This document shows positions 1 through 64,000 of a DNA stretch of 64,000 nucleotides, piece after piece; the first letter of the stretch is position 1, and every line of letters starts with the position of its first letter. Origin of the DNA: Loxodes magnus (Eukaryota; Ciliophora; Karyorelictea; Loxodida; Loxodidae); the NCBI GenBank assembly GCA_946699065.1, contig CAMPDV010000366.1, forward strand, positions 1-64,000, read 5' to 3'. The notes beneath the pieces were generated by a model. It did no database searches. It was not told where the DNA came from and worked only from the letters and a program-made list of their open reading frames with translations. The translations under genes and the position numbers were made by a program.

Positions 1-96
1 ATCAAAATAAATATATAAATATCTTAAATTAAAAAACTTTTAATTCTAAAAATACACTACGAAAATTTGATCAAATAAAAATATCCTTTATCTTAT

Positions 97-445
97 TTAA
101 ATAAATAGGGAACAACAGTCCTCCAACTGACATTGATTTAAGATCTGATGCAAAGAAGTACCGATAGGTGAAGAGCTGAACAAGATTCTTGGTAGGAGCC
201 AAGAGAGAAGACAAAGACTAAAAAGGCTATCAAGTAGCATTATTGATGAAAAATACCAGATAAAAGTTCTCTTAGGAAGCATTTTGATCACGCCCTATAG
301 AAAAAGAGATTCAAAAAGGGCGTTAGCACTCTGGAATATTTCAGAAACAAAATTTGACTTTAAAAATCTTTATTAAAGAGCTGCGTGTCATTGAGGTACA
401 ACACTCTCTGATATTATTTATTTATTTGTTATTATTATTACTTTT
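97..445 (+). mobile_element. 3' end of a decayed retroelement with (ATTT)n/(ATT)n tail
   Basis: A coding-like stretch rich in Arg, Lys and Leu (about 140-375) is followed by a short GC-richer core (about 374-408, starting AAAGAGCTGCGTGTCATTG) and then an (ATTT)/(ATT) microsatellite to 445. The same core followed by the same tail is found on the minus strand at 63099-63162, so this is a dispersed element seen at its 3' end. The encoded fragment was not recognised. The order of coding fragment, core and A+T microsatellite fits the 3' end of a non-LTR element, but no reverse-transcriptase motif was found in this short piece. Confidence 0.45.
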
Positions 446-1119
446 AATTTTCTTAAAAAATTATCAAAATATTAGTTATGCTTAAAATAGCAAAAAATAG
501 TTTTATAAATATAATAATCGAAAATGCTTTATTCTAAAAATCAAAAAAGCTATTCTAGAAAAATTAAAAAAATTATACTTGCTAAATTTAAGTAAAAAGT
601 GAAAATATTTTACAAAAGAATCATAAGTTAATTCTAAAAATAAACAGAAAATCTTATTTCAAAAAATCAAATTTAAGCCGCCTGTTGGCAGGTAATTTTT
701 TTTCTAAAGTCTATTTTTAAAAATATATAAACAAAAAAATTAATTAGATTAAAGGAAGTAAAAATAATAAACGCTCAAATTTTTCAATCATATTCATTTT
801 ATGATTAAGATATCTATATAATTTAATCGTAAATAAACTATATGAATACATTTAAGTCAATTATAAATAAAAATAATAAAAAAGTCTCTTAAATAAATCA
901 AGAAATTAAAGGGATCATAAAAAATCCAAAGAAAACATTTAAAAAAGATATAAAAAAAGAAAAATAAAATTCTTTTAAGATATGATTCCAAATAAATCCA
1001 GTATTTAGATAATATTGTAATAGTTTTCAGATTGTTATTCTTAATTCAGAGATTTTGTTGCACAAATGAGTTTATAGTTTTCTCTTTCTCCTAACTACTA
1101 CTCTAAGTAAAGGAATTAC

Positions 1120-2345
1120 TTCTTTTAGTTTGCTGGTTGACCAATAAAATTAGTATTTAAGGTTCACCTTTCGTTTTTTATGATATTCGTTATTTCATAT
1201 TTTTAAACGTTTATTCTTAGCTTTACTCAAGTAAATCTTAAACTCTAGCTTATTTTGGATTTAGTATATTCGATTATGAATTTAAAATTTCTTTTATGTC
1301 ATCTGCAAAACCTCGCACTACAAAATTTTAAGGCAGAAAGAATCTATATTTTTTTAGTTTTCTTTTAAGTATCTTACATTTCTGTCATAATTTAAAATAG
1401 CTATGAATACTTCCTTATGGTACTCCATTATTAATTTTAATTGATCTTATAAAGCAACTATCTAAAATAAACTTAACATCAATATTGTCTTAAAATGATT
1501 CGTAAGCAAAATTTAAATTTAAGGGCAATCTCAGCCCTTACAAATTATCAAAAAGCAATTTCCAAGATATAGTATCGAACATTTTCTTAAAGCCAAATAG
1601 AGTAGCACTAAGTTTATTTTTATATATTTCATCAAATTTTCTATTTGAAATATCAATATCTCCTCAATTTAAGTTTCAATATTTATTAAAAACTTGATTC
1701 TCCCAACTTTATATAAATAATTATGTCTAATTAGAATTAAAATTCATTTGATTACGAATTCTTGCCTTTATTAGGTTTTATGCTCTTTTAAACATATCTT
1801 GGAGATTTTATTTGTTCATTATTTTTTCCTTCATTTCTCATTTTTTCCATTTTCAAAATTTGTGAAGATAATGTCTAATAATATATCTTCTTGTTTATGT
1901 TTTCTGCAATTTAGATATTGTAAAGAGTTAACATCATTACTATTCTTATTAAAATCTTTTTAAATCACATTTCAAGGTCATACTTAATGGAAAATTATCA
2001 GTATATAGTCCAGAATCTTGAATATCTAGCAAATCCGCAAAATCATCAGAGTTTAGTTGCTGAGTTGCTTATAAGTAAGTTTCCAATTTCCACATTCTTA
2101 AAATGTCCATAAAGTTTTGAGAAATCAAGTTCAATTTAGCAAGAGTCAAGTCTTCTAAAGCAAACAGACAGACATCGCCACCTCGATAATTTACATTTAA
2201 AAAATAATATCGTTATTGTTCTAAAGCAATAGGAAAATAGGCTTATTATATTCAAGTTTCATTTATTGAAAATATAAAAATCATTGTCAAATTTTTATTT
2301 TTATACGGATTCATATTTGCTAGATATAGAATTAATATTTATAAG
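1120..2345 (-). pseudogene. Decayed LINE (endonuclease + reverse transcriptase), internally deleted
   Basis: Read on the minus strand with TAA/TAG=Gln and TGA=Trp, this gives an apurinic-endonuclease start (NINSISSKY, then INETWI with TGA as Trp) near 2345-2230. A second endonuclease block (FADLLDIQDSGL...FPLSMTLKCDLKRF) lies near 2030-1950. Reverse-transcriptase palm motifs follow (KKMFDTISWKLLF, LRLPLNL, KINNGVPQGS, FVVRGFADDI) down to about 1290. The plus-strand copy at 2880-6634 has the same residues in the same order, so both belong to one LINE family. The spacing from endonuclease to palm is only about 350 nt here against more than 1 kb there, so most of the finger region is deleted. 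Frame changes are present. The catalytic FADD is retained but the copy is dead. Confidence 0.8.
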
Positions 2346-2879
2346 TCCCTTTCTTTATTTTTTCTAAATTTTTAGATTCTCCAAGAAATCTTCTTTAATA
2401 AATGCATATATGTTAAGTGCTTTTTTCATCTCTTTAATAATAATAATAAGAAAAGAAAAAAAATGGAAATTAATTAAAAAGCGCTAGATTAATCTCTAAG
2501 CAACTCTTCTTTATTTCACTATAAAGATGCTGCTTTTACTTAGGACAAGCATAGAGATTTAGAGACCTATGTAGTCTGATTCTATGATTTATAATATAAA
2601 TGTTGAAGAATTAATAAAGAAGTATAATTTTAGAAGCAAACAATTAATTTCATTTTTAAAATCAAAACATTGATAAAAATAGAATCATTTTACAACTATA
2701 GAAAACAGATTATTACACTATCATGCAAGTTAAATTGAGCTACGTGTGAACGGAATTAAATAGCAATTAGAATAGATAGGCAATTAATATAAGAATATAA
2801 CTAATTGACCTTACTTATTATTATATGCTATAAAAGTTCGCAATGCACCTAATTTATTACTTATATAAATTAACAATGG

Positions 2880-5800
2880 TTAGAAATTTATATGCATTTT
2901 CGATACAGGATTTAAAGGAGAATCGCAAGTAAATTAAAAAAATATTAATCTTGATTATACTTGTATTAATAAAAATAATAATAAGACTATATTTAGACGG
3001 AAACCTAATTTAGTAGGAGATTTTGAAAGAATATAGAATTCTAGTTAAAGAATGTATGCTGAAATACAAACAACTAAATAAATAAAAATAGGACATGTTA
3101 ATATAAATTCTATAGCTAGTAAATAAGTTACATTATAATAGTTTATTTTAGATAATTATTTTTATATTTTTCTATTAATGAAACTTGAATACCAGATCCT
3201 TATAGTTCAATAATTCTGTAATAATATAGAACTTATTTTCAAAATGGCAATACTGAAGCAGGTGACGCATATTTATTAGTCAATAAATAACTTGACTCTT
3301 GTCAAAATTATATTGATTTTTCAAATCTTCCTGGACATTTTATATGTATAAGTGTTGAGAAATTAACAATTGCGTCTTGCTATTTGCCCACAAATGAAAA
3401 TCAAATATAATTAAGAATATTGCTTATGAATATCTAAGCAATATCATAAATTTTAATAATCAAAATCCTACTATTCTCTGTGGCGACTTTAACGCTTTAA
3501 TTCCTAATTATGGCAATAATTCATCACGAATCAATAATAATACTTAAAGGTTAATGGATTTGTCAGAAGCAAATGATCTATTAGTTTTAAATGATTAGTT
3601 ATCCAATACTTTTATTCATAGGGTTAATAATTAAAACTACTGTAATGACTATTTCATAGCAACATAACATTTAAATTTTGATGACTTACTGATTTTAGAG
3701 TTATTCGACATTCAGGACTAGACTCTGATCATATACCTATAAGTATAACTTTGAAATTTGATTTAAAAAGATTTGATTAATAATAGGAACAGTGATTGTT
3801 GTTTAAAATTTCAAAACTTTAAGACCCAAATACAAAAAACTACTATTAAAGTCTATTTAAAGGATAATATTACTAATTTTGGTTGATTGATCAAGATGAT
3901 GTTGAGAGTTAGTATAATCTTATTTGTTACTTAATTACTTATAATGCTTATATAGCTATTGGATTGCAAAATTAGAAAGGTAATTATTATAGATTGCCAA
4001 GTTAAATAACTTAATTATTTATCTAAGCTAAAAAAACAATATTTCAAATTAAAATAGCTTTTTTTTGTACGGAAGGCATAATTAGGAGGTTAGCAAACTA
4101 TTCTAGATTAAAAATAAATCCTATAGGTATTATTTATACTAATTTGAAAGTGAAAAAATAAAAAGCCTAGAAAAGATATTATGATCTTAATAAAGATACT
4201 ACAGTAATGTTTAAATAAGCTAAGAATCTAATAAACCCAAAAATTCGTAACTAAGTGAATTATAATTATAATTAAAACTAACAGTAGTTATTTATTAACA
4301 GTTGAGGAACTCTAGTTTTTAATAAGCATTCAATTCTTAGTTAAGAAGAAAATGAATTTTCCAATAAAAAGATAAATGGAATATATAAAAATAAGTCTTT
4401 TATCAACAACTATGAATTGAGTCATCTTTAGATTATACCTCTTTTTTCGGATCTTGAAATTAAAAAAATAATATCTTAACTAGCAAACAATAAAGCCTCA
4501 GGTTGTGATGGTCTTAAAGCTGAACTTATTAAATATGGAGGGTAAGAATTATATAAAATAATTACTCGCTTTATAAATAATATGTTTAGAACGCTTAATA
4601 TACCGAATAATTTGAAAAAAGTTAATATACTTCCTATTTTCAAATAAGGAAGTAGAAATATTTGAATTAATTGGCGAACTATTGCTTTACTAAATTGTTT
4701 GTTAAAAATATGATAAGGTAATTACTTAAAGACTTTATAATTATATATATGAACGAAATATTTTACACTCAGCTTAGTTTGGATTTCTCCGTAAACGTTC
4801 CACTACTTAATAAATTTGAACTGTTTAATAAATCATTGATTTACATCGTAGATGATCAAGAAAGAAATAATTAATTGCTACTTTAATTGAATATAAAAGA
4901 TGTTTGATAGTTTACATAGAAAATTACTTTTTGGTCATATAAGAAGACTGAGACTTCCATTAAACTTATCTCTTGCTCTAGAATCATTTTATAACAATAT
5001 TGATGCTAATTTTATTATTGATGGATATCTTACTAGAACAATAAAGATTAATAATGGTGTTCTATGAGGAAGTTATCATGGTTCTTACTTGAAATTCTAT
5101 AATATGACATTGTTATAAGATATTTAGAAGATAATTAAAAGAAACTAGGATATAATGTTAGTTCCAAATCTTTCGTTGTGCGTGGCTTTGATGATGATTT
5201 AATTGAATTTACAGATTTCTAAAAAAATGCCCAAAAACTATTAAAAGCCACAATCAATATTTTTACTTGAGTACAACTTAATATAAATGCAAAGAAATGT
5301 GAAACGATTTAATTTCTGAGAAAAAAGAGAAAGAAATTGAAATTAACTTAAACATTAATGGATTTCCAATCACATAGACAGACTCAATCACTTATATAGG
5401 TTACAAATTGTGTAAAAAGTTAAATTATAAAAAGCATTTTGAAGAAAAGGTTTCTGTATACAGGAGAGCAATTTTGAAAACGACTGCTGTACTTTCCAAA
5501 TAAGGTATTGCATCTCCAATTAGTTATAAAACCTTTGTAGAACTTTCATTTTCATTTTAACCAAAGTAGAATATGGAAATAATATAACTCCTTGATCAGT
5601 AATGTCAGGAATTAAAGGGATGCTTAGAAAAGTTACTAGATTCCAAAGATTTATATCAAGATTAGCTTAAAATCTTCTTAATCTTCATTTAATGAATCTT
5701 GCTTTATTAATCTAAATTGACTTCCATTTATCCACTCTTATACATAAAAATTTATGCGTTTTTACTGGAAATTAACTCGATTCAGCTAGGAAAATCCTAA

Positions 5801-6634
5801 TTCAGATATAGCCTTTTTACTTCAAAAGTGTAATAAATTTAGCCTTCCCTATAAGAAATATATAGATAAAAGCATTGAAAAATATGATTTAGATATTTAA
5901 ATAACTTATGATTTCAAAGAGTTTAATAAGCATCTCAATATTTAAATTAAAAAAATTCTTCTAAGAATGCCTTTAAAGGAATGCCGTAATGAGAACAGCA
6001 AAAAGATTTATTGATTAAATAGAAAGTAATTAAAATGTTTTCCCTTTTAGCATACACCAAATGCAATAGACATCTAATCCAAGAAACTATTTCAATCTAT
6101 AAACTAAGGACTTACACTTATAATTTTTAATATAAACTGAATCAACGACATATCGAAACATAATTCAGCTAACTTTGTTTATGTAGATAGGAATTTGATA
6201 CATTTTAGCACATTTTCCAATGTAATTTTTACTCAGACATTTTTAAGAATTTTAATAAGCACAAAAAATTACTGGAAAAGATTAAAGAAGACTAATTTTA
6301 TATGACTAAAACTATATTAATCAATAATTTACAAAAAGTAAGATGATTAAAGTAGAATAGTACATAAAAGCATTCCATTAATAATTATCTAGAAGAATAT
6401 TAACGATTTTTAAAGACTAGAGTGAAAAAGTAGATTCTATTAAAAGGAAATAATAAATAGATTTAATGAATTAATCGAATCCTTATCAAGACGAGAGTGA
6501 AAGATAGCCGTGATTGAAAATGCAGAAACTTTTGAATTTAGCATATCTTGCATGATTATTTACCAATAATTATGCAGTTATGTCTCATTTTAAATATTGT
6601 AACTTTTATGGTTTATTATTATTATTATTATTAA
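2880..6634 (+). mobile_element. Near full-length, decayed LINE-type non-LTR retrotransposon
   Basis: The region encodes an apurinic endonuclease followed by a reverse transcriptase, the layout of target-primed LINE elements. Endonuclease: GHVNINSIASK (3091), INET-TGA-IPD (3180s), CGDFNALIPN (3479) and GLDSDHIPISIT (about 3715). Reverse transcriptase: NKASGCDGLKAELIKYGG (about 4489), a PIFKQGSRN block (about 4638), KMFDSLHRKLLF (about 4895), KINNGV (about 5043) and VVRGFDDDLIEF (about 5180), where the usual A of the catalytic FADD is replaced (FDDD). A C-terminal finger CLCRQEFDTFQHIFQC (C-x2-C-x8-H-x4-C) lies at 6176-6223. A (TTA)n tail follows at 6612-6633. TAA/TAG are used for Gln, and TGA sits at the ETW tryptophan. 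Several frameshifts and the GVLQG-to-GVL-TGA-G change show the copy is inactive. It diverges head-to-head from the copy at 1120-2345. Confidence 0.85.
6612..6633 (+). repeat. (TTA)n 3' tail of the LINE
   Basis: A short TTA microsatellite directly follows the last recognisable LINE sequence. LINEs of this type often end in a simple repeat rather than poly(A). The ORF1 element inserted at 20335-21135 ends in the same (TTA)n motif. Confidence 0.7.
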
Positions 6635-6989
6635 TAACATATAACTTAAATATTTTGATTAGCATCTCAAAATTAATTTTTTTTTTATTTTTAAGCTTAT
6701 TCTAAAAAAAATGTACCCTTTTTTAATTATTAAAAAAAATTAAATTTATTCCGTTCTAAAAATCTTTGGTAATATAAATCGCTTAGCTAAAAGACAAACT
6801 TTTTTTCAATAAAAATCTTCATAAAAAAAATTGTTTGTAAAATTGATTTTCAAAAATTTTTATCAAAGAAGTTATAAAAAAAATTTCAAATGTTTTTATA
6901 ATTATTTCCAAAAACTATTTTCAAAATCTATTTTCTAAATTTTTTTCTTATTTAGGATTTTTTATTTCTATTTTAAATTTTTTATCCCG

Positions 6990-7055
6990 AAATCAAAAAA
7001 TTTCTTCTATCCCGAAAATTTACTCTAGTGCAAAACACAGAGCAAAAATAAATTT
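6990..7055. repeat. Relic of the TTCCGTCCC-type repeat with its flanking motif
   Basis: Two degenerate units (TATCCCGAAA...) are followed at 7025-7050 by CTCTAGTGCAAAACACAGAG and a run of A. Nearly the same flanking motif follows both TTCCGTCCC arrays at 22088-22110 and 22577-22605. Both occurrences lie about 0.6-0.7 kb beyond the 3' end of a WD40 gene. Confidence 0.6.
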
Positions 7056-7178
7056 TTTATTTTTTGAAATTCTTGCTCTAAAATTGAAAAATAAAATAAA
7101 ACTTGCTATCAGAAAAAATATTTCTGATCGGAAACGAAATACAATAAATATAAAATTTAAAATTTAATAATCATAATC

Positions 7179-7225
7179 TTAATAATAATAAATAATAATA
7201 AATAATAATAATAATAATAAATAAA
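7179..7225. repeat. (AAT)n microsatellite
   Basis: An uninterrupted to lightly interrupted AAT trinucleotide run, followed by further A+T-rich imperfect copies to about 7250. No gene motif is present between 6635 and 7717. Confidence 0.8.
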
Positions 7226-7723
7226 ATTACAAATAAAATAAATAAAATGGAGCACTTAATTAAATTTTTAAATAATAATCAAGATTATAAACTAACTTTG
7301 CCAGTGCAAATAAATTTTAGCTATTTCACAAAAAAAATTAAAAATTTCATTTGAATTTAAATCTTTTACTTAATTTAAATTTTTACAAAACCTAAAAAAT
7401 AAATCAATAATAATTTTGACGAAATAAAAGCAAATTATTTTTATTAGATATCTTAAATACTAAAAAAATTATTTAAATTTACCATTCTTAATTCACATGC
7501 CCACTTTCATAAATTTCAATAATCTATAAATATAATCTACCATGATAACCTTTGCTTTAAAGAATATGAAACTTTTTAATTGCTAAATAAAACATATACG
7601 TAAAGCAACACTTAATAAACCACCAAATACTTAACTCACCTTGAACATTAATTTAAATAACTTTATCTAACTTATTTTCTTTAAAATGAAAATTAAATTA
7701 AATCCAAATAAAGTTACTCAACT

Positions 7724-8674
7724 TCAATTCGTAATCCTCCACTTTCGCACAATCTTGTCATATCCTCCCGATACCAACCATCTATTGTCAACACTCAATG
7801 CAATAGAAGATATTTATCCTATATGCCCTTATAAAGTCTAGATACACTCACCCTTATCAAAATTCCAGATCTTGATTGTTCTATCCAATGAACCAGAAAA
7901 TATAACAATTGAATCAGCACTTAACTGAATACTTCATACAGCATTTGTATGACCTCGAAGAGTACGAATACACTTGCCAGTTGAGAAGTTCCATATCTTA
8001 ATAGTCTTGTCAATAGAACCCGATATGATATACCTATTATCCTTAGACACTATTACCGATCTAACTTCACTTGAATGCCCAGATAGAGTTCGCACAAGTT
8101 GACCAGTCTAGAAATCCCAGATCTTTATGGTTTTATCCCAAGATCCCGATATAATAAAGTTAGAGTCAGGAGAGATTACTATCGATCTAACTCAGTGAGT
8201 ATGTCCCGTTAAAGTTCTTTGGAGAGCACCAGTCTATGAGTTTCAGATCTTTATCGTGTTATCCCAAGATATTGATACAATATAGTTAGAGTCTTGGGAA
8301 ATTAATACCGAGGAAACTGAATCAGTATGTCCTGTTAAAGTTTTTATAAGGGTTCCATTGTGGTAATTTCAAATCTTTATCGAATTTTCAGGATATCCTA
8401 AACCTGATACAATTCAATTTAGGTCCCTTGATATGGCTACCGAGTAAACAAATGAGGTATGACCTGTAATGACTTAGTCTAAAAAAATTAAAAAAATACC
8501 TTTACTTTGGTCATAACTGATCTTATTTATAAGTTTTTAGTAACATAAGTTGGGCAGAATTTCATACTTAAAATGAAGAAGAGATATTTTCCCTAGGATG
8601 TGATTTTTCGCTCTTTGGAGTTTTCTTAAAAAAATACTTTTAGTAAATTGCTTTTCTTTTTTCTCCATTTTCAT
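7724..8674 (-). CDS. Six-repeat WD40 protein, one 21-nt intron
   Basis: The minus-strand gene is complement(join(7724..8478,8500..8674)): 310 codons including the stop, 309 residues. It opens with ATG at 8674 (a second ATG two codons on), then a Lys/Gln-rich head of about 60 residues. Six WD40 repeats follow, each of the form GHT...SGS.D.TIKIW, ending KWRITN. WD repeats build beta-propellers used for protein binding; six repeats may make a propeller alone or with the head region. Five tryptophans are TGA, two of them at the invariant WD position (KIWN in repeats 1 and 2); other repeats use TGG. TAA and TAG are Gln. A GT-AG gap at 8479-8499 must be removed to keep frame from SYDQSK into DQVITGHT. 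The stop is the TGA at 7724-7726, with another TGA two codons later. The partner and role are unknown. Confidence 0.85.
8479..8499 (-). other. 21-nt spliceosomal intron (GT-AG) in the WD40 gene
   Basis: Read on the minus strand it starts GTATTT, is almost pure T/A, and ends TTTTAG. Removing exactly these 21 nt joins the head exon to the first WD repeat in one frame. Very short introns are known in several ciliate groups. Confidence 0.7.
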
Positions 8675-10080
8675 TTTTATAACTTACTGTAATAACTACT
8701 TAATTAAAATAACTCTATAAATTTTAATGACTTAATTTCAATAAAATTAAGCAATTAAATTATTTATTAAGTATACTTATAAGTATCTTATTTCTAAAAT
8801 ATTAAAAATTCTATTTTAGTCTTAAAACAAGATAAGATATAAAACTAATTTTAAATATTACAAGCTTTTACAGTTTTAATTATTTTATATTTTTTTACTT
8901 TTAAATAAAAGGATAATTTATTATATCAAAAGTTAATAACTAAGAATTTATATCCTTATTATAATAACTTTAATATGCATTTATTAATTACAACTTATTT
9001 GTGTTTAAATAAAAGACTCTTAATAAGAAAGCCTTATTTCTTTATAGACCCTTTTAAATGATAAATAAAATATTATAATTATTTTAAAGCTACTAATAAT
9101 AATTATTATTTTCACTTACATTTAATCAAAAAATTAGTTTTTCAAAGCTCTCATTATTTAATAAAATAAAATAAGTTTCTTATTAATTAGTTTAATAGAA
9201 ATTATTTAAAACAAAGTATTTAAATTTAGAATTTATAAGATAGATTCTTTTAATTATCCACTTTCTTACTACTATTTCATTTAAACTTTTTACTTATAAA
9301 AGTCTCTCATAAAATAATAAACTAATATTATTTATTACTTTTAATATTGACTCTAAGCAAAATAGGTTATATAAACGTAATAAACAGTAGTAGTAGAAAG
9401 TAAATATTTAAAACTAACTATAAATGGTGTATCACTAATTTAATTTTCTAATTATTAAATAGTAGTATTTAATTTTATTATTAAAATAAGCTTTAATATG
9501 TTTAATTATATCTATTAAATACTTAATATTTTATCCTTTAGCTTTATTAGTTATTAATTTAGATTTAATTTCTCTTTAGTTAATAAAGATATTAGATTAG
9601 TTATAGATAGTAATTATTACATTTAGATAACTTTCTCTTTGTATAGTAAACTAATATTATATTTATTATTAATGTTATTTAAGGAATTATCATTTTAAAT
9701 TAATAATACCTAAATTATTTTACTTTATATTACACTTACTTCTTTTCTATTATTCTATACTTATCCAAGAAACATAGTTACCACTATTAATACTCTTTTT
9801 CTTACAATAAGTTGTTTGTTATTAAGAAATTATAAGCTTTTAAGAAAGAAAGCATATTTTTACTTCCTTCTATTATTATTTTCTGAATTAATAGAAAGAG
9901 TGAACTTAGCATAATATGTTTCTTTGTAATAAGTATGAGATAATATAAGTATTAGAATAGCTAATATAAGTTATTTAAACTAAATTAATGTCACAAGAAA
10001 TCCTAGTCTAGTTGGTTTTAGTTATAAAATTAGAAATAATACAATCTTTAGTAGTAATAAGAAAGGATTTAAATAAACAT
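8675..10080. other. A+T-rich intergenic stretch
   Basis: Nothing recognisable on either strand. The sequence is very A+T rich with no conserved motif, tRNA or repeat array. It should hold the promoter of the WD40 gene read leftwards from 8674, but no specific promoter element can be pointed out. Confidence 0.6.
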
Positions 10081-11930
10081 AATGAAAGTCAGAAGCAAAT
10101 TAAACCTACAAGATAAGAGTTTTAAAGCTTAAATTGAAGTCTACTAATTGAAAGATTCAAGAATATCTTTTGCAAACTAGAATGAAATAGCTTCTAAATT
10201 ATAATTTTTCTGAGAACATTAAAAGAATCAATTGCAACGAAAAACCATGCTTAATATTTAAAAAATATTTAAATTTTCAAGTAGTTACAAATTGGATATT
10301 GAGCATGGCTTACCAGATGTTTCTTATGATAAAAAAGTATAACAAAAGTTTTACAGAAGAAATAAATAAGTATTTAATTTTATTTTCTAAATAAAAAAAA
10401 AGTAATTAAGATTTAAATAATTAAAGTCATAAACAAAAAAGCTGGGAATAAATGAGAAACGCATATATCCAAAGTGGTTGCCAAAATTTCTGTTTTGAAC
10501 TTATAAATCTAAAAATAATTCTTTTGAAAAAACGAAAAAATGTAAATCCTTCCAGAAATACATATATTCAGTGACTTTTATTATATCTAGATCGAAATAT
10601 TTATGCAATAGTTTGAGATCTAAATTTTTCAAAATAATGGACACTAAGAATTTACTTAAAATCAAGATAAAGCGAGGTTTTGAATAATCCATCTAAAAAT
10701 ATTTGAAAGCCTCAAGTACTTCCAAACGAGAGATTCTTATTAGTGATGCAAATTTCTCTAAGGATTGCTAAAAATTTCGAGTTCTTTGATGAAGGCTGCA
10801 GAGAGCATTAAATTGCTGTCTGATTTCTACTTAATTTTCTAGCAAGAATTGCGATATTTTTATATTAGGAAATGTTTGATAAACCAAAAAATATATCGAG
10901 GACTAATCAAACTTTTGAAACTTTTTTCGCTATATTTTGATGTTTATAATATTAAGTCTGAAACCAGATAAAAATCAATGAAAAAGATGAAATACCAAAA
11001 ATAAAACATTTCCAGTATGAAACTTAATCTTTAAATAAAGTCACAAATTTAAAGATAGAAACGAGATAGATGGAAAACTTTTTATCCGAACCTCATTGGA
11101 TATAAACGGGTAGATTTGAAAAGAAACTAAATATAATTTAAAGATTAATCTGATAAAACCATCAGAGGTTTTGAAGAATTCCTATTCTTGAAGGAATAGT
11201 TTGAGTTAAAGGAATTAAAGCCAAGAAAAAAGCATAGGAATATCCCATCAACGCAAGACAATCGGACTCCTATTGTTTTTAAAATGCTGAATATAACTGC
11301 CAAGTAAAGCTGACTAGTATAAAAATGTTTTAAATGCCTGTTTTCAATTTCGATATATTACAAGTTTAGTTTCGGAGCTACGCTACAATGAGAAGTTAAA
11401 TCTAGCAGTATAAAGATATTAAGCAACTTTCTTTAAAAAGGAAGAAAAAAGCAAAAAATAATCTATCTAAGCTATAATATTTAAGGATTAAGGATTAAGG
11501 AACAAGAATATCATTTTTTACCTAATAAGTAGAATCTGGAGCTTAAAACGAAAAACATTAGTTAGATTTATTTTAAAGCTTTTTGTAAAAGAAAATAGAC
11601 GGCTTCATATGATTTTCTTAAGAGATTTACATTATTGAGGCTAAGAAGTAGATTTTCCTTCAAAGTAGCTGCTTGCTTATATGAATCAATTAAGATAGTT
11701 AAGTTATTGCTTCAATTTCTTCCAGTTTATCTTCTTAAGAAATTTTTGTTAAAGAAAGAAAAGCTAAGTGTAAGGGTAAGGAGCTATATATCAATGAGCA
11801 GTAAATTGAAATGATTAGAGAAGAAAGCAAGCTCAAACTGACCAAAAACAACTTTAAAGTACTAGCCTCAGAGTTAATAAATCCATTAAAGTATTTAATT
11901 GATTATTTATTATCCTGAAGCAATACTAGT
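10081..11930 (+). pseudogene. Unidentified decayed coding region
   Basis: From ATG 10081 the plus strand reads as a protein-like frame (start MKVRSKLNLQDKSFKAQIEV, later KPRKKHRNIPSTQDNRTPIV near 11200) with TAA/TAG=Gln. It is visibly less A+T rich than its surroundings. Around 11750-11900 a second protein-like stretch reads YINEQQIEMIREESKL followed by LTKNNFKVLASELINP, a spacing that recalls a helix-turn-helix. The frames do not join cleanly. The family was not recognised; a decayed DNA-transposon transposase is possible but unproven. The three-base run ATTAAGG is repeated at 11485-11505. Confidence 0.3.
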
Positions 11931-12099
11931 TAAACTAATAAATTATTAAGATTACTAGACTCAGTATCTTTAATTAAAGATAACCTAATTCTGTATAATA
12001 CTTCTTATTTATGTATCATAATAAACTAATAAGATACTTTATAGATTGAAATTTACGATATTTTTCATTCTAAGTTTTGACTTACAAGAGATTTATTAA

Positions 12100-13320
12100 T
12101 AAGTATCATTAAACTATTTTAAAAATAAAATTTAGCTTTAATGCTTTTTTGTGTTAGTTAATTTTTTAGGTTCATTTTAGCTTAGAGATTTTAGGAAAGT
12201 CAAATAGGGTAATTGATCTAAATGAAGAAGAGGGAAGTTAATCAGATAGAATTTTAAAGGATTAGGTCGATAATGTTTTTAAGAGGCTAAAGTATGGATG
12301 TTTTTGTAATTTTGGGATTTAAATTTATGTCTATTGTATAGTGTTGTAAATGGATCAGCAAATTCAAGTCCTAAATTTTACCAATTCGGAAAAAAAGACA
12401 GCATTTTTTATATTCCTTAGAATATTTAAAAAAAAGTAACTGAAAATTTTTGATTCAGGATAATCAAAATAATGAAAAACTTAAAGAGTGTGTACAATTT
12501 ACTTCATTCAACATTCTCTACTCTTTACTAAAATTTGGTTTATAGAAATTGATATCTGACTCTGTCTCTTAGACACTGTTTCTTTCTAAGATAGAATTAA
12601 CTTTTTATCTTGCTGACTTTTCAATTATAGTTCCTTTATTTACTATACTAAGATCTGAGGATTTGCCAATCAACGACTTTAAGTAAATTTTTAAGCTTCA
12701 TATATTACTAGTCTAGACTAAGCTTTTATTAGATCTCACTATCTTAAGTTTACTCTACTGATTTCTATTCAAACATAGTAACCTAATTACACCTCACTCA
12801 GTATAATTACAAATATTTCTAAACCTTAACATACTTAAAAGAGGCCAAAGCTTCTTATTTTAACCTAAATAGACAAATAATTAGATATTGTAGTAGCAAG
12901 GACATAAGATTAACAATCTAGCTTTAATTAACTAATCACTATATCCTAATTTTAATAGTCTAGCATTATTATTACAGCTAATAAGACTATTAGCAACCCT
13001 TTATTTTAACAAAGCAGGTTATTAGTATTATATATTAAATAGCTTTAATTTAAAGACTATAAGAGATATAGTCTAGGATATAGATAAAAGTAATAGAAAG
13101 GCTATATTTTATATAGAGAAAGGTTTTTTTATCCTTATTTAGATACAAGTAGTAGCTTTTATAGAAGACATTAAAGAGCTTTATGAATTTGAAATCAAGA
13201 TACTATTGAAGTAGAATGCTACTTGAAAACAAACTAAGAGGTAACTATTAAATAGCTAATTAATGGAATCAATTACTACTTTAGTTTATAAAGCTTTTTT
13301 AAGGCTAGCAGAGAGGAGAG
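12100..13320. other. Non-coding or unrecognised stretch
   Basis: No motif, tRNA or array was recognised. Base composition fluctuates, and some segments (12480-12700) are less A+T rich, but no reading on either strand gave a family signature. Confidence 0.4.
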
Positions 13321-13329
13321 AAATATTAA

Positions 13330-14030
13330 GTTGGTGAAGGTTTTAAAATGAGAGACTTAGTAGCTATTAAGAATTAGAAGCAAGAAAATGTTTGAAGAAA
13401 GGAGAATCTAAGGATAGAATGCAACTATTTTGATGACAGTGATGTGAATAGCATTTTAGGGTTTTATTCTATAATTGAGAAGCTATTAAAGAGCATAAAT
13501 CATTAATTTAAGTACTTGAGATATGTTCTAGATAACTATTATATGAAAAATTGGTAGAGAGATATTTGAAAGAAAGGTATGTTATCTTTAGGTCTAAGAC
13601 TCCATATTTCAGCTCAAATACAAAGCATAGTATTTTATCTTAGGTATAATGGCAAAATCTTCTAAGCGCATGATTATGATACTAAGGCTATTTAAAAAGA
13701 TTTAAGTAAAGAACATAATAAAAAAATACTTCGGAGACAAATAATTTCAACTATGTTTAAAAAAATGCTCAGTTACTTAACTTCATATATGGGTAATCTA
13801 AAATCCATATTAACTCCACATTCCTTATAGCTATGGTAGATAAAGTAGATTTGTCGTCAGTATATAAATATTTATACAAATAAATCCTTTTTATCCAGAA
13901 CGCAGAAACACAGTCAAGCATTACATTATTAATCAAACACTCAAGCAGTAAATATAAAAAAACTTCACATCAAATCCAAACAACAAGTCTTGCATGTATC
14001 TCCATGCAGATATTGCAATATCTCAAAGTT
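13330..14030 (+). pseudogene. Unidentified coding-like stretch
   Basis: With TAA/TAG=Gln and TGA=Trp one plus-strand frame gives a balanced protein-like sequence. Examples are ECNYFDDSDVNSILGFYSII and, further on, KKGMLSLGLRLHISAQIQSI. It lacks the Asn/Lys/Ile/Phe-only bias of the flanking DNA. No start, stop or family was recognised. It could be a gene remnant or an exon of a gene with tiny introns. Confidence 0.25.
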
Positions 14031-14479
14031 TACATTAAAATCTAGTTTTATAAATAACTAAAAAGAATAAAACATCTAAGCTATTATGATTAACTAAGAT
14101 AAAAGTACAATTAGCATATAAATAATCTAAGATACATCACACAAATAAAATAATTAAGCTTTAAAAAGGCTTTAATTAATTATACTCTATTAACATAAAT
14201 AAAATCTAATCAAGCTTATTTAACTTTAAATAGCTTAATTTAAACAATAATATTAAGTCAATGAACTTTAATACCTTGCTTTATTTATTTCAAATTATTA
14301 GTAACTTTATTAAGATTTATAAGGCTATAAAAAGGCTGGAATTAAGAGATATAAGCTTAAATAAAATAAATAATGAAAATTTTAATAAAACTATAATAGA
14401 TTTGAATAATATAGCTTAGTTATTTAAATTTAAACTAAAAGAGTTTTTTAATCTTGCTTACTTCTCATCATTTTTCTTT

Positions 14480-15660
14480 ATTTAATTCTTCTTTCTACTC
14501 ATCTTTAGCTTCTTACTTTTTGCTTTCTCCATTTCTAGAATCTCAAATCTCCTTGTCATTAGCTTCGTGTGATATATTTTGATCTATAAGTCTAAATACT
14601 CCAATTTAGATCTTGAAAATGAGTTTATATATTCTTTCTCGTAAAGTATAAGGCGCCTTAAGCCATAATTCCCAATCATTTCTGATAGTTTATTCATTAT
14701 ATTAGAATAGTACACACATTTAAAGATATGCTCGAAAGTCTCAAACTCTCTCCACATACAATAGAGATTATCAATAGAATAATAACGATCTTAAAGATCC
14801 TTACGAAAATTATAAGTTTAGATTCTAAGTCTATATATACTGATAATTTCTCGTCTATACTATTTGTTTAATTTCGTATAAGTAATTTGTGGAAATTGTT
14901 AAAGATTACCAAATTATTCAGTATATACTTTAGCTGATTTCATTCTCATAAATTTTTTAGCAGCTACTTTATAGAAATATTGTTGTATTTTTTCTTATAT
15001 GTTTAGTAAAAGTTTTAAGATTGGTATTATTCTATTAATTCTCCAGATCGATATTATAAAGGTCCGATATTTGCCTCACTTAATCGTAGTATTAAGGTCC
15101 TTTTTTCCAGATATTAATGAAAAGAGAGCCTATTGCTGATCTTGGAAAATAAATATTTTCTTATTTCATTTATAGTAGAATCTGATGAATTTTATAGTCA
15201 TAATATGCTTAAAAGTTATCAATTCAGATCTATATAGTATGATTCATAAAATGTTGAAGTTGCTACTTAAAAAGCTTTTCTTGAAATTGATCTCATGCTT
15301 GATTCAATTCCTTTTTGAATACTTCATGGTACTAAATCTCCTCCATATTCTGCTTTAGATAATGTAAAAAGTCTACATAAAGTTTTAAAATGTCAAGGAG
15401 TTACGTTCTTATATTTCATCAGTTAAAAAACAGCTTTCTTCATTGCAGCTATATATTTGAATGCAACTTCTTTGCAATGGAGATTAAATTTCTTCTTCTG
15501 ATGTAGAATTACTCTTAAATATGTTACTTGTTCTTTTAAGCAATTTGTTAATTTCCTAATCATAAATTTAAAATTTATTATTTCTGATTCTTCTTTAGAA
15601 ATTAGATGCATTCAGATTTGGTAGCATTGATATTTGAATGAGTTCATACAAAAACTATAT
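14480..15660 (-). pseudogene. 3' fragment of a LINE reverse transcriptase
   Basis: The minus strand carries the thumb/connection part of the same LINE family as at 2880-6634. At 15423-15611 it reads VTYLRVILHQKKKFNLHCKE, matching the usual YLG-x-x-L...H block after the RT palm. Near 14900-14840 lies a YRLRIQTYNFRKDL block. At 14713-14760 is the finger CMWREFETFEHIFKC, aligning residue for residue with CLCRQEFDTFQHIFQC of the plus-strand copy, but with its second Cys changed to Trp. Upstream, a palm-like AEEGKWSDSS sits where FADD is expected, so the active site is probably lost. TAA/TAG read as Gln. Confidence 0.7.
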
Positions 15661-16639
15661 TTGCTTCATTTATTAGATTCTACATATACTTTGCAGATTT
15701 GTAAAGAAGAATCAGATCATTTGCCTTCCTCTGCAAGCGAAGCTAATACTCGAATCCTGGCATTTAAATCCCAATTAGGTACTTTTACTTTCCTAACAAA
15801 GAATACCTCTATGTTACCTCTACTTTCTCGCTCTAGAACTAATATAGCCAGTCAAGTCATACTACTCTAGCTGAAGTGATTAATATTACAATGGAATCTG
15901 TTGGAAATTCATGCAAAACTAGAAAGACCATTGGAAGATTTTTGAGCTAAAGCGGAGCAAAGCGAAAAGGCCAGGAAAAAAAAGCAAAAACAAAAGTTGT
16001 ATTATTAGAATAAGTTAATCATTAACTGGTTCCTAGGATTTATAGAAAATACTCAAACTTTGAGATATATGAAACGAACGAAAGCACACGTTTATCTTCA
16101 GAATTAACTAAAAATTAGTCTTAAAGCGATATATATTCTTGAAATCTATCGCATTTGAAGGTAAGCAGGACAAAATCCGTTGAAAGAAGTATAGACATAA
16201 AAGTATTTTTATCGAAAACTTTTGCTTCGAATAAAATTTAATTCAGAGAAATTCATATTCAGATAGAAATTTAGTTTGATAATAGTTAGTCTTTTCATTT
16301 AATCAAATAAGAATAATAAATACAATAAAGTTGTAATTCATTAAATCATTTGTTTGGCTAACTAAATTTTCATTGACTCTCACTTTTATGTATCTATATT
16401 ATATATGTAAACTGTTTGAATCTATTATGTAAATATTCTTTTTTGCAGTTTAAGCAGAAACATCAACTTAATTTATTTTATCTAGTTTTCTAGTTGATAT
16501 AATTCATTCAGATTAAAAATTTAAATATTTCCAGTTCCTTCATTAAAAATATAAACTTACTTTTAAACTAAAAATGTATAGTATCATTCGTTTACATAAG
16601 TCTTAATTATAGTGTTTTTCAAGTGTCTTTTTCGATATT

Positions 16640-17045
16640 ATATGCAATGATTGCTGCAAGAGAAGACGAGAAAAACTGAGTGAAATTAGATTCAAGACTC
16701 AAATTAATGGAAGAAAACCTGTAGAAGCTTTCATAAGAAATTCCAATGGAAATAGAGAAACAAGAAAAGACATTTTCTAGAGCAAGAAAAAGAAGCTACA
16801 TTTGCAACAGCACTTAACATTTATGACGGAAATGTCCCCAATAGAAAAAAATAAGAATTAATATCTGGAGAAATGTTAACTAATAGCAACTAAAGTAATG
16901 AGCAACGGAATTCTTCCTATCAGGAAATGGTAAAATTTGGAAAAAAAATTCTCAACTCAGATTATATAAAAGAAAGAAGTCATGGATAAAATGCAATATG
17001 AGGATAGAACATGCAGAAACGGAGATTTATTACATTTAAAACTTC
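16640..17045 (+). pseudogene. ORF1-family copy (coiled coil + zinc knuckle), truncated
   Basis: A plus-strand frame shows a coiled coil (LDSRLKLMEENLQKLSQEIP) and then RSYICNSTQHLWRKC. This is the family zinc knuckle C-x2-C-x4-H-x4-C with the first Cys replaced by Ser; the Trp of HLWRKC is TGA. A GNGKIWKKN motif downstream matches GRIFRRR of the intact copy at 17755-18525. The N-terminal part is missing or unrecognisable and there are in-frame irregularities. It is an old copy of the same mobile ORF. Confidence 0.6.
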
Positions 17046-17089
17046 AATTAAGCCAGAAGGCGAACATTTATTTTAATGATTAATGATTA

Positions 17090-17600
17090 TATGCATGATT
17101 GCATTTTAAAAGTCTTTAAATAATCCTCCAAATACATATATTTCATTTTATATTACCTAACCACTTGCTCCTTCTGTTTCATTTGGTAAGTCACAAAATC
17201 TCTTTAATTTATGTATTTTTACATTAAAAGCTTCACGCTCAGATAAATAATCTAATCATTTACCTCCTATTATAAAAATAAATTAAAGTTATCTATGAAA
17301 ATAAATATAGGATCCATACCTTATTACTTGAGATTCAAGCTCCATAACGTTATTTTCGCTTATATATTCAATCTATCATCTCCTTAATTCCTATTATATC
17401 CACCAACTGCAATGAACAACTCCTTATTAGAATACTGAATAGATTTACAATATTTATCTAAATTTTTTGTTTAAACTTTAAAAGATGTGAATTTCTGGGT
17501 TACTTTCATTAGTAATAAATACAATTAATAAAAGCCACTTAGATCTTAAATCCATTATATTAATTATAAGCTAAATTGTAAGAAAAATTTAATTAATGAA
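17090..17600 (-). pseudogene. Kelch-repeat protein remnant
   Basis: Minus-strand reading gives three kelch-like blades separated by at least two frame changes. The first contains ESNPEIHIFQSLNKKFRQI. The second contains ELFIAVGGYNRNQGDD and then KITLWSLNLK. The third contains IFIIGGKWLDYLSEREAFN, then KIHKLKRFCDLPNETEGAS, ending in NEIYVFGGLF. The GG doublets and the spaced Tyr/Trp positions are the kelch signature of beta-propellers. The frame changes argue for a pseudogene, though tiny introns could explain some. It lies between two ORF1 copies of opposite orientation (16640-17045 and 17755-18525), so it may be a cellular gene broken up by insertions. Confidence 0.55.
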
Positions 17601-17754
17601 GGGTTTTTTAGTCTAAAAATTAGGATTTTTTATATTTAAAATCAGTCTTCTTTGCTGGCTTTTGAAAATACATAGTTACTAAAATAGAATCCTTATATTT
17701 TATATTTAATATACTAAATTAAAGTGTTCGTATCTCCGGGGATTTTAAACCCCT

Positions 17755-18525
17755 TCAATACATACCTCCAGAGTTCGTTCCTTGAGGTTTAAAATAAAAG
17801 TTCGGGACTCCCAGTTTTTTTGGAGTTCTGGCACTCCCTTGAAAAAGCCTCCTTCTAAATATTCTTCCATCCTTGTCTACATAAATTCTTGAAAGTTCTC
17901 TCCAAATCTCTTCACTGTTTCTTCTCTGTTTATCCAAATATATCTTGCATCTCTTGTATGTGTGGAATTTTGATTTGCACAGGTAGCACAGTTTGACGAT
18001 CCTTCTGGGAGGAGTTATCTCTAAGGGTTTTGTGTATTCTAGTTCCATTTTATTTTCAGCTAAAGTTTAAGGTTAAATTCTTTTTTCTCCCAAAAGTTTC
18101 ACTTCGATTTCCTGTTTCATTAATCTTTCTTCATTGTTTTAACTTTTCTATAGTAATTTTTAGTTTTCTTTCTTTAATATTTAAACTTCTTCTTATAGGT
18201 TACGGATAGATTTCATAAGTTATTCTATTATTAGCTATTCATCATTTTTCTATTTCTACATTATTTTTTAGTTACCACTTTTCATGTAGTTGCTTGATCG
18301 TGGCTATGGAAGTAAAAAGTCTCGCTTGCTTTAGTCAGTTTCTGTTGATTTAATTTCTTATTCAATTTAAGATTATCTTTATTTTTCTAAATTTGGGGAT
18401 TAAAGAGCCTAAGAAAATTATTATATTATTAAAGAAGACGTGGTAGGAGAAGAATTAGAAGTCTCTGGTTTTTTTTCCTTTTTCTATGGAGCTGGAAAAA
18501 AACCCTTCCTGAGACCTTCTGCCAT
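17755..18525 (-). CDS. ORF1/Gag-like protein, coiled coil + CCHC zinc knuckle (intact)
   Basis: From ATG at 18525 to TGA at 17755-17757 the minus strand gives 256 residues with no internal TGA, with TAA/TAG as Gln. Order: basic Ser/Pro-rich head (MAEGLRKGFFPAPQKK, 1-30), Gln-rich linker, a coiled coil at about 90-145 (IRNLQEEVQILKKENQKLLQ). A CCHC zinc knuckle follows at 180-193 (CYLCKSKFHTYKRC), then a DKDGRIFRRR motif near 220. Proteins of this layout are nucleic-acid-binding ORF1/Gag partners of retroelements. Five other copies in the window share the order. A short inverted repeat (GGGG...CCCC) lies just past the stop at about 17734-17752, and other copies have a similar small hairpin there. 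No reverse transcriptase directly follows. Confidence 0.75.
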
Positions 18526-18529
18526 TTTT

Positions 18530-19130
18530 TATATAATAGAATCCTTAATAGGACTATATTAAACTAATTTAAAAACTATGTAATATAAAAATAATACATT
18601 AGAATCATTAAATAAGCTTCTATCTACAGATTTTATAATCAAACCAATAAAAAATATGAAGAACAATAATTTGCTATAAACTTAAGAGATTGAAAACACA
18701 AAGATCAATAAGGGATCAGTTTAGATGGAACACGTCTAAATGTATAAAAGATTAATTAAAATTGTTACTAATGACAAAAAATGTATTTAATGGAATAGTC
18801 ATATTTAATGTGACTTTTAAACAATAAAATAGATTAAATTTAATGAAGTTTCAACAATCATTATTTTCATACTTTAATTCAAATTCTCTAGGCTTAAAAA
18901 GATGATGTAACTTTTCTAAATTAAGTAATAGCTTCTGATTAAACATTTTATTCATTTAAATTTGGATTTTATTTCTAGTATTTTTTAAATAGTTCAGTTT
19001 AACTTTATACTTATGTTGCTTTTAAGCTGTTTTAACATTAGAAGAAATGAAAGTATGTAGTGATATGGTACTAGCTAAAAAGTAGAAATTATAATATTAA
19101 TATTTAAAGAAGTGATTCAATAATAAATAA
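18530..19130. other. A+T-rich stretch without recognised genes
   Basis: It holds the upstream flank of the intact ORF1 gene on its left side and otherwise nothing recognisable. Confidence 0.5.
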
Positions 19131-19195
19131 ACCAGTTTAGATCAGTCAGTAGAGCGCCAGCCTTTTAAGCTGGTGGTCAAGGGTTCAAGCAGTTA
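19131..19195 (+). pseudogene. tRNA-Lys(UUU)-like relic, 3' truncated
   Basis: The D-arm/A-box (TAGATCAGTCAGTAGAGC), a perfect five-pair anticodon stem CCAGC/GCTGG with loop CTTTTAA (anticodon TTT), a variable loop, and the start of a T arm (AAGGGTTCAAGC) are all clear. The T-stem 3' strand and the acceptor 3' strand are missing, so it cannot fold as a complete tRNA. It could be a dead tRNA gene or the head of a tRNA-derived SINE. An 11-13-nt direct repeat (AAAGTAGAAATTA) flanks it at about 19079-19091 and 19199-19211. Confidence 0.65.
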
Positions 19196-19984
19196 ATTAA
19201 AGTAGAAATTAATTAGCAAGAAGAAGCTAAGTATTTAAAGTAAATTTATTGAATATGTTAGCAAATAGGAAGTACTTAGCTCAATAATTTATATAAATGA
19301 TGCTGAAAGCTGAAATATATATCATCCAAAAATTATTATTGAAAAAAATACTGAAAAATTAAAAAGATAGCTCTATAATTAGTATATTAAGTTTATTATT
19401 TCTAAATTAAGCAGATATGCCATATAAAATTTAACATTTTTTATAGCAGTTGTTCTTGCTTTATTATTGACTAAGAAAAAAGCAGAATACTTCAAATGAA
19501 AAACTTTAATTTCTAGATTCACTATTCTTTAGATCTTTTATTTAGGTTAATCCTTCTTTTACATAAAAAGTAAAAAATTTACAAGCTGTAGAGCAGGAAT
19601 CCTTTATTCTTATAATTTTGAAAGCAGAAAAACTTTTTCCATCTCTATTTAAAATTTCTAAACTATTACTAAACCTTTATCTATATTTCTATATCAGAAA
19701 TTTAATTTAGTTTTAGTTTTGATTTTTCCCATTTTATTAATTCATAATTTTATAAAAAGATTAGTAGAGAAATACTTTATCAAATAAATATAGAACTTAT
19801 TTAAATTCTAAAGAATAAGGATAAAAGATTAAGTTAAGAGATTATTCTAAAATAGTATAGAGTAATTATATAATTTTAATATAAAATATATATTAAAAGT
19901 TAACTATAACTTAATACAAACTATTAATACGCTTCCTATTTATATCTTTTATCTCCTATATTTTAACTATTAGGCTCGCTTACA

Positions 19985-21560
19985 AATTATAATGACTTTA
20001 GATTATTCATTACCAAAAAACCTATTTTTATCATGAGTCACTATATTTTTTTCTTCTAAGGATAATTCTAAATCAATGATATTTTAGACTTCACAGTAAT
20101 CTCTTATCGAAGTGTGGGTAAATTAAATTCTATTTTTGTAGCTTTACTCTTCTATCTATATCAAACATCCTATATAACTTTATTTTTATTGAATTACTCT
20201 CTTCACTTTTAATTTCATTCTTCAAAATTTCTAGCAGGCACTGATATATTCTATAGTATATGGATGCTTTTACCTTATTTGAAAGCGCTGTTTATTGCCT
20301 TATATTATCCCAATTCATCATGCGCATCAGATAATAATAATAATAATAGTAAACAAAAGTAATAAAAGTTTAGTCTCCTCTAGATTTTCAGCCAGGTTTT
20401 TGCTACCATTTTTTTAGCGTGGGTAGAAAGACTGAGAATCTTCTGTTTTTTATGCAAATAATTTTTTCTTGTATACCCCTGTTTGAGTAATTCAGAGTCT
20501 ACTGATCATGCTTAACGTTCTTCTTTGTTCTTTTATCTAAATTTACCTTTATTGATCGCAATTTTGTAATAAGTGTCACTTTGATTTGGAATAATAGCAT
20601 TATTTAATCTGTCTTTTCTTTAATCTATTCAGAAATAATTTTTTCAAATTAGCTAATTCTTTTTAGTAAGTTTATATTAATCTTTTCGTCATTCTATTTA
20701 TGGACTTTTGCTTATGTAAAAACTTTTTCAATTATCATATTTTGTTCTTGCTTAAAATTCGATTGAGATTATTCATATAGTTACTATTTCGTGACTAAAT
20801 TATTCTAAATCAATTGTCGTCTAATTATAAGTAACTCATTATTTTGATCTTTGCTAGTATTCATTAGTTCTCTTAGTTTTTCCCCTTGATTGAAATTGTT
20901 TCCTAATAATTATGTATTATTGTTTTCATTTAGTCAAGTTATATTTATAATTATGATTAATTTTACACCTTTATTAGATTTGTCTCTATTGTTCTAACTA
21001 TGACTTTTCCTTCAGATGAGGAACTTTATTTATCTTCTTTCTTTTGTTGTCTCGCGTTTGTTTCGCTGCTTTCCTTTTTGCGTTCTTAATTAGGTTTTTA
21101 GAAAGGCGAATAGAATATACAATTTTTTTTATACACATCAAATAAAAACAATATTTTATAAACTTAAAATTTTATTTCTCTTAAATTGTACTATTTTAAA
21201 AAGCAAATTCTTTTAATTTATTTTCAAATGCTTTAATGGTTGGAAGATATACTAATATATATAAATATTCATTATTATACTCTAGATACTTTAAAGTTAG
21301 AACTTCTAAAAATAAATTTTTCCAGAACCAGAATCTCAAAAATTAATAATCCTGTTTACCTATCATTATCTAAAAATTTGAAAAATTCAACTGAAGATCG
21401 TCCTTAACCATAAACTTGGATTTAGAGAACATTATAAACTTAAGAAATATTCTTATTTCTTTATATATCATCTTTTTTATTTTTTATCATATTTTAATAG
21501 ATACTTTTTTTACATTTTAAAGTAAGTCAGTTCCATTCTATTGTTTAAGTAAATTAAAAA
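19985..21560 (-). pseudogene. Decayed NACHT ATPase, paralogue of the gene at 23217-28300
   Basis: Minus-strand DNA aligns block by block with the intact NACHT gene. It keeps the region upstream of the P-loop (about 21400-21560). The P-loop is degenerated to NFWDSGSGK (about 21314-21345; intact copy LLGDSGSGKS). The YVYLPTIK block survives as LVYLPTIK (about 21231-21255) and Walker B as LSDAHDELGQY (about 20299-20345; intact FDAYDELGNY). The C-terminal helical part continues to about 20060. The copy is interrupted by an ORF1 element at 20335-21135. Pentapeptide and WD repeats are absent. It lies about 1.7 kb from, and in the same orientation as, the intact gene, so it is probably an old tandem duplicate. 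Confidence 0.8.
20335..21135 (-). mobile_element. ORF1-only retroelement inserted in the NACHT pseudogene
   Basis: About 0.8 kb of foreign sequence separates two blocks that are contiguous in the intact NACHT gene. It is flanked by a ten-base target-site duplication, CATCAGATAA at 20325-20334 and CATCAAATAA at 21136-21145 (one mismatch). Read on the minus strand it carries a Ser/Lys/Gln-rich head, a coiled coil (NEEL-type heptads around 20700-20900), a zinc knuckle CYYSKSKWHLLQNC in which the second Cys is Ser, then ISRLWITQTGVYKKKLF, which parallels LSRIYVDKDGRIFRRRLF of the intact copy. It ends in a (TTA)n tail at 20335-20349. Frame changes show decay. Tail plus target duplication is the hallmark of target-primed insertion. 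No polymerase is encoded, so it probably relied on an enzyme in trans. Confidence 0.75.
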
Positions 21561-21940
21561 GCAAGCTCTAGATGAGTTAAAATTCAAGTTTATATCAAGT
21601 CTTAATTTCCAAATGACACAATATTTTAGAATTATAGGAATCCATCTTCGATATATTACCTTACTAGATCATAATCAAGAATATCTAAGATATTTAACAT
21701 TAAAATTGTTTTTTTATGGATTTTTTCATTTATCTATCCATGACTCCTTATAAAGAAATTCTTTAAGATGGAGATAACATTAGTATCCATAATTCCAACT
21801 AAAAAATACAAAGAAAACAACTTTCTAACAATCTAAATAAAATTACAGAACCATCAAAATAGTGATTTAATATATTATTTGGACAATATTAAATTTAAAA
21901 ATTAGATTTTTTATCTTAAAGTGTTAAACAAACTTTTAAA

Positions 21941-22080
21941 ATTTTATTCCGTCACAAAAAATTTTATTCCGTCCCAAAAAATTTTGTTCCGTCCCAAAAA
22001 AATTTTGTTCCGTTCCAAAAAAAATTGTTCCGTCCCAAAAAATTTTGTTCCGTTCCAAAAAAAATTGTTCCGTCACTAAA
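21941..22080. repeat. Array 1 of the ~20-bp TTCCGTCCC repeat
   Basis: Seven imperfect units of about 20 bp, each TTCCGTCCC or TTCCGTTCC joined by A and T runs. The array is followed at 22088-22110 by TAGTGTAAAACGCTGAGCAA, the same motif that follows array 2 and the relic at 7025-7050. Confidence 0.85.
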
Positions 22081-22349
22081 AACTCATGTAGTGTAAAACG
22101 CTGAGCAAAAAAACAAAAATAAATTTTTCACGTTTTTTGCATTCTTTTCTACTTTTTTATCTCTTCAATTTTACAATTTTTAACTTTTTCCAGAAAAAAC
22201 ATACTTTACTATATTACACCTTTTGACTTCTTTTCTTCGCTTTTTCACTCCGCTTTTCATTTCAAAACATTATTTTACTCAATCATACTTTTTTGACCTA
22301 TATTGAAAAAAAAAACTTTTTAAAACTCATTTCTTTTTTAACCCAAAAA

Positions 22350-22572
22350 ATTTTGTTCCGTCGCAAATAAATTATACCGTCCCAAAAAAAATTTATTCCG
22401 TCCCAAAAAATTTTATTCCGTCCCAAAAAAATTTTGTTCCGTCACAAAAAAATTTAGTCCGTCACAAAAAAATTTAGTCCGTCCCAAAAAAATTTAGTCC
22501 GTCACAAAAAAATTTTATTCCGTCCCAAATTATTTTATTCCGTCACAAATTATTTTAGTCCGTCACAAAAAA
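22350..22572. repeat. Array 2 of the ~20-bp TTCCGTCCC repeat
   Basis: Eleven imperfect units (TTCCGTCCC, AGTCCGTCAC and similar) with A/T-run spacers, followed at 22577-22605 by TAGTGCTAAACGCTGAGC. Arrays 1 and 2 with their tail motif look like one duplicated module. The stretch between them (22111-22349) shows nothing else. Confidence 0.85.
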
Positions 22573-22682
22573 TCTCCTATAGTGCTAAACGCTGAGCAAA
22601 AAAACAAATTCTTTATTTTCACTTCTTTTACACACTATTACATACCAAATTCAACAAAAAACTTGCACACTCATAACCTAAC

Positions 22683-22730
22683 ATACCCTACATACCCTAC
22701 ATACCCTACATACCCACATACCCACACTTA
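22683..22730. repeat. Short (CATACCCTA)n-type tandem repeat
   Basis: Four to five copies of a nine-base unit, shortening to CATACCCA at the right end. It lies in the C-rich, G-poor 3' flank of the NACHT gene. No function is apparent. Confidence 0.75.
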
Positions 22731-23216
22731 AATATCTTCTTCCAAATTCCTCTTAAACCTTTCCTTTCTCTCTCCCTCTTAACACTTAACTCTTCAATAA
22801 AAAAAAATACTCACCACACTCACATACTTTTTATTCAATCCATTTAAATTCTAAAATTATATATAGTAATTACTAACAACCATACTAATACTTTCGTACT
22901 CACATTTTCTCTAATTTTATTATTTCTCTTTTAAATTCAAATATTACACTAATTTATCCCTTTTAATAACCTCAAACACTAAATTTTTTCACTTTTAATT
23001 TGTTATTTTTCACACACCCTTTCTAAAATACTTTTAACTACTCTCTTTATTTCCAACTCTTTTTATATTACTCAATTAACTTTTTAAAACACTTATTATC
23101 TAACACTATACATACCACTTGTCTTATTAAATACTTTTAATCAAAAAAAATTATAACTTATAATTTACTTATCTTAATTCAATTATTATTATTTGTAAAA
23201 ATTTATTCAAGTCTCA

Positions 23217-26200
23217 TCACAATGAAAGATACCTGTCTCCCATTAGTCTCACATTCATCTACTCCATTGCCACTCCCTCAAAGTCACATTGATACACCTT
23301 CAAACCATTCCTTCCCATCATCCTCTTCAGCACATAATCCCGATGATCCTTTGCTAACTCCCATATCTTGATTGTTTTATCCCAACTTCCAGATATTAAA
23401 TACTTAGAGTCACTTGATAATACCAGAGAAGTAACACCAGAAGAATGACCCTCTAATGTTCTTATAAACTCATATGTTTACATGTCCCATATCCTTATTG
23501 TTTTATCACGACTTCCAGATATTAAATACTTAGAGTCACTTGATAATACCAGAGAAAGAATAGGTAAAGTATGACCCTCTAATGTTCTTATAAGCTCATA
23601 TGTTTACATGTCCCATATCCTTATTGTTTTATCATATTATCCTGCTGATATTAAATACTTAGAGTCACTTGATAATACCAGAGAATTAACCCAATGAGTA
23701 TGACCCTCTAATGTTCTTATAAGCTCATATGTTTACATGTCCCATATCATTATTGTTTCACTTCCAGATATTAAATATTTAGAGTCACTTGATAATACCA
23801 GAGAATAAACAGAATCAGTATGACCCTCTAATGTTCTTATAAGCTCATATGTTTACATGTCCCATATCCTTATTGTTTTATCCCAACTTCCAGATATTAA
23901 ATACTTAGAGTCACTTGATAATACCAGAGAAGTAACACCAGAAGTATGACCCTCTAATGTTCTTATAAACTCATATGTTTACATGTCCCATATCACTATT
24001 GTTGTATCATCACTTCCAGATATTAAATACTTAGAGTCACTTGATAATACCAGAGAAGTAACCCAAGAAGTATGACCCTCTATTGTTCTTATAAGCTTGT
24101 ATGTTTACATGTCCCATATCCTTATTGTTTTATCATATTATCCTGCTGATATTAAATACTTAGAGTCACTTGATAATACCAGAGAAGTAACAAAATCAGT
24201 ATGTCTTTATAGAGGCTTAGTTAGATTATCTACCTACATGTCCCATATCCTTATTGTTTTATCCCAACTTCCCGATATTAAATACTTAGAGTCACTTGAT
24301 AATACCAAAGAAGTTACAACATTAGTATGACCCTCTAATGTTCTTATAAGCTCATATGTTTACATGTCCCATATCCTTATTGTTTTATCATCACTTCCAG
24401 ATATTAAATACTTAGAGTCACTTGATAATACCAGAGAAGTAACATAAGAAGTATGACCCTCTAATGTTCTTATAAGCTCATATGTTTACATGTCCCATAT
24501 CATTATTGTTTTATCCTTACTCCCAGATATTAAATACTTAGAGTCACTTGATAATACCAGAGAAAGAACAGACCAAGTATGACCCTCTAATGTTCTTATA
24601 AGCTCATATGTTTACATGTCCCATATCATTATTGTTTTATCCTTACTCCCAGATATTAAATACTTAGAGTCACTTGATAATACCAGAGAAAGAACAGACC
24701 AAGTATGACCCTCTGATGTTCTTATAAGCTCATATGTTTACATGTCCCATATACTTATTGTATTATCTAAACTTCCCGATATTAAATACTTAGAGTCACT
24801 TGATAATACCAGAGAAGTAACAGACCTAGTATGACCCTCTAATGTTCTTATAAGCTCATATGTTTACATGTCCCATATCTTTATTGTGTTATCACCACTT
24901 CCTGATATTAAATACTTAGAGTCACTTGATAATACCAGAGAATTAACAGACTTAGTATGACCCTCTAATGTTCTTATAAGCTCATATGTTTACATGTCCC
25001 ATATCCTTATTGTTTTATCCCAACTTCCAGATATTAAATACTTAGAGTCACTTGATAATACCAGAGAAGTAACACCAGAAGTATGACCAGTTATGGTTGG
25101 CATTTAACCAAAATTAACCTAACTCATATTTGCACCATTGAATTTACAATTCCTCAACCATGCTCCCCTGAAATTCACCTTAGATAAATTAGCACCACTC
25201 ATATCACAACCATCAAACACCGAATCACTCAAATCCGCCCCAGGTACCTAGATCTCCCGAAGATCTGTCATCTACGTAAACTGATAATCCATTCAATTCA
25301 ATATTGTTATACAGTTAGCACCCGCCGTTTATAAAGCTTTATTGGATCTTGTTCACTTCACTATCTCCAATAAATTTTATTAAACCTAAACCGAACTATC
25401 TATCTCCCTTATAAACTACTAGATCTCCTTATTATCCACTATCGAATATCTGTTTATTTCGTGAGCCTCTATTGAATTTATGCTATTTTGCTAATTTAAG
25501 ACTAAATTTACTATATTCCTTGCCACATAGTAATCCCTTATCGAAGCATGAATAAACTCAAACCTCTTTTAACCATTTTCCTCTTTTATCTATATCAAAC
25601 ATCCTATGTGATTGGAACTCTCAGTCAGTTAATCAATTCATTACTAGATTTCCTTATCCATACTCTCTAACTTTAACTAACCTCTTAACATCTAGTATGC
25701 CGCACTTATTTAAATATCCTAAAATAACTTTAACAATGTTTGTATTTCCTCATTTTATTTATTTAATTCTTTTAACTTTTTTAACTTTTATTCAGTTTTA
25801 TCATTTCATTTATTTATAAAGATCTCATATATATTTGCCCTTTACACCTTTTTATCCACTCCTCTCCTCAAATACTTTATTATTTCCTCTTCACTCATAC
25901 ATATATATAACATAAAAGGATTATTTATAATTTCCATTAAACCCGGAATACTTTAGATGATACTCATTTACTCTTTTACCTTTTCAATCATTTCTATTTA
26001 CTACTCATTCACAATTTAACTTGGATCTTAATTTGCACTTTAACTAGCACCTTGATTCTATTTTCTTAAGATTAAACTTATATATTATTCTATCTAACTT
26101 TGATCAAAAGGCTTTATATATACCTCCTCCAACTGTTTTACCTAAGCACTTTCATTTCTATAAGGAGAAAAGAAATTTTTATAATTATCAGCTGTTAAAG

Positions 26201-28300
26201 CATAATTGATTCTACAAGTAATTATATACTTTGCCTAAGGGTATTTATAGCTTATTTTATTTTTACTCATTATGCTAATATAATTTCCTAATTCATCATA
26301 AGCATCAAATAGAAACACCATCTTCCTAAACTTCGAACTTTCATTTTCCTCAATTTTGCAGTTTTTTAAAGCTGTCTCTATTAATTAGTCTTCATATTAT
26401 TTAATGGTTGGAAGATAAACGTATATCGGTAGTCAGTCATGCTTCTACTCCAGAAACTTATATGCTAGATTTTTCAGAAATAGAGATTTTCCGGAACCTG
26501 AATCTCCCAAAAGTAATAATCCAATTTTATCTTTACTGTCTAAAAAGTTCTAAATTTTGCTTTTAAGATTATTTTATTCCTTAGAACTAGGACTAGGAGC
26601 ACATAATAAACTTACGTAATACTCCTTCTTTTCTTAAATCTCATTTTATAAATAACTTTTCATATTCTAATATATTTTACTGTCTATACCCTTTAAGGCC
26701 AACCAATTCTCCTCCATAGTTTAGGTAAATTAAGTAACATGGTCCTAATTCTTTAGTATTTCTATTACTATCTATTGTTCCCTATCATTTTAAATTAAAC
26801 TTTCATTCTTTTGCTTAAATACTCTCTCCTTATAAGTTGTAGCTACTTAGTTCTTGTCAATGCTTAGTTCTAATAATTATTTCAAAGCAAAGTATCGAAT
26901 CTACCAATCTTTATCCTTACACAATTGTTCTAGCAGCTAGCACGATTCCTTAACTAATTCTGGAGAAGCTTTAGGATTTTTAATCATATGCTTCAAAAGT
27001 TAACATGCTCTAAATCTTAAGTCCAACTTTTCTTTCAAGATGAGACTTTTAAATTGTTCAAACGTTACTTACTTATATTTAATTATCAAGTCATATGTAA
27101 GAGCATCCAGGTATCTTATTCTAACTATTTTTTTAAGGTGAATTTTTGAATTTATTTATTTAGTTCCCCAAACAATGAAATCCTTTATTATGGAGATCGA
27201 CTTAGTATCTATTGTTCCATCTCCCAACGATAAAGCAACTACCCATTAAGTGACTTTTAATGCCTTACAGAAAACATTAAAGTAATCAGAATCTTTATTG
27301 TCTGGAATATTTTCCAATATCATCTAACTGTATCTTAAGTCAAAATCAAGCTCGGGACCTCCTATTTACTTTATATTTACTAACTTTAATGCAAACTCAA
27401 TTTTTTACATGAGTTTCCCTTTCGTTTCTGCATTTATGAAAAAATCATTATTATTCTTATTTTCCTTACTTTTAGAAGAGTTTTACTCATTCTTCTAAAG
27501 CAACATATCCAATAACTCAGGAAGATTTTATACAAGCTACTCCTTCAAGAGCTAAGACCAACCTTCAGTATATTAATGAGAGACTATTTCTATAAATTGA
27601 TTAATTAACACCAAAGGATCATCTAGTTTGACTAGTTTATTTTTTTGAATGGTTTAAATTCCTTGTAGAACTAGTTCCATCTTTTACTAGCTTAAACCCT
27701 CTTTTAAGAGGCTTAACCCTTTTTGATAAAGTTCTTAGTCTTCAGTTCCTAAAACTAGTTATTATGATTAAGTAACATTTGTATTGCTTCCTTATGGGAA
27801 TAATTAAGTTAATTGAGGGGTTTAACCTTTTTACTTCGTACTGCAACAGCCTCCTCCCTTCATTTTCATACTTTTCTAGAATTTAAAGTTTTAGATTTAT
27901 TTGATCCGCACTGCTCCTTAATAAGAAGTAGTCTATAAGCTTTCTTTTAGATAATTTGTTTAGTTTATCTAAAACTCTTTAACATCTAGTATTTCTGCGT
28001 TTACCAGATAAGGATAATTTTGAATTAAGCTGTAACTTTCAGTAACTATATAGTAACGTAAGGCATTTTCTGCTATTTTTCCTTTAATATACTCTTCCAT
28101 TAATCTCGGCAAAGTTTTATTATCCATAAACTCATTAAAACTTGATTTTAGCATAAATCTAATTTAAGTTTATCCATCAACCTTTTTGAGTATCTTTTAA
28201 TCCTTAAAATTTGCATCCGTTTAAATTTACTAGGCTAATCAGATTATAACATCATGAGATTTTAGAAATCCATATAATTAGCTTTAAGACTGAAAGCCAT
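23217..28300 (-). CDS. NACHT ATPase with pentapeptide repeats and 14 WD repeats (STAND-type)
   Basis: complement(join(23217..28158,28182..28300)) gives 1,686 residues plus stop, in one frame throughout. Order: helical, partly HEAT-like N-terminus (e.g. DKDWQIRYFALKQLLEL); P-loop GDSGSGKS at 591-598; HDWLPIYVYLPTIK with TGA as Trp; Walker B FDAYDEL at 657-663; a helical arm ending FEFIHASIRDYYVAR; LNWMDYQ (TGA again). Pentapeptide repeats follow (GADLSDSVFDGCDMSGANLS and on), about 1010-1058, then 14 WD repeats of about 42 residues to the end. STAND NTPases of this build act as ligand-triggered signalling switches, with the WD propellers sensing; 14 repeats suit two seven-bladed propellers. 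The stop is the first of two tandem TGAs (23217-23219). The start may lie further upstream, since the frame stays protein-like past 28300. Ligand and effector are unknown. Confidence 0.85.
23360..25105 (-). repeat. Fourteen near-identical ~126-bp WD-repeat units
   Basis: The block TTAGAGTCACTTGATAATAC recurs about every 120-129 bp, 14 times, within near-identical units (ISGSWDKTIRIWD, GHT). Most differences fall in a few codons, notably just after GHT. One unit has lost about two codons (near 23750). Such DNA-level identity implies recent unit duplication or ongoing gene conversion. Confidence 0.9.
28159..28181 (-). other. Probable 23-nt GT-AG intron near the NACHT gene start
   Basis: On the minus strand it begins GTTGATGG and ends AAATTAG. 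Removing it joins the frame starting at ATG 28300 (MAFSLKANYMDFQNLMMLQS) to the long frame (RYSKR-FMLKSSFNEF). With the intron removed, the span 28300-23217 becomes an exact multiple of three, consistent with the P-loop and Walker B codon phases. Alternatively translation starts at ATG 28154 with no intron. Confidence 0.55.
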
Positions 28301-28439
28301 GACAGCTTCCAAGAATTTAACCGAAGATAAAGCAATTTGAATTGCAATATTGAGGCATTTTATAATATTTTAAAAGTAGAATATCTAAGAATATAAAAGA
28401 TTAAATAAAATGTCTATTATAACTAATTACTCCATCTAT

Positions 28440-30320
28440 TCGCATTAGACACTTACTATCTAAACCTATAATAAACTACTAATTATACTACTATTTTATT
28501 TATTACTATCAACTAACTTAACAGCAACTCTTTTAAGACTATCTATCACTTCAATTTCATTAAAAGTCATTTTAATTCACGCTAATGAACCATATCCAAC
28601 CTAATCAACACATCTGCTATTGTCGTTTATCTGATAATTAGTTTCTTATATGATACAATTAGACTTTGAGATATTGTTTTGAATGCCTTTATTGATGCCT
28701 TCTATTATTGTCCATGAAAGACTAGAAATAACTAAGAGATTTGCTTATCGTTTTTGCATAAAAAAGAAAGAAAATAAGCTTGGCGCTAGGTAACCTTACT
28801 TTTTATATTTGGTGTAAGAGTAAATATTTCAGCAAAACGAAAATAAAGTTATAAGCTATTAAATTAATCAAAGAGTTTATAAGAAGGTATCTATTCGTGC
28901 AGAACATAAATAAGATAAAGAACAAATCTCACTAACTTCTTTATATAAAGAAGAAGGAAAAGAAGAACAAATAAATAAATAAGCTGTATTAATTATCTTA
29001 AATATAAACTAATTAAAAAATAAGAAATTAAGGAATATTAGTCCTTAGATAAGCTACTACTAGTAAATCTTTAATTGCAAGTTTATAAGCAAATCTAGTA
29101 AAATAATAATTAATAAATAGATATAAGTAAATAAAGAATATTCAGATATCTCTTAAAATACTACCAAGTAATTCTTATTTCAGATTTAAGTTAATTAACT
29201 AGAAGCTTTAGCTCCTTATTATTTTTTAATCTAAACTAGCATAAAATGTCAATTATTTATAATACCTAGAAAAAATTATTATGCAATAATAATCAAGCGC
29301 TAATATATACTTAAGGAATAATAAATAAGTATAATTAAAAATTTAAAAAATCTAAGGAATAAATCAAGTATGAGACAGAGGAAGAAAGATTTAACATTTT
29401 TAAGCTATCTACCTTTCATAAAATTGTGAAAGATTTGGCGAAGCTAATCGAATTTCGTAATTACTTAAAAAAGATAAAAAAAGGCAAAAATTCCTGATTG
29501 GGCCAAAGATAGCTTTAGTTTCTAAACAATTCATTAAAATTGAACATATAAGGATTTTATTGAAACTCTAAGATTTAAAGAAGGCTAGCCAACTAAAGAA
29601 TTGTATAAAGTATAATTATTAAAAACATTAATATAAGAGTAACTACGAAAATCTAGAATTTATCATAATTAAATTCCATGAATTCAGAAGAAATTTTTAA
29701 GACACATAAGGATTAGTTTAATCTTAAGGACATTTTTGAATTAGATAAATAACAGAGTTTTAATATTTAAAAAATAGCTAAATTAAAAAATAAATCTAAA
29801 GAAGCTAAAGATAATTCTATAACACAAGTAAGGAGAATCTGAATAATCTCAATTTTATCCTAAAGCAATTACTCAATTAAATAAACGCTAAAAATATACT
29901 GATGCTAATTACTTAGATTTAGAACAAAAAGGTAAAATATAAAAACAAAATTGATGTTGGAATTTTGAGAAAGCAGTTACAAGCTAAACTGCATGTACAA
30001 GTTGAAAATATTTGAATATATAATAAATAGAAAAACTTCAAAATGTAATTTAAAGTAAGCATAAATTATATCTGACCTGAAAAGTTTTTATGTGAACTGG
30101 ATTTAAAAAGAAATTCCTTATTCCTCTAGAAAAGTTAAGAGACCAAATAGAGAAACCAATATTATAAATAAATATTTATCGCAATATCTTAAGAATAGAA
30201 TAAAAAAAATAACTTAAAGAAAAATTGAACAGGATCATAATAATGAAAAAAAGGAGTAAGAAAGAAATTGGTCTATTACTTAAAATCCCTGTTGAATACA
30301 TATCAAATTTCCATTATAAG
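28440..30320. other. Stretch without a recognised gene
   Basis: The left part is the upstream flank of the NACHT gene. Between about 29370 and 30050 a plus-strand frame is Lys/Glu/Gln-rich and protein-like (EEERFNIFKLSTFHKIVKDL), but no family or boundary could be fixed. It may be a decayed gene. Confidence 0.3.
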
Positions 30321-30329
30321 CTTTACTGA

Positions 30330-32640
30330 ATCTCCTAGGGAAATTTTTCTACTATTGAAGATATGACTTGGATAACTTAAACTCTTGAATTTTTTATATT
30401 AATTTTAAAGTTTATTCTTAATTAAATATCTTCTTATGCATTTCTTTTCTTGAATGTTTCTCATTTTAAACTTTTATCATTTCTAAGATTCTTTTATTGG
30501 ATATCTAATATAAATTTTCCCTAAAGTTTCTACATCTAGTAAAGTGGGTGCTCCAGATAGTGGTTATTTTTAACATTCTAAAAATTTAAGTAAATATAGA
30601 TTAGTTTCTTTTGTATTTGTAGTCAGATTAATTCAAATTCTCCCACAAATTATTCTTAAATCTGAGTAATCTTTCTTGCATTTGTTTTCTTTTTGCTTGG
30701 AAAGGTATCTTAATTTCGTTATCTTAATAAACTGCTTTTTTTAAATAATTTTAGCTTTCATGGAACTTTCTTTCTAGTCTTTAATTTTTAATTCAGCCTT
30801 TACGTTTTTGATATAACTTCTAGATACTGAAATATTTATAAAGTCCTTTAGTCTGAAATTTTTTGGATTTTATCTTGTATAGGTAGATTGATAACTTTAC
30901 GTTTATACTTTTTTATTTGAAGATAATTCCTTAAACCAAACCTTACCTATTTATCGCTTTCATTTTATAATTAATTTTAACTATTATATTAATCTAAGAT
31001 AATTAAGCTTAGGTTATGAGAGAGATTAATTAAATCCCTAAACTTTTATAATAGCTTGACTAAATTTAGGCTCTTTTATTTAAGTAATATGACTGGGTTT
31101 TTAAAAATTAAGCAGCTTTTTTTATTTAACTATAAATAAGAGCTTAAAAAGCTCTCTAAATTTAACTGAAAAGATTAGTTTTGTCATCAAGGAATTCTTG
31201 AAATAGCCTTGCTTTTTTTGTTCCTTTAACCTTGTTTTCGTTATTTTTTATTATAGCACTGCTTACTATTCCACATGTTCGCTTATATCTTAAGAATCCT
31301 ATCCTTTTTCTACTTTTTATTTTGCTTTAATTAGTATCTTAAAGTAGATTTAGAGCTAGAAAGTTGCAAAGGCTGAGGAGAGATATTGATTTTTTCTCTA
31401 ATTGCTCTAATAACTTACTGTAGTGTTAATCTCTATGGTGTAACCCTTGTAATTTCAATCCTCTTGGTTCATAGGTTTTAGATTCACTTTAAAAGTAATG
31501 ATTTAGTTAATTTTCCAAGGAAAACAAAACTTATTTTTCCCACCTCTAGCTCTTTTACCTCACCAATTTTTGGTATATTTGCTCAATTTTTTGTTTAGCT
31601 TTCGTGATTGGAAAGACTACCTTGAACTCTTTAATTTCTCTACTCCTAAAATAATTCACTTAGATGATTCGAAATCACCACCTGGAAGAATAAAGCAGCA
31701 ACTCAACTTTTTAAACTCTTTTGTGAAGAATCTGTTAAAAGTTGTCTTTTTAATATTTTTTCTAAACTTATGTCGTTTTGAAGAAAATTCTTTATCTTAG
31801 ACTTTTAATTAATAAGCTTCTTCTACTTTGCAGGTAAATAATACTTAGAATTACTATCTAAGATTAAGGCTTAAATTTATCTATATACCTTTATTTCTTA
31901 AGAGCGTTTTCTAAAATATTAATTAGATTTACCTTCATTCCACTAAGTGCTTCTTCATAATTAAGAGCTGCTTTTGTTTTAATCTGAAATTTGATTATTT
32001 CTGTTTCTCAGCTATGATAAAGATAAAGTTTTGTCATACGGAGCTTTTAGTTTCTAATGTAATTTAATTCTTAAGAAGCGTTAGGAGATTTTAAGAATTT
32101 CATAGATTAAATGGAATTAGTCAACCTATAGGGAATAATGAAGAACGCCGCACTTCTCTAAAATTAATCCTGTAATTCTGATTTACGAGTTAAAAGAATT
32201 TTAAAAGCTACTAGTAGGCAAACTTTTAGATATTTGAAACTTCTCAAATGAGTTTACTTATTAGCTCTTAATTCATTTTACTCTCCTCAGATAAAGAACT
32301 ATTCATCCTGCTGACTTAAATTGTTATCATTCATTTAATTTAATTCAATCTAAGGTTTAATCCTACCATGCTATTTTATAATAATCTCTTAGTGGATAAT
32401 CCTTTAGTTAGTGCTTTAATGCTCTGTTTTTATTCTACTGCTCTTAATTTTCTAAATTTAGGGGCTCTTAACTTAGTTACTAACTCTAGAGCTAGTAACT
32501 ACTCTAAATTTGGATATTACTTACGACTAAAGAGGTTTTATTTCAAGTCTATTTTTTCAAAAATAGGCTTTACAAACGATAGTTCGTCCCCTTTTAATAA
32601 TCTATTTCATTACACAAAAAATCAAAACACTATAAACTAA
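30330..32640 (-). pseudogene. Unidentified Lys/Gln-rich coding region
   Basis: Several long minus-strand stretches read as soluble, charged protein under the ciliate code. Examples are KRKQMQERLLRFKNNLWENL near 30660, INQIITFKVNLKPMNQEDW near 31480 (with TGA as Trp) and NEIKIPFQAKRKQ nearby. Near 32300 it reads MNDNNLSQQDEQFFIWGEQN. They are not all in one frame, so the region is either a decayed gene or a gene with several tiny introns. No domain was recognised. Open plus-strand frames at 31570-31800 and 32368-32640 are the hydrophobic shadow of this strand. Confidence 0.35.
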
Positions 32641-32649
32641 GCCTTACTC

Positions 32650-33500
32650 TCCAGTCCATTTAGGTTTTCTAACTAGCTTCAGAACATTCAATTTCTGATA
32701 ACTCCAAGTGAGCAGCATTTCAAAAAATACACTTGTTTTAATTATGACAGATGACAGCAATTTGGGCTTACTTGGAATTGATAAAGGAGAAGTCTTAGAT
32801 GTGATTATAGCTTAAGTTAAGATCCTGTAAGATGTAAATTATAAATATCTGAAGTTCTTCTCACTATCAGATAGTATTAATGTCGTTATCTACTATAGAT
32901 ATGATCAAGTATCATCTAATAACTATCCGAGGCTGAATTTACCAGGATCGCTAATTTTACCTATTTGATTATCTAATAAAGGGATTTTACCTTCACAGAT
33001 AGTTCTGTCAGCTATATAATATTTCCTAGAGCTCCATACGAATCATTTTTTTATTCTACGACATAACTCTAAGGCTTAAAGTTTTAAACTGTTGAAGCTA
33101 AATCAGTTAATTTAATTTATAGACAAAATTCTGAACTAGCTAGACTTGGTAGCAATTGGGATATGTTCTAATTGTACTCTTGAGGGATAGTAACTAACTT
33201 AAAGTGAGTTAAATTTACTAAATTATAAACAATCTATCTAGTCAATGCTAAGAAATTTTTAATCAAGATATAACTCTTACAACTTTAGGCATTCCTTTGC
33301 TCCAACTAAGATATCAGTACTATTTACCTCATATCTAGCTTAATAAGTGGTTTGTAATTGCACAATTTGAGGAAAAAAAGCAATTTTGTTAAGTAAAAGA
33401 ATCTCTGCATTTAAGGAATTATCAGTAGCATCAGAAATCTTGCTACTATCAAGGCCTCTTTTGCTCCTAGGAAGTAAATGAGTAGCCTGCAAGTATATAT
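32650..33500 (+). pseudogene. Unidentified coding-like stretch (possible secreted or membrane protein)
   Basis: One plus-strand frame gives KKYTCFNYDRWQQFGLTWN, spaced cysteines, then FTDSSVSYIIFPRAPYESFF and RQNSELARLGSNWDMFQLYS, which look like extracellular protein rather than random A+T-rich translation. TGA reads as Trp in several places. No family was recognised and the ends are unclear. Confidence 0.25.
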
Positions 33501-33984
33501 TAGATAGATTTATAATTAAATACTTCTAAGAAGTTTGCTGGCATTTAAAAATCTATATCTGAATATAAAATAAAATAGTTGAAGTTAAGTCTAATTTTTA
33601 AAGGAAATAAATAAAATGGTTAAATAATAATTGAAAGGGATGCTTAATAAGCCGAAAAATAATTAAGATTAAAAAAAAGATTAGGAAAAAGCCATCATTA
33701 TAGCATACCATAATAGAAATAAGTATAAATATTAAAAGTTACATTGAATAAATCTAAAAATTTACTTTTGAAATAAAGGTCTAATCTTGTTAAGCATAGC
33801 TTAGAATTATAACTATTATTAAATTGGTATAACAAATAAGAGTAAAAGTTTGTTGTAGCTAAAAATCACTAATTCAACTCTTTTAAACGTTGGTTCTATT
33901 TTATGCTTAGATATTTTTCTTCCGGTTTATAATATCATTTTTCAGTTGGTACTAAATTTCATCAACCAGCAGAAATCAAAGAGG

Positions 33985-34645
33985 ACTGCTTCTAGAAGGA
34001 CTTAAAATAGGAAATGGATAATTCGGAGATATTTATTTGAAGACAAATTTGCTTACTGAAAACAAGCTATGAAAGTAGATAAAGTAAACGCGAGATATCC
34101 TTAATTTATATTCGAATCAAAGATAAAAAAGCGGCTAAATGACAGCAGAAAGCTTATTTAATATTCTAGAGTTGGATTGCCAAAACTGCTATGGTATAGA
34201 GTGGAATAAGCTATGTTTTCCTATTACTAGATTTACTATTGCCAAATCTTTAAGATCTTTTAATCTTCTGACATCAAAAGTTCTAACAAAGGCTGTTTTG
34301 ATTTCCCTGATAATATGGTTATTTTACCTTTAAAAATAACGAGAACTATATCTATGGAAATTATTTCAATGTTTGATATATTAGACCAGATAACTTTCTT
34401 GTTATGAATGTAAAAAACGCTTATCTAATTATATAACTGAATTCGGACTTACTAATTTGTACAAAGAAAATAAAATTCACCTGCATATTCCTAATAGAGA
34501 AAACAAAAACTTGAATGGAAATTTGAGATATGCGATCAGAACTAATTGGGATTGGTTAATCAAGGCAATTTGGTTTAGAAAATTTTTTAGATAGGCTTTA
34601 TATACTTCTTAGTAGCATATTGCCTAGGCAAGGATGTAATAGTAG
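33985..34645 (+). pseudogene. Casein kinase 1 pseudogene
   Basis: Protein fragments in successive frames follow the casein-kinase-1 order. A glycine loop KIGNGQFGDIYLKTNLLTE (about 34000-34060) comes first, then RYPQFIFESKI, YGIEWN, LDLLLPNLQDLLIF and IRPDNFLVMNV (the HRDIKPDNFL loop with His-Arg-Asp lost). Next come TEFGLTNLY (DFG became EFG), HIPNRENKNLNGNLRYA (the CK1 hallmark HIPYRENKNLTGTARYA) and IGIGQSRQFGLENFLDRLYI. At least four single-base frame changes and the loss of the catalytic Lys, HRD and DFG residues show it is dead. The blocks abut without room for introns, so frameshift decay is the better explanation. Confidence 0.8.
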
Positions 34646-34699
34646 TACTAAACAAGAAAAGCATCTGATTTGTAGTTAAGCTAAAAGAAATAATTAAGT

Positions 34700-37190
34700 A
34701 AACATTTCCAAGTAAAAATAAATTTTAGGCTATATACTTTTAATAAATTTAAAATGATTTAGTAATTAAAGTGCTAAACTTTCTTATTTTTATGTTTTTT
34801 CTAAGTTTATTATATATAATCCACTTAAAGCAAAATTAAATATAATCTAAAATAAAGTTAATAGCTCTAATTAAATAACTATGTGTTCCTTTAATGATAT
34901 ATCATTTTTATCTAATTAATAACTATTTAAATTATGAAATAAAAATGATGATAAAGATTCACTATTTAATCAAATATTTTATAAATACTAAAAGAAAAAG
35001 CCTAATTATAATAAAACTAGTTAAATCTTATTTATAAGAACTTAAATTTAAATTATTCATTTAAATCTTAGTCAATAATTATTTTGGCTCTACTATTTAA
35101 ATATACATACAAATTCTATTAAAAGAATAATTTCTTAAAGATAAGATAAAATAGGCTAATTAAGTATCTTATTTAATTTTAAAAGGTAGATTACTAATTT
35201 CTTTTATTTATTCTTTGTAATTATATTTCCTCTATCAACAGTTACCTAATTTTATTTTTTTCCGTTTATTATTAATTTATCTTAAGAAGGTTGAATTATA
35301 AAGATAGCTAAACAGTTAACATTAAAAAATAAAATTTTAAATTCCTTTATCTTTAGGAAAAGCCAACTTCTTTTAATGATTTTTAAATATAAAATTAAAA
35401 AGTTTTTTCTATTCTTTCAATTTTTAAATAGACTAGCTATTTTTTCATTGTTAAATCAAAGAAAGTTTTTAATTGTATATAATAAGATTTTAATTAAAAA
35501 AATTTGATTTATCTTCGAACGAAAATGTTATGTAAGCATAGCTTTTAAATAACTAAATAGCTTAATAAGACATTAATCTAATATTATATTTTTATTTAAA
35601 TTAAATTAAATTATATAATATTCGCCTTTCAGCTTAATAAAATAATTTTTATGATATCATTCTCCTCCTGAAACTCTTTGGCTTTCATTATTGTTTTGAT
35701 TTGATTTGATTTTTTTATTGTTTTGTTTCTCTTCTTCTTTAATCATTTTTCATATTAAAATAATTATTTAAATCTTCTTTATTCTCATATTACTAATGGA
35801 TTTAGTATTCGCTCAATCATTCTTAAAATTAAGTTATTTGTTAATGTTTTGTTTTATTCTAGACCATGTTTTTTTATTTTAAGATAATCATCTTCTAATA
35901 TTAATTTATTCTGTTTTGTTTCTTAATTTATTAAAAGTTGATTATATTCTAGCATTTCTTTCAAATTTTTTCTATTTTTATTAATTTTATATTTTACTTG
36001 ATATTTATTCTTTCCTTCTTTTCAGATTTATGTTTGTGCTTAGATCTTATAATGTTTCTTGATTCTAAGCACTGTTTTCTTATATAACTGATCAGTAATA
36101 TTAGCAATAAAAGACATGTTAAATTTTTGTTATTGCTTAGAAATACATAATATTTAGTCTTAATAAATGTATGTTTCTGAGAGATAAGGTCTAATAAATA
36201 TAAATTTTGTTCTAAGTCTATAAATTAATGTTTATTATTTTATTAATTCTTTGTTTGCTGCTATAAATGTAATTTTTAGATTTAGTCTCATTCTTATATT
36301 GTATATAAATAATTTAATTCATTTTTAGTTAAATTAAGAATCCATTCTATATAATTATAATTAAACTTTCACTATATAACTATTATTAAAATTTTGAATT
36401 AAGTAAATTAATATAATTCTTTAGAGACTTTAATAAAATAGATTTATCATTACTTAGAGAATCTTCAAACTTTTAATTACAATAAATCATCCAAATTATT
36501 ATCTAAAGTACCATAGTTAGCATTCCTTTATTTTCCTAAAACACTGTTATTTAGATTTTAATGCTATTATTTAGAGTAAATATTGGTTTCATCAATTCAG
36601 CTTTATTTAATATAATGAAAAGTTTATTACAAGAGAAATGATTTAATTCCTATTAAGACAGCTAACTAAACTAGTTTATTACCAAATCTTTTAGATTTGG
36701 TAACTATTCAAATTTTAGTATTTTTATACCTGAATAAAAATGTATAAAATGTAGGTATTTTGTTCTTCTAATGTTTGTATTATATTACATTAGATACTTA
36801 TATTAATTTAGAAGTAGATCATATGTGAGCTTTAAAGAGCAACAAATAAAGAATATTTTTAGTTTAATTTATTTTCTTTCATAAAATACTAAATTATTTT
36901 AAATCCTTCTTTTAAACTATAAGCATTGTCAATTTTTCATTGTTATATTTTAACTTATGCTTATATTGTACCAAGATAGATTCTAATATAAGCTTTTATA
37001 AGTATACAAATTAATCACTTCTATAATTAAAATAAGATATTACATTTAGCTACCAAATTAAATAACTATTCCATCTATAATTAACCATTATTATTGCTTA
37101 AGCTTCCTTAGCTATCTCTTAGGAGGCTTTTTTGTAATATTTACTATTTGAATAAAAATAATTGTAAAATAGATGATTTAAGTCATAAGG
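34700..37190. other. A+T-rich stretch without recognised genes
   Basis: Nothing recognisable on either strand apart from one perfect hairpin at 36679-36703. Confidence 0.6.
36679..36703. repeat. Perfect 11-bp hairpin
   Basis: TTACCAAATCT and its exact complement AGATTTGGTAA are separated by TTT. It stands alone in gene-free DNA and its meaning is unknown. Confidence 0.8.
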
Positions 37191-37889
37191 AATACTAAAT
37201 TTCTAAAAGTTCTTGGAAGAGTTCTATATCAAGAAAGAAAATTTAAAGAATGAGACAATATAAAATCTATTAAAAATAATGAAAAGAAAATCCCGGATAA
37301 TCTGAATCTATATTAAACTCTGTAAACAAATAAGAAAAAAAATCACTCCTTTATACTCAAAGTTTTCTCCTAAAATCTACGTTCATAAGAGGAAGTTGAT
37401 AACCTTTAACTTTGAAGAAAGAAAATTTTAAATATACTGTAATTTAAATCTTGAGATATAGAAGATTATAATGAAAATATCTCATACTCAATGAAAAGTA
37501 GATATTAATAGAATGAAATCTATAATTAGACACAGAGATTTTATTTTTATCATACTGTTTTATTCCTAAATTCAAATATTTTGCTCTAGTTGCATGCAGT
37601 AATTTTTAAAATCTGATTAAGTCTTTGCAGAAATACTTAAATTAGCCTACTCTTCTAACTAAAATTAACATTCTTATATTTTATCCAGTTCTTGAACTAT
37701 TAGCTTATCATTCTTTTTCAACTAGAACTATAAGTTTTGGATTTAAACTTAGTTCCTTTGATTTTGTTCCAATATTACCTCTAACTTCTTTGCTAAAAAT
37801 AAATATTTGTTGCATTTTAATAAGTTACCTTACAATAAGTTATTAAGGCCATAAAGTATTATTAATAATAAATTAAAAAATTAAATAGA

Positions 37890-38990
37890 TCTCAAGAAGG
37901 CTCTTAGAACTAAATTTAATAAAAGAAGCTAAAAGCATAAGCAAGAAAGCTAGAAAATAGAAAGATAATTGAAGAAAAGGAATGTAAGTTGCTTTGATTT
38001 ACTGCTTAATCAAACGAAAGCTTAGAAGGAATATCAATATTACTAAGATAGTAAAAGGAGTTTAGCGAAGATTTACTAAGAATTTTTGTCTGAAAAGTAG
38101 TGAAAGAGCTGGACTAGTTTTCAAAGTCAGTTAAAAGAATTTCTTAATAAAAATTAAATGAAAGTCCTAATTATATTTAATTTTCTATCATGCTAAATTT
38201 TTAAGATTTCTAAGGAAAACTGAAATTTTGATTTTATAAAAGGGTAAAGAAATTTAGATAATTATCTTGAAAGTTTAAATAGAAATATAAAGCAATTGCT
38301 GAAATATCTGGAAAAATATCACAGTGAATATCATCTAATCGCAATATAAGACAGATTATTATATAGTAAGGTTTTTTATAAGCTGTAACTACTTCAACCC
38401 AAATAATTGGAGAAAACATTAGGAAAAGGGATATTAAAAAAGGATTGCTCTAGATTAAAAAAATAAAACGAAAATATCAAATAAGCAGAGAATAGGGTAA
38501 TCAAAATATTAAAATGATAGCCAAAATATCGCATACGCAAGCTCAAGATATACTAACTAAATGAAAACAAAACGTATAACTAAACTTGAGCTTAAATTCT
38601 TAAAATTTTTGCTTAAATGAAAATAATGAAATATCAAGAACTTATAACTATTCTTTAACTATCCCTTATATATCTTATTCATAATTAATACCAAATCCGC
38701 ATTTCAAATATCTTAAAGAGATAGCCATGATAACACAATAAAACATATTTAATAGGCTACTAAAAATCCTTTAAAATTTGTTGAAAAAATTAGCTAAATA
38801 AAGAATGTGCTGGAAGTTTATAAGTTTAATCATGTATAAAGCCTAGGCTTTGGAATGTTTAAATAGGAAATATAAGGACTGCTAATTGAAGAGTTATGAA
38901 AATAATAGGTAGAATTATTAGATAATCTAGGAATTGAACTTTATGTGTCAGGCTTGGGAGTAGAAATCGAAATACTGAGTTATTGCTGAT
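37890..38990 (+). pseudogene. Importin-alpha (karyopherin-alpha) pseudogene
   Basis: The most telling block is KFNKRSQKHKQESQKIER followed by QLKKRNV at 37912-37986. It matches the importin-beta-binding domain of importin-alpha (basic RRR...R-x-x-KREEQL-x-KRRNV). Downstream, in changing frames, come helical stretches compatible with armadillo repeats (EFSEDLLRIFV, NIRQIIIQQGFLQAV). Near the end GLLIEELWKQQVELLDN (about 38875-38925) resembles the conserved C-terminal importin-alpha segment (LIEE-x-GG...IE-x-LQ). Several frame changes are needed, so the gene is dead. The armadillo part is weak; the IBB match carries the call. Confidence 0.55.
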
Positions 38991-38999
38991 TTGTATGCT

Positions 39000-40772
39000 C
39001 TTAAGTGGAGTTAAAATACCTTATTAAGGAAATGGGAAGCTTGTATATCTACCTAAGGATCTAATCTAGAAAAACACCATTATTTGCTAATATTGCTAGA
39101 TAAAGGACTAGCTTAATTAGATCATAGAGACTAATATAGATAAATTGCATTTGGAATATTAAGAAATTTAAAGAAAGGACAGTAGAATAAAAAATAAAGC
39201 TGATGAATGAAGACAATGAGACCTAGCAAAAATAACAATGCACGCAAATAAGTTAATTGAGTGATATTTTAGCTTAAGTAGCCTTTACTTAAAGAAATAA
39301 GACCAATAAAGCTATAAATACTAATTTTAAAGTCCGTTGAAAGAATATTAATAAATCTATTATATTTGAACTAAAAGATCTGCCTAAGTATCTTTAAAAA
39401 GAGTTCTGTTTAATCAATTTTAAAATTCTTCAATTTAATTACCTGAAATATTATTTAGGACAGCTAGGTTTTTTCTTTTAAATAGTTTTCTTTATATTAT
39501 TTTTTTGTTTCTGATTTGCATATAAAATCTTAATAAAATCTAAGTATAATATTTTATCTTATCAATTAAAAAAAATCTATTTATCTACAAAATTTAAGAA
39601 CATTAAAATTAACTAAATTTTGCTTTATAATTACTTATTTTTCTTTAATGCCTATTGGTAAATTTCTTTTTGCATATAGCATCTCAAGTACTTAAAGATC
39701 TATGGCAGCTTTTTTAAATAATTTCATAATGCTAATGAATTCTGAATGATAATATATCTTTATTTTTATAAATTAGCTCTTATATTTCCTTTTTACTAAT
39801 CTTACATTGGATTTAGATAAACATTTCGTCCAGTTAATCTTATATTTGAATTTTAGATTTGTTTGGTTCAGGATTTTTATACTTTTGTTTTAACATTATA
39901 ACAGTTTAAAAGTTTATTATTTTAAAGTTCTTCAAATTAAATTATTTTTATGTATGTTTAAGATTTTCTAGTCATATCTAGCATTAATATTTGATGAATC
40001 ATGCATAATTTACTAAGCAATTACTTAAAAAAATATTTTAATTAAGATGAGTATTTAGATTGTTATCTTCTAAATATATGATAATGCTTAAAAAACTAAA
40101 ATTTATATAGTTCAACTCTAATACTAAAAATTATGACTATTAAAAGTCTTTCATTGTATAACTCTCAATACGTAGATTCATTTTAACCATAATATAATTG
40201 TATAAGGAAAAGGGTACGATAAATTTACTTTCTGTTATCTTTTCAATAGCTATAAAAGCTTTTTTATCAATTTTCCAATTTTTAATGCATGATTTTTCAT
40301 TCTAAGCTCTTAAAATTTAACTTTTTTAATAGCTATTTAGTTATACTTATATATTCGTTAAAAATTTATCTTAATTTTCAAATACATTTCTTATTTATGT
40401 GAGCTACAACATATTTTTAGAGCTTTCTATTGCTTCCTCATCTTTTTTACTAATACAAACAACTTCTTTTCACTACTAAGGGTTCAGTCCTCGTGGAATA
40501 AAATTTGATCTCTTAATAAAAAATCTAAACTGTATTTGAATTATTCCTAAGATTTTGTTTAAATTATTTGCTAAATATTTAACTAAATTTTCATATGATA
40601 AAAGTAGTAAATTAATTTATATTTTTCTTTTATTAATGTGTAAGTCATTTAATTTAGAGAGTTTATAATAATTATATTTCCTTAGATATAATATGCTAAT
40701 TATAAAGGTTTCTCTTATTAATTCAGTATGTTGCTATTTATTTATAAGCTTCTTAAGTTATTAATTGTAAGA
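39000..40772. other. A+T-rich stretch without recognised genes
   Basis: A coding-like tail continues from the importin relic to about 39420. Beyond that nothing is recognisable up to the tRNA. Confidence 0.5.
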
Positions 40773-40844
40773 TCCGAGGTAGTATAGTGGCTAGTATTTC
40801 TGCCTGTCACGCAGACGACCCGGGTTCAATCCCCGGCCTCGGAG
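40773..40844 (+). tRNA. tRNA-Asp(GUC)
   Basis: 72 nt with a perfect seven-pair acceptor stem (TCCGAGG/CCTCGGA), discriminator G, A-box in TAGTATAGTGGCTAGT, anticodon stem CTGCC/ GGCAG-type closing a loop with anticodon GTC (CTGTCAC), and a T arm CCCGGGTTCAATCCCCGG with B-box. It is an intact eukaryotic cytosolic tRNA with no intron and no encoded CCA. It is the only clearly functional RNA gene seen, and its high G+C makes it stand out from the surroundings. Confidence 0.96.
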
Positions 40845-40851
40845 TTTTTTT
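40845..40851 (+). terminator. RNA polymerase III terminator of the tRNA-Asp gene
   Basis: Seven T residues begin directly after the discriminator base, the standard pol III stop signal. Confidence 0.85.
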
Positions 40852-42350
40852 CCATACATTTTTAAGTTATTTTAACTCTATCTATTTATTACGAACATTA
40901 TGCTGGACATATTAAGTAAGATAAGAGACTAAATAGAATAAAAATAATTAAGAAGCATAATAATAGTAAAGAGACTAATGAAATGAGGAAAATAATTAAA
41001 GCAACTGAAAGCTTATAGATAATAAGAGGGAACTAATAAGATAGAAAAACGTTAATAAAGAAACTTAAAAGCAATAATATATTTATAAATGTTTCAAATA
41101 TAAAAAACAACAAATGATTTTATAAGTATATACAATTAGTATTATTAAGTTAAACCTTCTAAGTAAATAATAAAACTAGCTTTAATTAGATTTAATTCAA
41201 GAAGGTATTTAACACTAGAAATTTAAAGATTTATTAGTGACTTAAAAAATTAAAGAAATAATAAAGGATTAAATTAATTTATCATTCAAGCAATTTATTA
41301 AATTATGCTTTGAAATAATAATAGATATTTAAACTACTGTCATAGAAATCTAATTGAGTAACTTAGAAAAATAATTATAATCTTATATAAGAGATATATT
41401 AATTAATTTATATCTATTTTTACATTTAAGAATTAAGAAAATTAGGCAAAAGTAATTATTTAAGGAACTTTCTTTCCGATTTAACTTTTACATCATTTCT
41501 ATATTTAAAGTTGATAGAGAGAGAAAAAATCTTGTATTATCTGAATTTCACATTTTAATTTTATAGCCAGTCTTTAAAAATTAATTCTTCTAACTATTCC
41601 CTTTTGATGTTTAGGGAAGATTAATTAAATATATTAATTTATCTCCTTAAATGTAATATAATACTTTAAATAATTTAGATTATTATATCTATAGAACTAT
41701 AATTATTCCCATAATTTGAAAGTATATAAATAATTGAATAATAAAATTCGAAAATCTAGGAAATCAAATTTATTTTGCTCGGCTAAAACAAGAAAAAATA
41801 TAGATTTTTAATTTATCTTCAAAAAGCTTCTATGCTTAGATGTCTCTTAAGCATATATAATTTACTTAAAGATTCTATATTTATTAATCTTATATCTTAA
41901 ATTTAAATAAAAGATAAAGACTCTTTTCCAAATAATATTAGAAGGCTAATATTTGCAAAAACTAATTCTAAGAATTAGAATTTTAGCTTTTCATAAAAGA
42001 TACAAAAATAATTAAAGGATATTTCATTTAATTATATTAGTTACCCTTAAGATTTCTTTTTCATAAAATTAAAAAATTTAATTTTTTTCCTTGATTTCAA
42101 ATGAATAACTTAATACCATATCTTAATAAAGAAAACTATAATAATGACTGTATCTACAAAGAAGATTTAAATTATTTTTATTGATATAGATAGCAAAAAT
42201 TCATTATTAGCTTCTTATATTAAGAATTTTAAATATAAGCTTATTTTGGTTAATAACACTAAACCTCTTATCTAAAATCTTTCAATTAAGTCCGCTAACT
42301 TTTATTAAAATTATAAGTATTAAGCTGACTCTCATTGTCAATTAATTACA
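40852..42350. other. A+T-rich stretch without recognised genes
   Basis: Only short palindromes typical of A+T-rich DNA (for example around 41958-41975) are seen. Confidence 0.6.
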
Positions 42351-42359
42351 CAAAATTAT

Positions 42360-42900
42360 AATTTTAAAATGGCTAAAATAAGGTTCAGAGGTGGCTATAA
42401 TTGCAGAACCTTTGTCCACAGATTTTTATTTTTCTAATTTTAAAATTGAGTATCTAGATAGCTTTCGTTAATTTTTAAACTAAAGTAGCTGAAGAAGAGC
42501 TTTTTTGTATATCTTGCTTTAAATTTAACAAATATGCTAATTTGCATCACAAACCCTTATAGATCAAAATTTTATTTCGCTGTGTTGTTAACTCCTAAAT
42601 AAATAGGCCTGAGATTTAGTTTAATTTCATCCAGAGCTATTCACAGGATTTTCAAACAATTATATACTAGTAAATTTTTCAAATTCTTATTGAATACTTC
42701 ACTAAGATATGCCGATGAATTCTAGTTACTAATAATTTAATCTACCTACAATGAATATCATATTTTTTTTCATTTGTTGCCCATGAAAATACCTCTCAAT
42801 GAAATTTAATATTCCTACATAGTGCCAAAGTCATTATAATAACGAAACTAGACGTCATCCTTTTTTTCCATCAGTAAGCAGGAAATTTTTCCTTCTCAAT
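42360..42900 (-). pseudogene. Unidentified coding-like stretch
   Basis: The minus strand reads protein-like with TAA/TAG=Gln in two main frames: KKDDVQFRYYNDFGTMQEYQ near 42850 and IKLNLRPIYLGVNNTAKQN near 42610, followed by FVMQISIFVKFKARYTKKLF. A frame change separates them. No family was recognised. The plus strand of the same region is also open, as any frame is under this code, so strand choice rests on residue balance only. Confidence 0.25.
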
Positions 42901-43229
42901 TTATTCAATTTAAGTTTTTCCTTAATCTATATCTTCAACATAGCTTTGCTATATTTAACTCACTTTAGTTTTAGTGAAATAGATTAATTTCATTGAGAAT
43001 TAACTTATTGAGAATATCCAATTAAATCTGGATATATTTCATACTAAACTACCCCTATTTATATCATCTCTATAACTAGACCATTTTATTTCTTTTGCTT
43101 TCTTAATTTTTTTCTTAGGCATAAAATTTAGTGGATCGTATTCCTATCACTGTCAGGGTTTTGTAAAGCTTCTATTTAAGATTAATTTTCCAGAAATAAA
43201 GCATTTTTATACAAGACAAATAAAAAAAT

Positions 43230-43650
43230 AAATAAGGAGGATAAAACGAGAATTATTTATGGGATCTAAGTTCTAAAGGTAAGGGAAAATGTAAGCTAAG
43301 AATCAATATATGAAAGAGAAATTGAGTCAGTTAATTTCAAACCTACAAGACAAAAAATTGGAAAGTTTGATTTGAAAATATTTCTAAATAATATGAAAGT
43401 AAACTAACCATATAATCTCATTGAATGTTCTTAAATACAAATAATGAAGATATAAAATATTTAATAGTTCAAGAAATTTATTAGCGACTCGCAATGCTAA
43501 AGTTTCCATTAAGGACGTAAATAAAAGTAGTTAATATACTGAAACTAAGCCAATAAACTTTCTTCGAAAGCTATTTTAAAATAAATTTATCACTTTTATG
43601 CTTTTTTAGTATAAAATCTAAAGATTCAATTTAGTTTTTATTCTAAAGTT
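43230..43650 (+). pseudogene. Unidentified coding-like stretch
   Basis: A plus-strand frame gives VRENVSQESIYEREIESVNF and FKPTRQKIGKFDLKIFLNN, then a Gln-rich segment. The residue balance is protein-like against the background, but there is no recognisable domain, start or stop. Confidence 0.25.
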
Positions 43651-43819
43651 GAGTGATGGAAATTAGAAGTGAGAAAAAATGACTAACTAAGAAGGAAAGA
43701 CTTAAACATTGAAACTGATATAAAGGTATTATTCATTTAAAAGTTAGAGTTACTCTAGAAAATAAACATACTTCTGCCTAAGAGCTAAATGACTAATTTT
43801 ATTTTTTTGTTTATTACTA

Positions 43820-46730
43820 ACATATATAAAAGGGCAATATTTAAGATATCAACATAAATTGGGTATAGAATAAATAGATCCAGCAATATATTCTCCTATA
43901 TTAGATAATTAATTATATATTTTATTATAAATATCTAAAATTTGAGGTTAATTTCCTATATTTCGAGTTTATTTGAAGAAATATAAATAAAGTAAATTTT
44001 TATAAAATGTAAAATACACCTAGGAAGGATTAAATAGCATAATATCCAAAGATAAGAATCTTTCACTGGGTATTTTAGAAATAAAAAGGAAATAAACAAA
44101 AATTTAGACTTTTCATAGGTTCAGTTGATACTTATACAAAAAATAAAAATAATAATAATAATGTATATCTAAATATGTTTAATTAATTTTAATTAGTTAG
44201 TTTTATATCTTAGTCAATATTTATTTTGCTCAATCTTCTGATATCTGGTTATTAATTAAATACTCTACCAGCTTTATAAATTTATTGCTTAAAGATTGAA
44301 AAATATATAATTAATGTCTCCTCCTAAATTTATATAATTAAAACATGATTAAAAGAATAAAAAATATATGTAACCACTTTAAACTATTAATGCTGTATCT
44401 TTAATACCTACTTAAACTATTTCTTAATAAGTACTATAAAAAATCTATAATATTAGAATAAGAGATAAATAATTATCATAATATACTTTTATGAACAACT
44501 TATAATAAAACCAACTTCAAGATCTATTGAGATATATTGCATCTAGTTCATTCTTTTATCAATAAGGGATTTAAAAAGATACTTATTTAGTTAGTATACT
44601 GCTATACTTTTCTTAGGTTTTAAAATTATTTTAGTATACTAATTTTACTTAATTGATATAACAAATATCATACTAATTTTTCTAAGAATGTGTTCTTTAA
44701 TAGTTTATATTTACCTTTAGCTACATTGCTATTAATTTTTAAATAAGAGATGGATATTAAATATCCATTATATTTTATATACTTTTCTTAGTGAAAGGAT
44801 TTATAAATCCAAAACACTATATATTAATTTTTTAAGAGTTATGATTTTTTATGCTAAAATAGCTTAAAATAATATATAAAGCTAAAAAATGAATTAGGTA
44901 TTAGATATAATAAATAGATAAATGATTATGAAGGTTTTGCACTGAAAATGATTAGTATTTATGATAACTGAGATAATAGTGTTGAATAGTATAAACAATG
45001 CTGTATTATTATTAAAGTGCTATTTTTAAACTTTAATTTTGTCATCATTTTTTGTGCTTCCTCTAGTTTGATCTGTTTATTTGTATCTGATTACTTAAGT
45101 TAGATGAATATAAGTTTAATGGCTTTTGATAATTCTAAATAGCAAGTTAATGTTTGCAATAGTTTATATGAGCCCTTCTTTTATTTAGAAATATTTATAG
45201 ATTTATTTAAGATATCTCTTCAAATGGAACATTAAAGCTAAATTTTAGATTAGGTAGTATGTTATTTATGAAAAGGAACTGACTTCAAATATTAAAAGAA
45301 CAAATGAAAAGCTTGATTTAATAATTTTTATACTTACACTAGTATAAAGTAAATCTAAAGGAAAAAGCATTATGCTATATTTCTAAGCTATTTATAATAT
45401 CTAAGATTAAACATCTATTTATATAGCTTAATTCAAATAAAACTTGCTGTACTTAAACTTAGAAGAAAATATTGCCTTTTATATGGTTAATATAAAGGCT
45501 TTAAGTTAATTACTATTTCAATTGCACATGTCATATTATTTAAATTTATCACCATTAAATCTAATATATTTGCTTATTTTTTCCACCCATTTCGAGTACT
45601 TTTTTTCAATTTCATTCACTACAATTTTCTTTATAAATCCTTTTAAAGGCTTATGGGTCATAAAGAGAAAAGGCTTAGATGAGAGATTGAGGATTAGAAG
45701 CTAGCAAAGGTATATTTTTATTTTGCTTTTATCATATTTATTAATTTAAATTACTTTAAATTCCAATTTTCTACCTAATTTTGGACTTATTGATTTAGTA
45801 ACCATTCTGATTAAATATACTTCTATTCATCTCATAACCAACAGCAAATCAACATTATTTCTAAGAACTTATCCTTAAGAATCTTAGCTTAAAGTTTAAA
45901 TTCTTCACTTTATATGTATAATAAAATTCTAGTATGATTATATATATTAGATTCTTATTTTCTACTTTTAATATTTTTATCTTTAGTTATTTAAAGTTAT
46001 AGTATGAAATGGAAATTATAATAAATACTATATATAATTAAATATCTCTTTTCTTAATACTCAAACATATTTGCTTTAGTCATTTTAATAAGATAAATCA
46101 GTTATTTTTATTTTTTCATTCTAAAAGTAACTTGTCTAAGGCTATATTTAGTATAAACTTGTATAATACTATTATTATTTCATCAAATCAACTATAGCTT
46201 TGCATACATTAATATATTAAATGCTATTTAACTTTGATTTATCTTATTTTAAATTATATTAAACACTAAAAAATATAAAAAATGTATTGTATACGTAAAA
46301 TTAAATGTTTTTATCATATTGCTACTTTTCATAATCGTCTATCTAAAAGTTTAAGAAAAGAAAAATGATGCACATCAGAAAAGGTAAAAGTATTCAAACA
46401 ATGAACAATTAAAAAATACTATATCAGATATTTAAAATTAAAAGGTTTAGATGGTTTAGCTGTCAAAAGCTTACTATTATGAGGATCCAATTAGTATTTT
46501 TCATATTATATATTTCTTTGTAAAGGTAAAATTTTTAATCTTCTAATGTTAGTTAGTTTAACTTAGATAATTAATATTTACACCTCTTGTAATGACCGAA
46601 GTGAGATGACTTGGTAGATAGCTGCATACTATTTATCATAATTTAACTAAAGTTTCTATAGAATTATAGGACTATGAAAATCAAAATATTCTAATTAAAT
46701 TATTGAAATTACTCTAAATAGTATAATTGA
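43820..46730. other. A+T-rich gene-free stretch
   Basis: Nothing recognisable. The open frame at 45522-45704 is Phe/Leu/Ile-rich translation of A+T-rich DNA without motif support. Confidence 0.6.
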
Positions 46731-46734
46731 AACT

Positions 46735-46970
46735 TTTAGTTAGTTTATGAGTTTAAAGAATTCTTTGTTCCAGTTTTTCTTCTGTTTCTTATGATTATTA
46801 ATATTGTTTCTCAAGTAAAGACGTTATTAATTTTTCTAATTTTTCTACTTTATCAGTGAGGTATCTATTTTTAAATATAAACTCTTTTAATAGCTTAGAT
46901 AATATTTCTATTTGAGTTTGTGTCGGAAGTTTTTTTAATTCTGGATTTCCAAGTGGTTAATGTTCGTCAT
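46735..46970 (-). pseudogene. ORF1-family remnant (coiled coil only)
   Basis: On the minus strand a clean heptad-rich frame reads LSKLLKEFIFKNRYLTDKVE then KLEKLITSLLEKQY and SQETEEKLEQRI. This resembles the coiled coil of the ORF1 copies at 17755-18525 and 61326-61440 (LQEEV...LKK-x-N-x-KL). No zinc knuckle was found downstream. It is probably a truncated and old copy; another coiled-coil protein is possible. Confidence 0.4.
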
Positions 46971-46999
46971 ATCAATCATATTCTCACTTACAACAGTTA

Positions 47000-49900
47000 G
47001 TCAGCTTAACTTTAGAGAGATACGTAATCCTTTTAAATAGATAAATTAACCTTAAAGAGAAGTTAATTTATATACTCTTAGAATACTATAAATCCAATTA
47101 CATCTCATTTTAATTCAGAAATTTCTGATATTTAATTATACTAGAGGAACCTTTGAAACTTAAGTTAAGATTCTATTTCTGAATAATTAAAATAAGTTAA
47201 ATCCAAAAAATTAAGCCTTAAAGAAAAGTCAATTCAGGAGAAAGGCTCTTATAAGAAAGTTTATTCTAAGAGGAATTAGAATGAGAAGTTCAATGATAAA
47301 AAGACATTAGTATAAAATCTTAAGAATAGATCAATTAAGCATTTAAGCCTTTATTCCAAAAATTTAGCAGTATCAGTTAATTTCTAATTTACTCTTAATT
47401 TTTTTAAAAGGATTAGGTAGATAAATAGAGTAGGCCAAATAAAAATCTAAAAACTTAAGCTGAATGAAGTTTCATTCTAACAAAAATAAATATTATTTAA
47501 AAAATAGAGCCATCACTCAAAAAATTATAGCCAAGATACAATTCTTTAAACTTTTGACACATCTAGCAAGATCAATCAGATGTAATATCTATTATATCTA
47601 TACTAATTATAATGTATTAAAAGGGTATAAAATAAGAGTTAATCTTAATTAATTAAAATTTCCTTTTAATTTGCTTAGTAATCTTTACTAATAAATGGTA
47701 TTCTAAGTTTTAAAGTGTATTACTAAAACTATTATACATTTATAAAATACTAAACCTTCAGATTATCTTATGTTATCTTTTATCTAAGTAATGAAATAGA
47801 AAAGAATTGTGTCTATTGAATAAAAAGAACTGATAGAGCAGTAGGTATTAATAATAATAAATGAAAGTGTAGTTAATTGAAAGCTTGAGTATTATAATGA
47901 TGAAATTAGTTAATGATATAATAGTGTATAGTAATATATAGGTGTAGTGTTTGAATTAAGTTAGTATAATTAGTGTTTATTTAGTTAATTTAAATAGGAA
48001 TAGGAATATAGTTAGCTTTATTATTTTATTCATTATATGTACATTTATATGCAAAACTTGTATTTATGCTTATTATATCAGTATTTAGCAAATATGAGAT
48101 ATCAGTTAAATTAATTGCTCTATAAATCAAAGATTATTAGTAGTAACTATTGAGTTATTAAGTAATATAAACTAATTATAATCACTAATTAAATAATCAA
48201 TAAGTCATATTATCTTATATCTTTGAAATCTAACCTAAATTACATTAATATCATATTGCTTTAATCCAATCTATTATCTATTTCCTCTAATTTACTCTTA
48301 TTCTTCTAAATGCTATTTATATACTAATAATTCAGTATTTTTACTAAGCATTATATCAAACTTCTTCTGATATGTATTATATCACACTATTAACAAAATA
48401 TTAGATTTATCATCAAACTATCTACTACTTACTATATATACCAACTATTCCTTTCTTCAAAGTATAGATATTATCCCATTTTATTAAAATATGCTGATTC
48501 TTCTCAAGCTAAATTTAGATGTAACTTTCTATTTTAGTCATTTTAAATAATATTTTCTAGATTTTAAGCACTCAATAGAATGCTAAAAATAAAGAAATAG
48601 CTAGAAATGTGATAAAAGTATCTGGATCAACATAGTTATTTATAAATAAAAAGAAATATCTTCTAAGAATAAAAGTATAATAGACAGTATCTTGAAATAT
48701 TCCTTTATTTATCATAAAAAATATTAAATTTAGAAAATTTTAAAAGGCTATCTCTGAAAATAATACTAGTGGTAAAAGAGTATGAAATTAGATTTAATTT
48801 AATAATGAAAGAAATAAAAATTAACTAAAGTTGATTGGTTATAAAATAAATAGCTTAGTTTATAGTAAATAGATTCAAAGGTATCTAAAAGAAATTATAA
48901 AAGTAATATTTTAAAATTAATATTTCCTTTACATTTATTTTAATAAATTATCTAGGTCTCTCTGAATGATAATCAAGTAGTAGGATAAATAAATAAAATT
49001 TACTTCTACCATTTGCTAGTTCTCTTTTTTAATTTTGTATAAAGAAAATAAGTGGATTTAGTACTTTTTTAAATTAGAGGGGGATATATATTAAATTTAA
49101 AAATAGTTTGATTTATAATAATATTTATATCTTTATAGAAATTAAAAAAAGTAGTAATTACTTTATGCTTTGCAGACTCTTAGGTTAAATAAGATCCTAG
49201 TAATAGTAATATCTGTGATATCATGCCTAAATATCTACATTAAACTGAAAATCCTTTAAGAAAAAACTTTAATGTTCTAAGAAAAAACGAGTTTAATATA
49301 GAAATTCTTAGTATTCAATTTTTCCTTTTTTAATAAGATTATTAATTACAATCTCAAAAAATAGGTTTAAATGCTTGACGAATAAAATGCTTAGTGATTA
49401 AATTATTTATTTGTAGATTCTATGAAGAAGCATAGATGAGATGCTTATTTATTTTAGATAATCTAAAAATCTAGATAAAAGTAAGTTCAATCGCAATAAT
49501 TTAGATCTTAAGAAAATAATGAAGGAAATATAGAAAATAATAGTTAAAGTTAAAAAGGTAAGCTTAGAAGAGATAAATTTTAAGTAATAATAGAGGAAAA
49601 TAGAATGGTTTGTTAGATAATAAATATAAACTTGTCTTAGACAAACTGAAAAGAGAATTAATTATTATATTGCTTATTATAATATCTACATTTATTATTC
49701 TTAAATCTTTATTTAACTAAATCTACTTATAGATATCTAATTATTAGTTTATTTAAAACTAACTAAATATCAGCAAAAGTAGAAACTTAAATTCACCATC
49801 AACTTCAAAGCTTAACAAAAAAAGTTTAAAAAGATAATAATATGATATAAGAGGAAGAGGGACTGAGTTATAGATAAACATAAATACTAATTAATTTAAT

Positions 49901-51100
49901 GATTATAATAATTATAAGCTTTAATTAATAATCATTATTAATTTTATATGTTCTTTTTAAATCATCCAAATTACAATAGGCTTTAAACTCTTCTTTCTTA
50001 AATCTTAATCAATAAGCTTTATAAAACTTAAAAATTATTACTTAGGAAAAAGCATAAGATTAATTAAAAAAGAAGATATTAGTTTTTTTAATTTAATCTA
50101 TAAAAAAACTAACTTATTCAACTTAAAAAGAAAACAAAGAGTCTTAAGATTAAACATTAGATTATTTATTTTCATTTTATTTTCTATAAAACTAAAAAAT
50201 AAATTTTTCTCAAAGTGATTGAAGATGATTAATTATTTATAACCTTTAGAGAAAATTAAAAAAAAAATTGAAATTCTTTAAACGTAAGAGAGAATTTTAT
50301 AAAGAGAAAAAGTTTATAAATATCTAAATAAATAAATTAGGATAATTGAATTTATTAATTAGGATAAAATTAATAAATTAATAGGTTTAATTTAAGAAAA
50401 TTATAAAGGAAGCATTCAATTATTTTAATATCCAGTTACTTTAATTATCTCTTTATACATTTAATTTAAGATTAAATTAAAAATCAAAATACCTTATGCT
50501 CAGCATTTTGATACTTTCAATTTCTTAGGTTGATCTTAATTTTTTTCTACATTTAAGTTCCTGATTTGCTCACATATTTGACAGAAAACTAAAGCTCACT
50601 ATGAAAATAATTCAAAGATTAAGATTATGATCCTTCAAATCAAATTTTATTAAGCATCACAACTTGAACAAAATTTATCAAATTAGCAACCAATAAATAA
50701 TTTCGGAATTTTTAGTTAATCTTATGTTAATGAAAGAAATTGTTTAAGGTTAGTTATAATTTGGATTCTTAAACTAAAAATCTAGTTTTAGTGCTAGAAT
50801 AAAATATAACAATACTAATTAACGATATGATATACAAGTCAGTTTAATAAGTGATAATTGAGTATTCGTAGGGTTTTTTCTAACTTAAGAACGAAAACTT
50901 TTGTTAGCTTTAACTCATTATTAGCTTTATAGTGTGTTCGTAACAAATACAAGTCTAGATTCAGCCTGATTAGATTTTGATTAGAATACGATTATTCATT
51001 AAATCGCTGTCACTTAAAAATTTGAAGGGTTTATTTACTCTCATAAATGTTATAAAAATTATGCTTTAAATTTAGATAAACTTTGAACTATTTTCAATTA
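47000..51100. other. A+T-rich gene-free stretch
   Basis: No gene, tRNA or array was recognised. 47464-47652 is open in the standard code but looks like background. Confidence 0.6.
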
Positions 51101-51140
51101 ACCAAATCAAGGTTTCATTTCACTTTCTATGCAGTTTCCA

Positions 51141-51730
51141 TGCAACTCAAATTATGCAAAATGTCATGGAAATAGGGTTAATAACTTCTTGTAGTGTTTA
51201 GATTATTGAAGTTACTTAATGATTCTTGTACTTGTTACTATAAACTTTCTTTGGAATGAGTTTGCTCTCAAAGTTGCCCTTCTACACAATAAGATGAAGA
51301 TTTGGATAATTATTGTGATTTATGCAATGTGACTATTCCCTTTTGTGAAGAATGTTCTTAATCTAGAGATATCCGGTACAAATGCTCTAAATTTTTCATA
51401 CTGAGATGGAAATTCTTGAATTTTATGTACTTCATACAACTCATTTTGTGTTTCTTGTAGCAATTAAACTTACCTTTCATGCTAATAAGGTAAAAAGCTA
51501 ACCAGCTAAATATGCGAAGATTAATGCATAGACTAAGAATAAGATTATAATTAAGATGGAGTTTGTTTACCTTGCGATTAGTAGTTTAGTTTTTGTGAAA
51601 GATTCAATGATAAATTTTGCTTATAATGCAGAGTAAGTTATTTCATTTATTAGTAATCATGCATTAAATGCTAAAATGCTACTCTTAGGATAGAAAAGAG
51701 TGTTTTGAGTGTGAAAATACTTAATTGAAG
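51141..51730 (+). pseudogene. Cysteine-rich (furin-like repeat type) protein relic
   Basis: Plus-strand fragments carry regularly spaced cysteine pairs: CNSNYAKCHGNRVNNFLQC (51141 on), then in another frame DSCTCYY, CSQSCPS, YCDLCNVTIPFCEECS and YKCSKF to about 51385. ECFECEN follows near 51700. This C-x2-C / C-x3-C spacing is typical of the many cysteine-rich surface or membrane proteins of ciliates that contain furin-like repeats. The frame changes between the first and second blocks point to a pseudogene. Hydrophobic residues follow the last pair (LCFLQQ region, about 51440), where a membrane segment could have been. Confidence 0.5.
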
Positions 51731-51989
51731 TTAGCAAATAAATCCTTTTAGTAGAGTTTTGTAGAAACAGAATAAAATTACGATTAAGATGGGGTGAGTA
51801 AATCACGTATGGAAGAAAACTCAATGATAAAAATATATTCGAATTTAACCAATGAAAGATGATGGAAAGACTGGAAAAAGAATTAGAAGAATGTTAAGAG
51901 AAATAAATTTATAGGATAAGATTGAAGGAATATGGAACTTATCATAGAATTTTTCTAATATGCCATGAAAGATTTTAATTTTATCTTTT

Positions 51990-54900
51990 CTTTTCCAATA
52001 ATTTCAAAGAGGAAAAAATTATGATATAAAAGATGATTATTAATAATTGATATATAACAAAAAATTAATTATTTATAATAAATTTATATTAAATTCCTAG
52101 TCTTAAAATTAAGATTTTATAATTTATTTAATTTAAAAAGTTATTTAAGGATCATAATATTGTTAAAATTAGTTAAATATTTTATAGTGTTTAACTAATA
52201 AAAATACCAATATATTTTTCTTAAGCAATTTTAAAGTTAGAGTGTATAAAGCTTATTTATTTTCAAGATATTTTAGATAAATAGAAATCAATTATTTTCA
52301 TAAATAAATTAAAAATTTGATAAAAGATATTCATATTTCTTGATATTTCATGGGTAATACATTATCTTAAATAGTTTAATAATTATTTATCAATTTTTTT
52401 ACTTTTCATAGTTAATAAATAGCTCTATAAAATAAAAGCTTTTTAAATCTTTTTATTAAGTTAATAGGTGATCATTAATTATTTTATTTAATCTTAATAT
52501 TCTTTATTAAGCAAAATAAATGTTCGTTAATTATAAAATTCACTAAATATAATAATTAAAAAAAATTAAAAAGAACATAATATTCTATTGAGTATTAAGC
52601 ACATACTACGATTTAATTTTAGGTTTTTAAAGAAATTAAATGATTTTTTACATTTTAGAAAATTAATTTTTTTAAATAAAGAAAGTACACATACAAAGTC
52701 ATATCTAATAGACAATAAATTTAGTATGATATTTTTTCCTTAATATCTATGCTAAAAGAAATAAAGGAAATAAATTAAATTTCAATAGTTTTGCTAATAA
52801 ATTAAATAGTGAAAAAATTTAAGAAGAATAAAAATAAAAAAAAACTACAAAGAACTTAAAATCGCAAATTAAGTGATATGATAAAATTAATAAAAATAAG
52901 CTAATATATTTCTTTTATTTATTAATTATTAGATAAAATTAATTAGACTAAGAAGAAAATATTGGACAAATATTTTTAGAACCTAGTAATTAGATAAAGT
53001 GAAAAGAATATTAATGAAATTTAAAAAATTCTATTAAATTTAATAAAAAAAGAAGACCAAAACTATTTAAGTAAGCAATATTCCAAACCAACCTAAACAT
53101 GATATAGTCACATAATAATTACTAAATAATTTGATTATATCCTTTATTTTTTATCTAAAATCCTTAAGAGATATGAGTTTATTTAATTAGATTATATTTT
53201 TGTTATTAAAATAAACTAAATCATTAAAGTTTTTTATGATTACTTAAAATAAGGCTGCTTTGCAAGCAAGTTAGTTGTCTAAATAAAATTAAAAAACTAA
53301 CAATCTCCCCTAATTCTTTAAATACTTGAAATTTATTTTGAATAAGCAAAGAATAAGTTTGGATTTAAGAATGGAATGCTTATATTTTTAATTTATTTAT
53401 TTAATTTTTAAATGAAGAAAGCTCTAGCAGTCCATTTATTCAAAAATACACTTATATACAAAAAAAATTAAATTGATTTAAGTTAAAAGCTATAAGAATA
53501 ATTTATTTTTTGTTATAATAAGTTTTTATTTGCTTAGCTATATAAAATTATTAGTTAAATATAAGGATTTTTTAAAGTAGGAATAATAGTAAATATAAAG
53601 CTTAATAGACTTTGATAAAATAAATAAAATATATAAATATGCTAATAATAATCTCTTTAGCTTTGAGATTTAAGTATCTCTTGTCTTTTAAATACATTTA
53701 AGTAATAAGATAGAATATTTACTTTTAAGAAGATTTAATACTAATAAAGTTAGTAAACTAAAGAAAGCCACACATAAATAATAATAATAGCCTTTTTATT
53801 AATAAATCTATCTTAAATATATTTAAGATATTCACAATAATTAAGCATTTTAAATATTTGGGATTAAATCTAGAATTATACTTAGCTATTAAATCATATC
53901 ATAAAAAGAAATTTTTAACTAAAACCTAAAAATTATAAATATATATCATTACTGTTACTATTGAAAAAGATAAAAAACCAATTTAATTAAAAATATAAAA
54001 GCATAGAGTTAATCTATTAAATCAAAGGATATGTAATAATTTATCTTCTAAAATAAAAACTTTAAGTAAGTTAATTATCGTATATGCATAAAATAAATTC
54101 CTTTTTATTCTCTCATTTATTAAGTTTACAAAATAGATGTATATTATTATTCTCATATTAAAAGCCTATAAACATTGTTAATAAATAAAGTGCATTATTA
54201 GAATTTTTAAGCGTTGGGATTAGTTAATTTTGAAAAGCGAATACTAAAGCTCTAAGCTTTTACCTCTGTAATTAATTATGTATCTTTTATTTTTAGATTC
54301 TAAAAGGTTTTTTCTACCTATGTCTAAAATATTTTAAACAAATATCTAAATACTTTTATCTTCTTAAATATACAACTCTATAATCTCTTAAATTAAATAT
54401 ATTTAGCATTAAAACTAAAAAGATAAATTAATTTTTTCTATTTAATACACTAAATATTAAAACTCTAAAATATAAATAAATTTAATTAAAAACTTTATAC
54501 AAATAACTAACATCCACTTTCAATCATCTGCCAATACTATTTCATTATACCATTTTTATCTTATAATAGCTTGTTGTATATAATATTTAAGATAAAGATA
54601 GAAAACTTTATTTTTAGAATTTAAATAATAATTTGAACATCAATTAAAAAATACATAAAGGTTAAGTCAAAATAAATACATTTCCCAAGAATTTAACCCC
54701 TTTTATAAGACGAATTAAAATTAAAAGTTTAAAGGATTAAAATTCTAAATAACTTATTACAGTTCTTTAAAATTTCTATTTACTAACTTCTATATTTAAC
54801 TATTTTTATAGATTATTATATGAAAGTTATTAATAGAAAAATATTATGATAACTTAATAAATGAGAATCTAAAATTAACTTTAAAAAATAAAATATAAGA

Positions 54901-57900
54901 AAATTGAATAAATAAGTTTTATGCTTTTTTAAGGTTTTATTTATTTTATAAGTATTTAGTAAAATTTATTAAAGAAAGAAAATTGTAGATAAAGAGTAAA
55001 TTAATGATATCATTATTAAGTCCATTTAAATACACTCAAAGGATTCATTTTTATAAAAGTTATTTATTAATTAAAAAGCATAAAAATTAGAAAAATTATT
55101 ATTAAATTTATCTTAAGTCAAAATAAATCTTCTCATAAGATATAAAATATGCTAAATATCATAGCAATTTTTGTTTATTTAGGAAACAAACAATTTCTAA
55201 AATTAAAAATAACTTAGAGCTTATATAAAACTTATATATCCTAAATAAAGATTTATTAAAAATAAGCATTATTAATTTAGATAAACAACCAACATAAAGT
55301 TTTTAATTAAAATTGTCAATAAAATATCTATAAACAACTTTTCTTAAATTAATTAATTACAATCTCATATCTTTAAGATTATAAATTAAATCATAACCCC
55401 TTTTATAAAAATTTGGAATTTTTGGTTTAAATTAAATCTTTTTTTATTATTTTCGCTTAAAAAATTTATTTTAGTAATAAACAAATAATAATAAATTCAT
55501 GGAATTTCATTGTAAAGCCAATATATAAAGAAATTATTAATTTTTTCTGAAGCTTTTCTACTAAAGTTAATGTAATTTTTAATAATTTAAAAGACTAAAA
55601 TAAAGATAAACAATTAAAGTAGATATAATTGACTTATGGAAAAAAAGGTAAAAACCATACAAAATTATAATATAAAAGAAATGTAACAAGTAACTTAATA
55701 TTAATAAGAAAAATAAATTATGCTATATTAATAAAAGGAAACACTAGCAACATGTTTTAGTTATTTTATAATATTTGCTTATTATTTCCACACTCTTAGT
55801 TTAAAATTTAAGTACTTTAAATTTAATAAAAACATTATACATAATAAATAAATATAATTTCTTTTATACACTGACTACATAATATTCTTTAATTCAATTA
55901 AAAGAGAAAATAATTATATTTACCCATATATTAAAGGTTGATTCTAATTTAAAGGCTTAAATTATAAAGGCGTATAAAAGAAAAAAGTATATTCGCTTAA
56001 GAATTTTATTTTAGAATGTTTTATTAGAAAATGATACAGCCATATAATTAATAATTAATAATTTTTAAGTTATTAATTAATTATTAAGATTCAACTAAAC
56101 TTCAATGTCCTTTTAATTCTTAAAACTTAATAGAACTAATAAAGAACTATCATTATATTCATTTATTGCTTTTTTATTTTCTCATATTTCTAATTTTTGT
56201 TCGAGTAATATTTTCCAGAATATTATCAAGAAAAGAATAACTAAAAAAAAGAAAAAGGATTTTGATGCTTACTATTATAAATATTGTGAGCTAGAGAAGT
56301 TTTAAAGGAAAATTTTATTAAAAATAAAATCAACTTAATATTTTTAAAACTTTTTTTCATATAGCTCTCTCTTAATGCACTAATAGACAAAAATAAATAA
56401 TGATTTCACTATTAATTATAGATTAATAATTAAGGATTTAAAAATCCTAATAAATTTTTTTAATATTTATTTAAATCTTAAAAGCATTAATATTTCCAAC
56501 CATTCAAGCTAGTTTTAAAGAACTCTAGCTCATTCAGCAAATTTAATAAAATTTAAATTAATTATATAATTTAAAAACTATTAACCAAATGAATTAGCAG
56601 TCTAGAAATCCTTATATTTTTATTTTAAATGTCTAAAAGAACTAAGATATTCATAATAAATAAGGATAAATTTATTACTTATGCTTTATGAAAGAGCTGC
56701 AAAAATTCTAATTTTTTCTGGTTTACTTTTCTATTTCCTTTAAATTAAAACTCATTAGTTATGTCTATTTTATCTTTGATCTGTTTAATATTTAATATTT
56801 TGATTTCATTAATATAAATTTTACATCTTGATATTAATTAATTTTTAACTTCAAATACTCAAACAAAATTCTTATTTACATAATGGATTTTATGCAAGAT
56901 AATTCTTTTTTATATCTATAAAGGAGCAAATTTATTTATTTTTAGGTGCTATATATATTTAAACTTAATACATTTATATAAGTGTATGAGATGTATAAGC
57001 AATTTTATTTATTTAACATAAAGAAGCAATGTTCTCTTGAAAACTTATGACAAGGAACTTATGATAATTATTCAGTATATAATTATTTAAACTTATTATA
57101 TATAATGATGCTAATATTATGATTATGATTATATCAATAAAAAATCATTATTTACAACTCTTAACAGAACTAAAATAAGCCTAAGTTAAATAAAGAGATT
57201 TTAGTATTTTTATTTATTATTTTTGCTTTTAATTTCTTTATATTTTTTTATAAGGCTTAAGTTTAGAATAGACAAACCTTTCTAATAATTTTTGTCTTAA
57301 CTTTAATAATAAATAAATTATTATGCATCTTTTCTTAAATCTGCTATATTTATTGATTGCAGCAAAATTTATTTTTAAAATCCTTAACTTTATAGCTCAT
57401 ATTTGCTTTAAATTTTTTTAAAACTAAAATAATTAAATTTATTAAGAAATATCCTTTTTTTAATTTTATGAAGCATATTTAGATTAAATTAGTTAGTTTA
57501 GGGACTAGAATCATTATTTTATTCATTTTTATCTTTTTGGATATAAAATTATTTAAAGCCAAAACTATATCAGATGTTGGCAATAATTGTAACCTAATGT
57601 TTATAAGATTTGTTTACCTTTATTAATTATCCATTTATAAATTTATATCTCTTCTTCCTTTAATTTATTCGAAAATGTCAAATCCTGCGTTATTTTGTAA
57701 TTCTCTTTGAGTTTTAGTTAGTTGGAAGTATTTCATTATTTATATTATATTTTGGCCTTTTTACTCTCTATTAGACTTAAAATTTCATAATTCTTAAATA
57801 GTAATTGACTCTATCTTTTGACTTACTAGCTTAATTTTGTCACCATATAATTCTAAGTTGTTTATATATCTGAATCTTATAACGTATTTTTGAGGAGGCA

Positions 57901-60900
57901 TAAAAATAAAAACTTAATAATAATTTTAAATTGAGATAACCATTTATCTTTATTACATAAATTTGAAAAATATCATATTTTAGAAACTTTTTACCTTCTA
58001 AAATATAAAAAAGAAAAATAATTAAATCAAAATAAAAATTTATTTGATATAGTTTAATAATGTTTCTGTATTTATAAATTTTTTTCACATATTGTTCCAA
58101 TTGTTTTCGACTTTAAAACCCAAATATAATGATTCTTAAATAAAAGAACCTTAAAATATTTAAAGTTTAAATAGAAAAAAAAATTTAAATTATTTTATTT
58201 TGAATTATCTTTAATTTTTTCTATTTTTTCTATGAAAATTGTAAGAAATCGGAAAAGCATTATCTTATTCTGTTTTTAATTATTTACCTGAAATATATGA
58301 GCATTAATTCCTATATTCTTTTGTAAACTTAAATTAAGAAATTTCTTTTAAATATATAACTAAGTTTTAGATAAAAATTCTTTTTTATAATTTTTAGATA
58401 TTTTTATTTGGTAAATTTTATTATATCAATTGATGAATTTAATTAAAGGATTTGCTAGTATTTATTTCTACTAAAATTTAAATTCAGCTAGCTATTTTTA
58501 TTTATTTGTCTTAAAGATATTAACTTTAAAATATTTTAATTGTCTCATTTATCTAGAATTTATTATACAATTAATAAAGCTCAAAAAATTTTTAAATGTG
58601 ATTATCATTTTAAATTAATGCAGAGATAAATTAAATTTTTTATTTAAGTAGTTCTCCTGATTGCTAAGAATTTATATCTTGGTCGTCTATCTCTTCTAAA
58701 TTTTTCTTCTTTAAATAGTCCTTTTTGTATAAATATATTTTGAAATTTTTTTTCATATAACTTAATTTTTTATTTGTGAAGATCATTTTAAAATTTATGG
58801 AGATTGTATAACTTCTAAAATTATTATTTTTTAATTTTAATTCGCATAATTGTTTTATTTAGCATAAAAAAGAAATGCTTCAACTTTATTAAATTTTATC
58901 ATTTTTTATTTTAATGCTTAACTATATTTCTTTCAATCTAAATTCTCTAAACTTGAGGATTTGTTTCTTGCTTAAAAATTAATAGGTATTTAAATTCTGC
59001 TGATTAAAAATAATTTATGCTTTAAATTGTTTAAAAAATATTGTAAACTGTATATCTCCTTCATTAACTTTTGCATTAAGGATTGGATTGTAAATTTATT
59101 TAGAAATTATTTTTTCTATTAATTTGAGAAAAATACAAATTTTTTCATAAAATTTAGCTTTATAATTTGAACTTTAAGTTTTTTAATTAATCTAATATGA
59201 CTTAAATAATAGTAATACTCATTTATTGGATAGGGAGTTTATATTAATTATAACTACACACATTTCTTAATTATCAAACTCTAAATTACGTAAAAACTTT
59301 ACTTAATCTATAAAGATAAAGCTATACAACATATTTTCTTTGTATGCAAATGCTTTATTAATATAATTCAACTTTTACTATTTGAGTTGATTGATTTAAA
59401 AGATAATTATTAAAATAAATCTCAGAGATACATTAAAAGTTTATATTATATAATCTAAAATTTTAGATTTTTATTCTTAGCTATAAATCCTTAATTTATT
59501 ACATGCTATCAAACTAAAAAATACAATTTTCATAATTTTTATTTAATTTTACCTATATTTTTTATAACTTTTAACTAAATAAGTAAAAAATTCTTAAAAT
59601 GTATATAATTAGCAATGAATAGATAAGCTATTACTTTAATTTTTTTTATAATATTTATTATTTTCTTTATTTTTGGTTAGTTATTATTTTATCTCTTATT
59701 TTTAATTTATAATCATTATCTTCTCTAACTTTCTCAGTCTATTTTATAAAATTTTATAGTAACTAAAGATAAAATTTTATTATGAAATTTACTTTTTAAT
59801 TGTGTTTTACTCTAATTTTAGATAATTTAAAGAAAGAAGTGTATATTTAAAAATAAATTTTATACTTTATTAAAAATTTATTAGACACTATTAAAACATA
59901 GTAGACTTCTATCTCACTTGATAAATTTTCTACATCGATTCTCAACAATGAAAGCTATCTGTCATCTAAATAAAAGAATAAGCAAATCTATCTCTTATTT
60001 TAATTCCTGTTATGTTGTATCCTAATTATTCCTCCAATTATAATAAAAGGTTTTGAGGTACTATAAAATTTAGTCTGTAACAGGAATTTTGGTGTAGCTT
60101 ATTTCATTTATCATTCTGTATGTTAATTTCCTTTTATCTGTATGTTTTTTATTTTACATCTATGAATAAACGAATGTTTTGCTTATTTTTATTAGTTTTA
60201 ATATAAGCAGGAAATTATAAATTAAAATTAAGAATATTATTTTAGTTTATTATTTTATTTATATTAATTAAAAACTTAGATATTCTAAATTTTAATAATT
60301 TCTTTATCTAAAAAAATATAAAAAATAAGGTATAATTCGCTCTTAAAAGCCTTTAATTAGAAATTAATAAAAAAAGAGAGTTTGAGTAATTTATTTTATA
60401 TAAAGACAATATAATTTGTGATTCTAAGCTTTTCTTAATTTATCTAATTGGGATCGACTAATTTTAGTTTTAATTTTAGCTTTTGATTTATTTAAAAAAT
60501 TAATTAATTTCAAAATAAATTAATATAATTATAAATAATTTTATAAATCAATAATTTCTTAAGAGTTTGCAAAAGGACTAAAATTTGGATTTAATTATAA
60601 ATAAAAATTTTAAAGATTTGTGAAGCTTTATGATTTTTTTGATTTATATTTAAAAATTTTTCACTTTAACATTATTAAAATTTCATATTGCTGATAAAAG
60701 AATTAATTTTAAAATATGTGCTCAGAATTTATGCTATAATGAAATAATTATATAAAGTAAACAAATAAATAGTTAAAATTACTTTATACTTTTAAAGATT
60801 CTTCAAAGTAATAAAATGTGAAATTAAATTTATTTCATATTGTAAGGTTTTAAACTTTTTAAGAATAAAAAATAAACATTTTATTAATTAAAAAAGAGAA

Positions 60901-61050
60901 GCAATTTTATTAAAAATTGTAACTAAGTGCTATATATGCATCATCTTATAATTTATTATTAAAACTTATAATTAACTGAGTAACAAACATTAAAAAAAAT
61001 GAAAGTTATAAAGTTTAGCATTTTCATTAAAAAAATATTTTGGTATTATA
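51990..61050. other. Nine-kilobase A+T-rich gene desert
   Basis: No family motif, tRNA, array or retroelement was recognised on either strand. Only short A/T palindromes occur, such as the perfect 20-bp one at 53810-53829. The frame at 57840-58100 is Ile/Tyr/Phe/Lys-only translation of background sequence. Confidence 0.6.
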
Positions 61051-61083
61051 TATTTACGTTAATATAATATAATAAAATAAAAA

Positions 61084-62010
61084 ATGGAAGAATTCAAAAG
61101 AGGTTTCTATACCACCTCCAAAAAGTTTAAGAGGAAGCCTGATTCCAATATTATATAGCCTTCTTTCCCTTAGCCTTAACCGTTTTCTTAAACTTAATAA
61201 CTTGGAGAACAGAAACAAGCTCAGAAGACAGCACATGCAACAACTTCGACCTCATAAGAGAAACCAAAGAACCAGATGAAGTTTGCTCTTCACTAGGAGT
61301 CTCAGAATTTAATCCTTCTGACCAGATGGGTATGGAACAGCTCATCCAAGTTGTACTAAACCTCCAGGAAGAGGTCAAGAGACTAAAGAAGGACAACGAC
61401 AAGCTAATGGAGAATCTGAGCAAGCAAGAGGAAATCGTGTCAAGAATTAGGTCTTAAGAAAAGGAATTAAGTGCATTTTGGAACATATCACAGAGTCAGA
61501 ACTACTAATCCTAAAATTAGCAATAGAAACAGACGGAGTTGGGCAGCAAGCTTGGAGAAATAGAAGAGAAACTGCAACAGCAAATGAAATTTAATGAGCA
61601 AAGAGGTGATACAATGCTGATAGAGGTAATTGACAAGAAGAAGAAGGCTAAGCCAATCAAAGTAGTTAAAAGGTGCTACTATTGTAATTCAGAGAAACAC
61701 CTATGAAGAAGATGTGAGCAATTCCTAAACTTTAAGAACCAGTATTGGAGAAAATAAAGGAAATAGCAAGAGTAGCAAAAGAAAAAGAGACAACTATAAC
61801 AAAGGAAAATTAGAGAGAGACTATTCATTAACTAGCTTGGAAATATTTATAGAAAGGAACCTTTGCTTAACGGAAGACATAGTTAGAGACAACAAGAACA
61901 AGTGGGTGGGAGAAGAGTAGAGATTTATAGACTTTTATTTAATCCCGGAGCAATCTGGGACCGGCATGAAGAGGTGAAAATCCTCGAAATTTGCCAAATT
62001 TAACTATTTT
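61084..62010 (+). pseudogene. ORF1-family copy A (coiled coil + zinc knuckle), frameshifted
   Basis: ATG 61084 opens MEEFKRGFYTTSKKFKRKPD, parallel to the head of the intact copy. A frame change follows before 61320. From 61326 the frame reads MGMEQLIQVVLNLQEEVKRL with a long coiled coil, then KRCYYCNSEKHLWRRC (C-x2-C-x4-H-x4-C, Trp=TGA) at about 61670-61712. A long Gln/Arg-rich stretch and LGNIYRKEPL, the counterpart of GRIFRRR, come next. Near 61960-61992 lies GAGG...CCTC around TGAAAAT, the small hairpin also found past the stop of the intact copy. One frameshift aside, the copy is well preserved and visibly less A+T rich than its surroundings. Confidence 0.7.
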
Positions 62011-62029
62011 AATAATAATAGAGAAAATA

Positions 62030-62470
62030 GAATAAAGCTAGCAAAATTACAACTTCAAATGGAGATAAGAAAGCATAAAAGTGATCCAATGCTGATTGAG
62101 GAAGAAATTATCAGAAAACCTTAAAGAAAATAGAGGTAAATAAAGATTAACAAAAAATACTTTTTTTTGTGGAAGCTTGTGACATTTATATCGGAAATGT
62201 AAGAAATTCTAGCAGAAAAAACTGAACTATTGGATCCAAGAAAAACGAAGAAAGAATCAAGAAGAAGCAAGATTAAATCGAATGTATTGCAGTCCAAGTG
62301 GATAAATTTATAAATTCAAGAAAGATGCGATAAGACAAGAGCAGGAAAGGAGAGGAAGGTTAACATGGAAAATTCCGAGTTCTAATCTCACTAAAATTTT
62401 CGCTTCAAACAATTCTATTTAACAGCAGGGAGTATGAACTGCTGCCTTCCGGATGGGGTAGAAATATCTA
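62030..62470 (+). pseudogene. ORF1-family copy B, C-terminal half
   Basis: Directly after copy A a second plus-strand copy reads NTFFCGSLWHLYRKCKKF (knuckle with the first Cys replaced by Phe), then LNYWIQEKRRKNQEEARL and CSPSGQIYKFKKD, the GRIFRRR-type motif. It ends near 62450 with a short GC-rich inverted repeat (CAGCAG...CTGCTG). The N-terminal half and coiled coil are missing. Two adjacent copies in the same orientation suggest insertion next to, or unequal exchange of, a related copy. Confidence 0.6.
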
Positions 62471-62479
62471 AAAAAGGAA

Positions 62480-63095
62480 AACTTAAATTTATATATTATT
62501 ATTGTTCAAGTCAATATTTTATTTAAAGGTTTAAAAAATAAAAATTAATTTTAAACATAAACTAATATACAAAGACTAAGCTAATTCTTAAAATTAAAAT
62601 TATTTTATTTATTTAATTATGTTTAAGCATTTCCAATTCTTCATTAACAAATTTTTACTAATATTAATTTAATAAAATAATCCTTATCTCATAACTTAAC
62701 ACTTGCTAATTTAAAAATTAAAATAAAACCATAAAATGTAAAATTAATAACAATTATTAAGATTATAGATGCTTATAACTAAATTTATTTTATAATTATA
62801 TTTATTTAAAATTATTAAAAATAAAGAAACTTTTGTTAACTTGAGAAAAGTAAAGAAAAAATATTTCTATAATACAGCTCTTATTAATTTGAACTTTATT
62901 CTATAAACTAATTTGTTTTATCATTAAATTAAATAAAATTTATTACACTCATAACTTTAAATAAAATGTAATAAAAATAGATAAATTATTTAAAAAGTAT
63001 ATTTAAATAACTATATTAGCAATATAATATAATTAATTTAATAAAGTTATAAAAAAGGTATAAGTATAATAAATAAATCTTAGAATTTAGTTATC
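62480..63095. other. A+T-rich stretch without recognised genes
   Basis: Nothing recognisable. Confidence 0.6.
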
Positions 63096-63194
63096 AATAA
63101 TAAATAAATAAATAAATTTGATTATAGAGCGCGTAGCACTCTCGTTGGTGCGTAGCTCTTTAAAAAAAAATGTTTCATAGTGACAAGAATATTT

Positions 63195-63312
63195 GTTACT
63201 GATAAAATTATCAGATACTGATAAACCTTGTTCAATACTGGTATAATTATTCAGTACTGATAAAAATGTTCAATACTGATATAATTTCAGAATACTCGTA
63301 ATCTTTAATACT
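63195..63312. repeat. Degenerate ~20-bp tandem repeat
   Basis: About six units around CAGTACTGATAAAA/CAATACTGATATAA, increasingly divergent toward 63312. Confidence 0.75.
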
Positions 63313-63357
63313 TGTTGGAGGTCCAAGGACATGGCAGGATTGTGTCTCATTGCATCA

Positions 63358-63577
63358 CCAAAGCAGAGGACGACATGTGTCAACTATGGGTACTTAAATT
63401 CCCCACCTCTGATGAAGCTCGCAATATTATTTCTTTTTCGTTCCAGTATTAAAAATAAACAAAGCCAAGTCAAGCCAGTTTCGAAGGTCTAAGAATCTTA
63501 TGTCTCGAGGCCAAACCAAAGCAGAGGAAGACATAAAGTCGATTATGGGTACTTAACTTCCCCAACCTCTGATGAAG
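63358..63577. repeat. Direct repeat of ~60 bp, two copies 158 bp apart
   Basis: Copy 1 at 63358-63417 and copy 2 at 63516-63577 share CCAAAGCAGAGGA, ATGGGTACTTAA, TTCCCCA and ACCTCTGATGAAG. CAGAGG and CCTCTG at the two ends of each copy can pair. A seven-pair hairpin (GTTGTTC/GAACAAC) closes the region at 63586-63605. This is the most G+C-rich non-tRNA sequence of the right end. Confidence 0.8.
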
Positions 63578-63624
63578 ATGACCTTGTTGTTCACCTTCGA
63601 ACAACTATGGCTGTTTTAAAAATT

Positions 63625-64000
63625 ATATTTAATAAAATATTTAGAATAAACTAGTGAATATATAAGCTAATATTCTATTTAAACATTTACTTTTTATTAT
63701 TTATGCATAAATAATAATTTAAAATTTATTAGATTAAAGAATATTAATTATTATTTTAGGATGGTAGAAGGAATATTAATTAGAAAATTAAAAAAATAAG
63801 TTGATTAAGATTATTCAATTAGTGATATTATAAGAGTATTAAATGATTGGTATCTTAAATTAATATAAAGTTAAGATAAAATAACTAATAAAGATAACTA
63901 AGCTTATGAGGAATATCTAATTACTTTAGCTTAAACTATAAATAGATAAATTTTGGTAGTTAGTTTTTATCTTTATAAGAATAGTTGAAATGCTTATACA
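63625..64000. other. A+T-rich stretch without recognised genes
   Basis: Nothing recognisable up to the end of the window. Confidence 0.5.

Follow-up and report, generated by a model that had tools for sequence, protein, structure and literature searches.

In-frame UGA codons for tryptophan in a WD40 repeat family and an NLR-like gene of the karyorelict ciliate Loxodes magnus

The DNA analyzed here, i.e. the whole stretch of 64,000 nucleotides from Loxodes magnus that we refer to as the window, harbors a gene for a WD40 repeat protein and an NLR-like gene, both situated on the minus strand (Table 1). With UAA and UAG read as Gln and internal UGA as Trp, the WD40 gene was found to form a single frame, in which an N-terminus of approximately 64 residues is followed by six WD40 repeats. 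Pfam PF00400 was accordingly recognized in six stretches of the minus-strand frame 7720-8689 (E 1.1e-67). From the start Met onwards, four TAA and three TAG codons occur in frame, and the 12 Trp codons are distributed over five TGA and seven TGG. A gene with six repeats and five TGA at Trp positions, two of them at the invariant Trp of the KIWN motif, had been proposed in an initial sequence-only reading of the window. Both the Pfam result and the paralog columns described below bear this out.

Alignment to protein structures in PDB, where 2ymu was the best match, placed Trp opposite the two KIWN positions and the NAVW position and Ser opposite GHTHW, with DLNW situated outside the aligned stretches shown. 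Structure prediction, carried out for 13 members of the WD40 family, yielded a confident all-beta repeat domain. Averaged over blocks of ten residues, pLDDT exceeded 80 for residues 71-310, stayed below 50 for residues 1-64 and was 71 for the last four residues. A search of plasmid DNA gave no match.

Table 1. Features of the window discussed in the text. Positions are those of the 64,000-nucleotide stretch; codon counts refer to the corresponding alignment column in the non-redundant WD40 paralogs (n) unless otherwise indicated.
Feature	Position	Strand	Remarks
WD40 protein gene, six repeats	7724..8674	minus	UAA/UAG read as Gln, internal UGA as Trp; translation, Pfam
Internal TGA, DLNW	8414..8416	minus	TGA 32, TGG 4, other 4 (n=40)
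Internal TGA, KIWN, invariant WD-repeat Trp	8369..8371	minus	TGG 30, TGA 7, other 3 (n=40)
Internal TGA, KIWN, invariant WD-repeat Trp	8243..8245	minus	TGA 31, TGG 3 (n=34)
Internal TGA, GHTHW, hypervariable register 5	8192..8194	minus	TGA 6/40, TGG 0
Internal TGA, NAVW, hypervariable register 7	7934..7936	minus	TGA 3/40, mostly Ser/Arg, TGG 0
Terminal TGA, stop of the WD40 gene	7724..7726	minus	Column shared in 68/70 paralogous loci
NLR-like gene: N-terminus, NACHT, linker, 14 highly alike WD40 repeats; ends TGA TGA	23217..27869	minus	Pfam, translation
Internal TGA, HDWLPIY	26433..26435	minus	NLR-like gene
Internal TGA, INKW	25806..25808	minus	NLR-like gene
Internal TGA, IQQW	25638..25640	minus	NLR-like gene
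Internal TGA, IVKW	25353..25355	minus	NLR-like gene
Internal TGA, LNWMDYQ	25293..25295	minus	NLR-like gene
ETW string with TGA	2252..2260	minus	String search
ETW string with TGA	3180..3188	plus	String search
HLWR string with TGA	16818..16829	plus	String search
HLWR string with TGA	61698..61709	plus	String search

In the NLR-like gene, the NACHT domain (PF05729) was recognized only just, with 27.0 bits at a cut-off of 26.7, and 14 WD40 repeats were read from the translation, Pfam likewise giving 14 stretches. The N-terminal piece (26621-27872) matched no Pfam family, HET included, and a PDB search with the NACHT piece gave no match. The HDWLPIY and LNWMDYQ motifs with TGA that had been assigned to this gene were found as described, within one open frame, and all five internal TGA are located upstream of the WD40 repeats. 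The N-terminal and NACHT part, 837 residues in length, had 54 matches genome-wide (self counted) with identities down to 64%, and all 54 contain in-frame TGA, one to five each, as counted in a six-frame search where a short read-through intron could add some. A separate genome-wide search for the NACHT family gave 31 matches, seven of them with TGA, and the NLR-like locus of the window was not among these 31.

TGA had also been assigned to the ETW motif of a LINE and to an HLWR zinc knuckle, in two copies each. The strings with TGA do exist in those numbers, but the domains to which they were attributed were not recognized: in the four frames around them, Pfam identified neither a LINE endonuclease nor a reverse transcriptase or zinc knuckle, and a single PHD hit was weak and below threshold (E 0.0098). 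At 23207 there is a third ETW string, which shares sequence with the end of the NACHT gene but lies in a different frame. The sole tRNA found in the window is a tRNA-Asp (GTC) on the plus strand (40773-40844).

By searching the genome (705,730,643 bases in 7,843 contigs) with the WD40 protein, we obtained 231 matches, among them, apart from the gene itself, four with 94-96% identity on other contigs. A sample of 70 loci (L012-L081) was aligned, so that the family comprises at least 70 loci, possibly with alleles among them. TGA was masked as X in the alignment, so that Trp was not favored by it. Collapsing at 95% identity left 40 non-redundant loci, hereafter the 40 paralogs. All 70 loci contain internal TGA, between one and eight each, and 68 of them, each 290 codons or longer, have TGA at the terminal column. 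In five loci (L026, L028, L062, L063 and L073) a stretch looks frameshifted, as indicated by a match in another frame or by less than 30% identity to the family; these stretches look like a frameshift, an intron or decay. Many of the family's matches lie in open frames of approximately 360-380 residues, i.e. longer than the window copy. One locus, L034, consists of almost identical repeat units in succession, which suggests homogenization of repeats. Furthermore, six contigs (C1503, C119, C9, C620, C1832 and C272) carry many strong WD40 matches, often at multiples of 126 bases, and on C1503 and C620 a good part of these have one TGA each.

The meaning of TGA was examined column by column. A Trp column was defined as one in which the majority of codons other than TGA encode Trp, and columns filled in at least 20 of the 40 paralogs were used. 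TGA makes up 119 of the 353 codons (34%) in the nine Trp columns, as opposed to 58 of 13,553 (0.4%) in all other columns. Removal of the five doubtful loci changed this little, with TGA at 110 of 319 codons in Trp columns and 43 of 12,263 elsewhere (columns filled in 18 or more of 36 loci). The interchange of TGA and TGG at Trp columns is directly observed, and TGA is concentrated there to a greater degree than chance would give. Out of the 177 internal TGA of the 40 paralogs, 58 fall in columns with a majority other than Trp. For the 43 that remain without the doubtful loci, the column majority is mixed (24), Tyr (9), Leu (4), Ser (3), Arg (2) or Gly (1); most of these may stem from aromatic exchange and hypervariable sites, and a few may be real nonsense. 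Overall, 180 of the family's 435 Trp codons (41%) are UGA, which constitutes 1.3% of all codons.

Residues opposite the three codons were also tabulated, in this case between paralogs of the same genome and from standard sense codons only, instances lacking these being excluded. Trp was the commonest residue opposite TGA, with a fraction of 0.47 as compared to 0.07 for Cys (146 instances used, 34 excluded), and Gln was the commonest opposite both TAA (0.38; 149 used, 42 excluded) and TAG (0.51; 57 used, 103 excluded). In the Gln columns of the 40 paralogs, TAA and TAG account for 60 and 32 of 358 codons, respectively. Gln had been assigned to the TAA and TAG of the WD40 gene itself, and across the family this residue is favored. 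At single columns of the gene the support is weaker than for Trp, owing to their mixed make-up: of the seven TAA/TAG columns, three also contain CAA or CAG (in 2, 8 and 8 of 40 paralogs), TAA or TAG fills another three almost completely, and one is hypervariable. Taken together, these data support the interpretation of UGA as Trp and of UAA and UAG as Gln.

The same usage was found in other genes. Among 150 listed matches to the Ras domain, 101 contain in-frame TGA, one to four each, counted by the same six-frame search and hence with the same possible contribution from short introns. At the invariant Trp of Ras switch II, extracted with a motif pattern from 25 matches, there are 14 TGA, 10 TGG and one TTT, and the switch-II Gln is TAA or TAG in 22 of these 25, the pattern having permitted CAR or TAR only. 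Three matches to eRF1 domain 2 contain TAA and TAG and no TGA. A pattern search for tRNA-Trp gave seven matches, and none of the five that were scanned is a tRNA; a tRNA-Trp of Loxodes with a 4-bp anticodon stem and the anticodon CCA, capable of reading UGA, is reported in the accessible part of PMC13092985.

A conceivable alternative is a code of the Tetrahymena type (NCBI table 6), in which UGA acts as stop only and the genes would be pseudogenes whose TGG codons had turned into TGA by G-to-A decay. The GC content of the window, 17-30% in 4-kb steps, would lead one to expect such drift, many of the WD40 copies are recent duplicates, and five of the 70 loci look frameshifted, as described above. 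However, the 65 loci without a shifted stretch each have one to eight internal TGA as well, and the terminal TGA column is kept in 68 of the 70. Decay is further contradicted by a median dN/dS of 0.47 over 702 pairs of WD40 paralogs (TGA taken as Trp), by the concentration of TGA in Trp columns, and by its occurrence in Ras-domain genes. We therefore consider this alternative very improbable and reject a pseudogene status; a code with TGA as stop only is contradicted by the internal TGA in 70 out of 70 loci.

At the gene ends, TGA occupies the terminal column of the WD40 family in 68 of the 70 loci and TAA or TAG in none, the two exceptions (L026 and L079) carrying other codons. The earlier claim that no codon is reserved for stop consequently holds insofar as UGA has an internal meaning as Trp, and is refined in that UGA is the only terminator seen in this family. 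Besides the fixed terminal TGA, a near-absence of TGA from the last 20 codons was directly observed. In the 38 of the 40 non-redundant loci that have a terminal TGA, Trp is encoded by 78 TGG and one TGA in the last 20 positions and by 161 TGG and 169 TGA in positions 21-300; without the doubtful loci, the corresponding numbers are 72 and one near the stop and 151 and 149 upstream. Two conserved Trp columns of common ancestry account for most of this depletion, which hence reflects few independent columns. Far upstream, about 89 codons before the end, another Trp column likewise consists almost entirely of TGG (39 versus one). Codons for Gln of any kind hardly occur in the last 20 positions of the WD40 loci, so that the depletion described here concerns TGA.

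These gene ends also bear on a code of the Condylostoma type (table 28), where all three codons have both stop and sense meanings. In Condylostoma magnum, as here, all 64 codons can be sense and stop is determined by context, and the sense meanings of the three codons are identical. According to what is accessible of the published descriptions, however, UAA and UAG also terminate in that species, and neither appears at the terminal column here, albeit with one family looked at. A table 28 code for this DNA is for this reason about as improbable as the Tetrahymena-type one. Of the two types named by the sequence-only reading, i.e. that of karyorelicts and that of Condylostoma, the former (table 27) is thereby retained and the latter is not. 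Less probable still is programmed readthrough or selenocysteine insertion at particular genes with no genome-wide reassignment: UGA is the codon commonly used for both, and a low background of such uses is possible, but opposite TGA Cys is far rarer than Trp, and TGA is common to the WD40, NLR-like and Ras-domain families, often with several per gene.

The data as a whole are almost certainly best explained by the ambiguous code of Loxodes magnus, table 27, with UGA as Trp inside genes and as stop at their end. The window would accordingly represent the macronuclear genome of this karyorelict, in which UAA and UAG would both be read as Gln, and UGA would be read as Trp within coding sequence and as stop just before a short 3' UTR and poly-A tail, the dependence on the poly-A tail being taken from publication. 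The WD40 gene would then be an ordinary user of the table 27 code, within a diversifying multigene family. In the portion of PMC11441545 available to us, the Loxodes magnus macronuclear assembly is described as 706 Mbp in size and rich in retrotransposons and repeats, and karyorelicts including Loxodes are assigned table 27, with UGA as the sole stop and also as Trp at a large distance from the poly-A tail. Short 3' UTRs and a depletion of coding UGA over about 20 codons before the stop are likewise reported there for Loxodes. As far as the accessible text of PMC11441545 and of Swart et al. 2016 (PMC4967479) goes, table 27 as known from Parduczia and Loxodes (UAA and UAG as Gln, UGA as Trp and sole stop, UGA rare near the stop) does not differ in kind from what we found. 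The share of UGA does differ, being 1.3% of codons in the WD40 family as compared to 0.12% reported for Parduczia. The code of this DNA is thus already published for Loxodes magnus, and is a well-known exception to the rule that stop codons stop. The WD40 family adds a clean natural demonstration of it, TGA and TGG being interchanged among dozens of paralogs other than close to the gene end.

The part worth following is instead the receptor-like families. Two of the five TGA in the WD40 gene stand in hypervariable columns where none of the 40 paralogs use TGG. Variation within the 42-residue repeats is concentrated mainly at positions 5, 7 and 23, numbered from the G of GH. In the repeats of the fungal proteins HET-D and HET-E, strong positive selection has been described at codons 7, 9, 25 and 27, two pairs flanking conserved residues (PMC1805685, in the part available). 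Judging from spacing and consensus, these codons would match positions 5, 7, 23 and 25 in Loxodes. The four positions were fixed beforehand from the fungal literature and then tested in repeats 2-6 of the 40 paralogs, doubtful loci included, where they ranked 1, 3, 2 and 5 out of 42 in pN. Their pN is 0.55 and their pS 0.31, a ratio of 1.7 (bootstrap over 20 columns 1.45-2.23), as compared to a pN of 0.11 and a pS of 0.26 (ratio about 0.4) at the other repeat positions, with the caveat that pN/pS between paralogs among which gene conversion is probable does not amount to a formal selection test. The fit is imperfect, since position 4, whose pN and pS are equal, takes fourth place in pN, and a pN/pS above 1.8, albeit at lower pN, is also seen at positions 3, 6 and 13. 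Among the 778 codons at the four positions, Trp is represented by 29 TGA and 29 TGG.

A similar pattern was found in the repeats of the NLR-like gene, using the 11 out of 14 that are of regular length. Here, pN is 0.50 and pS 0.14 at the four positions, versus 0.09 and 0.15 at the others. Variation at position 25 is small in these repeats (pN 0.19), and two further positions, 4 and 28, are also variable (pN 0.65 and 0.40, respectively).

The NLR-like gene resembles HET-D, HET-E and HNWD of Podospora anserina in that a NACHT domain is followed by many near-identical WD40 repeats (PMC1805685, PMC12222747 and PMC2873952, as far as their accessible text goes). Loxodes and these fungal genes also share the concentration of diversity at two pairs of positions around a conserved residue, with spacings of 2 and 18. 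Unlike the fungal genes, the Loxodes ones belong to a ciliate, the NLR-like N-terminus is without a Pfam domain such as HET, and the WD40 gene at 7724-8674 is without NACHT. Moreover, the variation in Loxodes is known among paralogs and repeats, as opposed to alleles for the fungal genes. The diversifying WD40 family probably recognizes variable partners, and analogy with the fungal genes points to a possible role in non-self recognition. We tentatively propose that the NLR-like and stand-alone WD40 families of Loxodes are large, are still diversifying at those surface positions of the repeats that diversify in the fungal allorecognition receptors HET-D and HET-E, and constitute a ciliate non-self recognition repertoire, with Trp partly encoded by UGA, and that this repertoire either evolved in parallel with the fungal one or is far older than fungi; as a whole we regard this as possible, if slightly short of probable.

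Receptor-like families of this type were not found in print. Among the matches listed in a search of open-access literature (titles and the beginnings of abstracts), with preprints and most subscription journals outside its scope, there was no report of ciliate NLRs or hypervariable WD40 families, and the main text of PMC11441545 contains no mention of NACHT, WD40 or immune. Standard annotation would cut such genes into pieces, a possible reason why, as far as this search extended, no NLR-like repertoire whose WD40 repeats are hypervariable in the fungal manner is described for ciliates.

Lastly, two observations concern the genomic surroundings of the NLR-like gene. GC skew, computed in 4-kb steps, is strongly negative over positions 20001-28000 (-0.37 and -0.30), which span the gene. 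On five contigs, namely that of the window, C669, C1564, C1661 and C1155, a close WD40 copy is separated by 17-19 kb from an NLR-like match, a pairing which points to a duplicated or allelic block. On three of these five contigs, a Ras-domain match is also found 31-32 kb from the WD40 copy.
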